DNA of 50,731 nucleotides from the NCBI GenBank assembly GCA_015064555.1, contig SVRZ01000017.1:1-50731 (forward strand), written 5' to 3'. Within the stretch, counting starts at the first letter, position 1; each line of letters begins with the position of its first letter. A model generated the notes under the pieces. It was not told where the DNA came from. It worked only from the letters and a program-made list of their open reading frames with translations, and ran no database searches. Positions 1 to 50,731 of this stretch are shown in pieces. This DNA comes from Oscillospiraceae bacterium (GTDB lineage: Bacteria; Bacillota; Clostridia; Oscillospirales; CAG-272). The translations under genes and the position numbers were made by a program.

Positions 1-264
1 TTTTTTCACAACTTTATCAGAAAAAGACCAAATATGATACTTGCCTATACCGCTTTCATTTGCCAAAAAGAAAACAGTTTTTTCTTTTTCCGTCACAGCG
101 AAAACATGCGAAAATATAGGGCTTACGCCTTGGATTGTTTTCCCGAAGGGCAAGATAATTGGACGCAGCAAGCACTTCCATTCAAATTGCATAATCTTTA
201 TTCCGTCAATTTCTAAATCTCCACCTAGCGGATAGTAACCTATATAGATTGCTTTGGCTAACAT
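1..264 (-). CDS. Hypothetical protein, N-terminal part, cut by window edge
   Basis: An open minus-strand frame starts at ATG 264 behind an AAAGGAG ribosome binding site and runs without a stop to base 1, giving 88 residues of an unfinished protein. It begins MLAKAIYIGYYPLGG and includes FEWKCLLRPIILPFG and VTEKEKTVFFLANESG. There is no signal peptide or membrane segment, and I recognise no family. It lies in the same orientation as the other genes of this accessory region and follows a degenerate hairpin-repeat stretch. The strong ribosome binding site and the sustained open frame are the reasons for calling it; the C-terminus lies outside the window. Confidence 0.6.
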   Translation of the reverse strand, partial: MLAKAIYIGYYPLGGDLEIDGIKIMQFEWKCLLRPIILPFGKTIQGVSPIFSHVFAVTEKEKTVFFLANESGIGKYHIWSFSDKVVKK

Positions 265-274
265 CAATTATCTC

Positions 275-480
275 CTTTCGATATTCAAGCCCAGCCGTAT
301 CTGCAAGAAACGCTTGCAAGGACGGCGGCGCAGATTGCTCCGCGAGCGCTTTAGCGCCATATCGAGTCGCAGACATATCGAGCGACGCGTCAGCGGCGCA
401 TATCGACGTCGAGTCGACGTGTGAGACACACGACGGACTCGACATGAGTCAAGACTCCAAAAAGTCTCAAAACCTGTCAA
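275..480 (-). repeat. Degenerate relative of the GCGATAT hairpin-array repeat
   Basis: On the minus strand this gene-free stretch contains several CGATATG words separating short self-complementary segments, such as GTGTG-TCT-CACAC and GGCGCTAAAGCGCTC. The arrangement resembles the two well-formed arrays at 1418-1731 and 2815-3123, but the invariant 35-base core and the long terminal hairpin are absent. It sits between two small minus-strand genes, as the full copies do. I read it as a diverged or decayed member of the same family; base composition differs from the flanking genes. Confidence 0.5.
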
Positions 481-507
481 AAACGGGGGTTGTAATACCT
501 TAAAGTC

Positions 508-975
508 TCACTTTTGCGGAAATATAACCCCATTCAACACATCAATGAGTTCTTGGGTTTGTTCTTTGCTCGTTGTCTGTATTTCGCTTTTATGCCCGTT
601 TGTAAAGATAAACAACACTTTATGAGTGTCCATTCCACCGTCCGAGTCTCCTTCTTGGAAGAAACTTTTCAGCTCCTTTAGTTCGTCAAAGCGGTGTGTT
701 TCTCGGCACAGATTATATATGTTGATTTCTCGTTTTTTCGAGTCGACTACAACTTTCCCGAAAAACACCGATGCAAATGTGGCGATATTTGTTAGCATAC
801 AAATCGCGTAAAAAACCCAAAACAGCGGAATATCTCTCATCTCTTCAAAAATGATGGGAAACAAAATTCCTGCAAGAAATACCCCTGCGAAAATAACACA
901 ATTTGAAACATCAGGTTTTTTCTTGATTGTAATTTTGCTTTCATTTTGAACGATGATTAATTTGCTTTTTCTCAT
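508..975 (-). CDS. Small membrane protein of unknown function
   Basis: A 155-residue protein starting at ATG 975 behind AGGGAGATTCC. A basic, soluble N-terminus (MRKSKLIIVQ) is followed by two hydrophobic segments at about residues 29-45 and 52-75. The C-terminal soluble half contains KVVVDSKKREINIYNL and reads like a small beta-rich cytoplasmic domain, as in bacterial PH-like membrane proteins; that comparison is only impressionistic. The 70 bases upstream match the leader of the gene at 1759-2715, so both are probably cargo of the same repeat system. It directly follows the four-helix-bundle gene. No functional assignment is justified. Confidence 0.7.
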   Translation of the reverse strand: MRKSKLIIVQNESKITIKKKPDVSNCVIFAGVFLAGILFPIIFEEMRDIPLFWVFYAICMLTNIATFASVFFGKVVVDSKKREINIYNLCRETHRFDELKELKSFFQEGDSDGGMDTHKVLFIFTNGHKSEIQTTSKEQTQELIDVLNGVIFPQK

Positions 976-1052
976 GGAATCTCCCTTCGATATGTTATAC
1001 CAAACAGATGTAAAGTGAAGTTTCGAGTTTTGCTCGAAATCATTATTTGTCC
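976..1052 (-). promoter_or_regulatory. Leader shared with the gene at 1759-2715
   Basis: On the minus strand, AGGACAAAT follows the four-helix-bundle stop codon. It is succeeded by a hairpin (TTTCGAG-CAAAA-CTCGAAA), then TTTACATCTGTTTGGTATAA and CATATCGAAG before the ribosome binding site. The same blocks in the same order precede the gene at 1759-2715. The TATAAC could be a -10 box, but I see no good -35 at 16-18 bases, so its role as promoter is unproven. Confidence 0.5.
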
Positions 1053-1394
1053 TTAGCCGTTTTCCTTTGCGGTGGTGATGGAGGCAATGAGCTTCCTGCG
1101 AATAGCACCGCATTTATTTGCGAGAATTTTATATGTATTTTCTTCCATTGAGCCGACCTTGAAAAGAATTTCAAGCCAGTAGTCGGTTTCATAGCATTCT
1201 TTGAGAGCAATTTCGAGTTTGTTCACAAAGTCTGCCGTGCTTTGTGCGTATTTGGCTTCATAGCTGTTTGCACCGATGGATGAGCAGGATCGCAAAAGTT
1301 GATTGACAAATACCGTCCTGCCCTTTATAGTGTCACAAACGGCAGTGATTTCTATGGTAAGCTCGACTGCGAGTTCTTTTATCGTCTTATTCAT
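1053..1394 (-). CDS. Four-helix-bundle protein, S23/IVS-encoded family
   Basis: A 113-residue helical protein beginning MNKTIKELAVELTIE, chosen at ATG 1394 because AGAAAGGAAAAATTC precedes it. It matches the four helix bundle family first seen inside 23S rRNA intervening sequences (TIGR02436/PF05635), which is structurally related to the Avd accessory protein of diversity-generating retroelements. Family hallmarks visible are LRSCSSIGANSYEAKYAQS and the following KLEIALKECYETDYWLE. Here it is not inside an rRNA gene: its upstream region is the full hairpin array at 1418-1731. Family members are thought to bind nucleic acid, so recognition of the adjacent hairpins is plausible but untested. 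No reverse transcriptase is present in the window. Confidence 0.85.
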   Translation of the reverse strand: MNKTIKELAVELTIEITAVCDTIKGRTVFVNQLLRSCSSIGANSYEAKYAQSTADFVNKLEIALKECYETDYWLEILFKVGSMEENTYKILANKCGAIRRKLIASITTAKENG

Positions 1395-1417
1395 GAATTT
1401 TTCCTTTCTAAAGGGAG

Positions 1418-1731
1418 TTTCGCCTGCGGGCGAAAGCGATATATTCATTTTGAAACGTGCATTCAAAATGAATGCGATATATTTGCTTTGCAAATGCGAT
1501 ATTATCTCGCGGTGCGAGATAGCGATATATTCGCCGTTGGCGAATGTGGTGGAAAGTACGCTACATATAAATCCTCACGCCTTATGCGCACGCAGTGCGC
1601 TCACGTGCCGAAGGCACATATCGCGCGCAGGCATATCGCACGCGAACAACATGAAGCGCATATCGCAAATCCTGCAAGGGATTTATATCGCTTTAGTTTG
1701 TCTGCTTTGTCAGACAAACTAAACTTTCCAC
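1418..1731 (-). repeat. Hairpin-array repeat, copy B (upstream of the four-helix-bundle gene)
   Basis: A string of perfect or near-perfect hairpins. In plus-strand order the stems are TTTCGCC/GGCGAAA, a long one built on CATTTTGAA, ATTTGC/GCAAAT, TATCTCGC/GCGAGATA and TTCGCC/GGCGAA. The invariant core (1547-1581) follows, then GTGCC/GGCAC, AAATCC/GGATTT and a 13-base-pair TTTAGTTTGTCTG stem (1692-1723). Units left of the core are separated by GCGATAT and units right of it by ATATCGC. The core begins GTGGAAAGT and the right end is ACTTTCCAC, forming an inverted pair. Comparison with copy A shows constant spacers and different hairpin inserts. Confidence 0.85.
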
Positions 1732-1758
1732 GTGGGTCATAAGGTCAAAAGGTATATT

Positions 1759-2715
1759 TTATGCCAGCATTGCTGCGACGATAACAGACAAGAATGCGAT
1801 TATAAAAGTACCTATTTCACAAACCTTCCAATAATCGATTATCGTTTGTTCATCCTCTGTGAGACGAATATGATCAAGCATATTCCATATAACGATGCTG
1901 GATATAATAAGATGAATTGCAAGCGGCAAAATGCCTATGCAAAGAATGCCATCCATCAAAATTCCAAAAACAATATTGAGAACGGCATAAATCACATGAA
2001 TAATAGAGGTAATCCGAAAGTATTTCAGAATAAACCTTGCTTTGCGATTTTCTATTACGGTTGTTTGCTTTGGATATCGTGTAGCATCCTGTGTTTTTCG
2101 ATACTCTTTCCGTTTTTCAAGAAAAATAATTGTTCCCATTCCAATAGCACCGACAAACGATACGCACCAGCAAACACCAAAATTAAATACCCAGTACCAC
2201 CACGGACGGGCAACGACTGTAGTCAGTGACCCATCTTCTTGCGCCTTGTAGACTTGATATGTATCAAAATAAAATTCGCCGTTTTGGAATTTGTCCGTAT
2301 ATTCGCTTTCCCAATCGTAAATCAAATCAATATCATCTGATTTTTTCTTTTCAACAAAAGTTCCGTTTGATGAATTATAAATGTAAGCATCAGCAGAATT
2401 ATATACAATGAGTTGATTATTGGAAAGCTCAAAGTACACATTTCTTAAATACGGCGTCGATACCGCCCAAAGAAATCGGCCTTCTTCAGAATAGACATTT
2501 ACATAGGAGGCATCATTATAGCATACATAAATTTGATGTAGATCTTCATCATGTAAAACCGTAGCAATTTCGTCTGGGGCAAACAGTTCTACCTGCACTT
2601 TTTGATAGTTTTCGTTATCTCGTGTGCACATTGATCTGCCTACCAAACCGATAGCAATCCCAGTGAGAAATATCAGTATGAAAACAACAAATAAAATTCT
2701 TTTGGTACTTGTCAT
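1759..2715 (-). CDS. Membrane protein with extracytoplasmic domain, unknown function
   Basis: A 318-residue protein with a strong AAAGGAGG ribosome binding site before ATG 2715. Residues about 7-27 are an N-terminal hydrophobic anchor. Residues 35-165 form a soluble, strand-rich region with short motifs (IYVCYNDASYVNVYSEEG, QLIVYNSADAYIYNSSNG) reminiscent of a few beta-propeller blades. Further hydrophobic segments lie near 172-197, 235-255, 258-278 and 298-318. Such a layout suggests a sensor or envelope protein, but I recognise no family. The upstream leader is homologous to that of the gene at 508-975, and hairpin arrays flank it on both sides, so it behaves like a cassette between repeats. 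Confidence 0.7.
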   Translation of the reverse strand: MTSTKRILFVVFILIFLTGIAIGLVGRSMCTRDNENYQKVQVELFAPDEIATVLHDEDLHQIYVCYNDASYVNVYSEEGRFLWAVSTPYLRNVYFELSNNQLIVYNSADAYIYNSSNGTFVEKKKSDDIDLIYDWESEYTDKFQNGEFYFDTYQVYKAQEDGSLTTVVARPWWYWVFNFGVCWCVSFVGAIGMGTIIFLEKRKEYRKTQDATRYPKQTTVIENRKARFILKYFRITSIIHVIYAVLNIVFGILMDGILCIGILPLAIHLIISSIVIWNMLDHIRLTEDEQTIIDYWKVCEIGTFIIAFLSVIVAAMLA

Positions 2716-2812
2716 AGGCCTTACACCTCCTTTATAGAAACTTCGATATGTTATACTAAACAGCTGTAAATTGTATTTTCAAGTTTCGCTCAAAACTCAC
2801 ATTTGTCCTATT
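2716..2812 (-). promoter_or_regulatory. Leader shared with the gene at 508-975
   Basis: The minus strand reads AGGACAAAT, then a hairpin (TTTTGAG-CGAAA-CTTGAAAA), TTTACAGCTGTTTAGTATAA and CATATCGAAG, then AAAGGAGG. It aligns block by block with 976-1052. In this copy it directly follows the hairpin array, whereas in the other copy the four-helix-bundle gene is interposed. Confidence 0.5.
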
Positions 2813-2814
2813 TT

Positions 2815-3123
2815 AGTTCGCTTTGCGAACGCGATATGCACCTTCGGTGCGCGATATATTTGCTTTGCAAATGCGATATTATCTCGCGGTGCGAGATAGC
2901 GATATATTTGCAACGCGAAATATATTTCGTGTTGCAAATATGGTGGAAAGTACGCTACATATAAATCCTCACGCCGCGCAGTTCGCGGCATATCGCGCCG
3001 CAGGCATATCGCGCTTTTGAATATCTCGCCTATGGCGAGGTATGTAAAAGCATATCGCAAATCCTGCAAGGGATTTATATCGCTTTAGTTTGTCTGCTTT
3101 TGCAGACAAACTAAACTTTCCAC
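2815..3123 (-). repeat. Hairpin-array repeat, copy A (overlaps the rlmD 3' end)
   Basis: Same scaffold as copy B. In plus-strand order the stems are GTTCGC/GCGAAC, GCACC/GGTGC, then the 58-base block shared with copy B (2851-2908), a TTGCAACGCGAAA/TTTCGTGTTGCAA stem, the invariant core at 2941-2975, GCCGCG/CGCGGC, CTCGCC/GGCGAG, AAATCC/GGATTT and a 14-base-pair TTTAGTTTGTCTGC stem at 3084-3115. The last stem contains the final codons and stop of rlmD. GCGATAT spacers lie left of the core and ATATCGC spacers right of it. Confidence 0.85.
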
Positions 3124-4473
3124 ATGCCCTGTCAAAGGAAACATATCATACCCCTGCACCGTATCGGTAGTATATCCCTTCTCTCGCATTATCCGCACGT
3201 CGCGCGCGAGGGTTGTCGGGTTGCATGAGATATATACGATCTTACGCGGCGCGAGCCTTACCACGTAGTCGATAAGATCCTGCGAGCATCCGGCTCTCGG
3301 AGGATCGAATATAACTACGTCCGGCTTGATCTTCTTCCCTCTTTTCTCCTCGGCGCTTCTAAGAAGCGTTTCTGCACCTCCTGCGTCGCCTGTATAGAAC
3401 TCGGCATTGGTGATGCCGTTTTGCTCTGCGTTATATCTTGCGCATTCGACTGCGCTGTCTACTATCTCAATTCCTATAACCTCTTTGGCATCGGCTGCCA
3501 TAGAGAGTCCTATCGAGCCTGCTCCGCAATAAAGATCAAGCAGTGTATCCGATTTCGTAAGACCGGCAAGGCGGCGAGCCTCTCTGTATATCAAATCAGC
3601 CGTGCCGCAGTTGACCTGATAAAAGGCGGGGGCGGTTATCTTCAGACTCACACCCGCAAGCTCATCCACGATATAGTCCTTGCCGTAAAGTGTTATATAT
3701 TCATCACCGAGAATAACGTTTGTATCCTCACTGTTTACATTGATAAGTATTCCGCATATTTCGGGAAATGCCGCCCTTACGGATGCGACAAGCTCATCCG
3801 AATGCGGAATAGAATCGCCGTTCAAAACAAGCACAAGAAGCACCTCACCGCTTACCTCGGCACGCCTCAGATATACGTGACGGAGGATGCCATCCCCACT
3901 TTTTTCATTGTATACTGAAATATTATACGCCTTGAAGAACGAGCGAAGATGCTCAAGTATATCCGCAAAAATATCGGGCGCCATAGGACAGTGAGCCGCC
4001 TCACAAACATTATGACTCTTGGGTGCATAAAATCCTATCATGTATTCGCCCGTTTTGTTTTTTGCTACGGGATACTGAGCTTTATTTCTATATCCTGTAA
4101 GACGCGGAGAAGGAACGGTTGGCAGCACGGATATGTCCGAAAGCCTCTCCTTCAGGAATGCCGAGCGGATAACGTTCTCCTTATACAGAAGCTCATCCTC
4201 ATACCGAAGCAAGCGAAGGGCACAGCTATGACATTTATCCGAGCCGCACCTCGTGTCACACCGCTTATCCGAAAGCACGAGCATTTTCTCGACACGGCCT
4301 ACGTAATATGAGGATGCCGCCTTTATTATCCTGACCTCGGCTACGTCACCGGGCACGCAGGAGGAAACGAAAACCACCGCCCCGTTTATCTTACCTACGC
4401 CGAATCCGAGATTTGTTATATCCTCTATTTCAAGAGTCACGATATCGTTCTTTTTTAAATCCGTCTTTTTCAA
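3085..4473 (-). CDS. rlmD: 23S rRNA uracil-C5 methyltransferase, RlmD/TrmA family
   Basis: A 462-residue enzyme that would methylate uracil-C5 in 23S rRNA using S-adenosylmethionine. An N-terminal TRAM-like RNA-binding domain (about 1-60) is followed by a cysteine cluster (CDTRCGSDKCHSC, about 72-84) suited to an iron-sulfur site and by the family motif GYRNKAQYPV. The SAM-binding motif is LLDLYCGAGSIGL, then FDPPRAG and the catalytic-cysteine motif ISCNPTTLARD, ending in the conserved GHVE. The start is TTG 4473 behind GGGGAG. The final residues SLVCLQKQTN and the stop are encoded within the terminal hairpin of repeat copy A. The exact target uridine among paralogues is not certain. Confidence 0.9.
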   Translation of the reverse strand: MKKTDLKKNDIVTLEIEDITNLGFGVGKINGAVVFVSSCVPGDVAEVRIIKAASSYYVGRVEKMLVLSDKRCDTRCGSDKCHSCALRLLRYEDELLYKENVIRSAFLKERLSDISVLPTVPSPRLTGYRNKAQYPVAKNKTGEYMIGFYAPKSHNVCEAAHCPMAPDIFADILEHLRSFFKAYNISVYNEKSGDGILRHVYLRRAEVSGEVLLVLVLNGDSIPHSDELVASVRAAFPEICGILINVNSEDTNVILGDEYITLYGKDYIVDELAGVSLKITAPAFYQVNCGTADLIYREARRLAGLTKSDTLLDLYCGAGSIGLSMAADAKEVIGIEIVDSAVECARYNAEQNGITNAEFYTGDAGGAETLLRSAEEKRGKKIKPDVVIFDPPRAGCSQDLIDYVVRLAPRKIVYISCNPTTLARDVRIMREKGYTTDTVQGYDMFPLTGHVESLVCLQKQTN

Positions 4474-4506
4474 ATCTATCTCCCCATACCAAAAGGCATA
4501 CGATAT

Positions 4507-5342
4507 TTATATGAATTCATCCTTAAAGCGATTTCTGTATTCCTTGGGTGTCATCCCAAACTGCGCCTTGAAGGTCTTTGTGAAATATGATGCATCTGTA
4601 AAGCCTGTTTCGTCCGCGATATCTGCTATAGAGCGCTCGGTGTAGCGCAAGAGGCTCTTTGCATACTTTATGCGGTAGGCTATCACGTACTGATGAAGGG
4701 TTATCCCCTTCTTATCCTTCAACACCTTGCTTATATAGAATGGATGATATCCGAATATAGCACCAAGCTCGGTGTTGGATATCTCATCGTGTATATTCTC
4801 CCTTATGTATCCGTCCAGGTTCTCTACCATTGATGACGGGAGCGCATTTTCGTCCGAATGCTCGGCTATCTTTAAGAGGATAAGCTTCAGCATCGCCGAA
4901 AGCTCTGCGGTATAAAAGCCCTCAGCCGAGGTGAATATATTACTCATTCTTATGAAGGTATCTCTCTCAGACTCAACGTCTGTAAGAAATATCGGCGCGG
5001 AAAATGCCTCAAATGGCGGCTTATGGCAAAGCTCATCAGAGAAGCTCTCGGGCGATACCGGTGATATTCCCTCGCCCTCACCGCCATACTCGTCGGTTAA
5101 ATCAAAGGACACCACAACAGCCCTCATATACTTACTCTTCATAAAATATTTTACCCCTGCGGGATGTACAGAAGGTTGCCCGGCGCAAGACGCGAGCGCT
5201 TTCCGTCGGCAAGCGTATATGTTATCTCGCCCGATATAAGATACACTATTTTGGAATCAAGCGAAATGCATTCATCGCTCTTACCTGCCTTTTCATAAAG
5301 TGCAACCGTGTGGATACACGGATTAAGCTTAGTCAAATTCAT
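4507..5342 (-). pseudogene. AraC-family regulator split by a one-base frameshift
   Basis: The N-terminal part (ATG 5342, AAAGGGGATTTT upstream) encodes an AraC-type cupin, MNLTKLNPCIHTVALYE to SRLAPGNLLYIPQG, then hits a TAA at 5151. The reading resumes in the -1 frame as VKYFMKSKYMRAVVVSFDL and continues through a complete AraC DNA-binding domain. That domain contains GYHPFYISKVLKDKKG and GFTDASYFTKTFKAQFGMTPKEYR. The break is at a run of four G on the minus strand (CAGGGGTAA); a fifth G would restore one continuous protein of about 278 residues. The choices are true inactivation, a sequencing error, or -1 slippage on GGG. Its likely target is an adjacent sugar gene, but none is adjacent here. 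Confidence 0.75.
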
Positions 5343-5403
5343 AAAATCCCCTTTGCCTCTGCGCGTTCGTGCGCGAATTCTTAAAATATGTCGCATTTAC
5401 TAT

Positions 5404-5432
5404 ATTTTAACATCCTTCGGCAAGAAAATCAA
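5404..5432 (-). promoter_or_regulatory. Promoter for the AraC-type gene
   Basis: On the minus strand, TTGATT (5432-5427) and TAAAAT (5409-5404) are separated by 17 bases, about 60 bases upstream of ATG 5342. Confidence 0.6.
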
Positions 5433-5608
5433 TAAAATTTAAAATATTTATTTTCTCGCGCTCAAAATCAATAAAATATAGTCGTGCATACGCGCGATAC
5501 AAGGACGATCTCAGTCAAATTCAACGCAACACGGCGAGGCTGTACAAGACGAAAAATCATCACTTTTTAGGGAATTTGAAAGAAAAAAATATTTTTTTAA
5601 AAATGTAC

Positions 5609-5637
5609 TTGACAAAATGAAATTTATATGATACAAT
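5609..5637 (+). promoter_or_regulatory. Promoter of tRNA-Glu
   Basis: A perfect TTGACA (5609-5614) and TACAAT (5632-5637) with a 17-base spacer lie 19 bases before the tRNA. Confidence 0.85.
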
Positions 5638-5656
5638 AACTAAGCGCTTAGGCAAT

Positions 5657-5731
5657 GGCTCGTTGGTCAAGCGGCTAAGACATCAGCCTCTCACGCTGAA
5701 AACATGGGTTCGATTCCCGTACGAGTCACCA
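5657..5731 (+). tRNA. tRNA-Glu (anticodon CTC)
   Basis: A 75-base cloverleaf. Acceptor arms GGCTCGT and ACGAGTC pair, the anticodon stem is TCAGC/GCTGA around loop CTCTCAC, and the T arm contains GGGTTCGATTCCC. The genomic sequence encodes the CCA end. Anticodon CTC reads GAG (glutamate). A strong promoter and an intrinsic terminator bracket it, so it is a single-gene transcription unit. A partial second copy of its 3' half lies about 150 bases downstream. Confidence 0.93.
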
Positions 5732-5774
5732 AAAAAGAGATAGGCACTCCATTGTGAGTGCCTATCTCTTTTTT
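5731..5774 (+). terminator. Terminator after tRNA-Glu
   Basis: Perfect stem GAGATAGGCACTC/GAGTGCCTATCTC with a six-base loop, preceded by six A and followed by six T, so it can work in both directions. Confidence 0.92.
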
Positions 5775-6020
5775 GGTGTCCCGCTCACTCATCAAACCTA
5801 GCGCGCATAAAACTACAAGTTATCTATTTAGCTTTGCAGGAATTTTTGCTAAGCACTACTCCGAAACCGCTTCCGCGCGCTATGGGTTCGAAATATTGCC
5901 TCGTCGTCTCCTGTGGAGACCTCGTAAGACGAGGCAAATTCCCGTACGAGTTTGCCGCTCGGGTTTATGCTTACATCTATTCAATTTGTCTTTCAAAATT
6001 AAAATATTCTTCAACTCATA
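5775..6020. other. Gene-free stretch with a tRNA-Glu 3' remnant and a palindromic insert
   Basis: ATGGGTTCGA (5882-5891) and TTCCCGTACGAGT (5939-5951) are exactly adjacent in tRNA-Glu but are split here by 47 bases. The insert folds as TTGCCTCGTC/GACGAGGCAA with an inner GTCTCC/GGAGAC hairpin. It therefore looks like a remnant of the tRNA 3' half, such as an attachment-site duplicate, later hit by a small palindrome. I see nothing else in this stretch and no convincing open frame. Confidence 0.6.
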
Positions 6021-7301
6021 CTATATATTCATCCAATTGATAACCTTAACATAGTCAAGCTTCGTTTTATGCTTGGGATCCATAGGCAACCTCCGAAACC
6101 TAACACATATAATGTCAGAATATTCATTGGAAAGCCTGCCTTGATAGCAAAAATATTTTTTTCCTTCATACGCAAAAGAAAAGCCTTTTTTCACCTTTGT
6201 ATTTTCACGTAACAGCCTGTTGTCTTCAACGTAGTTATAGTGAGTTGAGCTTGAATATTGGATTCTGCCAACTATGTGTAAACCATATTCATCAAAATAT
6301 CCAATGTCGCTCCCGACGATTTCCCGATCCTCGGTAAGCACAACATCTCCCACAGCTTTAATTCGGCCAATGCCGTTACTGTCCTGATCAACAATTGAAA
6401 GTTCCACACCATCTATATCATACTTCAACGCAAAGTTATGCGCCAAATAATGTTCAAGCGTCGATCTTGCCATAAAGACACATTCGCTGGAGCCGTATAT
6501 GTAAGTGCTTTCGGCAAAAGGAAAGGCAGATCTGAGATATTCTGCATCCTTTTCGCAAAGCATAGCTCCCCCAAAAAATACTTTTTTGATAAATGGGAGT
6601 GGAGCTTTTACGCCAAGTAACTTTGCGATAGGCGCTAAAACTGCAGTTACTCCCAAACTATTCAATTCGCTTTTTCTTATTTTTTTTGAGATAACACAGG
6701 TAAGTCCTGAATAAACCACAAACAAAACGTATATGGGCAATCCTGCATAAACGATATCGCCATCATTCATCTCTATATTTCTTAAAACGATATCTATCTG
6801 CTTCTCCAAGCTTTTAATGCTGCGCTCTATTGGTTTAGGGTTACCGGTTGTTCCCGAGGTAAATGTTGTGAGCACTATTTTATTTTTGTCAACATTGACA
6901 GACTCGGGCGTGTCTGAATATTTATGATAATCGGAAACATTTATAAATTCAATATCGGATCCGAAATTGAATTTTGCGATCCTTGTCAATCTATTACAGA
7001 ATACCGATTTTATTCCATGGTCCGACATTATTTTTCTTATTCTGCCGAAATTTTTGTACGAGTCCATAACAACTACGTTAACGCCATAATAGATGCAAGC
7101 AAATAACAGAACGTAGAATTCATAGGAAGGCATTACAAAAAGGAGAACCCTGCTCTCTTTCGAAAGTCCTTTGGCCTTGATGAGATTTACCGTTTTGAAC
7201 ACATCGGACAGAAGCAAGTCAAAAGACACCTTGCGTTTGCCGCAAACAAACGCAGTCTTATCACCCTTTTCCTTGCATGTTTTTATAAACTTATTTATCA
7301 T
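6021..7301 (-). CDS. AMP-forming acyl/aryl ligase (ANL superfamily)
   Basis: A 426-residue adenylating enzyme, last gene of the six-gene operon, starting 11 bases inside its upstream neighbour. The phosphate-loop motif TTFTSGTTGNPKP is near residues 144-156, the YIYGSSE motif near 270, the SDIGYFDEYGLHIVGR core is near 330-345, and the C-terminal PMDPKHKTKLDYVKV matches the catalytic-lysine region. It is shorter than typical acyl-CoA synthetases (500 or more residues). It would activate a carboxylate as acyl-AMP for transfer to CoA, a carrier protein or an amine; no carrier protein is present in the operon. Substrate unknown. Confidence 0.85.
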   Translation of the reverse strand: MINKFIKTCKEKGDKTAFVCGKRKVSFDLLLSDVFKTVNLIKAKGLSKESRVLLFVMPSYEFYVLLFACIYYGVNVVVMDSYKNFGRIRKIMSDHGIKSVFCNRLTRIAKFNFGSDIEFINVSDYHKYSDTPESVNVDKNKIVLTTFTSGTTGNPKPIERSIKSLEKQIDIVLRNIEMNDGDIVYAGLPIYVLFVVYSGLTCVISKKIRKSELNSLGVTAVLAPIAKLLGVKAPLPFIKKVFFGGAMLCEKDAEYLRSAFPFAESTYIYGSSECVFMARSTLEHYLAHNFALKYDIDGVELSIVDQDSNGIGRIKAVGDVVLTEDREIVGSDIGYFDEYGLHIVGRIQYSSSTHYNYVEDNRLLRENTKVKKGFSFAYEGKKYFCYQGRLSNEYSDIICVRFRRLPMDPKHKTKLDYVKVINWMNI

Positions 7302-8358
7302 ATTTTTTCCTGTAAAGATAACAATCGGTGTAATAAAAAGTCAGGTTGTGTGTTTGGTCGATTTTGGTTTCTTTCAGATCCCCTGTAAGTCTTCGCGGAT
7401 TCATCATATTAAAGAACATAACCTCTCCTCCATCTGTCAGGGAGCTGCTTATCACATCTGACATTTTATCCATAACAGATGCATCCATATACTCAAAAAT
7501 GTCCGACAGATAAATAAAATCGTATTTTTCGCCCTTTTCAACGAATTGGCTGAAATCGGCCTTTTTGACGGTAAGTCTGTCAATATTGCGCTTTATAACC
7601 TCAAAATTTTCCTGTGTCAAATACACGGGAAGTGATGAAAAGTTATTTAAAACAATGTATTGTAAATACGGGTTATGTGAATTCAGATTATTCTCGACAC
7701 AAATCTCAAATTTTCTTTTGAGCAATGAGGATAGCGAGCCTTTATTGTACCTGAAATATTCTTTATCTCTTCCCAATCGCTTCATGACCGCCTCGGAAAA
7801 GAAAAATTTGAACATCAGCTTAAACCTCAGATTATTAAATGTCTTGCGGTATAACTCTCTTTGCTGTGTCATATTCTCGGCGTTCATAAAGGCGGTTACG
7901 GTCCTTTTCGAGTGTATCAAAGGCAATACCTTGTTTTTAAACACGGAAAAATAATATTCAAAGCGCCCGCAATGTATAAGCTTCACATCCGAAATGAGAT
8001 AGATATGACTGTCGAAATAGCAACGTGCTTCCTCATCAAGATATTCACGTATCCTTTCATAACAGCCTTTGCTGTCGCCCTCGGCAATACCGATAAGTGT
8101 CAGAAAGCTTTTATAATCCAGATATTTTATTCCGCATTGCTTCAGCTTACACAAATATATCTGAGTATCGTTTGAATCTATCGCCACTATCTCATCGGGA
8201 TTCAACAGCAGCATTGCCAAACAATTATCCAAGGCAGAAGCGATTGATAATATTTTTTTAGGTTGATTTTTTATATTCTCCAATACGAATGAGCTGTCCT
8301 CGTGGCAGTTACTGTAATGGATATACTGCTGTTCCTTATAGTAGTCCTTTATTTTCAA
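7291..8358 (-). CDS. BtaA-like (DUF3419) aminocarboxypropyltransferase
   Basis: About 355 residues. The start is taken as TTG 8358, nine bases after AAGGAG; an upstream TTG at 8385 has no such site. The nucleotide-binding segment ILSIASALDNCLAMLLL, followed by EIVAIDSNDTQIYLCKLKQ, is characteristic of DUF3419 proteins. A second region has YDFIYLSDIFEYMD and GGEVMFFNMMNPR. The best known member, BtaA, moves the 3-amino-3-carboxypropyl group of SAM to diacylglycerol in betaine-lipid synthesis. The partner methyltransferase domain (BtaB) is absent here. A lipid or other acceptor in the pathway of this operon is likely; betaine lipid is only one possibility. Confidence 0.75.
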   Translation of the reverse strand: MKIKDYYKEQQYIHYSNCHEDSSFVLENIKNQPKKILSIASALDNCLAMLLLNPDEIVAIDSNDTQIYLCKLKQCGIKYLDYKSFLTLIGIAEGDSKGCYERIREYLDEEARCYFDSHIYLISDVKLIHCGRFEYYFSVFKNKVLPLIHSKRTVTAFMNAENMTQQRELYRKTFNNLRFKLMFKFFFSEAVMKRLGRDKEYFRYNKGSLSSLLKRKFEICVENNLNSHNPYLQYIVLNNFSSLPVYLTQENFEVIKRNIDRLTVKKADFSQFVEKGEKYDFIYLSDIFEYMDASVMDKMSDVISSSLTDGGEVMFFNMMNPRRLTGDLKETKIDQTHNLTFYYTDCYLYRKKYDK

Positions 8359-10654
8359 CTGTAATTTCTCCTTTTGTGCCGTCAAGAGTAACTATCGCAC
8401 CATTCGGAATGACGGACGTCGCATTTTCCACACCTACCACAGCAGGTAGATTCAACTCCCTTGCCACAACAAAGCTGTGGGATAGCATACTTCCGTGCTC
8501 AACTATAAGACCGCTTGCCTTCGGAAATAAAGTTATCCATCCCGGATCGGTTCTTTCGGTCAAGATAATATTTCCTTGTTTAAGATGATCATCGGCAGTC
8601 CTCATAAGCGATACATTTGCACGGACAACACCATTTCCGCTTGGTATGCCGCAAAGTCCCTCTCCTTGCTTCCCTTGCTGTATCGGCAAAGCAATGTCAC
8701 CGTAAAAAACAATTCTGTTATATGTCGGCTTTTTGATATTTTGCTCTTCCTCTGCCCTTCGAACCGAAATCAATGCACGGAAATCCCCCTCACCGGAAAA
8801 GATCTCATTTTTTGTCAGATAAAAAATATCCCTCGGTGAGTCTATTCTTCCTGCGACACAATAATTTCTGCCATAAGCCAAAAAGATATTCCGCACAACA
8901 GAATAAATATATGTCCTTTTTAGTCTTAGTCGCTCTCTGTTTTTAATAAACTTTCTGGTTTTCTCCGCCAGCCTTCTAATCTTTTTAGGCACGACGGCAG
9001 CATCATAGCTTGCCGTTCTGTGCTGTGTATTAAGACTATCCTTGATCAAACGGAAAAGAATCTGCGGATCTTCGATCATAGTAACAGTTTCGAGCTTTAA
9101 TTCGTCGCGAACTCTCGCGCCGTAAGACATCATATAATCCTTGAGAGCCTCTGAAATCGGTGAATCATAATAATACTTTTCAGCCAAAGCTTCTGCTCCG
9201 AGCTTCTCAAAGTCTTCTTTCATTTGTGCATTCTCATTTATGTACTCTATGATCTTTATAAGCTCCGAGGCACTTCCGACACTCTTGACATCTCCCTGAT
9301 TGGATATATATTTATTCAGCTCCTCGGGGGAAATACCGATCTTTTTCGCTTTTTCGCGAAGTATACCGAAATATATCATCACGGCACAGTCATTTACTAT
9401 AGGAACCGCAAACTCTTTAACAATATCATTTTCAATGGTTTTAAAAAGTCGGTAAAGCTCATCGTTGCTCCCTGATATCTCCCTGCCGTAATAAGGTTTT
9501 ACTATCCGATTGAAATTCTCCTCAAATCTATCGGACAGAAAGTCTATGCGCCGAAGCTTATCAAGGAAGGCTACTCCGAGAGAAAGCATATCAAAAGCAT
9601 TCATTTTAACACGCTTGAAATCATTGGTACCGCTTTTTACACCCATCATATTTTCCATATATGACGTCGAGCTTTTAAAAGGAAAAATCGAGGTGACATG
9701 ATACCAGCTCTTCATATTGTAATATATCCTTCCCTCATGCATGTAAAGCATCTCGGAAAGGGACGGAGAAAGGGCGTTTATTATCTTTGAACGTATCCTT
9801 CCATACCTGAGTGTTGCGGTGTACACATCGCGGTACACGTCCTTAGCAAAAGAGAATGTCAGTGGCGACGTAACGCCAAAATAAGATTCGATGATATTTG
9901 CGTTATCTATCAGCAAAGTCCTGTTGTGAGGATCGATCTCACTATAGGCGATAATCGGTCTTGCTTGCAAAAAGAATGTTTTATTTCCCTTCAAAGCAAA
10001 TTCGATATCCTGAAAGCAATCGGTCTTTTCTGCAACCTCGCGTACAGTATTTAAAACAGAGCGAAGCTGTTTTTTGCTTAAAATGTCCGCTCCCTTTACC
10101 GTAACCGTCTTTCCGTTTACGGTATATGTACTGCCACTCACAGAGCCATCAACAAGCTTTTCTCCAAGCCCCTCTGTAACAGCTATTACGATCTCATCGG
10201 GGTTATTGGTTACCGGATTTACGGTAAAAGCAACACCGGCAAAGTCGGCATCCACCATCTCCTGAATAATAACAGCAATTTTTATGTTGTCAGTGCGAAT
10301 CCCATTTGCTCTCCGGTATTCAATAGCCACATTCGAAAATGCACTTTCATATACCTTTTGGATATGCTTGTACACATCAGAGGCAGAAACATTCAAAAAC
10401 GAATTGTGAATTCCGGCGAAGCTCGCCTTGCCCGAATCCTCGTCGATAGCAGAGCTTCTGACTGCATACAGTTTTTTTTCGTCCAAGGTTGATTTCAGCT
10501 CTTGCTGTAATTTTTCATTCAATGCTTCCTCTTCTTCAAAATAAGAAGCCGGCACAACAACTAGCGGCGGCGTATTTCGCACATTCAGACTCAAAAGCGC
10601 AAACGCCTTTCCGCCAATATCATCTATACTCGTCGCTTTGTTTACCAGAATCAT
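8336..10654 (-). CDS. PEP-synthase-like/rifampicin-phosphotransferase-like dikinase
   Basis: A 772-residue enzyme with an N-terminal ATP-binding domain: IGGKAFALLSL near 14-24, YAVRSSAIDEDSGKASFAG near 63-81, and VIIQEMVDADFAGVAFTVNP. The C-terminal swivelling histidine domain has SGLIVEHGSMLSHSFVVARE and LPAVVGVENA near 720-755. The order ATP-grasp, variable middle, phosphohistidine domain, without a TIM-barrel PEP/pyruvate domain at the end, fits the rifampicin-phosphotransferase branch better than true PEP synthase. It would transfer a phosphate from ATP through histidine to a small molecule, here probably the pathway intermediate or product. It overlaps both neighbours, indicating translational coupling. 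Confidence 0.8.
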   Translation of the reverse strand: MILVNKATSIDDIGGKAFALLSLNVRNTPPLVVVPASYFEEEEALNEKLQQELKSTLDEKKLYAVRSSAIDEDSGKASFAGIHNSFLNVSASDVYKHIQKVYESAFSNVAIEYRRANGIRTDNIKIAVIIQEMVDADFAGVAFTVNPVTNNPDEIVIAVTEGLGEKLVDGSVSGSTYTVNGKTVTVKGADILSKKQLRSVLNTVREVAEKTDCFQDIEFALKGNKTFFLQARPIIAYSEIDPHNRTLLIDNANIIESYFGVTSPLTFSFAKDVYRDVYTATLRYGRIRSKIINALSPSLSEMLYMHEGRIYYNMKSWYHVTSIFPFKSSTSYMENMMGVKSGTNDFKRVKMNAFDMLSLGVAFLDKLRRIDFLSDRFEENFNRIVKPYYGREISGSNDELYRLFKTIENDIVKEFAVPIVNDCAVMIYFGILREKAKKIGISPEELNKYISNQGDVKSVGSASELIKIIEYINENAQMKEDFEKLGAEALAEKYYYDSPISEALKDYMMSYGARVRDELKLETVTMIEDPQILFRLIKDSLNTQHRTASYDAAVVPKKIRRLAEKTRKFIKNRERLRLKRTYIYSVVRNIFLAYGRNYCVAGRIDSPRDIFYLTKNEIFSGEGDFRALISVRRAEEEQNIKKPTYNRIVFYGDIALPIQQGKQGEGLCGIPSGNGVVRANVSLMRTADDHLKQGNIILTERTDPGWITLFPKASGLIVEHGSMLSHSFVVARELNLPAVVGVENATSVIPNGAIVTLDGTKGEITVENKGLL

Positions 10655-11139
10655 AGATATCTCCTACGTCGTTTATATATTATCAAGATAACATCCGATA
10701 CTATGAATATCGGTACAAGAACATACAGCCAAGGATTCGGCACAAAAAATGATATCACAACATCTACAACGATCGTTGGGATAAAAAACGGTTTTATTAC
10801 ATCCCTGTATTTATCATTTATGAGAAACTGCAACAATATTACCAAAAGAGAACCGATCATAAGAAATGCTCTTGATGTCAATATCAAAACAAAAGATGCC
10901 GACACGCAAAGAGCGCCCAGCGCCATAAGTATTCCTTTGTGTATCGGCGCTTTTCCATTGTCTTTATCAATCTCGTAATCCACTATATCGTCGCATATAC
11001 GAATAAGATATGACAAAAGCACAGACAACCAAAACCCCATACCGATATATCGGGATCCTGCGCCAAATAAAAAATAAACCACCGAGTATAAACCAACAGC
11101 TGTCACAAGAGGAATAACATAGCGTTTTATCAGCATCAT
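10651..11139 (-). CDS. Short UbiA-type prenyltransferase-like membrane protein
   Basis: A 162-residue integral membrane protein with about five hydrophobic segments and the polar motif RICDDIVDYEIDKDNGK near residues 47-63, which matches the first aspartate-rich motif of UbiA-superfamily prenyltransferases. Typical members have about 280-300 residues, nine helices and two such motifs; only the first half is represented, so it may be a minimal or degenerate form. Its stop overlaps the dikinase start by four bases. If active it would act on a membrane isoprenoid or lipid substrate, supporting a lipid-linked product for the operon. Confidence 0.6.
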   Translation of the reverse strand: MMLIKRYVIPLVTAVGLYSVVYFLFGAGSRYIGMGFWLSVLLSYLIRICDDIVDYEIDKDNGKAPIHKGILMALGALCVSASFVLILTSRAFLMIGSLLVILLQFLINDKYRDVIKPFFIPTIVVDVVISFFVPNPWLYVLVPIFIVSDVILIIYKRRRRYL

Positions 11140-11140
11140 A

Positions 11141-12211
11141 CTACCACCATCTCTTTGAGTATATCTTTGCGCTAATCAGTGTCAATGTATAAGAAAGTCC
11201 CGCATATTTACAAAACATTTTAAGCTCCTTTTTGGCAAGTGTCTTATCTATCGGCTCTGCCATTTTTTGTATCGCATCGTGCTTTTTAAGTACTCCTTGG
11301 TTTATCATCACCGAATACTCCGGCATAAGATGCGATCGCCTCGCAATAAGATTTTTCAGATACAGCGCACCGTGATGTATAAGACAGTCAAAATGCTCCT
11401 CCTCCGACTCCACACGCCACGAGGTGTGCTCCTTGAGAAAATCCACTATCTCTTTTTGATCATATCGATGATACAAAAAGTATGCCAAGAAATCACGGTA
11501 TCCATTTACTTGAATATCGGGCAGCAGCTCTTCCTTTATCTTGCTTGCAAGTTTTTTATCGACAAGTAAATCGATCTTACCTATTATCTCACCGTAAAGC
11601 TTGTCAAGATCCACCTCGTTTTCATCAAGCCCCGCATCGATAAAGGGGCGAAAAACGTCATCGCTGCTATCAGAAAGTCCGCGAAACATCTGAAATGTAG
11701 ACCTGCCATGAATTCCAACCCTGGCATTTACTTTAGAGGCATAATTTATCATAACAGCATAGCCGAGAAAAGAGCAGGCGATACACGGCGAAAGATAATG
11801 ACCGACAATATATTTATACATTTGTCTGAGAAGCCTCATATCACATTCGACATATTCATGATCAACGCCAAGCTCACCTATAAGCCTATCTATTTTAACT
11901 CTCGCCTCGGAAGACATAAATCCGTTATCCAAAGTATACGCCTTGACCTTCAACCCATATTCTTTTACAAGCTTATACAAAACATATGTCGAATCCTTTC
12001 CTCCCGAAAATCCAAGCGCCACGTCATAGTCGTACTCTCCCTCTCTGCGGAGCTTTTTTAAGAAAAGTGCTTCAAGATTTTCGTAGTCTGAAAGTTTTTC
12101 CTTGTATCTGTCATAGCAGGTGCAATGCGAGCAAAGACCGTTCTTGTCAAAGCGTATCTTCTTTACGGTTTTATCATTAACGCATCTTACGCAGGTTTGA
12201 TTATTTATCAT
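11141..12211 (-). CDS. PP-loop ATPase, sugar-amidotransferase-like
   Basis: A 356-residue protein starting at ATG 12211, which overlaps the end of the preceding gene and has GGAG seven bases upstream. The N-terminus carries CVRCVNDKTVKKIRFDKNGLC and CSHC, a zinc-type cysteine set. A PP-loop GFSGGKDSTYVLYKL follows near residues 74-88. This arrangement is typical of N-acetyl sugar amidotransferase-like and related adenylating enzymes (WbpG/PseC-type neighbourhoods, TIGR03573-like), which activate a carbonyl or carboxylate as the adenylate for amination or thiolation. No glutaminase partner (HisH-like) is encoded beside it, so the nitrogen source and substrate are unclear. Confidence 0.7.
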   Translation of the reverse strand: MINNQTCVRCVNDKTVKKIRFDKNGLCSHCTCYDRYKEKLSDYENLEALFLKKLRREGEYDYDVALGFSGGKDSTYVLYKLVKEYGLKVKAYTLDNGFMSSEARVKIDRLIGELGVDHEYVECDMRLLRQMYKYIVGHYLSPCIACSFLGYAVMINYASKVNARVGIHGRSTFQMFRGLSDSSDDVFRPFIDAGLDENEVDLDKLYGEIIGKIDLLVDKKLASKIKEELLPDIQVNGYRDFLAYFLYHRYDQKEIVDFLKEHTSWRVESEEEHFDCLIHHGALYLKNLIARRSHLMPEYSVMINQGVLKKHDAIQKMAEPIDKTLAKKELKMFCKYAGLSYTLTLISAKIYSKRWW

Positions 12212-13661
12212 AGCCGAACTCCATAAGCGCATATCGCTTCTGCCTTATAATGTGTCCCTTGAAAATGCTGTGTAAAGGTCTTGTTCTGTCATTCAGAAAG
12301 TGATATAATACCTCGCTGTATCCTTTGCTCACCATTACCCTGTACGAATGGTCGATCAAAGCAAATATCAACCATCTGTTTTGATAATTTCGCTTTATCG
12401 CCGTAGTCTTGCATACGTAAAACCTCTTTTCGGGGTCCTCGTAGCAAAAATTAAAGGCTATCGGTACTTCACCGTCATATATCAGAATCACATCGGGCGT
12501 GACCGCGGAAAGTCCCCTCAAGTATATATCCGTGAAATCATCTTTGCTTATCGGTTCATAAAAATCAGCGTGTGAAAAAGCATCTATGGCAACCTCGTAT
12601 ATATCCGGTATGTAGCTGTACGCATCGCTTCCGCTCACCTGCACTATCCGAAACGACTCGGGAAGCTTTACCTTTTTTGCCATATCCCATATTTTTTTAT
12701 TGATCGATCCGAGAGTGGAGCTGTAATACTGTTTAAAAACAAATCCGTTTTCGCAAAAATACTTTACCGCACTCTCATCATTAACACAGTCGGGATACAG
12801 TTTCCAATTGAAATTATCTATTGCGAACCGATAACTGTAAAACGTATTGCTGTTTATAGGTCCGATCAGGGAAGTGCCTTTGCTAACCGCGATCAGCTCT
12901 TTGACAACCGAATCAAAGCCCTCGTCTGTGCAACTCACAAAGCCAAAATATTCTGTGCCGTCAGAATTACGGATCAATGTCACTTGGTTATCCCCTTGAG
13001 AGATCACGCAGTAATCCTTTCCTGCAAGCTGGCGTTCCTTTTCATCTATCTGCTCCGCAACCGCAAGAACATCCAACGGCTTGTCTATCTTATACGCGTA
13101 GCTTGAGCACTCTTTATATCCGTAAGCAGCATAGCAGAATAGCACACCGAAGGGATCATCGATAGCTAAGCGATCATCGTCGCTATCACCCACAAGAAGT
13201 GTTTTTCCATCACTCATAGCGGCTATCTTTTTTACGTGCTCACTCTTTTGACCTGACTGTATAGTATAAAAATCTCGTATATACTCCTCAGTCCCCGATA
13301 TCTTCATAAACGTCTCGACGTATGCATCCAAGCAGTTTGAAACTATGTAGATACTGTATTTTTTGCTCAAGGCTTCCAGCATTTGCTCAACCCCGTCATA
13401 ACAGCACCCTTCCGAATTGCTCAAAAGATATTCTATTGAATATCCCATAGCGCGAAATGCCAATTCACGCTGATCCTCAACATTTGGGAAAAGCTTGGGC
13501 AAAAAACGGTCCAATTTAACACCCAGACAGGAAAGGATCACTTCGTCCGGAACAATATCCGAAATATTATAAAACTCGCATAATTTGCGATAGGCATAAA
13601 TGTAAGAATCAGAAGTTTGCCATAAAGTTCCGTCAAGGTCAAAGATAATATTTTTTAACAT
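12201..13661 (-). CDS. HAD phosphatase fused to GNAT-like acyltransferase
   Basis: About 486 residues. I prefer ATG 13661, which has GGGGGA eight bases upstream, over ATG 13676. The N-terminal half is a HAD-family phosphatase: IIFDLDGTLW motif near residues 4-13, IVSNC motif near 108, and LLVGDSDDDRLA near 160. From about residue 215 to the end the sequence resembles an acetyltransferase-fold domain (EVAIDAFSHADFYEPIS, LIYDGEVPIAFNFCYE, VCKTTAIKRNYQNRWL). The first gene of the operon, preceded by a good promoter. A dephosphorylation and an acyl transfer on successive intermediates is the obvious reading, but neither substrate is known. Confidence 0.72.
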   Translation of the reverse strand: MLKNIIFDLDGTLWQTSDSYIYAYRKLCEFYNISDIVPDEVILSCLGVKLDRFLPKLFPNVEDQRELAFRAMGYSIEYLLSNSEGCCYDGVEQMLEALSKKYSIYIVSNCLDAYVETFMKISGTEEYIRDFYTIQSGQKSEHVKKIAAMSDGKTLLVGDSDDDRLAIDDPFGVLFCYAAYGYKECSSYAYKIDKPLDVLAVAEQIDEKERQLAGKDYCVISQGDNQVTLIRNSDGTEYFGFVSCTDEGFDSVVKELIAVSKGTSLIGPINSNTFYSYRFAIDNFNWKLYPDCVNDESAVKYFCENGFVFKQYYSSTLGSINKKIWDMAKKVKLPESFRIVQVSGSDAYSYIPDIYEVAIDAFSHADFYEPISKDDFTDIYLRGLSAVTPDVILIYDGEVPIAFNFCYEDPEKRFYVCKTTAIKRNYQNRWLIFALIDHSYRVMVSKGYSEVLYHFLNDRTRPLHSIFKGHIIRQKRYALMEFGYDK

Positions 13662-13692
13662 ACCCAAATCCCCCATTGTATCTCTGCGCTTT

Positions 13693-13721
13693 ATTATATC
13701 ATACTTTCAGTTAAAAAGCAA
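13693..13721 (-). promoter_or_regulatory. Promoter of the six-gene biosynthetic operon
   Basis: On the minus strand, TTGCTT (13721-13716) and TATAAT (13698-13693) are 17 bases apart, just upstream of the HAD-GNAT gene. Confidence 0.75.
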
Positions 13722-13992
13722 TACTTTGTAAACACGCGAGATCTGATAAACCGGTGATAGCAGCCTATACCCTTAAATGCTGTATGGAGAATCATAGCTT
13801 TATACGGATATTACGCCGAGAATCTAAGACGGCATAATGACAAGCCTTACGAATCTATCAATACTTATCGCACGTTAGTTATCGCCTGTTTTGAAAATTT
13901 CATTCGCGCCAATACATGAGCAAAAGACTCAAAAGAACACTATTGTGTACATTTTTTCGCATTTGCCTACATAGTTTTATTTGTATTTCTCA
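13722..13992. other. Gene-free stretch between divergent promoters
   Basis: About 270 bases between the operon promoter and the pepF promoter. I see no open frame, tRNA, or convincing riboswitch-like structure. Confidence 0.5.
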
Positions 13993-14021
13993 TTGACACG
14001 CACAATGTTTTGTGCTAAAAT
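13993..14021 (+). promoter_or_regulatory. Promoter of pepF
   Basis: TTGACA (13993-13998) and TAAAAT (14016-14021), spacer 17 bases. The spacer itself contains the short inverted repeat GCACAA/TTGTGC, a possible operator. Confidence 0.8.
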
Positions 14022-14050
14022 AGTCTAAAACAAACCACAGGAGAATGTAT

Positions 14051-15811
14051 ATGAACTATACTTGGGATCTTTCCATACTTTACACGGGGTTCGATGACCC
14101 TGAATTTTCAAAGGATATTGCGAGCCTCGAGAACGCTCTTGGTGAGATGGTCAAATTCGCCGACTCTGCCGACCGACTCGGGCACCGCGACCTTCTTGAT
14201 GGCTATATTTCCATAAACGAAAAGATAACCTCGCTCGCAAACAAGCTTATCATTTTCTCGAATCTCAGATACAGCGCAAACACGAAGGATACGGATGCTG
14301 CATCAAATCTCGGAAGACTTATGGGAATGCTCAGCGCGATAGCCGCACCCTCTGCAAAGCTATCAAAGATAATTGCCGGATACGATGATCTTGAAGAAAT
14401 CATTTCCGAGTCTGAAAAGCTATCCGAGCACAGATATCTGCTGCTTAATATAAAGAGAGACAGCAAGTACCTCCTTGCTGACGGCGAAGAAACAGTTTTT
14501 GCAAAGATGAACATTTCCGGCGCGAGTGCATGGAGCGATCTGCAGAGCTCGCTTACAAGCAGTGTTTCGGTAGATTACGATGGAAAGAAGATACCTCTCT
14601 CCTCCGCCAGGAACCTCGCCTACGACAAGGATCCAACGGTTCGTAGAAATGCATATGAGGCAGAGCTTAAATGCTACGACTCGATCAAGGATGCGGTTGC
14701 TTTTGCGCTTAACAGCATCAAGCTTCAAGTTCTTTCCGAGTGTGAGCTTCGCGGATATGAATCTCCGCTTGCCAAGACTCTTTACACCTCCAGAATGAGA
14801 AAGGAAACGCTTGATGCGCTCATTTCGGCTATGGAGGAATATATGCCGGTATTCAGAAAATACCTGCGTGCCAAGGCAAAGGCTCTCGGACATGAGGGAG
14901 GACTCCCCTGGTATGACCTCTTTGCTCCAATGGGTAAAAACGACAAAACTTACACGGTCGAGGATGCGAAGAATTATCTGCTCGGTATCTTCGGCAAATT
15001 TGACACGGAGCTGCACGATATGGTAAAATGCGCCTTTGAAAACGGCTGGATAGACTTCTATCCCAGAGAGGGTAAGGTTGGCGGTGCTTTCGATTGCGGA
15101 GTGCCTTCGGCATCCGAGAGCCGCGTGCTCACCAACTTTGACGGCGCTTTCAGCGATATCGTTACTCTCGCGCATGAGCTCGGTCATTCATTCCACGACA
15201 GGCAGGTATTCAAAAACTCGGTACTTAATCAGGATTATTCTATGCCCGTTGCGGAGACTGCCTCTACCTTCAACGAGGTGCTCGTTATGAACGAAGCTAT
15301 ATCGGCGGCGAAGGACGACTCCGAAAAGCTTGCTCTCATTGAAGGACAGCTTATGGACGCCTGCCAGATCATCTGCGATATCTATTCGAGATATACCTTT
15401 GAAAACTCTGTATTCGAGAGCCGCCCCGGCGAATTTATGAGCGCGGACAGACTCTCGGAGCTTATGCTCGCCGCACAGAAAAAGGCATACGGAGAGGGAC
15501 TTGACGAAAGCTTTATGCATCCATATATGTGGCTCTGCAAGGGACACTATTACAGCGGCTCGCTGAGCTTCTATAACTTCCCCTATGCCTTTGGCGGACT
15601 CTTTGCACGCGGTCTGTATTCGAAATACAAAAAGGAGGGCGCGGCATTCGTTGAAACCTATAAGACTATGCTCCGCACTACCGCCCTTTCGGATATTGAG
15701 GAATGCGCCGCAGTTGCGGGAGTAGATCTGACTAAGCGCGAATTCTGGTGCGAGGGACTTCAGACCATCGCCGACGAGATAGAGGAATTCTGCGCTCTCG
15801 TTGATAGATAA
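14051..15811 (+). CDS. pepF: Oligoendopeptidase F, M3 family metallopeptidase
   Basis: About 586 residues, cytoplasmic zinc peptidase of family M3B that trims short peptides. The zinc site HELGH is at about residues 375-379 (context TLAHELGHSFHDRQ), and the third ligand is expected in the downstream FNEVLVMNE segment. The usual N-terminal DLSILYTGFDDPEF and C-terminal GHYYSGSLSFYNFPYAFG motifs are present, and length is normal. ATG 14051 is preferred because GGAG lies seven bases before it; ATG 14045 is too close to that site. Monocistronic, with its own promoter and terminator. Confidence 0.92.
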   Translation: MNYTWDLSILYTGFDDPEFSKDIASLENALGEMVKFADSADRLGHRDLLDGYISINEKITSLANKLIIFSNLRYSANTKDTDAASNLGRLMGMLSAIAAPSAKLSKIIAGYDDLEEIISESEKLSEHRYLLLNIKRDSKYLLADGEETVFAKMNISGASAWSDLQSSLTSSVSVDYDGKKIPLSSARNLAYDKDPTVRRNAYEAELKCYDSIKDAVAFALNSIKLQVLSECELRGYESPLAKTLYTSRMRKETLDALISAMEEYMPVFRKYLRAKAKALGHEGGLPWYDLFAPMGKNDKTYTVEDAKNYLLGIFGKFDTELHDMVKCAFENGWIDFYPREGKVGGAFDCGVPSASESRVLTNFDGAFSDIVTLAHELGHSFHDRQVFKNSVLNQDYSMPVAETASTFNEVLVMNEAISAAKDDSEKLALIEGQLMDACQIICDIYSRYTFENSVFESRPGEFMSADRLSELMLAAQKKAYGEGLDESFMHPYMWLCKGHYYSGSLSFYNFPYAFGGLFARGLYSKYKKEGAAFVETYKTMLRTTALSDIEECAAVAGVDLTKREFWCEGLQTIADEIEEFCALVDR

Positions 15812-15835
15812 GTCTCATTTTTGGCTCTATAAAAC

Positions 15836-15876
15836 AAAAATCCCTGTATCAAAAAAGTTAAGATACAGGGATTTTT
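15836..15876. terminator. Bidirectional terminator between pepF and SDR gene
   Basis: AAAAATCCCTGTATC and GATACAGGGATTTTT form a 15-base-pair stem serving the two convergent genes. Confidence 0.9.
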
Positions 15877-15903
15877 GTATATAATTGTTAGCATTTATGA
15901 TGC

Positions 15904-16698
15904 TTATTTAAGAACCATCCCGATTATTTTGGTTTGGAGCTTAGAGGGAAGCAAATTCAAAAGTCGCAAGAGCGGATTGCGATTAAGGTTATAGATATGC
16001 CTCGGTCTTTTTGCCTCCATAGCCTTCAGCGCAAGTCTTGCAACTCTATCGGGAGCGACGTTTGCCGCCTCGACCTTATCGACTATGCCCTTAAAGCGCT
16101 TTGCATTGCAGGTATAGAGCTGCGTGCCTTCGCAGAAACGGTCAAGCGCAGCGGTTGATGCACCGAGCATTTCGGTCTTTACTGCGCCCGGACGCAACAC
16201 GGATACCGATATACCGAGGAGCTGGAGCTCCATTCGGAGAGAATAGGCATACCTATCGAGAGCATTCTTGGTGATCGCATATATACCTGTGAATGGCAAG
16301 GGATCGAGTGGGGCAAGCTCGCTTGCCGTTATAACTATCCGACTGCCACCACGAAGGAGCGGAAGAAAGACCTTGTTTATTCTGAACGCACCAAAAAGAT
16401 TTACGTCAAAGGCACGCATGAAGCTCTCCTCGCTCATCTCAACGAGAGAATCAAGCATATATATTCCGGCAAAATGAATGATTCCGCAAAGGCTATCCGT
16501 CATAGCACTGACCTCGCCAAAGGCGCGCTCTATGTCGGCGGTACTCGTTATATCGGCAGTTATCGGAATTATTCGCTCATCCGCCTCATCCCAAATCGAT
16601 CTATCAAGCGCAAAGACTCTATAGCCGCGCTCTGCAAATGCTTTCACCGCAGCTTTTCCCATTCCTCCGCATGCTCCGGTTATCAATATGTCCTTCAT
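15904..16698 (-). CDS. Short-chain dehydrogenase/reductase
   Basis: A 264-residue SDR with the cofactor motif TGACGGMG near residue 7, the NAG-equivalent HFAG near 95, the catalytic serine in ITASE near 127, and YAITK near residues 141-145. The segment RPGAVKTEM is also typical. It probably reduces or oxidises an alcohol or ketone using NAD(P)H; the C-terminal PRHIYNLNRNPLLRLLNLLPSK is like SDRs acting on lipids or retinol-type substrates, but that is weak. It is on its own, GAGAGG precedes ATG 16698, and a divergent MFS gene lies beyond. Confidence 0.85.
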   Translation of the reverse strand: MKDILITGACGGMGKAAVKAFAERGYRVFALDRSIWDEADERIIPITADITSTADIERAFGEVSAMTDSLCGIIHFAGIYMLDSLVEMSEESFMRAFDVNLFGAFRINKVFLPLLRGGSRIVITASELAPLDPLPFTGIYAITKNALDRYAYSLRMELQLLGISVSVLRPGAVKTEMLGASTAALDRFCEGTQLYTCNAKRFKGIVDKVEAANVAPDRVARLALKAMEAKRPRHIYNLNRNPLLRLLNLLPSKLQTKIIGMVLK

Positions 16699-16807
16699 CG
16701 GTAATACCTCTCAATCATAATTTTCAGGCTTATTTTAGCACATCCGGGAATTTTATACAATAGATTAAATAAAAATAAGAAAATATTATTTATTTTTTGC
16801 CTTTCTA

Positions 16808-16836
16808 TTGAAACTTTTCTCGACTTATGTTAAAAT
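16808..16836 (+). promoter_or_regulatory. Promoter of the MFS gene
   Basis: TTGAAA (16808-16813) and TAAAAT (16831-16836), spacer 17 bases, leaving a leader of about 80 bases. Confidence 0.7.
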
Positions 16837-16920
16837 AATCTTTGACATAACTTAGCCAACATCACACCAATTCTGATATGCTTGTGGTTTTGACCGGCAA
16901 CACGGGGGCATTTCTTTAAA

Positions 16921-18105
16921 ATGTATTCACTTTTACTGGCAATTATATATCTGGCATTTATAAGCCTGGGGCTCCCGGACTCACTCCTTGGATCTGCATG
17001 GCCAACCATTGTGCGCGAGCTTGACGTTCCGCTCTCGTATGCCGGAATAATTTCAATGATAATATCGATTGGCACCATAGTATCGAGCCTGTTATCCGAC
17101 AAGCTGACGCACAAGCTTGGTGCGGGAGCAGTTACTGCTGCGAGCGTACTCATGACCGCACTTGCCCTGCTGGGATTTTCGCTCTCACGCTCTTTTTTAC
17201 TGCTATGCCTTCTGGCCATACCTTACGGCCTCGGTGCAGGTGCGGTAGATGCCGCGCTCAACAATTACGTTGCCCTGCACTATAAATCACGGCATATGAG
17301 CTGGCTGCACTGCTTCTGGGGCGTTGGTGCATCTGCAGGACCTTACATAATGGGATATGCCATAAGCAACATGAACGGATGGCGTGACGGATACGGTACA
17401 ATTGCGATAATTCAGCTCATCCTCACGCTCGGTCTATTTATCTCACTTCCGCTATGGAGGATAAATCGCAGCGGCTATATCGGTCAAGAGGAATATGAGG
17501 CATCTATCTCCATGAAGGAGGCAATCTCAATCCCCGGCGTCAAGTCTGTGCTCTTTGCATTTCTTGCCTATTGCGCTTTTGAGACCACCTGCGGTCTATG
17601 GGCAAGCACCTATTTTGTCGAAAGTAAGTCGATCGACACCGTGACGGCGGCATCCTATGCCTCGCTCTTCTATATCGGTATAACGGTAGGCAGATTCGCC
17701 TCCGGGTTCATAGCAGATGCCATGAGCGACAAAAATATGATAAGACTCGGCAGCTCGGTGCTCACGCTCGGAATACTTTTGCTCGCCCTTCCCGTATCAT
17801 CATCGGCTCTTGCGATAGCGGGACTTGTCCTCGCGGGTGTAGGAGCGGCGCCGATATATCCGTCGGTAATCCACTCCACTCCAATCAACTTCGGCAAGGA
17901 AAACTCCCACGCAATAGTAGGCATACAGATGGCATTCGCATACACGGGCTCTACCCTGATGCCCCCTCTTATGGGAGTGCTCGCCGAGCATATCGGAATT
18001 CGCCTCTATCCGTTCTTCCTTCTCATCTTTGCTCTTTTGATGCTGGGACTCACAGAGCACGTAAACACTGTAGCACAAAAAAAGCGCATTAATTCTATCC
18101 GCTGA
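16921..18105 (+). CDS. Major facilitator superfamily transporter
   Basis: A 394-residue polytopic protein with about twelve hydrophobic segments. The loop SDKLTHKLGAG between helices 2 and 3 fits the MFS motif, and AIPYGLGAGAVDAALNN is typical of sugar/fucose-permease-like members. GGGGG lies upstream of the ATG. It is followed after 12 bases by a small membrane protein, so the two probably share a transcript. Substrate not determinable. Confidence 0.85.
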   Translation: MYSLLLAIIYLAFISLGLPDSLLGSAWPTIVRELDVPLSYAGIISMIISIGTIVSSLLSDKLTHKLGAGAVTAASVLMTALALLGFSLSRSFLLLCLLAIPYGLGAGAVDAALNNYVALHYKSRHMSWLHCFWGVGASAGPYIMGYAISNMNGWRDGYGTIAIIQLILTLGLFISLPLWRINRSGYIGQEEYEASISMKEAISIPGVKSVLFAFLAYCAFETTCGLWASTYFVESKSIDTVTAASYASLFYIGITVGRFASGFIADAMSDKNMIRLGSSVLTLGILLLALPVSSSALAIAGLVLAGVGAAPIYPSVIHSTPINFGKENSHAIVGIQMAFAYTGSTLMPPLMGVLAEHIGIRLYPFFLLIFALLMLGLTEHVNTVAQKKRINSIR

Positions 18106-18117
18106 GGAGAACAGCTT

Positions 18118-18534
18118 ATGGAAAACAGAAAATACAAGGTGCTTTCATTTCTTTGCACACTTGTTGTCGGTGCAATATGCTTTTTGTTTGTATCGGCGCT
18201 TATGGACGTTTCAGATTCTTCGCATATGAAAGATTTGATTTCAACACTATTCCCGGGATTGACCGTTTTACTGTCTATTATATTGATTTACTTTCTCATC
18301 ATTGCTGTTTTGTCAACCTCAATTATCAAGCTCGTCAATATATTCATTGATGCAACACCGTGTATGGTATTTATCGCAATTGCAGATGCATCGATCGCTC
18401 TTCACACTTTTATATTGTCCCTTTTCTTCGGAGCCACCGATTCAATTGTACCGGGAATAATTTTCTTCGGAGCTATAATTTTTTTATTTGTTCTCTCGTT
18501 TATCTTCGATCTGATCGCCATCCTGACAGACTGA
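18118..18534 (+). CDS. Small four-helix membrane protein
   Basis: A 138-residue protein, almost entirely hydrophobic, with segments near residues 10-27, 38-62, 75-100 and 110-135. GAGGAG precedes ATG 18118. It starts MENRKYKVLSFLCTLVV and is a likely paralogue of the next gene (MSQRKYLVLSVISLIVL), matching in length, N-terminus and helix layout. Function unknown. Confidence 0.65.
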   Translation: MENRKYKVLSFLCTLVVGAICFLFVSALMDVSDSSHMKDLISTLFPGLTVLLSIILIYFLIIAVLSTSIIKLVNIFIDATPCMVFIAIADASIALHTFILSLFFGATDSIVPGIIFFGAIIFLFVLSFIFDLIAILTD

Positions 18535-18656
18535 CATCTCAGATCTATCCCCCGGGATCGATAAATATTTGCATCAATACGTTTTCTGCGCATCGGAAGG
18601 TTTTTTAAAACTCACTAAATAAAACAATGCCGAAAGGCTTCAAAGGAGAAATGTCA

Positions 18657-19079
18657 ATGTCACAAAGAAAATACCTTGTGCTTTCTGTAATATCCCTGAT
18701 AGTACTTATAGGACTATTACTTGCGGTAGCCTCATTTTTAACCGAGGATTATAAGAATTCACTCAACGATCCAAACCGAGAAAATTCTTACGGTGCAGGC
18801 TTTGTTCAATTTATTTCCATAGCGGTTTACGGCATAATATTCTCAATATGCGCTCTGGCACTTCTTAAGCTCCTCGGAGTTATGATCGGAAGAAATTCCT
18901 TCACGATCACTATGATAATACTTTTTGACGTACCGATCCTCTTCACCACGATTGCAATATGCACCGGATTTGAATTGGCTATATTCACGCCCGATCCGTT
19001 GATGATATTAGGGCTTTTACCTCCTGTTTCTGCATTTCTATCTCTCGTTTTCGATATCGCATCGCTCAGATCGTATTGA
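18657..19079 (+). CDS. Small four-helix membrane protein, paralogue of the preceding gene
   Basis: About 140 residues from ATG 18657, eight bases after GGAG; the in-frame ATGs at 18627 and 18651 have worse spacing. Hydrophobic segments lie near 8-28, 48-72, 80-102 and 112-136. It shares the RKY-VLS N-terminus and general layout with the gene at 18118. No known domain recognised. Confidence 0.65.
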   Translation: MSQRKYLVLSVISLIVLIGLLLAVASFLTEDYKNSLNDPNRENSYGAGFVQFISIAVYGIIFSICALALLKLLGVMIGRNSFTITMIILFDVPILFTTIAICTGFELAIFTPDPLMILGLLPPVSAFLSLVFDIASLRSY

Positions 19080-19147
19080 TTTTGAGAACAATTATTTACA
19101 CAAACCGACTTTGAAAAGCAAAACATTTACAAGAACGGAACACAAAG

Positions 19148-19786
19148 ATGACTTCAAAAGGTATTTATATATTTGACCTTGACGGTACTCTGATTGACTC
19201 CATGCCATACTTTTCGCGCGGAATGCTCAGCATTGCAGACGATGCAGGTATTGAGTACACCGATGAGCTTATCAAAATACTGACACCGCTAGGCTACGTC
19301 GGCGGTGCCGAGTATTACATAAATCACCTCGGAATCGAGGAAACGATTGACACGATATGTGAAAGAGTCAGAGCACGGCTTCTGCCGGAATATCAGCATA
19401 ATATTCCACTGAAGCCCGGAGTAAAAAAATATCTAGAAAAGCTACACGCATATGGCGCAAGGCTCTTTGTTCTCACCGCGAGTCCCTATATTATGGCAGA
19501 GGCAAGCCTTAAGAATAACGGCGTTTCCCACCTTTTCGAGAAGATATGGTCGGTTGAAGATTTCGGGCTGACGAAAAGTGACACAAGACTATTCTTCAAG
19601 GTTGCGGACACTATTGGATGCGAGCCGTGCGATATCCATTATTTTGATGACAGTCTTATAGCCGCGGATAACGCAAAAAAGGCAGGATATGTCACGTATG
19701 CCGTCTATGACACGCAAACCGATTCCGAGGTGGAATATATGCACCGCGAGTTTGAGAATGTTGTTACGAGCTTTGAATCTATGTAA
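19148..19786 (+). CDS. HAD-family hydrolase
   Basis: A 212-residue phosphatase-type HAD protein. Motif I is YIFDLDGTLIDSM near residues 7-19, motif II LTASPY near 113, the conserved lysine lies in the FGLTKSDTRLFF segment, and motif IV is IHYFDDSLIAADNAKKAG near 160-177. The cap is helical, as in phosphoglycolate-phosphatase-like members. The upstream ribosome binding site is weak. Probably dephosphorylates a small sugar phosphate or nucleotide; substrate unknown. Confidence 0.85.
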   Translation: MTSKGIYIFDLDGTLIDSMPYFSRGMLSIADDAGIEYTDELIKILTPLGYVGGAEYYINHLGIEETIDTICERVRARLLPEYQHNIPLKPGVKKYLEKLHAYGARLFVLTASPYIMAEASLKNNGVSHLFEKIWSVEDFGLTKSDTRLFFKVADTIGCEPCDIHYFDDSLIAADNAKKAGYVTYAVYDTQTDSEVEYMHREFENVVTSFESM

Positions 19787-19789
19787 ATT

Positions 19790-19835
19790 AAAAAGGGCTT
19801 ACCCGTGTTCAATAAAACGGAGTAAGCCCTTTTTA
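19790..19835. terminator. Bidirectional terminator between HAD gene and glycerophosphodiesterase
   Basis: AAAAAGGGCTTAC pairs with GTAAGCCCTTTTT, with an inner CCGT/ACGG pairing; it serves two convergent genes. Confidence 0.88.
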
Positions 19836-19846
19836 TATTTGCTTTC

Positions 19847-20872
19847 TTATTTGGCACAACTATCAAGGACGGCCTTCAAGCGGTTCGGATAGTTTGTCAT
19901 AATGCCGTCCGCGCCGAGGTCTATCAGGCGGCGCATTTCTTCCTCGTCATCTATTGTCCAATACTGAACCGCGATATTATGCTTATGCGCGTTTTTCACA
20001 AGCCTTTCGGTTGCGAAGCAAACTCCAACCTCCTCCATTGGAAGCTGAAAAACAGCGGTGCTGTTGCGATAAAATGTATCGAGTGAGCACATTGAAAGAG
20101 CATAATATTTTGCGATATTCATAATACCGGGTGAGCACATAAAGCCCTCCGGGACCTCCCCCGCGCGCACCATTCGCTGAAATTCACTGTATATTTTGCC
20201 GTGGAAGCTGGCGAGAACTACGTGATCGAAGGCATCGTGCTTTTCTATTACATCAAGCGTCGCCTTCAAGGCTTTTATGCCAAGCTCTCCCGATTGCTTT
20301 ATCTCAACGTTGATATAATTATCGGGGAATGCGAGAATGAGCTCCTCAAGGGTAGTTGCAAGAAAGATACTGCTATGCCTCGGAGATATACCTTCGGGAT
20401 AGGTGACGTCCAAGGGGGTTACTACCTTTCCCAATTCGTTCCTGAATCTTTCCCTCTCCGAGCCTTCAACAAAAACCTGATCCTCCGTGTCGTTAGTGTA
20501 TCCGAAGTCTATCTCCCGATCCATAAGATCGGAGTAGTTCCAGTCGGATATCGCACCTACTGCATTGGTTTTCCTGTCTATACGAACATCGTGCGAAAGT
20601 ATAACAACGCCGTCGTTCGTTATGCTGACGTCGGTTTCCATCATAACGTTCTTATCTACGCTATAGGCATTGTAAAATGCTTCGAGGGTGTTGTCGGGAA
20701 ATTCTTTGTTGCCTCCACCGTGTGCAATAAGCATCGGAAGCTCGCCCTCGGAACGGATAAACGGATTTTCAGCCTTGTAGTTTTGTGGCTTGGGTAAAAA
20801 TGAAATTACCGCATATACGGTGAGCAATGCGAGTATTATCGCAGTCGTTATTCTTCTTTTCGTTAGTTTCAT
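19847..20872 (-). CDS. Glycerophosphodiester phosphodiesterase, membrane-anchored
   Basis: A 341-residue GDPD-family enzyme with an N-terminal hydrophobic anchor (about residues 7-26), suggesting an extracytoplasmic position. Catalytic features are LIAHGGGNKEFPDNTLEAF near 48-66, METDVSITNDGVVILSHD near 78-95, and the later NVEIK (about 197). It would hydrolyse glycerophosphodiesters, or teichoic-acid-like polymers, to glycerol-3-phosphate and an alcohol. An insertion around residues 130-170 (RERFRNELGKVVTPLD and neighbours) makes it longer than minimal members. AGGA is upstream of the start. Confidence 0.88.
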   Translation of the reverse strand: MKLTKRRITTAIILALLTVYAVISFLPKPQNYKAENPFIRSEGELPMLIAHGGGNKEFPDNTLEAFYNAYSVDKNVMMETDVSITNDGVVILSHDVRIDRKTNAVGAISDWNYSDLMDREIDFGYTNDTEDQVFVEGSERERFRNELGKVVTPLDVTYPEGISPRHSSIFLATTLEELILAFPDNYINVEIKQSGELGIKALKATLDVIEKHDAFDHVVLASFHGKIYSEFQRMVRAGEVPEGFMCSPGIMNIAKYYALSMCSLDTFYRNSTAVFQLPMEEVGVCFATERLVKNAHKHNIAVQYWTIDDEEEMRRLIDLGADGIMTNYPNRLKAVLDSCAK

Positions 20873-20995
20873 TGTTTTTTCCTGTTATACGTTTTTTGTT
20901 AATGATATATGGTAACGGGTAGCATTCAAACAAAAATACTATATCAAAGGGATATTTTTAAATGTTTTGTATACAGATATTTACCGAACAAAGAA

Positions 20996-21585
20996 TTACC
21001 TATTGCGGGCTTTTGGGGAAAACGGGAATTTACACAAAAATTTGACAAAACATATTCCAACCTTGTACCGCTTCGCCGAGGCTCTTCAAATTTTTAGTTG
21101 AAATCCCCGTTCTTCCACCCGAAGCAATAGTTACCTATTGCGAGCTTCTTTGGAAAACGGGAATTTACACAAAAATTTGACAGCATTATTCCAACCTTGT
21201 ACCGCTTTGCCGAGGCTCTTCAATTTTTTAGTTGAAATCCCCCTTCTTCCACCCGAAGCAACAGTTACCTATTGCGGGCTTGAGGTAAAACGGGAATTTA
21301 CACAAAAATTTGACAGTATTATTCCAACCTTGTACCGCTTCGCCGAGGCTCTTCAAATTTTTAGTTGAAATCCCCCTTCTTCCACCCGAAGCAACAGTTA
21401 CCTATTGCGAGCTTCTTTGGAAAACGGGAATTTACACAAAAATTTGACAGTATTATTCCAACCTTGTACCGCTTCGCCGAGGCTCTTCAAATTTTTAGTT
21501 GAAATCCCCGTTCTTCCACCCGAAGCAATAGTTACCTATTGCGAGCTTGGGGGAAAACGGGGATTTACACAAAAATTTGACAGCC
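20996..21585. repeat. 134-base tandem repeat array of long stem-loops
   Basis: The word TTACCTATTGCG begins at 20996, 21131, 21265, 21398 and 21532, giving periods of 135, 134, 133 and 134 bases: four full units and a partial one. Between successive words, AAATTTTTAGTTGAAATCCC faces CGGGAATTTACACAAAAATT, and inside is GAAGCAATAG-TTAC-CTATTGC, so each unit can fold into a stem-loop of about 90 bases. Stems are separated by about 43 bases containing TTGACAGTATTATTCCAACC. Units differ at only a few positions. No plausible coding content. The array lies downstream of the ABC ATPase stop and upstream of the glycerophosphodiesterase. Confidence 0.92.
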
Positions 21586-21592
21586 GAGAAAA

Positions 21593-22726
21593 TTAGTGGC
21601 AGATGCACTTCTCAGTATCTCTATCGAAGATATGTATACGAGAAGCGTCAATAGCAACAGTAATATCGTCACCGGATCTTGCCTGAGATCTGGAAGAAAC
21701 TCTGGCGATTATGTTCTTATTACCGGTAGCATCCTCCATGCCTTCGAAGCCGAGGTAGAGATAGATCTCTGCGCCCATAAGCTCGGTAACGTCAACGTTA
21801 ACCTTCATAAGAGAATCGGTCATGGTCTGGATATACATAGCCTCATCGTGGATAGCCTCGGGACGAATGCCGAAGATAACCTCACGATCGATATACTCCT
21901 TAAGTGCGGGGTTATTAGCCTTGTCGCTGGGGAGCTTGATCTCGGTGGTACCGAAGGTTGCATAAAGGTTCTGTCCCTTCTTCTCAAGCTTACCGTTGAT
22001 GAAGTTCATCTGAGGAGTGCCTATGAAGCCTGCAACGAAGAGATTGCAGGGAGAATCATAGAGGTTCTGAGGAGTATCAACCTGCTGAATAAGACCGTCT
22101 CTCATAACAACGATACGGGAAGCCATCGTCATAGCCTCTACCTGGTCGTGCGTTACGTAGATGAAGGTAGTCTCAACCTTCTTATGAAGCTTGGTAAGCT
22201 CGGTTCTCATGCTCGCACGGAGCTTAGCATCAAGGTTAGAAAGCGGCTCGTCAAGAAGGAATACCTTAGGATTACGAACTATTGCACGGCCGAGAGCAAC
22301 TCTCTGCTTCTGACCACCCGAAAGAGCCTTGGGACGACGCTCAAGAAGGTGACCGATATCGAGGATTCTTGCAGCCTCCTCAACGCGCTTCTTGATCTGC
22401 TCCTTGGGAACCTTACGGAGCTTAAGACCGAATGCCATGTTATCGAAAACGGTCATATGGGGATAAAGAGCATAGTTCTGGAACACCATCGCTATATCTC
22501 TGTCCTTAGGAGCAACGTCGTTTACGTACTTATCTCCGATATAAAGCTCGCCCTCGGAAATCTCCTCGAGACCTGCTATCATACGAAGGGTAGTGGACTT
22601 ACCGCATCCGGAGGGACCAACGAAGATAAGGAACTCCTTGTCCTTGATCTCAAGGTTGAAGTCGGATACAGCGGTAACGCCGCCGGGGTACTTTTTGTAA
22701 ATGTGTCTTAAAGAAAGACCTGCCAT
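21593..22726 (-). CDS. Sugar ABC transporter ATP-binding protein (UgpC/MsmX type)
   Basis: A 377-residue ATPase that energises carbohydrate importers. The Walker A motif GPSGCGKST is near residue 38, the Q-loop near VFQNYALYPHM, the signature LSGGQKQRV near 135, Walker B VFLLDEPLSNLDA, and the H-loop YVTHD. A C-terminal regulatory TOBE domain (FGIRPEAI) follows, as in MsmX/UgpC. ATG 22726 is chosen because AAAGGAG lies ten bases upstream. No permease or binding-protein gene is nearby, as is usual for shared multitask ATPases such as MsmX that serve several sugar importers. The stop lies eight bases from the tandem repeat array. Confidence 0.9.
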   Translation of the reverse strand: MAGLSLRHIYKKYPGGVTAVSDFNLEIKDKEFLIFVGPSGCGKSTTLRMIAGLEEISEGELYIGDKYVNDVAPKDRDIAMVFQNYALYPHMTVFDNMAFGLKLRKVPKEQIKKRVEEAARILDIGHLLERRPKALSGGQKQRVALGRAIVRNPKVFLLDEPLSNLDAKLRASMRTELTKLHKKVETTFIYVTHDQVEAMTMASRIVVMRDGLIQQVDTPQNLYDSPCNLFVAGFIGTPQMNFINGKLEKKGQNLYATFGTTEIKLPSDKANNPALKEYIDREVIFGIRPEAIHDEAMYIQTMTDSLMKVNVDVTELMGAEIYLYLGFEGMEDATGNKNIIARVSSRSQARSGDDITVAIDASRIHIFDRDTEKCICH

Positions 22727-22764
22727 TGGTGTAAATCTCCTTTGTTTATATTTTTTACACATAA

Positions 22765-22793
22765 ATTATACACCCTTTTACCAACTTTTCCAA
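22765..22793 (-). promoter_or_regulatory. Promoter of the ABC ATPase gene
   Basis: Minus-strand TTGGAA (22793-22788) and TATAAT (22770-22765), spacer 17 bases. Confidence 0.75.
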
Positions 22794-22924
22794 TAGGCGT
22801 TTTCTATGTTTTTCTCACACCTTATTTGTGCATCTTTGACAAAATCCATTGCGATTTTTTGTAACTGTTCACGTTTTCAAAATATTTTCTCTAATAAATT
22901 AGAATTATAAATTTGGAAAGTTAA

Positions 22925-22953
22925 TTGACATTCACCCTCCGTTGTGTTAAAAT
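22925..22953 (+). promoter_or_regulatory. Promoter of the alpha-galactosidase-MATE operon
   Basis: TTGACA (22925-22930) and TAAAAT (22948-22953), spacer 17 bases, about 100 bases before the alpha-galactosidase start. Confidence 0.8.
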
Positions 22954-23059
22954 ATCTCTGTCGATAGAAATATGCGTACCAAGCACGCGCGGCGGTCTTT
23001 CGTACAAAGAAAAATTTATACTTACATAAAAAATCTTTTATATAAGAAAGGGAATGAAA

Positions 23060-25231
23060 ATGGCAATACATTTTGACAAGGAAACAAAAACATTTTACCT
23101 TGAAGGAAAGAACACTACCTATGCATTCTACATAAACAGCTTCGGATACGCCGAGCATCTTTATTACGGAGCTCGCGTACATCGCGATTATCTCATATAT
23201 ACCAAGGCACAAGGCAAAAATAGCTGTAATGCAACACCTCCCGGACTTGACAAGGGACCGGGATTTTCACATATGAACACAGAGCTTACCTTCTTCGGCA
23301 CGAGTGATTACAGAGAGGCTACCGTTCATCCCCGCTTCACATCGGGAGACAGACTCACCACTCTTTACTACGCCGGATATGATATACTTGACACAAAGCC
23401 CGCCATAAACGGCATGCCCTCGCTCGACGGAGGAAAAACGCTTGTGCTCCATCTTTATGACGACGTCAAGAATTTCGGTGCAGATCTCTATTATACCGTC
23501 TATGACGATGCCGACGTTATCGCAAGGCGCGCCGTGTATATCAATAATTCGGATGATGAGATAAAGCTTTGCCGTGCATACTCCTTTGCTATGAGCCTTC
23601 CGGGTGACAATTACGACATGATAACATTACACGGGGGCTGGGCTTCAGAGCGCGAGCCCGAAAGAGTACCGCTTCATTACGGTGTGTCTTCAATAGACTC
23701 AAAGCGTGCCACATCCAGCGCAACCCTCAATCCGTTTATGGCTATCGTAGCCAGAGATACCACCGAGAATTACGGCGATGCTTACGGAATAAATCTGGTT
23801 TACGCCTCCTCATACGTTCTTAAGGCTGAGGTAACAACAAACGGCGAGACACTTGTGCTCGGCGGTATAAACGACTTCGATTTTGAATGGAATCTCGGTG
23901 CAGGAGAAAAATTTGAAACTCCCGAGGTCATAATATCCTATTCCAAGGACGGTCTCGGAGGTATGAGCCGTGAGCTTCACGATGCACTCCGCAACCATAT
24001 CATCAATAAAAAATATGTTAATATGCCCCGCCCCGTGCTTATTAATAACTGGGAGGGAACCTACTTCAATTTTGACACAAAGAAGCTTTGCGACATCGCC
24101 GACGCGGTAGCCGGCACGGGTATTGACACCCTCGTGCTTGACGACGGCTGGTTTGGAAAGAGGGATGACGATCGCTCCGGACTCGGCGACTGGGTTGTTA
24201 ATGAAAAGAAGCTTCTCGGCGGTCTTGACGCGGTTATAGAGCACGTACACAGCCGTGGTATGAAATTCGGTCTTTGGTTTGAGCCCGAGATGATAAGCGA
24301 AGACTCTGATATATTCCGCGCACATCCGGAATATGCGATCGGTGTACCCGACAGAAACAGGTGCTATTCCAGGCATCAGTTTATGATGGATCTCACAAAT
24401 CCGGAAGTCCGCGATTATATTGTTGACTCGGTATCGAAAATACTCGATAATCACAAGATAGACTATGTAAAGTGGGATTACAACAGAAACGTTACCGAAT
24501 TTTATTCACTCGCGCTCCCACCCGAAAAGCAGTCGGAATTCGCACACAGGTATGCACTTGGACTTTACGATATATGCGAAAGAATAGTAAACGGACATAA
24601 GAACGTATTCTTCGAGGGCTGCTCGGGCGGCGGTGCAAGATTTGACAGCTCAATGCTCTACTACTTCCCTCAGATATGGACCTCAGATAATTCGGATGCA
24701 GAGGAGCGTACCCGTATTCAGTACGGCACGTCGCTTGCGTATCCGCTCTCGGCTATGAGCTGTCACGTTTCTGCCGTTCCAAACCACCAGGTAAAGCGCA
24801 CCACTGATTTTGCAACCAGAGGCGATATTGCTCACCTCGGTGCGACGGGCTATGAGCTTGACACAACGGTCTTTACCGATTCGGACAGAGAGGCTGTAAA
24901 ACGCCAGATCGAAGAGTATAAGAAGATGGAGCAGCTCGTTCTCACGGGCGATCTTTGGCGGATCGAAAATCCCTTCACATCCAATTACTTCTCATTTATG
25001 CTGGTATCGAAGGATAAGTCGCAGGCGCACCTCACGTGCTATCGCTCACTCTTCCATTGCAATCCTACCGCACACAGAGTAATATGCCGCGGTCTTGACG
25101 AAAGCAAGCAGTACTATGTTCCCGAGCTCGGCGTTATCTTACACGGTTCGACACTTATGAGCGTAGGAATCCCGATCAAGTTCAAGGACGGCGACTTCCG
25201 TACCGTAACTCTCCACTTCGAGGAAAAATAA
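23060..25231 (+). CDS. Alpha-galactosidase, glycoside hydrolase family 36
   Basis: About 723 residues, typical GH36 length. It removes alpha-linked galactose from raffinose-type sugars in the cytoplasm (no signal peptide). Signatures in order are WEGTYFNFD, LVLDDGWFGKRDDDRSGLGD, FGLWFEPEMIS, YVKWDYNRN (nucleophile Asp near residue 473), FEGCSGGGARFD, and WTSDNSDAEERTRIQYGTS (acid/base Asp). ATG 23060 is preferred over 23054 because of spacing to GAAAGGG. The MATE transporter gene follows after 2 bases, so they form an operon; divergent from the sugar ABC ATPase, which likely powers uptake of its substrate. Confidence 0.94.
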   Translation: MAIHFDKETKTFYLEGKNTTYAFYINSFGYAEHLYYGARVHRDYLIYTKAQGKNSCNATPPGLDKGPGFSHMNTELTFFGTSDYREATVHPRFTSGDRLTTLYYAGYDILDTKPAINGMPSLDGGKTLVLHLYDDVKNFGADLYYTVYDDADVIARRAVYINNSDDEIKLCRAYSFAMSLPGDNYDMITLHGGWASEREPERVPLHYGVSSIDSKRATSSATLNPFMAIVARDTTENYGDAYGINLVYASSYVLKAEVTTNGETLVLGGINDFDFEWNLGAGEKFETPEVIISYSKDGLGGMSRELHDALRNHIINKKYVNMPRPVLINNWEGTYFNFDTKKLCDIADAVAGTGIDTLVLDDGWFGKRDDDRSGLGDWVVNEKKLLGGLDAVIEHVHSRGMKFGLWFEPEMISEDSDIFRAHPEYAIGVPDRNRCYSRHQFMMDLTNPEVRDYIVDSVSKILDNHKIDYVKWDYNRNVTEFYSLALPPEKQSEFAHRYALGLYDICERIVNGHKNVFFEGCSGGGARFDSSMLYYFPQIWTSDNSDAEERTRIQYGTSLAYPLSAMSCHVSAVPNHQVKRTTDFATRGDIAHLGATGYELDTTVFTDSDREAVKRQIEEYKKMEQLVLTGDLWRIENPFTSNYFSFMLVSKDKSQAHLTCYRSLFHCNPTAHRVICRGLDESKQYYVPELGVILHGSTLMSVGIPIKFKDGDFRTVTLHFEEK

Positions 25232-25233
25232 GT

Positions 25234-26604
25234 ATGCAAACGCAAACTCCGGATAAAAACGAGCTTCTCGGCACGTATAGGATATTCCCCCTCATCTTCC
25301 GTATGGCTATACCTACGGTGCTGGCACAGCTTGTCAATCTTCTCTACGGAATTATCGATCGAATATATATAGGTCATATCCCCGATATCGGCAAGGATGC
25401 CCTCGCAGGTATCGGAGTCGCGGGAACTGTGGTTATGCTCGTCGCCGCTTTTGCAAATATCATCGCAGGCGGTGCGGCTCCGCTCGCGGCTATCGCTCTC
25501 GGAAAGGGAGAGCGCGATAGGGCCGAGAGAATACTCGGAAACGGTGTTTTCCTTATTCTTGTATTTACAGTGCTCTGTATGGGACTCTCGTATGCATTTA
25601 TGACACCCATTTTGACTTTTGCGGGTGCATCCGAGGTGACGCTCGTCTATGCTCGTGAATATCTCTCGGTCTATCTTATCGGCACTCTCTTCGTTATGCT
25701 TGCCTACGGCCTGAATACTTTTATAAGCATTCAGGGCAGACCGGTCATTGCAATGACGTCGGTGATCATTGGCGCACTTCTCAACACGGCACTCGATCCT
25801 CTGTTTATTTTCGCATTCGATATGGGCGTGAAAGGAGCGGCGATCGCCACTGTAATATCACAGACAATATCCGCCGCGTTCGTCCTTGCTTTCCTTGTGA
25901 GCAGGCACGCGACGCTGAAAATAAAACCGAAGAATATTATCCCCGACAGATCTATAATACTCAAAACCATCGCACTCGGAATCTCGCCATTCGTTATGGC
26001 AAGCACCGAAAGCCTTGTCGGCTTCGTGCTGAACGGTCAGCTGTCGTCCTTCGGAGATATCTACGTCAGCTCGCTGACGGTTATGCAGAGCGCGATGCAG
26101 ATCATAAGCATTCCGCTCGCCGGCTTCACGCAAGGCGTGTCACCGATAATCAGCTACAACTACGGGCATAAAAGCAACGCACGCGTTAAGGAGACACTCA
26201 AATATACTATGATCATCGGCGTTGGCTTCAATCTTCTGGGAATGCTCGGAATGATAGCCTTCCCGAGGACTGTCGCCTCGATGTTCACGAATGATGCCGC
26301 CCTTATTGAGATCGTGGGCAAATATATGCCGATATTTCTCACGGGTATGACCATATTCGGTCTGCAACGCGTCTGCCAGAACACCTTCGTTGCCCTCGGC
26401 GATGCTAAGGTATCGCTTTTCATCGCACTTCTGCGTAAGGTGATACTTCTTATTCCGCTGGCACTTCTACTGCCACGATTTATGGATGTCATCGGCGTTT
26501 ATACCGCTGAGGCTATCGCAGATGCTTCTGCCGCGATAATCTGTACGGTCATATTCGCATTCAGATTCCCTGAGCTTCTCAGGAAAAACCAAGCGAACGA
26601 ATAA
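25234..26604 (+). CDS. MATE-family multidrug/toxin exporter
   Basis: A 456-residue protein with about twelve hydrophobic segments, beginning with the MATE hallmark FPLIFRMAIPTVLAQLVNLLYGIIDRIYIGHI. The internal pseudo-repeat and the second-half QGVSPIISYNYG motif are also present. Two bases separate it from the alpha-galactosidase stop, so it is co-transcribed. MATE proteins export cationic compounds using Na+ or H+; coupling with a glycosidase is probably incidental. A terminator follows. Confidence 0.9.
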   Translation: MQTQTPDKNELLGTYRIFPLIFRMAIPTVLAQLVNLLYGIIDRIYIGHIPDIGKDALAGIGVAGTVVMLVAAFANIIAGGAAPLAAIALGKGERDRAERILGNGVFLILVFTVLCMGLSYAFMTPILTFAGASEVTLVYAREYLSVYLIGTLFVMLAYGLNTFISIQGRPVIAMTSVIIGALLNTALDPLFIFAFDMGVKGAAIATVISQTISAAFVLAFLVSRHATLKIKPKNIIPDRSIILKTIALGISPFVMASTESLVGFVLNGQLSSFGDIYVSSLTVMQSAMQIISIPLAGFTQGVSPIISYNYGHKSNARVKETLKYTMIIGVGFNLLGMLGMIAFPRTVASMFTNDAALIEIVGKYMPIFLTGMTIFGLQRVCQNTFVALGDAKVSLFIALLRKVILLIPLALLLPRFMDVIGVYTAEAIADASAAIICTVIFAFRFPELLRKNQANE

Positions 26605-26623
26605 TTACGACCATCGTAATACT

Positions 26624-26661
26624 AAAAAAATCCTTGAGCACAGACTGCTCAAGGATTTTTT
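26624..26661. terminator. Bidirectional terminator after MATE gene
   Basis: AAAAAATCCTTGAGCA pairs with TGCTCAAGGATTTTTT across a five-base loop, between convergent genes. Confidence 0.9.
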
Positions 26662-26736
26662 ATTATCAAAATTTTTGCTAACCCATATATTTATTCAGGA
26701 AATTTTCCTATTCTCCGACTGCGACGGAGACCCGCA

Positions 26737-27825
26737 TCAAAGATCGAGCTTCATATCCCCGGACTTTATCCATCCGAGCCTTCTCATAACCTCGGAGAAC
26801 AGCAGGGAGAGTGCCGCAGGAAGGATTATGCAAAGCAATATTATTCCAAAAACAGAGTTGAAGGTCCAGCCCATATCGCTGATAATGCCTATCGGGCCAA
26901 CGAGTCCGCAGGTGCCCATACCGGCGCTTACACCGGTGCATTCAAGCCTGAAAAGACATGTAGATATCGGTCCGGTTATTGCCGCGGCAAGAGTTGCGGG
27001 TACCCAGATAAGGGGATTTTTTACTATATTGCCCATCTGAAGCATCGAGGTTCCAAGTCCCTGAGCGACAACACCGCCCCATCTGTTTTCACGGAAGGAT
27101 ATCACGGCAAAGCCGACCATCTGCGCACAGCAACCGACCGCCGCCGCGCCTCCCGCAATACCGCTGATGCCTATCATAGCGCAGAGTGCCGCAGAGCTTA
27201 TCGGCAGAGTGAGTACGATTCCAACCACTACGGAAATTATTATTCCCATAAAGAACGGAAGGAGTTCGGTAGCATAATTGATGAAATATCCGAGCCAATA
27301 CATCGCCCATGCGACTAGGGGACACAAGAGCATTCCCACAAGGCCTCCAACCGCCAAAGTGGTAGCAGGAGTCACCAAAATGTCAACCTTTGTTGACTTA
27401 GAAACGATTTTTCCTACCTCAACAGCTACAAGAACACAAATAAATGCACCGAGCGGTCCTGCAGATACACTCTTGTTAACTCCTTCAAAAAGAACCGTGG
27501 TTCCAAGCGAATTTCCGAACATACCGACAACGCCCGCAGAAAACATAACCAAGGGCGGTGCCTTAAGAGAATAGGCGATAGCAACGCCTATCATAGCACC
27601 CGTAGCTCCTCCCGCGCCCGATAAAAGCTCGAAGTACTCGCGCACCACGTTCCCCTCGGGGATAAGATCGCGCACGGTGCCGAAGATGGTACCCATAAGA
27701 AGCGATGCAAAAAGTCCGAGCGCCATAGCACTCATTGCATCCACGAAATAAAGCTTCGGCGATAAGGTCACACCCTTTTTATTAAGGAAGGCTCTGATCC
27801 TTCCGCCTCTTTCCGATTTTTCCAT
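26737..27825 (-). CDS. PTS IIC-like membrane transporter (PTS_EIIC_2 type)
   Basis: A 362-residue membrane protein with eight to ten hydrophobic, glycine-rich segments, including AMALGLFASLLMGTIFG and LECTGVSAGMGTCGLVGPIG. It resembles the PTS_EIIC_2 family, whose members look like sugar-PTS IIC subunits but occur without IIA or IIB partners, as here. The substrate is unknown and a phosphotransferase role is not shown. AAGGAT precedes the ATG. Monocistronic, with its own promoter. Confidence 0.8.
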   Translation of the reverse strand: MEKSERGGRIRAFLNKKGVTLSPKLYFVDAMSAMALGLFASLLMGTIFGTVRDLIPEGNVVREYFELLSGAGGATGAMIGVAIAYSLKAPPLVMFSAGVVGMFGNSLGTTVLFEGVNKSVSAGPLGAFICVLVAVEVGKIVSKSTKVDILVTPATTLAVGGLVGMLLCPLVAWAMYWLGYFINYATELLPFFMGIIISVVVGIVLTLPISSAALCAMIGISGIAGGAAAVGCCAQMVGFAVISFRENRWGGVVAQGLGTSMLQMGNIVKNPLIWVPATLAAAITGPISTCLFRLECTGVSAGMGTCGLVGPIGIISDMGWTFNSVFGIILLCIILPAALSLLFSEVMRRLGWIKSGDMKLDL

Positions 27826-27883
27826 TTACAAATCCTTCTTTGTGTTTATTGTTATGTATATACACGAGTATACACTATATAAT

Positions 27884-27912
27884 ATTATATACCTAAGCGC
27901 ACGAAAAGTCAA
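27884..27912 (-). promoter_or_regulatory. Promoter of the PTS IIC-like gene
   Basis: Minus-strand TTGACT (27912-27907) and TATAAT (27889-27884), spacer 17 bases. Confidence 0.75.
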
Positions 27913-28138
27913 GAGAAATATTGAACGAATTTTAACGGGTCAGAGAGCCGGGATTATAGATTTTAAACAATTTTCACGAAAAAGCGACGCCCGGACAAGG
28001 GATACTGCTATTCCTGGAGAGCGAATGATTTCTCGGAACAACGATCCACGGTATTTTTGAAGCGGTCATAGCCCACACCGACGTCATTTCGATATTTCGG
28101 ATAGTTAAAATTTATTTTAAAAATTTCGGAAATTACTA
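27913..28138. other. Gene-free stretch between divergent promoters
   Basis: About 225 bases separating the promoters of the PTS IIC-like gene and of yceD-rpmF. I see no gene or strong structure here. Confidence 0.5.
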
Positions 28139-28167
28139 TTGACAAAACAGGAAGGTTGATATATAAT
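28139..28167 (+). promoter_or_regulatory. Promoter of yceD-rpmF
   Basis: TTGACA (28139-28144) and TATAAT (28162-28167), spacer 17 bases: a near-ideal housekeeping promoter. Confidence 0.85.
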
Positions 28168-28253
28168 ATATTGTACGATTTTGCGGTTATAGCCTAAACT
28201 ATGCCCAAAATTAAGAATTTCGGAGTCACGACCAAATTTTTCGGAGGTATCTC

Positions 28254-28793
28254 ATGAAGCTTGATCTTCGACCAATGCTTGCAGGTGAAAGGCATATGAG
28301 CTTTGATTATGCCCTTGAGCTTGATACCGAAGAAAAGGATCTTCTGTGCTCATTTTTTGGTGCCGATTTTCCTTCTCCCATGAAAGTTAGCGGTAATATC
28401 ACCAACACTGCGGGCTATATGCGTATGGTTGCCGAGCTCTCGATAGATTACGAAGCGAGCTGCTCACGTTGCCTTTCTCCTATATCCGGTAGTTTTACCT
28501 TTAACCTTGAGAAAACCGTTGCATCGAAGGATATGCTGGAGGACCTGCCTGAGGAAAAGCTTGACGAGTACGTTGTAGTTGAGGATGGATTCCTCGATTT
28601 TGACGAGCAGCTCAAGGAAGAGCTTTATCTCGAATTCCCCTCACGGTTGCTCTGCCGCGAGGATTGCAAGGGGCTTTGCAGAAAATGCGGAAAGAACCTT
28701 AATGACGGTGCATGCGGATGCCCCGAAAAGGAAATGGATCCAAGGCTTGCCCCGCTCAAGGATTTACTTGAGAAATTCAAAGAAGAAAAATAA
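28254..28793 (+). CDS. yceD: YceD/DUF177 family protein
   Basis: A 179-residue protein of the YceD family, which in bacteria almost always precedes rpmF, as here, and has been linked to 23S rRNA accumulation. Visible features are the family CSRCL motif near residue 72 (CSRCLSPISGSF) and a C-terminal cysteine cluster CREDCKGLCRKCGKNLNDGACGC near 138-160, which likely binds a metal. GGAGG lies upstream of ATG 28254. The role in 50S assembly is inferred from family and context. Confidence 0.88.
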   Translation: MKLDLRPMLAGERHMSFDYALELDTEEKDLLCSFFGADFPSPMKVSGNITNTAGYMRMVAELSIDYEASCSRCLSPISGSFTFNLEKTVASKDMLEDLPEEKLDEYVVVEDGFLDFDEQLKEELYLEFPSRLLCREDCKGLCRKCGKNLNDGACGCPEKEMDPRLAPLKDLLEKFKEEK

Positions 28794-28849
28794 AATTAAG
28801 ATATACGAGAATGCCGTGAAGGCAGGCTCACTACAGGAGGTAATCAGAA

Positions 28850-29038
28850 ATGGCAGTTCCGAAGAGAAAAACTTCTCATTCCAGAAAGATGAAGAGACGC
28901 TCGAGCGTTTGGAAGCTCGCAGCTCCCACCAACCTCGTTAAGTGCCCCCAGTGTGGCGAGTACAACCTTGCATACAGAGTTTGCAAGGAGTGCGGATACT
29001 ACAAGGGTGTTGAGGTTGTCAGCGTAGATAACGACTGA
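28850..29038 (+). CDS. rpmF: Ribosomal protein L32
   Basis: A 62-residue 50S subunit protein: [19 protein letters not shown] is the standard N-terminus, and CPQC/CKEC (about residues 34-50) form the zinc ribbon. AGGAGG precedes the ATG. It is co-transcribed with yceD and closed by a strong terminator. The cysteine-containing form predicts a zinc-dependent paralogue; no cysteine-free copy is seen in the window. Confidence 0.96.
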
Positions 29039-29070
29039 TTCGCCGTTACACGTCATCCAAGGAGTGAATA

Positions 29071-29123
29071 AAATACCGCTGCGCAGAGCTCGGAGTATTC
29101 CGATCCGCGCAGCGGTATTTTTT
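29071..29123. terminator. Terminator after rpmF
   Basis: AAATACCGCTGCGC pairs with GCGCAGCGGTATTT, with an inner TCGGA/TCCGA helix, followed by six T; it also faces the convergent WYL gene. Confidence 0.9.
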
Positions 29124-29146
29124 ATCTTTCTTTGTTTTTTACCATT

Positions 29147-30127
29147 CTAGTCGTAGTTTTCGGATATTTCCACAAGCATATCTACCATTTCGTCCCTTAC
29201 CGCCGACGGCTCAAGTATGCGCATATCGCGGCCAAAGCTCATAACCCAGGCGAAGAACATTTTGCTCACTATAACGCGAACCGAGAAGCGAAAGCCGAAA
29301 TCGCTTTTTATAAACGTATGCCCACGACCGAATCTGTCGATAACGACGCCGGAAAGATGCTCGCGAGCCTCAAGCGTCACAAGCTCCTCCCTGCCTCCGA
29401 ACATACTGAAGCTCTTCTTACTGTAATCGGCGGGATTGAGCCTGTAAAAATCAGAGGCAATCGATGCCTCCTTCGGCATTATCTGCGTCTTATGCATCTT
29501 ATCGACGCGAAAATTCTTTATCATACCCGCTCTCTCGTCATACGCAACCAGATAATAGTTATCGTTGCTCCAGATGAGCGCCTTCGGCGATACGTCATAT
29601 CTCTCTCCGCCGTGGCGAAGATATTTTTTCTTGTTTACATCATAATCAAAATATCCGAATGCTATACGCAGATTTTCCTTTATCGCATTGTGAATTATAT
29701 CTATGGTGTAGATCGACGCGGCATTCTCGGTCTTCACTCTATCCTTTACGTAGACCTGGCGCGCAAGCTCGGATGATCGGCTGCCTGCAAACATCTTGAG
29801 CTTTTCTATCATCTCAAAGCTTTTCTCGGCAGTTATAAACTTAGAGGACTGTATCGCATCGACCAGAAGCTTCAGCTCGGGCATCTCAAAGATGCGCTCG
29901 GCAAGCGTATATGCGGGAGGATTACCGTAAAGCCTGACAACAGAGAATCCAAGCTCCTCAAGAGTTGCAAAGTCGGAATACAGACTCTTTCGCTCTGCCG
30001 CAATACCGTACTCATCAAGTCGGGAAATAATTTCATTCATAGTAAGACCGTGATCCTCATCCGTATAGCGCATAAGTATTTCAAGAAGTCTGAAAAGCTT
30101 TTGCTTCTGATTCTCGCTCTTAGCCAT
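29147..30127 (-). CDS. WYL-domain transcriptional regulator
   Basis: About 326 residues. The start is ATG 30127, behind AGGGAGGG. An N-terminal helix-turn-helix (about 5-65, KLFRLLEILMRYTDEDHGLTM) is followed by a WYL domain with WSNDNYYLVAYDERAGMIKNFRVDKM near residues 180-205. It ends in the WCX region seen in most WYL regulators. WYL domains bind nucleic acid or nucleotide ligands, and many members repress mobile or defence genes. Its promoter overlaps a 19-base-pair inverted repeat, so autoregulation is likely. Confidence 0.85.
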   Translation of the reverse strand: MAKSENQKQKLFRLLEILMRYTDEDHGLTMNEIISRLDEYGIAAERKSLYSDFATLEELGFSVVRLYGNPPAYTLAERIFEMPELKLLVDAIQSSKFITAEKSFEMIEKLKMFAGSRSSELARQVYVKDRVKTENAASIYTIDIIHNAIKENLRIAFGYFDYDVNKKKYLRHGGERYDVSPKALIWSNDNYYLVAYDERAGMIKNFRVDKMHKTQIMPKEASIASDFYRLNPADYSKKSFSMFGGREELVTLEAREHLSGVVIDRFGRGHTFIKSDFGFRFSVRVIVSKMFFAWVMSFGRDMRILEPSAVRDEMVDMLVEISENYD

Positions 30128-30151
30128 ATATTTCCCTCCCTTCAAAAATTA

Positions 30152-30218
30152 AAATGCTACAATAAGATGTCTTATTTATCGTACATCTTATTGTAGCATT
30201 TTTGTTTTGTTATGTCAA
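30152..30218 (-). promoter_or_regulatory. WYL promoter overlapped by a 19-bp inverted repeat
   Basis: Minus-strand TTGACA (30218-30213) and TACAAT (30195-30190), spacer 17 bases. An inverted repeat has arms at 30152-30170 and 30183-30201 (AAATGCTACAATAAGATGT and its complement) around a 12-base gap, and the -10 box falls inside one arm. Because it also follows the stop of the upstream DUF523 gene, it may additionally act as a terminator. Confidence 0.65.
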
Positions 30219-30236
30219 TATTAAAATTTCAAAGAC

Positions 30237-30680
30237 TTATTTAAGCAGCTCGGCGATATCGCTCTCACCGTATACCGAAATACCGTTTTTCATCAACAGC
30301 TCGGCTGCAACTCCCGCCCCGGGAACAAGCACACCGCTGAAGCTTCCGTCATAGATACGATCCTTTCCGCAGGCGGGGCTCCGCTCCTTAAGAAGAGCGC
30401 GGCCGATTCCGAGCAGGCGACAGATATGTAATGCCTCGGCGGCACCCTTATTGTAATTTTCGGTAACGCACTCGCCGTTTTTCATATACACCCCACCGTC
30501 ACGGCGCTCAGAGGGGACGCGCGGTGTCGGCAAACCGCCGTATATCTCGGGGCAAAACGGAACTATATCGTATTTTTCCGCAAGTCGAGCCATTTCATTC
30601 TCGGAAAGCACCTTCTTGCTTTTTCCGTCATATCTCGATGCCACACCTAAAAGGCAGGCACTGACCAGCAGCTTTTCCAT
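30237..30680 (-). CDS. DUF523 family protein
   Basis: A 147-residue protein, start ATG 30680 overlapping the upstream stop by one base (TGATG). It shows the DUF523 signature at the N-terminus, KLLVSACLLGVASRYDG, with further motifs FCPEIYGGLPTPRVPSER and LLKERSPACGKDRIYDGSFSG. Conserved cysteines at about 9, 48 and 109 suggest a redox or metal site. The family has no firmly established role. Last gene of the murC operon; longer starts upstream are inside the preceding gene. Confidence 0.85.
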   Translation of the reverse strand: MEKLLVSACLLGVASRYDGKSKKVLSENEMARLAEKYDIVPFCPEIYGGLPTPRVPSERRDGGVYMKNGECVTENYNKGAAEALHICRLLGIGRALLKERSPACGKDRIYDGSFSGVLVPGAGVAAELLMKNGISVYGESDIAELLK

Positions 30681-31504
30681 CAGAGTATCAGCCTTATCCT
30701 TCCCTCGTAAATTTCGAAATATCGCTCCTCGCCGTTCACCACCAGCTTTGAGGTGAGCCAATCGGTCACGTCGCCGCCCTCTACCGATACAGTAAGAACA
30801 CCGTCAAAATAATCTATATCGTAAATCGAGGTATAGATACCGTTATCCATAACGTCCTTCGCCTTACCGTTATCCACCTTCAGATAAAGAGTCGATGCGA
30901 TTATACGCTTCAAGGCAGTAAGATCGGCTATAGGCGAATAGCTTCCGTCTGCCGCCTGATAGGGATATCTCTCGCTCTTTTCCTCCGAGCGATCACAGAA
31001 TGCATTGTAAGCAGCCGTATAGGGATTGATTATATTTTTCTCACCGAAATCCGAGCCTACTGTGTGCTCCTTGCCAAGAAGCTTATAGGAAACGAAGGCG
31101 CGCGCAGCAAACTGCTTATCGTAATCAGCCACCTCGGATATACCGAGATTCAGAGTATATACGCGGTGCTCCTGTCCGTCCACCACAGTATCGCCCGTCA
31201 TGCGAAGCAGTACTCGCTCTCCCTCGAAAGAGAGTATCGGATCTGACGGATCGGGGTTGGTGTAGGTAACCACCGCAAAAATGCAAAGATCGCTCGCCGC
31301 ATTCTCAAGATAAGAGAGTGCCTCGTCCGAAATATAGAAATCCAAGGAGAGGCTGAGCACACCGTCAACTCCGACGGTCGGTGCCTCTGCCGTTATCGGA
31401 GTGACCGCCGTTTCATCAAAGGAATAAGCAGATGCAACCGCCGCGACCGCAAATCCGAGAAGAATGACAGTTACTATGAGAAGCGAAATAACCGTTTTTT
31501 TCAT
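30680..31504 (-). CDS. Secreted or membrane-anchored protein, unknown function
   Basis: A 274-residue protein with an N-terminal signal or anchor (MKKTVISLLIVTVILLGFAV, then AAVASA, a possible cleavage site). The mature part is soluble and strand-rich, with VLSLSLDFYISDEALSYLE and GSDFGEKNIINPYTAAYNA. No cysteine for a lipobox and no recognised domain. It starts immediately after the murC stop and its own stop overlaps the DUF523 start, so all three are translationally linked. An envelope role is plausible from murC linkage alone. Confidence 0.75.
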   Translation of the reverse strand: MKKTVISLLIVTVILLGFAVAAVASAYSFDETAVTPITAEAPTVGVDGVLSLSLDFYISDEALSYLENAASDLCIFAVVTYTNPDPSDPILSFEGERVLLRMTGDTVVDGQEHRVYTLNLGISEVADYDKQFAARAFVSYKLLGKEHTVGSDFGEKNIINPYTAAYNAFCDRSEEKSERYPYQAADGSYSPIADLTALKRIIASTLYLKVDNGKAKDVMDNGIYTSIYDIDYFDGVLTVSVEGGDVTDWLTSKLVVNGEERYFEIYEGRIRLIL

Positions 31505-32902
31505 TTAATTATCCTCTATTATTTTCTTTATTTCCGCAAGATCGCCTGCACCCATCATGACGATGCAATCCGGCGAGAGCGAGCTTATTATATCAAGTAC
31601 GTTTCCGGAGCTTACCGTACAGGCGGTGCTTCCGCACCTAACCACCGCCCGTGAAAGCGACTCCGAGCTTATCCCTTCCACCGCAGACTCTCTTGCACCG
31701 TATATATCGGTTATAAGAGCCGAGGAGAAGCGTGATAGCTCTGACGCAAAGCTATCAAAGAAATATCCTGTACGCGTGTAGGTATGCGGTGCGAAAACCG
31801 CACATATACTTTTATAGCCCATATCTTCAAGCGCCTTACGCGTTGCCGATATTTCCGTCGGGTGGTGAGCATAATCATAAAAGACGTCAGAGGAAAGATG
31901 CCTACCTCTGTATTCAAGCCGCCTCGGAATTCCCGGGAATAGGGACACCGCCTCTCTTAGTGCCTGTGGCTGAATGCCGCACTCGAGTGCCGCGACCGCG
32001 GCGGCAACAACTGTAGCCGCATTGAATTTTCCTCGCAGAAGCGGAGAGAGATCTGTTATATGCTCACCGTCTTTATAGATATCTAATCTATATCTTCCTT
32101 GCTCCAAATCCAACACTGTATAGGTATAGTCAGCAGAACGGCAGGATGAAAAGGTTACCGTGCGCGAGGTTATGCGAGGTAAAATCGACCTGACATTCGG
32201 ATCATCAAGATTGACTACGGCAGACTCAGCGCGACTTGCCGCCTTGGCAAATGAATTCAAGATGCTCTCAAGCGAATCAAAATAATCGGTATGGTCGAGC
32301 TCGATATTCAAAATTACTGCGATCGAGGGGGCAAAGCAAAGGAAGGAATCTCCGTATTCGCACGCCTCATACACAAGATAATCGCTTTTACCGAAAAGAA
32401 GCGATGCGCCCCGATAGGCGGGAGCACCCACAAGCACCGTCGGGAATTTTTCCGCAGAAGAGAGTATTTTTGATAGAAGCGCCGTTCCCGTACTCTTGCC
32501 GTGACTGCCGCTGATGCCTATGCTATGAGTATAAAACGGTATCAAGGCACCTAGCAATTCTGCACGGGAGACAGTCATAATTCCAAGTCTTAGAGCGGCA
32601 AGATATTCCGGGTTTTCGCTCGATATTGCAAGCGAATAGACAACTAAAGTTGGCATTATTGCCGATATGCGCTCAGGAGAGTGAGTAAATGATATATCAA
32701 TTCCCAAGGATATAAGATGCTCTGCCGCATCGTTTTTTTCAATATTACTGCCGCAGACGGAATATCCGCACCGAAGCATCAACTCGGCAAGGGCGGACAT
32801 GGAAATACCGCCTATGCCTATAAAGTATATTACGGAATCGGGGCAATCGACTGCCCTGAGTATATCATCTCGCGAATACGAGGAATGCACGATAATTGAC
32901 AT
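31505..32902 (-). CDS. murC: UDP-N-acetylmuramate-L-alanine ligase
   Basis: A 465-residue cytoplasmic Mur ligase that adds L-alanine to UDP-MurNAc in peptidoglycan synthesis. IGIGGISMSALAELM (near 29-43) is the N-terminal nucleotide-sugar domain motif. The P-loop ISGSHGKSTGT is near residue 130, followed by LNIELDHTDYF (about 200), NAATVVAAAVAAL, and the C-terminal FAPHTYTRTGYF typical of MurC. Length is normal. It is the first gene of a three-gene unit. It is divergent from spoVG, with about 155 bases between them. Confidence 0.93.
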   Translation of the reverse strand: MSIIVHSSYSRDDILRAVDCPDSVIYFIGIGGISMSALAELMLRCGYSVCGSNIEKNDAAEHLISLGIDISFTHSPERISAIMPTLVVYSLAISSENPEYLAALRLGIMTVSRAELLGALIPFYTHSIGISGSHGKSTGTALLSKILSSAEKFPTVLVGAPAYRGASLLFGKSDYLVYEACEYGDSFLCFAPSIAVILNIELDHTDYFDSLESILNSFAKAASRAESAVVNLDDPNVRSILPRITSRTVTFSSCRSADYTYTVLDLEQGRYRLDIYKDGEHITDLSPLLRGKFNAATVVAAAVAALECGIQPQALREAVSLFPGIPRRLEYRGRHLSSDVFYDYAHHPTEISATRKALEDMGYKSICAVFAPHTYTRTGYFFDSFASELSRFSSALITDIYGARESAVEGISSESLSRAVVRCGSTACTVSSGNVLDIISSLSPDCIVMMGAGDLAEIKKIIEDN

Positions 32903-33008
32903 ATGAACCCTTCATGTTAACGATTTGTACATTTTGAAGTCCCAAAAAATATACAGTTTAGTCATAGAAATATTTTTATATCACTGAATATTTGTAACAA
33001 TCTTATTG

Positions 33009-33014
33009 TATAAT
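33009..33014 (+). promoter_or_regulatory. Probable -10 box of spoVG
   Basis: TATAAT 44 bases before ATG 33058. The -35 region at 17 bases upstream (GAATAT) is poor, so an activator or an alternative sigma factor may be involved. Confidence 0.45.
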
Positions 33015-33057
33015 ATATTCATGAAATTAAAAAAAGCTACTACAAAGGAGTACCACA

Positions 33058-33363
33058 ATGCAGATCACAGACATCAAAATCCGGAAATTCTTCGATGAAG
33101 GACCTATGAAGGCGGTCATTTCGGTAACCTTCGATAACTGCCTGGCAGTTCACGACATCAAGGTTATATACGCACGCGAGAGATATTTTATCGTCATGCC
33201 TTCCAGAAAGAACCCCGACGGAACCTACCGCGATATAGTTCATCCCATCAACTCCGACTTCAGAGTTGAGCTTGAAAAAACTCTTATTGATGCGTATCAC
33301 GCACAGAACGCAATAAGAGACGTCGAGGACAACGAGGGCGCAGACGACACATATATAGTTTGA
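33058..33363 (+). CDS. spoVG: SpoVG family regulator
   Basis: A 101-residue SpoVG homologue; MQITDIKIRKFFDEGPMKA and FIVMPSRKNPDGTYRDIVHP are the family signatures. SpoVG binds nucleic acids and tunes sporulation, cell-division and surface genes in Bacillota. AAAGGAG precedes the ATG. Monocistronic, with its own terminator. The length and conserved core are normal, while the acidic C-terminal tail (DVEDNEGADD) is variable in the family. Confidence 0.95.
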   Translation: MQITDIKIRKFFDEGPMKAVISVTFDNCLAVHDIKVIYARERYFIVMPSRKNPDGTYRDIVHPINSDFRVELEKTLIDAYHAQNAIRDVEDNEGADDTYIV

Positions 33364-33387
33364 TCTTACAATAATATTATACAGATT

Positions 33388-33426
33388 CTCCCTGCCATTG
33401 TCAAGTATTACGGCAGGGAGTTTTTT
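33388..33426 (+). terminator. Terminator after spoVG
   Basis: CTCCCTGCC and GGCAGGGAG form a nine-base-pair stem followed by six T. Confidence 0.9.
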
Positions 33427-33447
33427 ATTAAAATAAGGGAGATCACA

Positions 33448-35508
33448 ATGAAAGTCCTGTTGCTTACCGATAAAATGGATATAGGCGGTGCCGAAACGCA
33501 TATTGCGACACTTGCCATAGGATTACGCGCCAAAGGAAATGAAATCACACTAATATCCGCAGGCGGTGTATATATAAACGATCTTTTGAAAAAAAATATT
33601 CGCTGCATTACAGCGCCCACGGACAGGAGGACTCCTTCCGCAATTAAAGCGGCGGTAAAAATAATAGCACGCGAGATGAAGAAATGCGACATTGTACACG
33701 CTCACACAAGGTTTACCGCCTTTCTGGCAAAGCGGATAAGAGGAAAACGTCAATTTCCTCCTATAGTAACAACCGCGCACTTGAATTTCAAGCTTTTCCC
33801 ATTTGGCCCGCTCGCCTTCTGGGGGGATGAAACGCTCGCCGTGAGCAAGGATATAGCCGCATATCTGGAAAAGAATTACCGAGGGCGCACAGGACGCATA
33901 AGTCTTACCAGGAATGCTATAGACACAACCGTATTCCGCCCTGCAGATAAAAGCAAGCCTCTCATACTTCACACCTCAAGAATCGACACAGGACGCGCCG
34001 CGACGGCATTCATGCTGGTCGATATAGCACCACTTATTTTCGAATCCGATAGCAGCTGGAGAATCGTTATAGTAGGTGACGGAAACGAGTATCAGCGTCT
34101 TGCCGCACGTGCGCGGGAGGTCAACCGTATGCTGGGGTGTGAAATGATAGTTCTCACAGGTGCAAGATGCGATATCCCTTCGGTGCTCGCTCACGGATCA
34201 ATATTCGTCGGTGTCAGCCGCTCTGCGCTCGAGGGAATGGCATGCGGACTGCCTACAGTCATATGCGGTGACGAAGGCTACGGCGGCATCCTGACCGCCG
34301 ATAAGCTCCCCTCTCTTATAGATACAAACTTCTGCGCCAGGGGCTCAGGTCAACCGAAAAGATCGGCTCTTGCGCGCGACATCATTCGCCTGATGAGAAG
34401 CCCCGAACAAAGAGAGGAGCTGGGGGCTCTTTCAAGACAGATCATAGAGCAAAGCTACAACGTAAAGTCTATGACGGAAGATGCCGATCAATGCTACAAA
34501 AGGTTGGTAAAAAAGCCTTCGGTCTGCCTGCTTGGTTTTTTCGGATACGGAAATATGGGGGATGAGGAATCGCTGAACTCTGCAATAATGGCTCTTAAGG
34601 CGCGTGGAATTGACGAAATATCCGTTCTTACTGCCGGCAACGTGGCGGAGCGTAGTGAGAAATTCGGGGTAAAATGCTTTGATAGAATGGATCCGTCCGA
34701 TATAAAGAGGGCTGTCTGCAATTCTGATAGCTTCATTCTTTGCGGCGGAAATCTATTACAGAATAAGACATCCACGCGCTCGCTCCTATACTATGAGCGC
34801 ATATTGAATTATGCCTATAAACGCGGCGCGGCAATATATATGCTCTCAAGCGGATTCGGAGAGGTATCAGGGGCATTCGGCAAGGAGCTTTTAAAACGGA
34901 GCATAGAGCGCGCTTCCTTTTGCGGATGCAGGACGTCCTATGACCTTTCACTCGCGCGGAAATTCAACCGCAACTCGCATTTTATGCCCGATCTGTGTTT
35001 CCTTCTCTCGGAATCTGTGCGTGAGTGCGCGGAGAAGCCCTGCTTCGCCTGGATAATTTCCGCAGAGCAAAAGATCTCGCCGCAAGAAATAAAGCTTATT
35101 GCAGAAAGGAGAGGTCTTTCCCCGATATGCGTAATACTTTATAAGGATAAGGATATATCCGCCGTGAGCGGACTTTCCGCAATTGATATGGAATACCGCA
35201 TTCCGAAAAACCGCGACGAGCTCGCCGAAATACTTTCGCATTGCGCATTTTCGGTAAGCGAAAGATTACACGGTGCAATACTCTCGCTTCTTTCTCACAC
35301 ACCCTCTTATTTATGCTGTGATAGCAGTAAATGCGCCGCACTGACTAACGAAATAGAATCAAGATACAATACCGATAAATTAGTCATAAAATATGCACCG
35401 GACTCAGTCATTGCAAAAAAAGAAATCGGAGCAAAAAACTCCGATTTCAATTATGTATTATCCGATCTCAAAGGGCTTGTGAAAAACGCCTTTGAAACTA
35501 TTTTTTAG
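33448..35508 (+). CDS. GT4 glycosyltransferase fused to CsaB-like polysaccharide pyruvyltransferase
   Basis: A 686-residue two-domain protein. Residues 1-350 are a GT4-type glycosyltransferase (MDIGGAETHIATLA near 10-23; HGSIFVGVSRSALEGMACGLPTVI near 250-273). From about residue 354 a pyruvyltransferase domain begins with LGFFGYGNMGDEESLNSAI and continues with ILCGGNLLQ and VSERLHGAILSLLSHTPS. CsaB adds ketal pyruvate to a secondary cell-wall polymer that anchors S-layer or SLH proteins. Here a sugar transfer and its pyruvylation are linked in one chain. AGGGAG lies before the ATG. The stop overlaps that of the convergent coiled-coil gene. Confidence 0.88.
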   Translation: MKVLLLTDKMDIGGAETHIATLAIGLRAKGNEITLISAGGVYINDLLKKNIRCITAPTDRRTPSAIKAAVKIIAREMKKCDIVHAHTRFTAFLAKRIRGKRQFPPIVTTAHLNFKLFPFGPLAFWGDETLAVSKDIAAYLEKNYRGRTGRISLTRNAIDTTVFRPADKSKPLILHTSRIDTGRAATAFMLVDIAPLIFESDSSWRIVIVGDGNEYQRLAARAREVNRMLGCEMIVLTGARCDIPSVLAHGSIFVGVSRSALEGMACGLPTVICGDEGYGGILTADKLPSLIDTNFCARGSGQPKRSALARDIIRLMRSPEQREELGALSRQIIEQSYNVKSMTEDADQCYKRLVKKPSVCLLGFFGYGNMGDEESLNSAIMALKARGIDEISVLTAGNVAERSEKFGVKCFDRMDPSDIKRAVCNSDSFILCGGNLLQNKTSTRSLLYYERILNYAYKRGAAIYMLSSGFGEVSGAFGKELLKRSIERASFCGCRTSYDLSLARKFNRNSHFMPDLCFLLSESVRECAEKPCFAWIISAEQKISPQEIKLIAERRGLSPICVILYKDKDISAVSGLSAIDMEYRIPKNRDELAEILSHCAFSVSERLHGAILSLLSHTPSYLCCDSSKCAALTNEIESRYNTDKLVIKYAPDSVIAKKEIGAKNSDFNYVLSDLKGLVKNAFETIF

Positions 35509-37838
35509 TTTTGCTCGCTTTTTGCCTCTTCGGTGGCATTGATAACAGCCTCTGCCTCAGCGATGAGCTGCTGATCGAGAATCTCCGGAACAACAGGCTC
35601 CTCAACTACCTCGGCAACTTCCTCAGCAACAGGCTCCTCAACTACCTCGGCAACCTCCTCGGCAACGGGCTCCTCAACTACCTCGGCAACTTCCTCGGCA
35701 ACGGGCTCCTCAACTACCTCGGCAACTTCCTCAGCAACGGGCTCCTCAACTACCTCGGCAACTTCCTCGGCAACAGGCTCCTCAACTACCTCGGCAACCT
35801 CCTCGGCAACGGGCTCCTCAACTACCTCGGCAACCTCCTCGGCAACAGGCTCCTCAACTACCTCGGCAACTTCCTCGACAACGGGCTCCTCAACTACCTC
35901 GGCAACCTCCTCGGCAACAGGCTCCTCAACTACCTCGGCAACTTCCTTGGCAACAGGAGTCTCCTCATTCACAGCAAGAACCTCTATAACCTCATCGGTC
36001 ACAGGCTGCTCAGCAACAGTTTCTTCTACTACTGCCTCAGCAGTTTCCTCTACCTTGGGTGTAGCCTTCTTTGCGCGCTTGGTCTTACCAACAGATCTCT
36101 GCTCCTTAAGTGCTTCTCTTGCTTCCTCGAGAGTAGCTCTCTGAAGCTCTGCGGTTTCCTGCTGACGATCGTTTGCAGCCTTCTGATCTCTGAGAACCTG
36201 ACGCTGAGAAACGAGTATATCTCTCTGGATCTCTGCAACCGCCTTCTGCTTCTCTACTATATCAAGATGAGCATCAACCTGCTTTGCGTTCTCCATAAGT
36301 ATGTTCTGCTGAGAACCTACTATGCGCTTCTGCTCCTGGAGAAGCTCTCTCATATTCTCATCGATAGAGGTCTGAGTTTCAACAAGGTTGGTCTGAGAAT
36401 CTGCAGTCTCACCCTGAGCCGCAACAATAGCCTGATGCTTCTCAAGAACCATTCTCTGAGCCTCGCTGATAGCGAACTGCTCCTCTGCAAGTGCAAGCTG
36501 GTCGGTGTTGATAACACGCTGGCTGACCTGAATACCCTGCTGCTCGCGGAGAGTATGACGCTGCATATCATTGGTCTGGCGCTGAAGCTCAACAACCTCC
36601 TGGCTTCTCGCATCCATCTGCGAGTATGCTGCGCTTACGGTTGCAAGCTCGGTATTAAGCTCGTTAACAGCAGCTACGATAGCATTAAGCTTCTCAAGAA
36701 GGACCTTCTCGTTCTCAGAGATGGTGGTCTGAAGCTCTGCGATCTCGAGTCCTGCGCTGGTGGTAACAGCGGTAGGCGCTCCGGGTGCTGTAAGATTTAC
36801 GGGGATGTTGGGAACGTATTCCTCGAAATATGCCTCTATTCTGCGCTCGAGAGACGAAGCAAGCTTATCCATAGCCTGACCTACAACCTTCTCAACCTGA
36901 GCAGAGATATCGATGGAGATAGGTGCTATCTTGGGAGCGCGCTCCTGATACTGGGGAGCATTGAACTGTGCTACCGCACCGTACTGAGCGGGTGCGCCAA
37001 GCTGAGTGGTAGCAGCATACTGATTAGCACCGTACTGAGGTGCGGGAGCAGCATACTGAGGATAGTAAGGCGGCATATACTGAGGCATTGCGTACTGGGG
37101 AGGCATATACTGGGGAGCCGCATAATGATTGGTTACGTACTGGGGAGCGGACGAGGGCGCAGGCGCGGGCTTGGGTGCTTCAACACGAACCGCTCTGGGT
37201 GCCTCAACCTTGGGCTCGGGCTTGGGCTCGGGCTTGGGCTCTTCCTTAACAGGCTCCTCCTTGACAGGCTCTTCCTTAACCTCTTCGATCTCCTCTGCGG
37301 GATGGGGCTCTACTCTGCCTGTAGCATTGAGAACCTCTGCCTCCTCCTTCTCCTCGAGGGTTGCATCCTCGGGAAGCTCAGGAAGCTCAAGTGAGATGCC
37401 CTTCTTATCAAGGCTTGCGTCTACCTTAGCCTTCTGTGCCTCGATAGCTCTCTTGCTATCCGCATACTTCTTAGACCAAACTCCTGCAGCCTTGGGATCC
37501 ATAATTTCAAGCTGTGTAAGAAGCTTGTTCCAATCAGCATCGAAAAGCTCCAACAAAGCATTCATTCTGCCGAAGACCTCGGTGGTATCGGCAAATCTGT
37601 TATCATAGCTTGCCTGTGCAGCGTGATAAGCGCTCTCGGACTTACTGTCGCCCTTCTTATCTGCTTTAGCCTTTGCCATATCCAACTGGTCCTTGGTCTT
37701 TACGAGAGCCTTTACTTCGCTGGCATAGTCAGCGAGCGCTCCCTTTATCTTGGACTCATGGTCCGCGATCCTTGCCTTTATGGCTTCGTTTGCCTCGCAC
37801 TGCTCAATTGCAAGGCCGTTTTTCATTTCGTTGCTCAT
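35505..37838 (-). CDS. Large coiled-coil protein with 12-residue tandem repeats
   Basis: A 777-residue cytoplasmic protein without signal or membrane segment. Residues 1-160 are charged and helical. About 165-225 is Glu/Lys/Pro-rich. About 225-310 is a Pro/Gln/Tyr-rich linker (PQYMPPQYAMPQYMPPYYP). About 365-600 is a long coiled coil with heptad-like Gln/Glu residues. A basic patch KTKRAKKATPK follows, then ten copies of the acidic unit VEEPVAEEVAEV. The tail is EILDQQLIAEAEAVINATEE. A structural or scaffold role is suggested, but I know of no family. Abundant purine-rich codons suggest high expression. Confidence 0.85.
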   Translation of the reverse strand: MSNEMKNGLAIEQCEANEAIKARIADHESKIKGALADYASEVKALVKTKDQLDMAKAKADKKGDSKSESAYHAAQASYDNRFADTTEVFGRMNALLELFDADWNKLLTQLEIMDPKAAGVWSKKYADSKRAIEAQKAKVDASLDKKGISLELPELPEDATLEEKEEAEVLNATGRVEPHPAEEIEEVKEEPVKEEPVKEEPKPEPKPEPKVEAPRAVRVEAPKPAPAPSSAPQYVTNHYAAPQYMPPQYAMPQYMPPYYPQYAAPAPQYGANQYAATTQLGAPAQYGAVAQFNAPQYQERAPKIAPISIDISAQVEKVVGQAMDKLASSLERRIEAYFEEYVPNIPVNLTAPGAPTAVTTSAGLEIAELQTTISENEKVLLEKLNAIVAAVNELNTELATVSAAYSQMDARSQEVVELQRQTNDMQRHTLREQQGIQVSQRVINTDQLALAEEQFAISEAQRMVLEKHQAIVAAQGETADSQTNLVETQTSIDENMRELLQEQKRIVGSQQNILMENAKQVDAHLDIVEKQKAVAEIQRDILVSQRQVLRDQKAANDRQQETAELQRATLEEAREALKEQRSVGKTKRAKKATPKVEETAEAVVEETVAEQPVTDEVIEVLAVNEETPVAKEVAEVVEEPVAEEVAEVVEEPVVEEVAEVVEEPVAEEVAEVVEEPVAEEVAEVVEEPVAEEVAEVVEEPVAEEVAEVVEEPVAEEVAEVVEEPVAEEVAEVVEEPVAEEVAEVVEEPVVPEILDQQLIAEAEAVINATEEAKSEQN
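35590..35950 (-). repeat. 36-base tandem repeat within the coiled-coil gene
   Basis: Ten in-frame units of 36 bases encode VEEPVAEEVAEV with minor changes (one VVEE, one VAKE). Units differ mainly at synonymous positions, so copies have been kept by protein-level constraint while the number may vary by slippage or recombination. Confidence 0.9.
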
Positions 37839-37883
37839 AGGTTCTACCTTCTTTCTAAAGCAAATTTATATTATTACGCATTA

Positions 37884-37912
37884 ATTATAACAAATATTTT
37901 CGCCAAGGTCAA
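37884..37912 (-). promoter_or_regulatory. Promoter of the coiled-coil gene
   Basis: Minus-strand TTGACC (37912-37907) and TATAAT (37889-37884), spacer 17 bases. Confidence 0.75.
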
Positions 37913-38004
37913 TAGATTTTCTAAAAAAATATTAAATTTTGTAAAAAAATATTTTCTTTTGGCGGTACGAAAATCGATACGCTAAGAAAAAGGTCGGCAA
38001 GCGA

Positions 38005-39399
38005 TCAATATTCCGCATTTCCCACCGTTCTGGGATAGGGTATTACGTCACGTATATTGGAGACGCCGGTGAGGTACATAATAATGCGCTCGAAGCCGAG
38101 TCCGAAGCCGGCATGCTTCGTTCCTCCGTACTTACGGAGATTGAGGTACCACCAATAGTCCTCCTCTTTGAGTCCAAGCTCTGCCATTCTTGCGGTGAGA
38201 ATATCGAGTCTTTCCTCACGCTGTGAGCCGCCTATTATCTCTCCGACACCGGGAACAAGAAGGTCCATAGCGGCAACAGTCTTTCCGTCATCGTTAAGAC
38301 GCATATAGAATGCCTTTATATCCTTGGGATAATCTATCAGGAATATCGGCTTCTTGTACACCTGCTCGGTAAGGTATCTTTCGTGCTCGGTCTGAAGGTC
38401 AACGCCCCAGTAAACGGGATACTTGAAGCTCTCCTTCGACTTAAGGAGAACCTCTATCGCCTCGGTATAGGTAACCTTCGCATAATCTGCATTCCTGAGA
38501 GCCGTAAGACGCTCGAGAAGTCCCTTGTCAACAAAGCTGTTGAAGAACTGAAGCTCCGCGGAGCAGTTGTCCATAACGTGATTGATGATATACTTGATCA
38601 TATCCCAGGCGAGCTGCATATCATCGTTAAGATCGGCGAATGCGATCTCGGGCTCGATCATCCAGAACTCTGCCGCATGGCGAGCGGTATTCGAGTTCTC
38701 TGCCCTGAAGGTAGGACCAAAGGTGTAGATGTTACCGAATGCCATAGCATACGTCTCACCCTCGAGCTGACCCGAAACCGTGAGGTTCGTACTCTTACCG
38801 AAGAAATCTTGCGAATAATCTATCTTGCCATCCTCTGTTCTGGGAGGATTTTCGGGATCAATAGTCGTTACTCTGAACATCTCGCCCGCGCCCTCCGCAT
38901 CCGAGCCGGTTATTATCGGCGTGTGAACGTATACGAAGCCTCTTGAATGGAAGAAGGAGTGTATAGCATAAGCGACCTCGCTTCTCACTCTGAATACCGC
39001 CGAGAAGAGATTTGTCCTCGGGCGCAGGTATGCCTGCTCGCGCAGGAACTCAACACTGTGTCTTTTGGGCTGAAGCGGATAATCGGGAGTCGACGTGCCC
39101 TCTATCTCAACGCGCTCCGCCTTGAGCTCAAACGGCTGCTTTGCACCGGGGGTGAGAACTATCTTACCCGTAACCACGAGCGCCGCACCTACGTTCTGCG
39201 AGGCTATCTCGTCATAGTTGTCCACCTTTTCCCTCTCAAATACTACCTGAACACTCTTGAAATACGATCCGTCATTAAGATCGATAAATCCGAAAGCGCG
39301 GGAATCGCGCAGGTTGCGTACCCATCCGCCAACCGTAACGCTCTTGTCGGAAAATGCCTCGGGAGAGGCGTAAATTTCTCTTATAAGCTGTCTTTTCAT
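38005..39399 (-). CDS. asnS: Asparaginyl-tRNA synthetase
   Basis: A 464-residue class II aminoacyl-tRNA synthetase. The N-terminal OB-fold has [23 protein letters not shown] near 22-44. Class II motif 2 is [21 protein letters not shown] and motif 3 is [18 protein letters not shown] 39399 is chosen because GGAG lies seven bases before it; the longer frame upstream has no ribosome binding site. It would charge tRNA-Asn directly, so asparagine need not come from Asp-tRNA-Asn amidation. Confidence 0.94.
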
Positions 39400-39436
39400 C
39401 GAACTACTCCGTTTTAAAGATTTTATATGATATAAC

Positions 39437-39465
39437 AGTATAACACACCGGCGGATATTTTTCAA
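39437..39465 (-). promoter_or_regulatory. Promoter of asnS
   Basis: Minus-strand TTGAAA (39465-39460) and TATACT (39442-39437), spacer 17 bases. Confidence 0.7.
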
Positions 39466-39957
39466 TGCTTTTTATAAATTTCTTGAAAATATTTTACAAC
39501 ACCCCGACAAGATGAATTATCTGCAAAAGCATCGGACCGTAAACCGAAAACAAGCGATTTTAACGAAATCACCGCGCCACTTTTTAAAGAGGACGCTGAG
39601 CCGAAGAGAGCGGCAGGCAAAGCAAAAATCGGCAAATATGCAAAGTCTTGTTGGCATTTCCAATTTTGGGCATTTTTTCAGTTTTCTACCTTATTATTAT
39701 ATACGCGTGAGAGTCGGTGTCGCTCGGATGCTGCGCCGATACGATCCCATTCTTTCTGCCGGAATTATTTCGTGGCAAAAAGAGTTCACCAAACAGCGCA
39801 TTGAGTAAACTTAAGTTGTCAAAATGGCGGTTTTATCAACAAAGAAGAGAGCCGGATGCACAATTGCGATCCGACTCTCTCGATCATCCTTTAGTATATA
39901 TATCGGTATCGGCGAGTATGAATTGCAAAAAACATTTTCATCTCATATACCAATACT
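39466..39957. other. Gene-free stretch upstream of asnS
   Basis: About 490 bases without a convincing gene. The only strong structure is a hairpin near 39846-39880 (AGAGAGCCGGAT facing ATCCGACTCTCT), which may terminate the aldose-epimerase transcript on the minus strand although the T tract is poor. Confidence 0.5.
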
Positions 39958-40890
39958 TCATTCAGATATTTTTGTGATGGCGAATTTTGTTTTAAGTGTT
40001 TTCTTTTCTCCCGCAGGAATAACTATAAGGCCCTTTTGCTCTGCGGGTGCTTCGAGGTGGAAACAATCTATAGCGCAGGTCTGCGGCTCTATTACCACAA
40101 AGTCTGTGCCCGCCTTTTGCCAGAGCATACGGTATTTATAATCCTCAGTGGCTTCATAGGATATGGCGAGTCCTCTCTTTTTGTCTATTACCAGCGAGGT
40201 GCTGCCAAGCGACTCATAGAATGCGCTCAGCGCTCCGTTAGCGAGGGGATAGCCTCCCTCGTTAAGCGCGGTCTCTCGCGCCCTGCCTCCCACGTATTCA
40301 AGTGTCGGAAGATATTTTTCATCTCTTATATGCTCGCGACCAACCTTGACCTGCATATAGCAGTTATCCGCACACGTATCCTCAGCAAACGGAACGTTAA
40401 AGGTCGTATGAAATGCAAGCATAAACGGCATATCCCTTTGAGAAATGTTGTGCACAGTCACAGCTTCAAGAAGGCCCGACTCGTCGAGAGTATACTCGCG
40501 CACAAGTTTAAACTCGTGCGGGAAGGACAAATATTCTCCTGCCTCGGCGCTATACTCAAATCGGACGTAATCATCTCTTTTTTCGGCTATTTCAAAACGC
40601 GTCTTGTAGAGTGCGCCGTGAATGTGGCAACCGGTCGAAGGCTCGTTTACAGGAAATCTGTATGTTGCTCCACGGAATTCAAACTCACCGCCACGAATTC
40701 TGTTTGGCGGAAAAAGTATCGGGTTGCCGAGGAGGTACACTTCTCTTAAGAGGTGCTCCTCGTCTTTCGGAATTCTGAATATCTCAGAGCCTGTGGGTAT
40801 GTGGAAAAGCCTGTAGCAATTACCGCCCATATCCGAGCGAAACTCAGCACGGTATCCACCCGAACACAAAGTAACGTCTGTTTTTATCAT
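39958..40890 (-). CDS. Aldose 1-epimerase-like protein
   Basis: A 310-residue beta-sandwich sugar mutarotase-fold protein. The likely catalytic histidine region is GCHIHGALY near 88-96, with a second histidine in FMLAFHTTFNVPF near 155-167 and a glutamate in VVIEPQTCAIDCFH near 265-278. It would interconvert anomers of a hexose. It overlaps the end of the DUF5107-TPR gene (ATGA overlap of four bases), so it is translationally coupled to it. Confidence 0.82.
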   Translation of the reverse strand: MIKTDVTLCSGGYRAEFRSDMGGNCYRLFHIPTGSEIFRIPKDEEHLLREVYLLGNPILFPPNRIRGGEFEFRGATYRFPVNEPSTGCHIHGALYKTRFEIAEKRDDYVRFEYSAEAGEYLSFPHEFKLVREYTLDESGLLEAVTVHNISQRDMPFMLAFHTTFNVPFAEDTCADNCYMQVKVGREHIRDEKYLPTLEYVGGRARETALNEGGYPLANGALSAFYESLGSTSLVIDKKRGLAISYEATEDYKYRMLWQKAGTDFVVIEPQTCAIDCFHLEAPAEQKGLIVIPAGEKKTLKTKFAITKISE

Positions 40891-43800
40891 TTTACTATCT
40901 CACCGAAAAGATATGCGTGGAAGTCCGCGCTATCGGATGCAAGAACTGCATCAATAGAGCTTTTTGCCGCGGCCTTATCACCGCTCGCGAGCTTTCCGTA
41001 AGCCATAAGCAGATTACCCTGAAGAGTATGAGCCTTTACTATATCATATCCGAAAGGAGGATATGCCGGAGCACCTACTCCGTAGTAATCGTTGACGTCC
41101 GCACGCTCGATCTTGCCGCTGCCCATATCGACAAGCGCCGCCGCCAGAGATGCGGCACGGTCGCCCTTTCCTGCAAGGCGAAGTGCCTCGCACTGGAAGT
41201 AGGTATGAACGGTAGGTGCGCCCTTGGTGGTATCCGCAAGAGCGATATATTCGGCATATTCAGCCTCGTTTCCGAGTGCCTTAGCGCACTTTGCTATCAT
41301 AAGATAAAGCGGTGCATCGTTCACGAAGTAGTTCTTTTCTTCACCGTAATTCTCGGGGAAGGTAAGACCTGCAATAAATTCCTTCGATGCGGCGGAATAG
41401 TCGCCCTTCTTGTAAAGCTCACATCCTATCAGGAACTGAAGCCACGCGTGATGCGCGGTAAGATTTCCCTCTCCGCCCTCATAAGTGTGGAATCTGTGAT
41501 TTTTGAGTATCTCTCTTGCCGCCTCATATTCTCCGGCAACCGTCTTGAGTATAGAATAGTTAAGTGTGCAATCGTCACGCTTAGCGGCAAGATCGGCATG
41601 CTTTTCAAAGAATGCTATTCTCTCGGAAAGGGAGAGATTGAGGCTCTTATACATCTGAGAAAGCTCGTAGAATATACGGTCGCTCTCGGGTGCAAGCACA
41701 AGCGCGTGCTCAAGCAGGCGTCTTGCCTCCTCGGGACGTCCGAGATGATCGAAAAGACCGAGAGAAAGGTTACGGTATGCGGGCGCAAACTCGATAGCGG
41801 ATACCGTCTTCTGCCACTCTGCGCAAGCATCCTCGTAACGCTCAAAGTTGTAGTAAATGCATCCGAGATAATAGGATGCCATAGGAGAAGCACACTCGCG
41901 AAGAGGGGTGATGCTTTCCTTTCTCGAGGGGAACTCGCATTGCCAGGGGCAAGCATCGGCAAGCTTCACGTATGCATTCTTCTCCTCCTCGTTGCCGAGA
42001 AGTCCCTCAACGTATGCGAGGTAGTAGAACTTCATAGCGCCGTCCTTAGCACCGAGAAGAACAGCCCGGGCGCGTTCAAGCAGACCAAACTGCATAAGCT
42101 CGTTTGCAAAATAGATAGCATTCTTTTCGGTATCAAGTCCGCCGAAGAACAGAGGATCGAGAGCACTTATCTCAGCCTCGATATTTTCGTTGCAAAGAAG
42201 TATACCCTTTATATATCTTCCCCATACGTGGTTCTGATTGGTTTCAAGCGAAAGGTCGAGGAACTCAAGTGCCGCCTTGCGGTTTCCGCGAAGCATATCT
42301 ATCTTTGCAAGCAGATAGTATCCCGCACTTCTCTGAGGATACGACCAGATTGCAAGATAAGCATCGTCATATGCCTCCTTCAGCTCTCCCTTGTAGAAAT
42401 GAGCAAGAGCTCTCGAATAATAAGGCTCGGTATCGTAAGGGTTGAAGTTTCTTATAGTCTGACGCTTGATAGCGCGCGTGAAGTAATCTATAGCCTTGTC
42501 GAAATCACCGCGTGTGAGGTGGTATTCGCCCATAGCCTTGTTACAGCGGATATCGCCGGGATCTCTCTTAAGTCCTTCGAGGAAGTAGTCCTCGGGCTTA
42601 TACGCAAAGTGCTTGTACTGAACGAGATGCGCACCGTTGAGATAGAGCTCCTCAACAGTTCCGATATCCTCGGGACGTGCCGCAGGGAGTCTAGGAGAAA
42701 CAAATTCCTTGTTTCCGCGCACGTGCTCACGGTAGGACACTATCTCGCATCCACACGCATCGGTCACCTTTATCTCGGAAATTCCCGAAAGCCTGATCTC
42801 AACATTCTCGGTGTATGCGTTCTCAGGGCATATATCAACCACCTTTTCGAACACAACACCGCTCTCGTCGCTTACCGTAACCTTGCATCCTTTTCTCTTT
42901 GAGGTCGAGTAAACGCCTACGAAGAAGCCGTTTTCGGTCTTCTCAAGATTGCAGGCAGCCTCGCGGTTCGCCGCCTTGGTCTCGCCTATCGCCTTTACGG
43001 GATACCAATACTGCTCAAAGGTCTTGGTCTCATAGGGAGCGATCCATGTGAAGTCGGGCTGATTATCGGTATAGCAGCCTGTCATAAGCTCTACGTATCT
43101 CGAGCCGTCGTCGGTAAGGTTATCGCACCACTTTGCACCGAACTTGCTGTCACCCCACGTCCAGAGCTTCTTTCCGGGAGCTACGTGATGGTTGGCAACG
43201 GTAACGACGCCGCACTGTCTGCCTCTGTCGTATCCGCTTACGAACTCAGCCTCAGACTGGCCTTTCGATATAAGGAACGAGCAGGGTACCTTAACCGCGG
43301 GGAAGGAATGTATATCTGTTCCGTCACCGTAATCAAATGGACGGGCGGTCTTGTATATTCCCTTTGCCACAGGCCATTCAAGTATCGCGCGCCTGTCGTG
43401 ATCGTTCACGCACTCAACGTCCGGAGGGAATACTATATCGTAATCTTCATTTACCTCTACTGCAAGGTTTGCCCACCACATAAACGGATGGGGCTCGGAG
43501 GTTCCGTTATATACCGTTATCTCAGCCTTTACATAAGAGTGATCGTCATCAACACTAACCTTAACCATTCCCTTCATATTGTGGAAATAGTCAATTTCGC
43601 CCATATATGCAAACTTTTCTTTGCCTTTTTCGCCAATTTCAACATCAACAGGCATAAAAGTAGTAGGTCTATGGTGCTGAGGCCAGTTGAACTCTATACC
43701 ACCCGAAACCCAAGGTCCCGCAAGTCCTACCATAGCAGGCTTAATAACCTTATTATAGTAGATGAAGTCGTAATCCGAGGTCTTGTCATAAGCACGGTTG

Positions 43801-44036
43801 ATTTTTCCGCCGATTTCGGGCAGAAGCTCGACTCTTATGTAATCGTTTTCAAGAGTGATTCCGTCATACTCCACGTCAACTCTCTCGTCCGAGAAATTAG
43901 TGACGTAAGGAATGGGATAAAGCTTTCCGCTAGCGCCCTGATAAGGTCTTTTCTCAAAGAAAAGAGGAAGTGGCTCGGCATTGCCGATCGGATAGGTCGG
44001 GATTGTAATCTTTTTGCGTTCGATTTTACTTGACAT
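40887..44036 (-). CDS. DUF5107 domain protein with TPR repeats (copy 1)
   Basis: A 1049-residue cytoplasmic protein. The N-terminal half (about 1-400) is a DUF5107 domain, related in fold to galactose-mutarotase-like beta sandwiches. It has LPEIGGKINRAYD, GGIEFNWPQHHRPTTFMPVD, NMKGMVKV, HPFMWWANLAVEV, NHHVAPGKKLWTW and MTGCYTDNQPDFTWIAPYETK. From about residue 480 to the end, tetratricopeptide-like helical repeats follow (for example AMGEYHLTRGDFDKAIDYFTRAI). DUF5107 proteins act on carbohydrate, but I cannot give a reaction. AAAGGCGG precedes the ATG. A second, divergent copy lies at 45362-48556. Confidence 0.82.
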   Translation of the reverse strand: MSSKIERKKITIPTYPIGNAEPLPLFFEKRPYQGASGKLYPIPYVTNFSDERVDVEYDGITLENDYIRVELLPEIGGKINRAYDKTSDYDFIYYNKVIKPAMVGLAGPWVSGGIEFNWPQHHRPTTFMPVDVEIGEKGKEKFAYMGEIDYFHNMKGMVKVSVDDDHSYVKAEITVYNGTSEPHPFMWWANLAVEVNEDYDIVFPPDVECVNDHDRRAILEWPVAKGIYKTARPFDYGDGTDIHSFPAVKVPCSFLISKGQSEAEFVSGYDRGRQCGVVTVANHHVAPGKKLWTWGDSKFGAKWCDNLTDDGSRYVELMTGCYTDNQPDFTWIAPYETKTFEQYWYPVKAIGETKAANREAACNLEKTENGFFVGVYSTSKRKGCKVTVSDESGVVFEKVVDICPENAYTENVEIRLSGISEIKVTDACGCEIVSYREHVRGNKEFVSPRLPAARPEDIGTVEELYLNGAHLVQYKHFAYKPEDYFLEGLKRDPGDIRCNKAMGEYHLTRGDFDKAIDYFTRAIKRQTIRNFNPYDTEPYYSRALAHFYKGELKEAYDDAYLAIWSYPQRSAGYYLLAKIDMLRGNRKAALEFLDLSLETNQNHVWGRYIKGILLCNENIEAEISALDPLFFGGLDTEKNAIYFANELMQFGLLERARAVLLGAKDGAMKFYYLAYVEGLLGNEEEKNAYVKLADACPWQCEFPSRKESITPLRECASPMASYYLGCIYYNFERYEDACAEWQKTVSAIEFAPAYRNLSLGLFDHLGRPEEARRLLEHALVLAPESDRIFYELSQMYKSLNLSLSERIAFFEKHADLAAKRDDCTLNYSILKTVAGEYEAAREILKNHRFHTYEGGEGNLTAHHAWLQFLIGCELYKKGDYSAASKEFIAGLTFPENYGEEKNYFVNDAPLYLMIAKCAKALGNEAEYAEYIALADTTKGAPTVHTYFQCEALRLAGKGDRAASLAAALVDMGSGKIERADVNDYYGVGAPAYPPFGYDIVKAHTLQGNLLMAYGKLASGDKAAAKSSIDAVLASDSADFHAYLFGEIVK

Positions 44037-44043
44037 AGTAAAA

Positions 44044-44097
44044 ACCGCCTTTCAAGAGTTTTTTCTTTAGTATACTCCGAAAGGCGGTCTTTTGCAA
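44044..44097 (-). promoter_or_regulatory. Promoter of DUF5107 copy 1 with a paired operator-like repeat
   Basis: Minus-strand TTGCAA (44097-44092) and TATACT (44074-44069), spacer 17 bases. ACCGCCTTTC lies in the spacer (44088-44079) and its inverted partner GAAAGGCGGT in the leader (44053-44044), 35 bases centre to centre. The expected transcription start lies between the arms, so this is a DNA-level operator pair and not an RNA hairpin. Confidence 0.6.
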
Positions 44098-44134
44098 GCC
44101 AAATATTTATACTGTTTTTCTTCTTTTTTTGTAC

Positions 44135-45205
44135 TCAGAGCTTAACACCGTACTCAAGAAGCCGCGCAGCAAGCTCTCTGCGAGAAGCGACTCCTGCCGT
44201 CTCAGCCATCTTCTTTATGCGGTATTTTACCGTGTTCGTAGCCATATAAAGCGCATCGGCTATACCGTCGTAGGTCTTTCCTGCTATAATGTCGGATAAT
44301 ATCCTTAAATCAATATCATCAGCGTTTGTGAGCATGCGGTCGAGCAGCTCCATATCACGCAGACTTCCATCACCGTAAAAATCAACCTCTTCCCTGCTGT
44401 AGATATTCTCAGAGCCGGGGAAGTTCCGAAGCGAGGTCTCGCCCTCGGCGCCGTTATCGAGAAAATCCATATCAAGCGTCATAACAGTTGAATAGATTAT
44501 CGACTCCTTCGTTAAGAAGCGATAGAGCATAGCGAGCTGAACACCCGCCTCATAATAATCAATTCTGCACACGGGATAGGGCTTGTCAAAGTATTCGGAG
44601 ATCTTAAGTCCTGAGCATGAGCATATTTTCCGCCCCTGCAGAAGATGCGGAAATCTGTTGTATATGGTAATAGCTATATTATCGTTACAGCAGACTATAT
44701 TTTCGAATCCTTCGGCAGCGATCTCAAAATCGCGTATGCAGGCAAGCACGTCACCCTTATTCGGGAATATCGAATGCTCCCCCTGCGACTCCTCAACGGC
44801 ATATTTAATGCCCGTGTATTTTAATCTGTCGGGCAAGGAATCCTCATTATATCCGAGCACCGCTGTCTTGCCGGGATTACCGGAAAGTATATACCGTGTC
44901 AATTTATAAGCCGATTTTGTGTAATTCGGGGCGATACTGCTATAGCGGTACATAGTGTCGAGATACTGAAAACCGAACACTAACGGATGTATACCTCTGG
45001 CATTCAATTCACATATGCGATCGGTAGACCATTTAAGGGACTGGCAGATCAGAATTGCCACTCGGCATTCGGGATCAAGCTCCTCGCAGTTCTTGTATAC
45101 ACATATCTCAAGGTGCTTTTTCTTAGCCACCGAGGTTATTCCTCCGAGAAGCTGATGATATCTGGTATTATCGGAATAGCTTTCTTCAAGAAGTATATAT
45201 ATCAA
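44135..45205 (-). CDS. Regulator: sugar-binding-like domain plus LuxR-type HTH
   Basis: A 356-residue protein starting at TTG 45205 after GGGGGTGGGG. Residues 1-250 resemble the periplasmic-binding-protein-like effector domain of LacI/GalR regulators (RYHQLLGGITSVAKKKHLEI, VLGYNEDSLPDRLKYTGIKYAV, VCCNDNIAITIYNRFP). The C-terminus (about 293-350, LRILSDIIAGKTYDGIADAL, TVKYRIKKMAE) is a LuxR-type helix-turn-helix. LacI proteins carry the HTH at the N-terminus and of a different type, so this inverted arrangement is unusual. Sandwiched between two DUF5107 genes, it probably senses a sugar and controls both. Confidence 0.75.
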   Translation of the reverse strand: MIYILLEESYSDNTRYHQLLGGITSVAKKKHLEICVYKNCEELDPECRVAILICQSLKWSTDRICELNARGIHPLVFGFQYLDTMYRYSSIAPNYTKSAYKLTRYILSGNPGKTAVLGYNEDSLPDRLKYTGIKYAVEESQGEHSIFPNKGDVLACIRDFEIAAEGFENIVCCNDNIAITIYNRFPHLLQGRKICSCSGLKISEYFDKPYPVCRIDYYEAGVQLAMLYRFLTKESIIYSTVMTLDMDFLDNGAEGETSLRNFPGSENIYSREEVDFYGDGSLRDMELLDRMLTNADDIDLRILSDIIAGKTYDGIADALYMATNTVKYRIKKMAETAGVASRRELAARLLEYGVKL

Positions 45206-45226
45206 TTCCCCACCCCCTTTTCACTT

Positions 45227-45255
45227 ATTTTAACACAAAGTGTTCCTTTTTTCAA
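45227..45255 (-). promoter_or_regulatory. Promoter of the regulator gene
   Basis: Minus-strand TTGAAA (45255-45250) and TAAAAT (45232-45227), spacer 17 bases. Confidence 0.75.
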
Positions 45256-45289
45256 TAGCAAAACCGAGAAAGAGATAACTTTTCACATC

Positions 45290-45339
45290 AAAAAATGCGA
45301 GGTCGCCTCAAACGCAAAACGCTTTTGAAGCGACCTCGC
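45290..45339 (-). terminator. Terminator after DUF5107 copy 2
   Basis: GCGAGGTCGC with CTCAAA faces TTTGAAGCGACCTCGC; on the minus strand it is followed by a run of T. Confidence 0.85.
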
Positions 45340-45361
45340 TATCGAATTTCACATATGCTGC

Positions 45362-48300
45362 TCAGACGGTGAAATCTTCTATATAAAGACCGTATGCATC
45401 ACAGGAGAATATCGCCTTCTCTGCATCTGCCTTTTCCTTCTCTCCAAGATAGGAGTAGAAGAGGTAAAGGGGATAGGAATAATGAAGAGCTCTTGCGCTC
45501 TTCGCCTCATCTATAAATCCGATAAAGAAGGGTGTTGTTCCGAAATAGCCGAGAGTTTCCTCGGATGCCGCGCGGCTGAAGCCCGCGGTGCGCCATCTGA
45601 TAAGTTCATCTGCCTTTTCCTTTTCGCCAAGTGCCTCAAGCGCACGCGCCGAGTAATACGCGAAGGTGTAAAGATACATATCGGTGAAGAAGTCGTATCT
45701 GTAAAGAGAGAAGGATCTGTATATATCCTTCGCCTCGGATTCTCTGCCGAGCTTCTCAAGGCATCTTGCCGCAAAGTACATATAGGGTACTCTCTTGATA
45801 GGATTCCAGAGTCCCGAGCCGAGCGACTGAGGAAGGATCTGAGCGCTCTCGAAGGTCTTGAGAGCCGCCTCGTAATCGCCTGCCTCATACTCTTGCTTAC
45901 CCTTGAGGTAGTGTGCATACATATACTCGTCTGCAATATAATGCTCACCGCCCTCGCAGGCAACGAATACACGGTTCATAAGAACCTTGATGGCATCGTT
46001 ATACTTGCCCTGATGGTTATATGCTCTTGCCAGCTCAACGATAAGCTCGTCTCTGTTGGTGCATCTGGAGAGGATAAGCTGTTCTATCTCCTTACCGCAT
46101 ACACCCGTCTTTGCCATAAGATGCGCAGTCTCGAACGTGATCTGCTTCTCGGTTACGGGTGCAAGGCTTGCGGCCTTTTTCATAAGCTCAAGTGCTGCCG
46201 CCTTATCGTTTCTATGAGAATATACGCCCTGAGAAAGGTTTCTGTAAGCGCGGTAGTTTTCCTCGGTCTTAACGATCTGCTCAAACTGAGCAATTCCTGC
46301 CTCGTAAAGTCCCTTGCCATAGAGAAGACAGCCATACATATACTTCAAGAAGTTATTTTCGGGCATAGCCTCAATCGCCTTCTCGAGAATGTGCTTCTCG
46401 AATGCTCTTGAGGGGAATGCAATACCTATATTTTCATACGAAAGAGCCTTGCCGTCGGTCACACCGTTTGCCAGAAGTGCCATAGCAGAGAGACTTCTGC
46501 CGCCGGATATGCCGGTGATAAGCGCGGTCATCTCTTTGTGGAGTCCTGCCTCGGCAAAGAGCTCGGATATATCGAGCAGAACCTGGGTTGCATCTGTTCT
46601 GAGTATAGAAAGAAGGTATGAATAGTCATTTTCGGTTATTGCGCGGAATGCGTAGGTATAAAGGTTGAGCTTATCGGATGCCAGGGATGCCGTCCAGACT
46701 CGGTCTGCCTCTGCCTTATTACCGAGCAGATAATAAGCATATCCGAGAAATGCGGACGAAAGAACCGATCTCGAGTTGCAGGAAAGCGACTCTTCAAGAT
46801 GCTCTACCGCCTTGCCGTAATCCTGTCTGCGGATATCAACGAGTCCTATATGGAGCATAGCGGCAGACTTGAAGTCATAGCACCATGCCGAGCGGTAAAG
46901 ATAATCGTATCCCTCGTCAATATTGCCCGAAAGCATAAGAGCAAGTCCCTTGAGGTAATAAGTTCTGCCGCTCTCATGTCTTGTATTGAAGCGAGAAAGC
47001 GACTCCTCTGCCATATTCGCGTATTTAAGAGCGCGCTCTGCATCGAGATTCTTGAGATAAAGCTCCGCAAGAGCGACTGCCGCAGGCGCATAGCCGGGCT
47101 CGCGCTTGAGCGCTTCAAGGTAGCACTGCTCTGCCGAATACTCGGGCGAGCGGTACTGCTCTATATGAAGTGCCTCAAGGTAAAGCTCCTCGGCAGTCTT
47201 TACCTCCTTAAAGTAAGGAAGCTCGCGTCTGGGCTCGGGGATCTCTCTTTCACAAGCGACACCGAACTCATAGAAGAAGTACTTGCTAACACCCTCCGTG
47301 ATGCTGATGGTTACCTTCTTATCCATAGGAATATCGCAAAGGTAAAGGTTGTCGTAGCAAGGAATGTCAAGAGTGGTGTCGAATATGTTCTTTCCGTTAA
47401 CCGCTACAATAACGCGAGCATTCTTGAGTGCCTTTATTGCCTGAACCGAGAGCTTTCCGTTCTCGTCGATGTAAAGCGCTCCGTTCTCGTTAGCAAAGGA
47501 GGGGATGCCTGCATCGTGAATCGGGAACCACTTCTGGCTGAATATCTTCGTTTCGTTAGGTGCAAGCCAGGTGAGGTCCGGCTGGTTATCCGAATAGCAG
47601 CCTGCCATAAGCTCTGCATACTGACCGTCATCGTCGGTCAGAGCATTCTCCCAGGTCTTGGCCAGCTGAGAATATGCCCAGGTGAACATCTTCTTACCGG
47701 GAGATACGTGGTGATCGGCTATATGAACAACGCCCGCGCCCTTATTTCTGTTGTAGCCGCCGAAGTAATCATACTTGGTCTCAGCGCTGAAATAAGAGGT
47801 AGCCTGCCTGGTGTTTTTATGCTTTGATATGTCGGTATCACCGTCGTAGTATATACCGTTGAATGCGCCGAAGCGATCGTTATTGGCAATAGGATAGGTG
47901 GTTACAGAGCGCTTGTAGTGGAAGCGAACGTAGTTAACGTCCTCGGGGAAGAATATCTCATAGCTGGTGTCAACCGGCACTGCGGCATTTTCCCACCAGA
48001 GGAAGGAATGGCGATGGGGAGTAATATTATCCACCTTGACCTTAGTCTCGAAAATACACTCGCCGTCCTTCAGGCTGATTCCGACCATACCCTTCATACG
48101 GTTGATCGGATCGTGCTCGGAGAGCCATACGGTGACGCAGCCCTCGGTTTCCTCTATGTAGAAATCTACAGGCATAAAGGTGGAGGCTCTGTGGTGGAAG
48201 GGCCAGTTAAACTCAAGTCCGCCCGATGTCCACGAGCCAAGCACGCCTATAAGAGCGGGCTTTACAACATTGTTTTTGTAGAAGAAGCCGTATCCGTTCT

Positions 48301-48556
48301 TCTTATCATTGGCATACCATATCTTGCCTCCGAGCTCGGGAAGGATAGCAAGCTCGATATACTCGTTCTCAAGCTTGATAACGGTATACTCGACCTTCTC
48401 GCGCACGTCTCTCTGTGCCTCAAGAACGACCTTGTTGGGATAGGGATTTCCCGAAGTACGCTGATGAACGCGGTTCTCCGCAAACATCGGAAGATCCTCG
48501 CGCGCCGCCTCGGGATAGGTATCGATCAGTATTTTTTCTACAACTGCATTTACCAT
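45362..48556 (-). CDS. DUF5107 domain protein with TPR repeats (copy 2)
   Basis: A 1064-residue protein starting at ATG 48556 behind AAGGAG. It is a paralogue of the gene at 40887-44036, sharing the DUF5107 motifs LPELGGKIWYAND, GGLEFNWPFHHRASTFMPVD, RMKGMVGI, HSFLWWENAAVPV, DHHVSPGKKMFTW and MAGCYSDNQPDLTWLAPNETK. TPR-like helical repeats occupy about residues 480-1000. The two copies are diverged well beyond recent duplication, so they likely handle different sugars. It has its own promoter (TTGCAA and TACAAT) and a terminator. Reaction unknown. Confidence 0.82.
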   Translation of the reverse strand: MVNAVVEKILIDTYPEAAREDLPMFAENRVHQRTSGNPYPNKVVLEAQRDVREKVEYTVIKLENEYIELAILPELGGKIWYANDKKNGYGFFYKNNVVKPALIGVLGSWTSGGLEFNWPFHHRASTFMPVDFYIEETEGCVTVWLSEHDPINRMKGMVGISLKDGECIFETKVKVDNITPHRHSFLWWENAAVPVDTSYEIFFPEDVNYVRFHYKRSVTTYPIANNDRFGAFNGIYYDGDTDISKHKNTRQATSYFSAETKYDYFGGYNRNKGAGVVHIADHHVSPGKKMFTWAYSQLAKTWENALTDDDGQYAELMAGCYSDNQPDLTWLAPNETKIFSQKWFPIHDAGIPSFANENGALYIDENGKLSVQAIKALKNARVIVAVNGKNIFDTTLDIPCYDNLYLCDIPMDKKVTISITEGVSKYFFYEFGVACEREIPEPRRELPYFKEVKTAEELYLEALHIEQYRSPEYSAEQCYLEALKREPGYAPAAVALAELYLKNLDAERALKYANMAEESLSRFNTRHESGRTYYLKGLALMLSGNIDEGYDYLYRSAWCYDFKSAAMLHIGLVDIRRQDYGKAVEHLEESLSCNSRSVLSSAFLGYAYYLLGNKAEADRVWTASLASDKLNLYTYAFRAITENDYSYLLSILRTDATQVLLDISELFAEAGLHKEMTALITGISGGRSLSAMALLANGVTDGKALSYENIGIAFPSRAFEKHILEKAIEAMPENNFLKYMYGCLLYGKGLYEAGIAQFEQIVKTEENYRAYRNLSQGVYSHRNDKAAALELMKKAASLAPVTEKQITFETAHLMAKTGVCGKEIEQLILSRCTNRDELIVELARAYNHQGKYNDAIKVLMNRVFVACEGGEHYIADEYMYAHYLKGKQEYEAGDYEAALKTFESAQILPQSLGSGLWNPIKRVPYMYFAARCLEKLGRESEAKDIYRSFSLYRYDFFTDMYLYTFAYYSARALEALGEKEKADELIRWRTAGFSRAASEETLGYFGTTPFFIGFIDEAKSARALHYSYPLYLFYSYLGEKEKADAEKAIFSCDAYGLYIEDFTV

Positions 48557-48588
48557 AACAGTTCTCCTTTTTTTATTTTTACGGTTAC

Positions 48589-48646
48589 ATTGTACATCAA
48601 ACTCAGGATCTTTGCAATACAAAAAAACAGAATGATAAGGTATCAT
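48589..48646 (-). promoter_or_regulatory. Promoter of DUF5107 copy 2 with an upstream palindrome
   Basis: Minus-strand TTGCAA (48617-48612) and TACAAT (48594-48589), spacer 17 bases, the same -35 hexamer as DUF5107 copy 1. A perfect palindrome ATGATA-CCT-TATCAT lies at 48646-48632, about 15 bases above the -35. Confidence 0.65.
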
Positions 48647-48742
48647 TTTTTTGTACTTTTACATAGCTCAGCTGATGGACAGAGAAGCGCAGAGGGATGA
48701 GTTTTTATCCGACGACCGAAGATCCCCAAAAAAGTAAAGCAC

Positions 48743-48771
48743 TTGACAAGAGGATATAAATAAGATATAAT
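48743..48771 (+). promoter_or_regulatory. Promoter of the membrane protein gene
   Basis: TTGACA (48743-48748) and TATAAT (48766-48771), spacer 17 bases. Confidence 0.85.
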
Positions 48772-48821
48772 AGCCTTGTTAAAGCCGATTGACAATCGGA
48801 AATCAAAAAGGAGGAGATTGC

Positions 48822-50048
48822 ATGTATAACGATACCGGAAGAAAAAATTACGTGCCGATTATGCAGGGTGTTGTCGTATTTATCTGGACTTTAACAGTTA
48901 AATTGACAACAATGATTATCATTTATGCGCTTTCTTATGCCGACGACTCCTTTTTGCATCAATGCCCTGATTGGCTTTTGCACACGGTAGTTTTAGTCGC
49001 GTCGCTCCTTATATATAATTCAGCCTTGAGAGTGATAGCGCTTTTCGATGCCGATGCACGAATCACGTATCTTGAGCAGCGCGATCCCGAATTTACCTTT
49101 GGCAACGAGATAACAAAGCTTGTCTTATCACGGGATTTCATAATTCAATCGCTGACGCTATTCATATTGTTTTTGATAGCTTCGCTGGTCGGAGGATTTT
49201 CGGAGATAGGCGCTCTTATACTTGGAAAGGGATCACTCGGAACTCCGAGAGCTAACTTGATTTCAACGCTTATACTGCCACCCGTGCTGATTATTATAGG
49301 AATTTTCACCAGATATGAAGTCCGCAGATATTGGATAGTGCTTGACGAAAGACGCGATACGGATAAAATAGAAGGTGCAGGAAAATTACTCCTGAATATC
49401 ATTATTATATCCCTGGCATACCCCGTAGTATTCCCGCTTGCACCTCTCCTTCTCTTTGCAATATTTTCTTTTTTGAATATACTTTTAAGTCTTTTTGGTG
49501 CACTGAAGCTTATCGGCACAACCGTGGTTATCATCCTTCTGTTTTTCGCTATATATCTTATCCCCTTGCTCCGCGGAATCTCCAAAAGGCGGAAATTTAT
49601 CAAGCGACTGAAAGCAATATGCCTCGAAACGGGATGGGACCTTTCTCAAATAAACAGTCCATATCGCTCCTTCTTCCGTGCCGAAACAGGAGTCAATTTC
49701 ACTATCGAAAGAAATGGAAAGTTATATAAATGCGCCTTCCTTTCCGCATTGCACAAGCGGACTCCCCTCATCTTTACATCCGACACGGATGCCCACTTCA
49801 TGCACAGAATAGGCACTAAGGATCACCATTATACCATCAATCACAACATAGAGTACGGTATCCGCGGAGAGGGAAACAAATGCATCATAATCTCTACCTT
49901 GCCTAAAAAGGTTCTCGTTGAAAGCGACGGCGGCTCCCGTGAAATTCTTCCGGGCGACAGAATATGGGACTACACGATATACAATATGTCCGGATTCATC
50001 AATGCTATTGACAGAGATTACCTTGATAGATGGAATACGTCAAATTAA
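48822..50048 (+). CDS. Polytopic membrane protein, unknown function
   Basis: A 408-residue protein starting at ATG 48822 behind GGAGG. Hydrophobic segments lie near residues 14-36, 45-66, 107-130, 143-162, 187-210 and 220-250. A basic, soluble C-terminal domain follows (about 255-408) with RRKFIKRLKAICLETGWDL and EYGIRGEGNKCIIISTLPKKVLVE. This layout resembles small membrane proteins with a cytosolic sensor or protease-like tail, but I recognise no family. Downstream is a perfect terminator, then the rRNA region. Confidence 0.7.
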   Translation: MYNDTGRKNYVPIMQGVVVFIWTLTVKLTTMIIIYALSYADDSFLHQCPDWLLHTVVLVASLLIYNSALRVIALFDADARITYLEQRDPEFTFGNEITKLVLSRDFIIQSLTLFILFLIASLVGGFSEIGALILGKGSLGTPRANLISTLILPPVLIIIGIFTRYEVRRYWIVLDERRDTDKIEGAGKLLLNIIIISLAYPVVFPLAPLLLFAIFSFLNILLSLFGALKLIGTTVVIILLFFAIYLIPLLRGISKRRKFIKRLKAICLETGWDLSQINSPYRSFFRAETGVNFTIERNGKLYKCAFLSALHKRTPLIFTSDTDAHFMHRIGTKDHHYTINHNIEYGIRGEGNKCIIISTLPKKVLVESDGGSREILPGDRIWDYTIYNMSGFINAIDRDYLDRWNTSN

Positions 50049-50066
50049 AATCCGATTCAAATACAG

Positions 50067-50115
50067 AAAACGCTGTAGCTATCGCATTAATTTTTGCGAT
50101 AGCTACAGCGTTTTT
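50067..50115. terminator. Bidirectional terminator after membrane protein gene
   Basis: AAAACGCTGTAGCTATCGCA and its complement form a stem of 20 base pairs around eight bases, followed by T. Confidence 0.93.
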
Positions 50116-50207
50116 AATCAAATCCAAAACTCTGTGCAAACAAGAAAGCCTACTCAATCTATCCGAAGCTATGTGTGAACAATAAACGAACCTCAATCTA
50201 TCTTGCT

Positions 50208-50237
50208 GAACCTCTATTGAATAAGCAATAGCAGTTC
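50208..50237 (-). repeat. Hairpin next to the decayed 23S remnant
   Basis: GAAC-CT-CTATTG-AATAAG-CAATAG-CA-GTTC forms a hairpin. The identical 30 bases occur at 50601-50630 beside the intact 23S 3' end. Confidence 0.85.
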
Positions 50238-50430
50238 TCTGCCCTCGATCAATGGTAAGGCAAAGAGATTTTGAGGAGAATTTTTCGGTTGCGATCCGAG
50301 AGCGTACAAATGTACGCCGATGGATTACAAACGAGAAATTATACCAAAATATCAAAGCCTTAAGTATCGCGGGCTGAACACATTACTCTACTTAATCTGC
50401 GACCTATCAAGCTCCTGATTCGGGAGTTTT
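50238..50430 (-). pseudogene. Decayed 23S rRNA 3' end, interrupted by a palindromic element
   Basis: Read against the intact 3' end at 50630-50731, this segment matches GCCCTCGATCAAT, then, after the 107-base insert, AGTATCGC, CTGAACACATTACT and TCTGCGACCTATCAA. It also shares the upstream hairpin and flanking sequence with the intact copy. It is a second copy of the rRNA 3' end that has decayed and is not expected to be functional. Confidence 0.72.
50256..50362. mobile_element. 107-base palindromic insertion (MITE-like)
   Basis: Starts TAAGGC and ends GCCTTA. The two halves are almost fully complementary through to a centre GTACAAATGTAC: AGATTTTG, AATTTTTCG, GCGATCC and GCGTAC each have their partner in the other arm. 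It sits in the 23S remnant where the intact sequence has TCAATTAGTATCG, with TA at each junction, as in elements that duplicate a TA target. Confidence 0.6.
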
Positions 50431-50446
50431 TTCTTTAAAGAAACAA

Positions 50447-50475
50447 AAAAAGGCTTCGCTATTGCGAAACCCACA
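50447..50475 (-). terminator. Terminator of the rRNA operon
   Basis: On the minus strand, GGTTTCGC-AATA-GCGAAGCC followed by seven T, about 155 bases beyond the 23S 3' end. Two further hairpins (CTCACC/GGTGAG and CGAGA/TCTCG) lie between. No 5S rRNA is visible in the interval. Confidence 0.75.
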
Positions 50476-50600
50476 AAGTCAAGCTCTCACCTTTTGGTGA
50501 GTATATAATCGAGACTATTTCTAATCTCGTTTTTGACATAATTAAAATGCTCATTAAAAACCGAACAAACTATACGAAACGAAGCTCAATCTGTTTTACT

Positions 50601-50630
50601 GAACCTCTATTGAATAAGCAATAGCAGTTC
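50601..50630 (-). repeat. Hairpin at the 23S rRNA 3' boundary
   Basis: Same 30-base hairpin as at 50208-50237, directly after the 23S 3' end on the minus strand; it may take part in rRNA processing. Confidence 0.75.
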
Positions 50631-50731
50631 AAGCCCTCGGTCAATTAGTATCGCTCAACTGAATACATTACTGCACTTACATCTGCGACCTATCAAACTC
50701 CTAGTCTAGAAGCGACCTTACTCGTTTAAAA
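50630..50731 (-). rRNA. 23S rRNA, 3' end only (window edge)
   Basis: Read on the minus strand, the last 102 bases match the 3' end of bacterial 23S rRNA: GTTTGATAGGTCGCAGATGT, AAGTGCAGTAATGTATTCAG, AGCGATACTAATTGACCG and AGGGCTTGA are in the usual order. The gene continues beyond the window. Several positions differ from common Clostridia consensus, but the order and pairing words are clear. No 5S gene follows within the window, so the operon may lack one here. Confidence 0.88.

Follow-up and report, generated by a model that had tools for sequence, protein, structure and literature searches.

Inverted Gut-1-like hairpin arrays and S23-family genes at palindromic gene ends: a candidate DNA element of gut Clostridia

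The window analysed here, the whole stretch of 50,731 nucleotides from an Oscillospiraceae genome, carries two hairpin arrays of a kind that is built as an inverted pair: a full array is two motifs resembling the RNA family Gut-1 (Rfam RF01706) that lie on opposite strands. Arrays of the same plan recur in relatives, typically behind a palindrome and frequently in front of a gene of the S23 family, and the window arrays appear to represent one of the types of a large DNA element family in gut Clostridia. The explanation preferred here, which is given a probability of about one half jointly with that family assignment, is a palindrome-seeking DNA element that is assisted by S23 and acts at gene ends as a platform for cassettes.

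The unit reads on the minus strand, which all coordinates in the window refer to unless stated otherwise. A gene for a 23S rRNA uracil methyltransferase of the RumA/RlmD type (3085–4473; PF05958, 2.5e-24) is the host gene before array A (2816–3126), and the array junction, read directly, encodes its last residues (HVESLVCLQKQTN). The target palindrome at this point (3084–3115; TTTAGTTTGTCTGC / GCAGACAAACTAAA) is an inverted repeat with a perfect stem of 14 bp. It is followed by the left half of the array (2969–3083), by a core (2943–2968) that is complementary to two stretches, GTGGAAAGT of the rumA end and TATAAATCC in the first spacer and hairpin of the same array, and by the right half (2816–2942). 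Next come the first copy of a repeat termed D2 (2741–2809), which was recognised by repeat comparison and would be a cassette leader, and, directly downstream of it, cargo gene 1 (1759–2715), encoding a protein of 318 aa with membrane segments seen by eye. A second rumA-type end then appears: the target palindrome of array B (1692–1723), again an inverted repeat, repeats such an end together with the sequence up to 1734 (CACGTGGAAAG). Array B (1418–1734) comprises a left half (1575–1691), a core (1549–1574) that is identical to that of array A in a sequence comparison, and a right half (1418–1548) whose ATATCGC spacers and hairpins, the last at 1418–1435, were read directly. The S23 gene (1053–1394; 113 aa) lies directly 3' of it, and the second D2 copy (985–1053; 81% to the first) separates S23 from cargo gene 2 (508–975), whose product of 155 aa has no Pfam family at E 0.001. 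A third element starts at 300–446, where a rumA-type end (HVESVVCL) with its palindrome, read from the sequence, is followed from 446 downwards by a CGATATG-spaced array of another spacer type. The rRNA match in the window in an Rfam scan lies 47 kb from the arrays.

Much of the array plan had been recognised in a preliminary description made from the letters of this DNA. The block shared by the two arrays, noted there as 58 bases, measures 61 nt at 98% identity (1474–1534 and 2851–2911), and the 35-nt core (1547–1581 and 2941–2975) is identical in both, as had been said. The terminal stem, also called identical, proved to be nearly but not fully so, with 77 nt at 96% (1658–1734 and 3050–3126). 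In each array, four GCGATAT spacers lie on one side of the core and four ATATCGC spacers on the other; the hairpins between these constant spacers differ from array to array, and those that had been named are present.

Matches to the window array at E <= 0.001 were obtained in 37 of 69 genomes of the genus, the window's own genome included, many of the matches consisting of one hairpin with its spacers. The expectation that the scaffold would occur in other genomes was thereby borne out, and a one-genome curiosity was ruled out. A comparison of full copies revealed that the hairpins are swapped while the spacers and the layout are retained. Other loci have the same layout with different spacers (GTGAAGTT/AACTTCAC, CATGAATTG/CAATTCATG, CGTGATAT/ATATCACG and more): a left half typically has three or four copies of a 7–9 nt spacer, separated by small hairpins, and in the right half this spacer recurs as its reverse complement. 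Because both spacers and cores differ between types, a pattern search with the exact core reached only three of 295 genomes, all of the window's genus. The genomes are species representatives, many of them incomplete MAGs, and the loci share ancestry, so that none of the counts given here represents independent events.

The detector by which arrays were called (score of at least 5) requires paired spacers, and spacer pairing was therefore retested on the basis of direct repeats alone. For each region upstream of S23, the 8-mer most often repeated in direct orientation was taken; a chain of its reverse complement was present within that region in 136 of 190 cases, whereas a search in an array with an unlike spacer succeeded in 73 of 1464. 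The capacity of the two halves to pair with each other, which had been proposed for the window, thus extends to many spacer types. The core, too, is complementary over at least 10 nt to the array start or to its 5' flank, in 57 of 140 arrays; mismatched combinations gave 1 of 394. The core sequence of the window, ACTTTCCAC, pairs with GTGGAAAGT of the rumA end; relatives that have GTTGAAAGT or GTTGAAAGC carry ACTTTCAAC or GCTTTCAAC as their core.

The link to Gut-1 came from an Rfam scan of 20 relatives, in which the family was found at its own cut-off in five loci, in the left half of the array in L140, L223, L234 and L272 and elsewhere in L077. With permissive scoring, 15 of 18 hand-picked loci, five of which had been chosen for their earlier Gut-1 match, gave a match, and in seven of these both strands were matched, the left half on one and the right half on the other. 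Left halves score as high as 70.2 bits (L226) and 84.5 bits (L336) against the model of 77 positions. The window copies fall below the gathering score of 50 bits: array B reaches 38.5 bits (1593–1693, E 3.6e-5), and array A gives a weak match of 23.5 bits in its left half, with the four GCGATAT spacers and their hairpins (2985–3085, E 0.22), and one of 19.9 bits, not significant, on the plus strand of its right half with the ATATCGC spacers and hairpins (2829–2902, E 1.7). Relatives of the same plan exceed that score (L226, L231, L253, L266 and others), and the family link of the window therefore runs through them. Across the genus, Gut-1 matches occur in 65 of 69 genomes and exceed the gathering score in 54, with at least 48 matches in the richest genome and at least 24 in the window's own; the total of at least 920 matches, in which halves are counted singly, compares with 168 matches for S23. 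When the best Gut-1 locus of each of 20 genomes was inspected, several of them cut by contig ends, 14 scored as full arrays and 15 had a 5' palindrome with a stem of at least 9; an opposite-strand Gut-1 partner lay within about 75 nt in eight.

S23 genes (PF05635) were found in 58 of the 69 genus genomes. The fetched loci hold 121 of them, a part of all S23 matches, and after six with less than 200 nt upstream had been dropped, an array with a score of at least 5 was present within 480 nt upstream in 94 of 115. No array was detected upstream of the remaining 21. Shuffled sequences gave 0 of 115 and control windows 6 of 95, some of which perhaps contain real arrays. Among named relatives the proportion was 71 of 77, drawn from the best 80 of 562 loci with three dropped for short flanks; these loci are biased to near relatives, and nearly all belong to Clostridia or Oscillospiraceae MAGs, many from the ruminant gut. 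One named locus is labelled Akkermansia; it scored 4 and has no array. Across the class, S23 was found in 81 of 293 genomes, and only 18 of 48 loci (30 listed and 20 hand-picked, two dropped) had an array, mostly those near in S23 subfamily, and a few of the 18 may be due to chance at the background of 6 of 95. A different group of S23 genes in the genus has simple repeats on either side that are complementary to each other.

The claim that the array is paired with an S23-type protein consequently holds in one direction: S23 genes have arrays far beyond chance, but none of the 20 top Gut-1 loci had an S23 gene in the 1.5 kb or so that was fetched. S23-bearing units may be the fuller form of the element, and S23-free arrays its dependent copies. 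In 79 arrays, S23 proteins more than 80% identical share a spacer type in 83% of pairs, and those 50–60% identical in 6%; the correlation between the two matrices (0.26) was reached by none of 1000 permutations, and it could be explained by linkage alone.

The gene to which array B leads had been assigned to the S23/IVS family from its translation, and the profiles agree, with 72.1 bits against PF05635 (cut-off 33.8) and 8.8e-24 against TIGR02436. The AlphaFold2 model, made from an alignment of 32, has four helices and a pLDDT of 96.4. A Foldseek search returned 2RLD (TM-score 0.86) and 2GSC (0.88), the only relatives at the sequence level, and next Avd of a diversity-generating retroelement (DGR), 4DWL (TM-score 0.82, E 0.026), and the DGR ribonucleoprotein 8UB7, in agreement with the relation in fold to Avd that the preliminary description had drawn. 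The likeness of PF05635 to Avd was noted in a 2023 paper (PMC10053308). The S23 protein of X. campestris is reported as a homopentamer (PMC4990558), and DGR homing is reported to require a hairpin or cruciform in the target DNA of which the stem sequence is free (PMC3240598).

The arrays prefer palindromic sites. A palindrome with a stem of at least 9 and at most one mismatch lies just 5' of the array in 120 of 163 cases and in 7 of 154 control windows, and the same element type is found behind quite different palindromes. A sense tRNA gene lies within 260 nt upstream in 55 of 163. Out of 165 arrays, 33 stand behind a rumA-type end (HVES), eight behind a guaA-like end (IEWE; genes with this end are presumably those for GMP synthase, guaA) and six behind EEASK or similar; the other 118, of which a part was identified, belong to none of these classes, and many of them are behind tRNA genes. 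Four of the eight guaA-like sites have a long palindrome that spans the last codons and the stop and whose 3' arm tracks synonymous changes of the 5' arm (L075 and L141 versus L118 and L124); at the other four the palindrome follows the stop. A further guaA-like end, which the search for the end motif missed (L130), has arms that match only in part.

Thirty rumA loci were sorted by eye into 22 with an array, five without, one with another element and two that could not be read. The stem measures 5–17 bp at the array-bearing ends (at least 7 bp in 21 of 22) and 4–6 bp at the array-free ends (at least 7 bp in none of five), the latter being from other species and not from the same strain. Since the array-free ends lack the 3' arm of the palindrome, this arm seems to arrive with the array, as far as different species can be compared, and on the same comparison an origin of the 3' arm in the host was rejected. 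Arms that do not match count against the preferred explanation; those at rumA (L172, L182 and in part L194) are as expected if the element arrived from another allele.

The unit has a sharp 3' end. Of 207 comparisons between elements 75–98% alike, 155 lost similarity in the interval from -40 to +25 relative to the S23 stop, 22 before this interval and 30 beyond it. The starts are more scattered: they lie up to 110 nt ahead of the first spacer in 121 of 222, behind that spacer in 77 and further upstream in 24. The genes past S23 are unrelated to each other; according to mechanical ORF calls, a same-strand ORF with a ribosome-binding site begins within 300 nt in 103 of 165 arrays, at a median gap of 56, and some overlap the S23 stop. 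The 31 ORFs of nine array regions fall into 32 Pfam families, and the 25 of these that were listed include varied enzymes, acetyltransferases, an HNH endonuclease and unknowns. One block of the window, D2 with cargo gene 1 and the HVES end, is 94.7% identical over 1102 bp to a locus of another species (L048 of genome G011), where it stands behind a different array type and where the rumA flanks agree at about 74% over 183 columns.

Such cargo blocks, which species have in common behind unlike arrays, together with the repeated D2 ... HVES ends in one orientation, would also be expected of integron-like cassettes, in which the palindromes and arrays are the folded sites of a tyrosine recombinase encoded elsewhere and the cargo is the cassette. 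A minimal junction of 94 nt without an array, 97% identical in L046, is in line with this explanation, and the ends of rumA, guaA and tRNA genes are hot spots of integrative elements. However, neither an integrase nor a transposase is among the 25 listed of the 32 Pfam families in the nine array regions, and no attC-type core boxes were recognised at the arrays by eye. An integron-like system is considered unlikely, but somewhat less so than the alternatives discussed below.

Whether the arrays act as RNA or DNA bears on these. RNA stems tolerate G-U pairs and not A-C, and functional RNAs are therefore expected to show more GT than AC mismatches on the transcribed strand. Among 233 distinct array hairpins, 16 internal GT and 15 AC mismatches were counted, a small sample of 31, whereas tRNAs of these loci, 110 in number, gave 36 GT and 4 AC in their acceptor stems (Fisher p 0.0004). 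The mismatches are strand-neutral. This favours folding of the DNA, or a correction of the palindromes as they are replicated, and it suggests for Gut-1 a structure of DNA rather than of RNA. The structured RNA with selected stems that the preliminary description allowed for is not borne out, and its other option, a folded-DNA recombination element with its own putative binding protein, is plausible. Transcription through some arrays is nevertheless likely, since a promoter is not generally present between array and S23: 68 of 150 arrays leave no room for one, so that the array could lie in the S23 leader there. Among 82 loci with room, a promoter was found in 10 against 3.0 expected from shuffles, a weak excess that is not used as evidence.

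It may be asked whether the unit is a selfish element at the level of RNA, in which the paired halves fold the transcript and RNase III trims it in the manner of the intervening sequences (IVS) of 23S rRNA. Both have PF05635 and complementary flanks in common, the separate S23 set with its complementary simple repeats fits the same pattern, and excision of an IVS by RNase III is documented for Coxiella (PMC4990558). This explanation is rather improbable, as the arrays were read at the ends of tRNAs and genes and not within rRNA, S23 usually follows both halves and does not lie between them, and the mismatch test is strand-neutral.

Template-switch correction could keep stems perfect without selection. 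A passive repeat of the REP/BIME kind, in which palindromes spread, replication errors correct them without any function, and S23 is a passenger, would fit the many copies per genome, many of them without S23, as well as the near-perfect stems of free sequence and the strand-neutral mismatches. It does not explain why arrays keep their plan of paired spacers, their association with S23 and the sharp ends of their units despite a complete change of sequence, and it too is given low odds.

The least probable explanation is that Gut-1 is a structured noncoding RNA, present here as two copies that face opposite ways, and that S23 is the protein by which this RNA is bound: the covarying stems of the Rfam model and the view of Weinberg et al. 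2010 (PMC2864571), the position of arrays after transcribed units (in 68 of 150 close enough to lie in the S23 leader) and the S23 members found in rRNA intervening sequences (PMC4990558) are in its favour, but the wobble pairs have no strand preference, Gut-1 is matched on both strands, and many arrays lie beyond terminator-like hairpins.

The element appears to lack a mover of its own. RVT_1 occurs in 11 of 69 genus genomes, as against 58 for S23, with one match in the window's genome on another contig, and a reverse transcriptase as partner, in cis or by co-occurrence, was rejected. A Y1/RAYT transposase as the general mover was rejected likewise, as Y1_Tnp (PF01797) is present in 18 of 69 genomes, does not track the array and was not found in the window's genome (82% complete). 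Because neither tracks the element, the enzyme probably comes from trans or from the host. Among the species-representative genomes, no excision or insertion event was seen.

The preferred reading, a palindrome-seeking and S23-assisted DNA element, can be put into steps. The array would fold in DNA, either as a cruciform or as a single strand. S23, which has relatives that form pentameric rings and an Avd-like fold, may bind the spacers or the junctions and help to bring the element, or else a cassette, to a palindrome that serves as target, and S23-free copies would spread in trans. Strand transfer would probably be provided in trans, by the host or by an integrative element. The outcome would be that genes are collected, and perhaps exchanged, behind the array at gene ends, which would make the array a cassette platform. 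A bolder version is doubtful as it stands: that this is a new class of mobile DNA, in which an inverted Gut-1 pair reads its target by structure and complementarity, an S23 ring acts as an Avd-like chaperone, and cassettes are collected behind tRNA, rumA and guaA genes without a recombinase or reverse transcriptase of its own. If true, it would account at once for two orphan families, one of RNA and one of protein.

The element brings together the Gut-1 RNA motif and the S23/IVS protein family, both of them orphans of long standing, and marks places of seeming gene swapping in gut Clostridia. S23 and Avd have a common fold; a DNA target in the shape of a hairpin would link the two and give the S23 family a function open to test.

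Several known systems resemble the arrays in part. The IVS of 23S rRNA with S23 (PF05635, TIGR02436) resemble them in the protein family, in the complementary sequences that surround or adjoin the gene and in their insertion at helices. IVS lie inside a 23S rRNA helix, whereas the sites read here are tRNA terminators and rumA-type, guaA-like and other gene ends; the arrays lie outside rRNA, with other genes downstream, and S23 usually comes after a decorated inverted array. REP/BIME sequences are dispersed intergenic palindromes with RAYT (Y1) transposases. The arrays are likewise dispersed, intergenic and present in many copies; unlike REP/BIME, they have a paired architecture of roughly 250 nt, in part with S23, and Y1 does not track them. 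Group IIC introns sit directly 3' of terminator hairpins, and the arrays, too, lie directly 3' of terminator-like hairpins; however, no reverse transcriptase is among the listed families nearby or among the families of the four ORFs scanned beside the window arrays, and Rfam scans of the window and 20 loci gave no intron family at gathering score. An analogy between group IIC intron sites and DGR targets is drawn in PMC3240598. The likeness to DGRs lies in the fold of Avd (TM-score 0.82 to 4DWL) and in a DNA hairpin of free sequence at the target (PMC3240598), and the difference in that the array unit contains no reverse transcriptase and RVT_1 is confined to 11 of 69 genomes.

The combination of array, S23, palindrome and cargo boundary was not found in the open-access literature, where the sole part described is Gut-1, reported by Weinberg et al. 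2010 from the human gut only and regarded as most likely an expressed noncoding RNA (PMC2864571). The left halves of many arrays match the Gut-1 model above its gathering score, and several right halves match it on the other strand. Unlike the RNA so described, Gut-1 is here half of an inverted pair that exists in many copies per genome, is in part linked to S23, stands at palindromic gene ends and has strand-neutral mismatches. Gut-1 and S23 were already known singly; what appears to be new, as judged from the open-access literature, is that they occur together, that the motif is paired in inverted orientation, that the targets are palindromic and that the cargo has a boundary.

The junction between cargo genes in the related locus L046 occurs twice (oriented positions 1281-1374 and 1954-2047), as 94-nt stretches that are 97% identical. 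No array is present there; a rumA-like end is joined by a short hairpin and by a leader resembling D2, the repeat just before the cargo gene in the window. This junction is a putative minimal cassette boundary. At another locus, L197 (G042:C62), the HVET end of one rumA gene was found to run on into a long additional C-terminal region (HVETVCLLSKLN...), and this extension is apparently a different element occupying the same site.

Reduced arrays follow tRNA genes in L143, L151 and L332, where they consist of inverted simple repeats with few hairpins or none. In L151 a core of 16 nt is the complement of the tRNA's 3' end together with the terminator arm.

The four-helix-bundle S23 gene usually lies past both array halves, whereas in L078 and L081 it seems to be flanked by a left-type and a right-type half array. 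A separate set of S23 genes (L067, L068, L069, L071 and L073) carries complementary simple repeats on its flanks, for example TTGAAAGTTGAAAATGG.../...CCACTTTCAATTTTCAA, with tRNA-Leu-like sequence at one side or both, as if these genes had been inserted into a tRNA-Leu gene.

At the contig edge, the end of a 23S rRNA gene was matched by Rfam (window 50625-50731, 68.5 bits). Seven tandem Gut-1 matches, all on the same strand and spaced by about 64 bp, are present in a genus genome (G016:C68:8828-9292).
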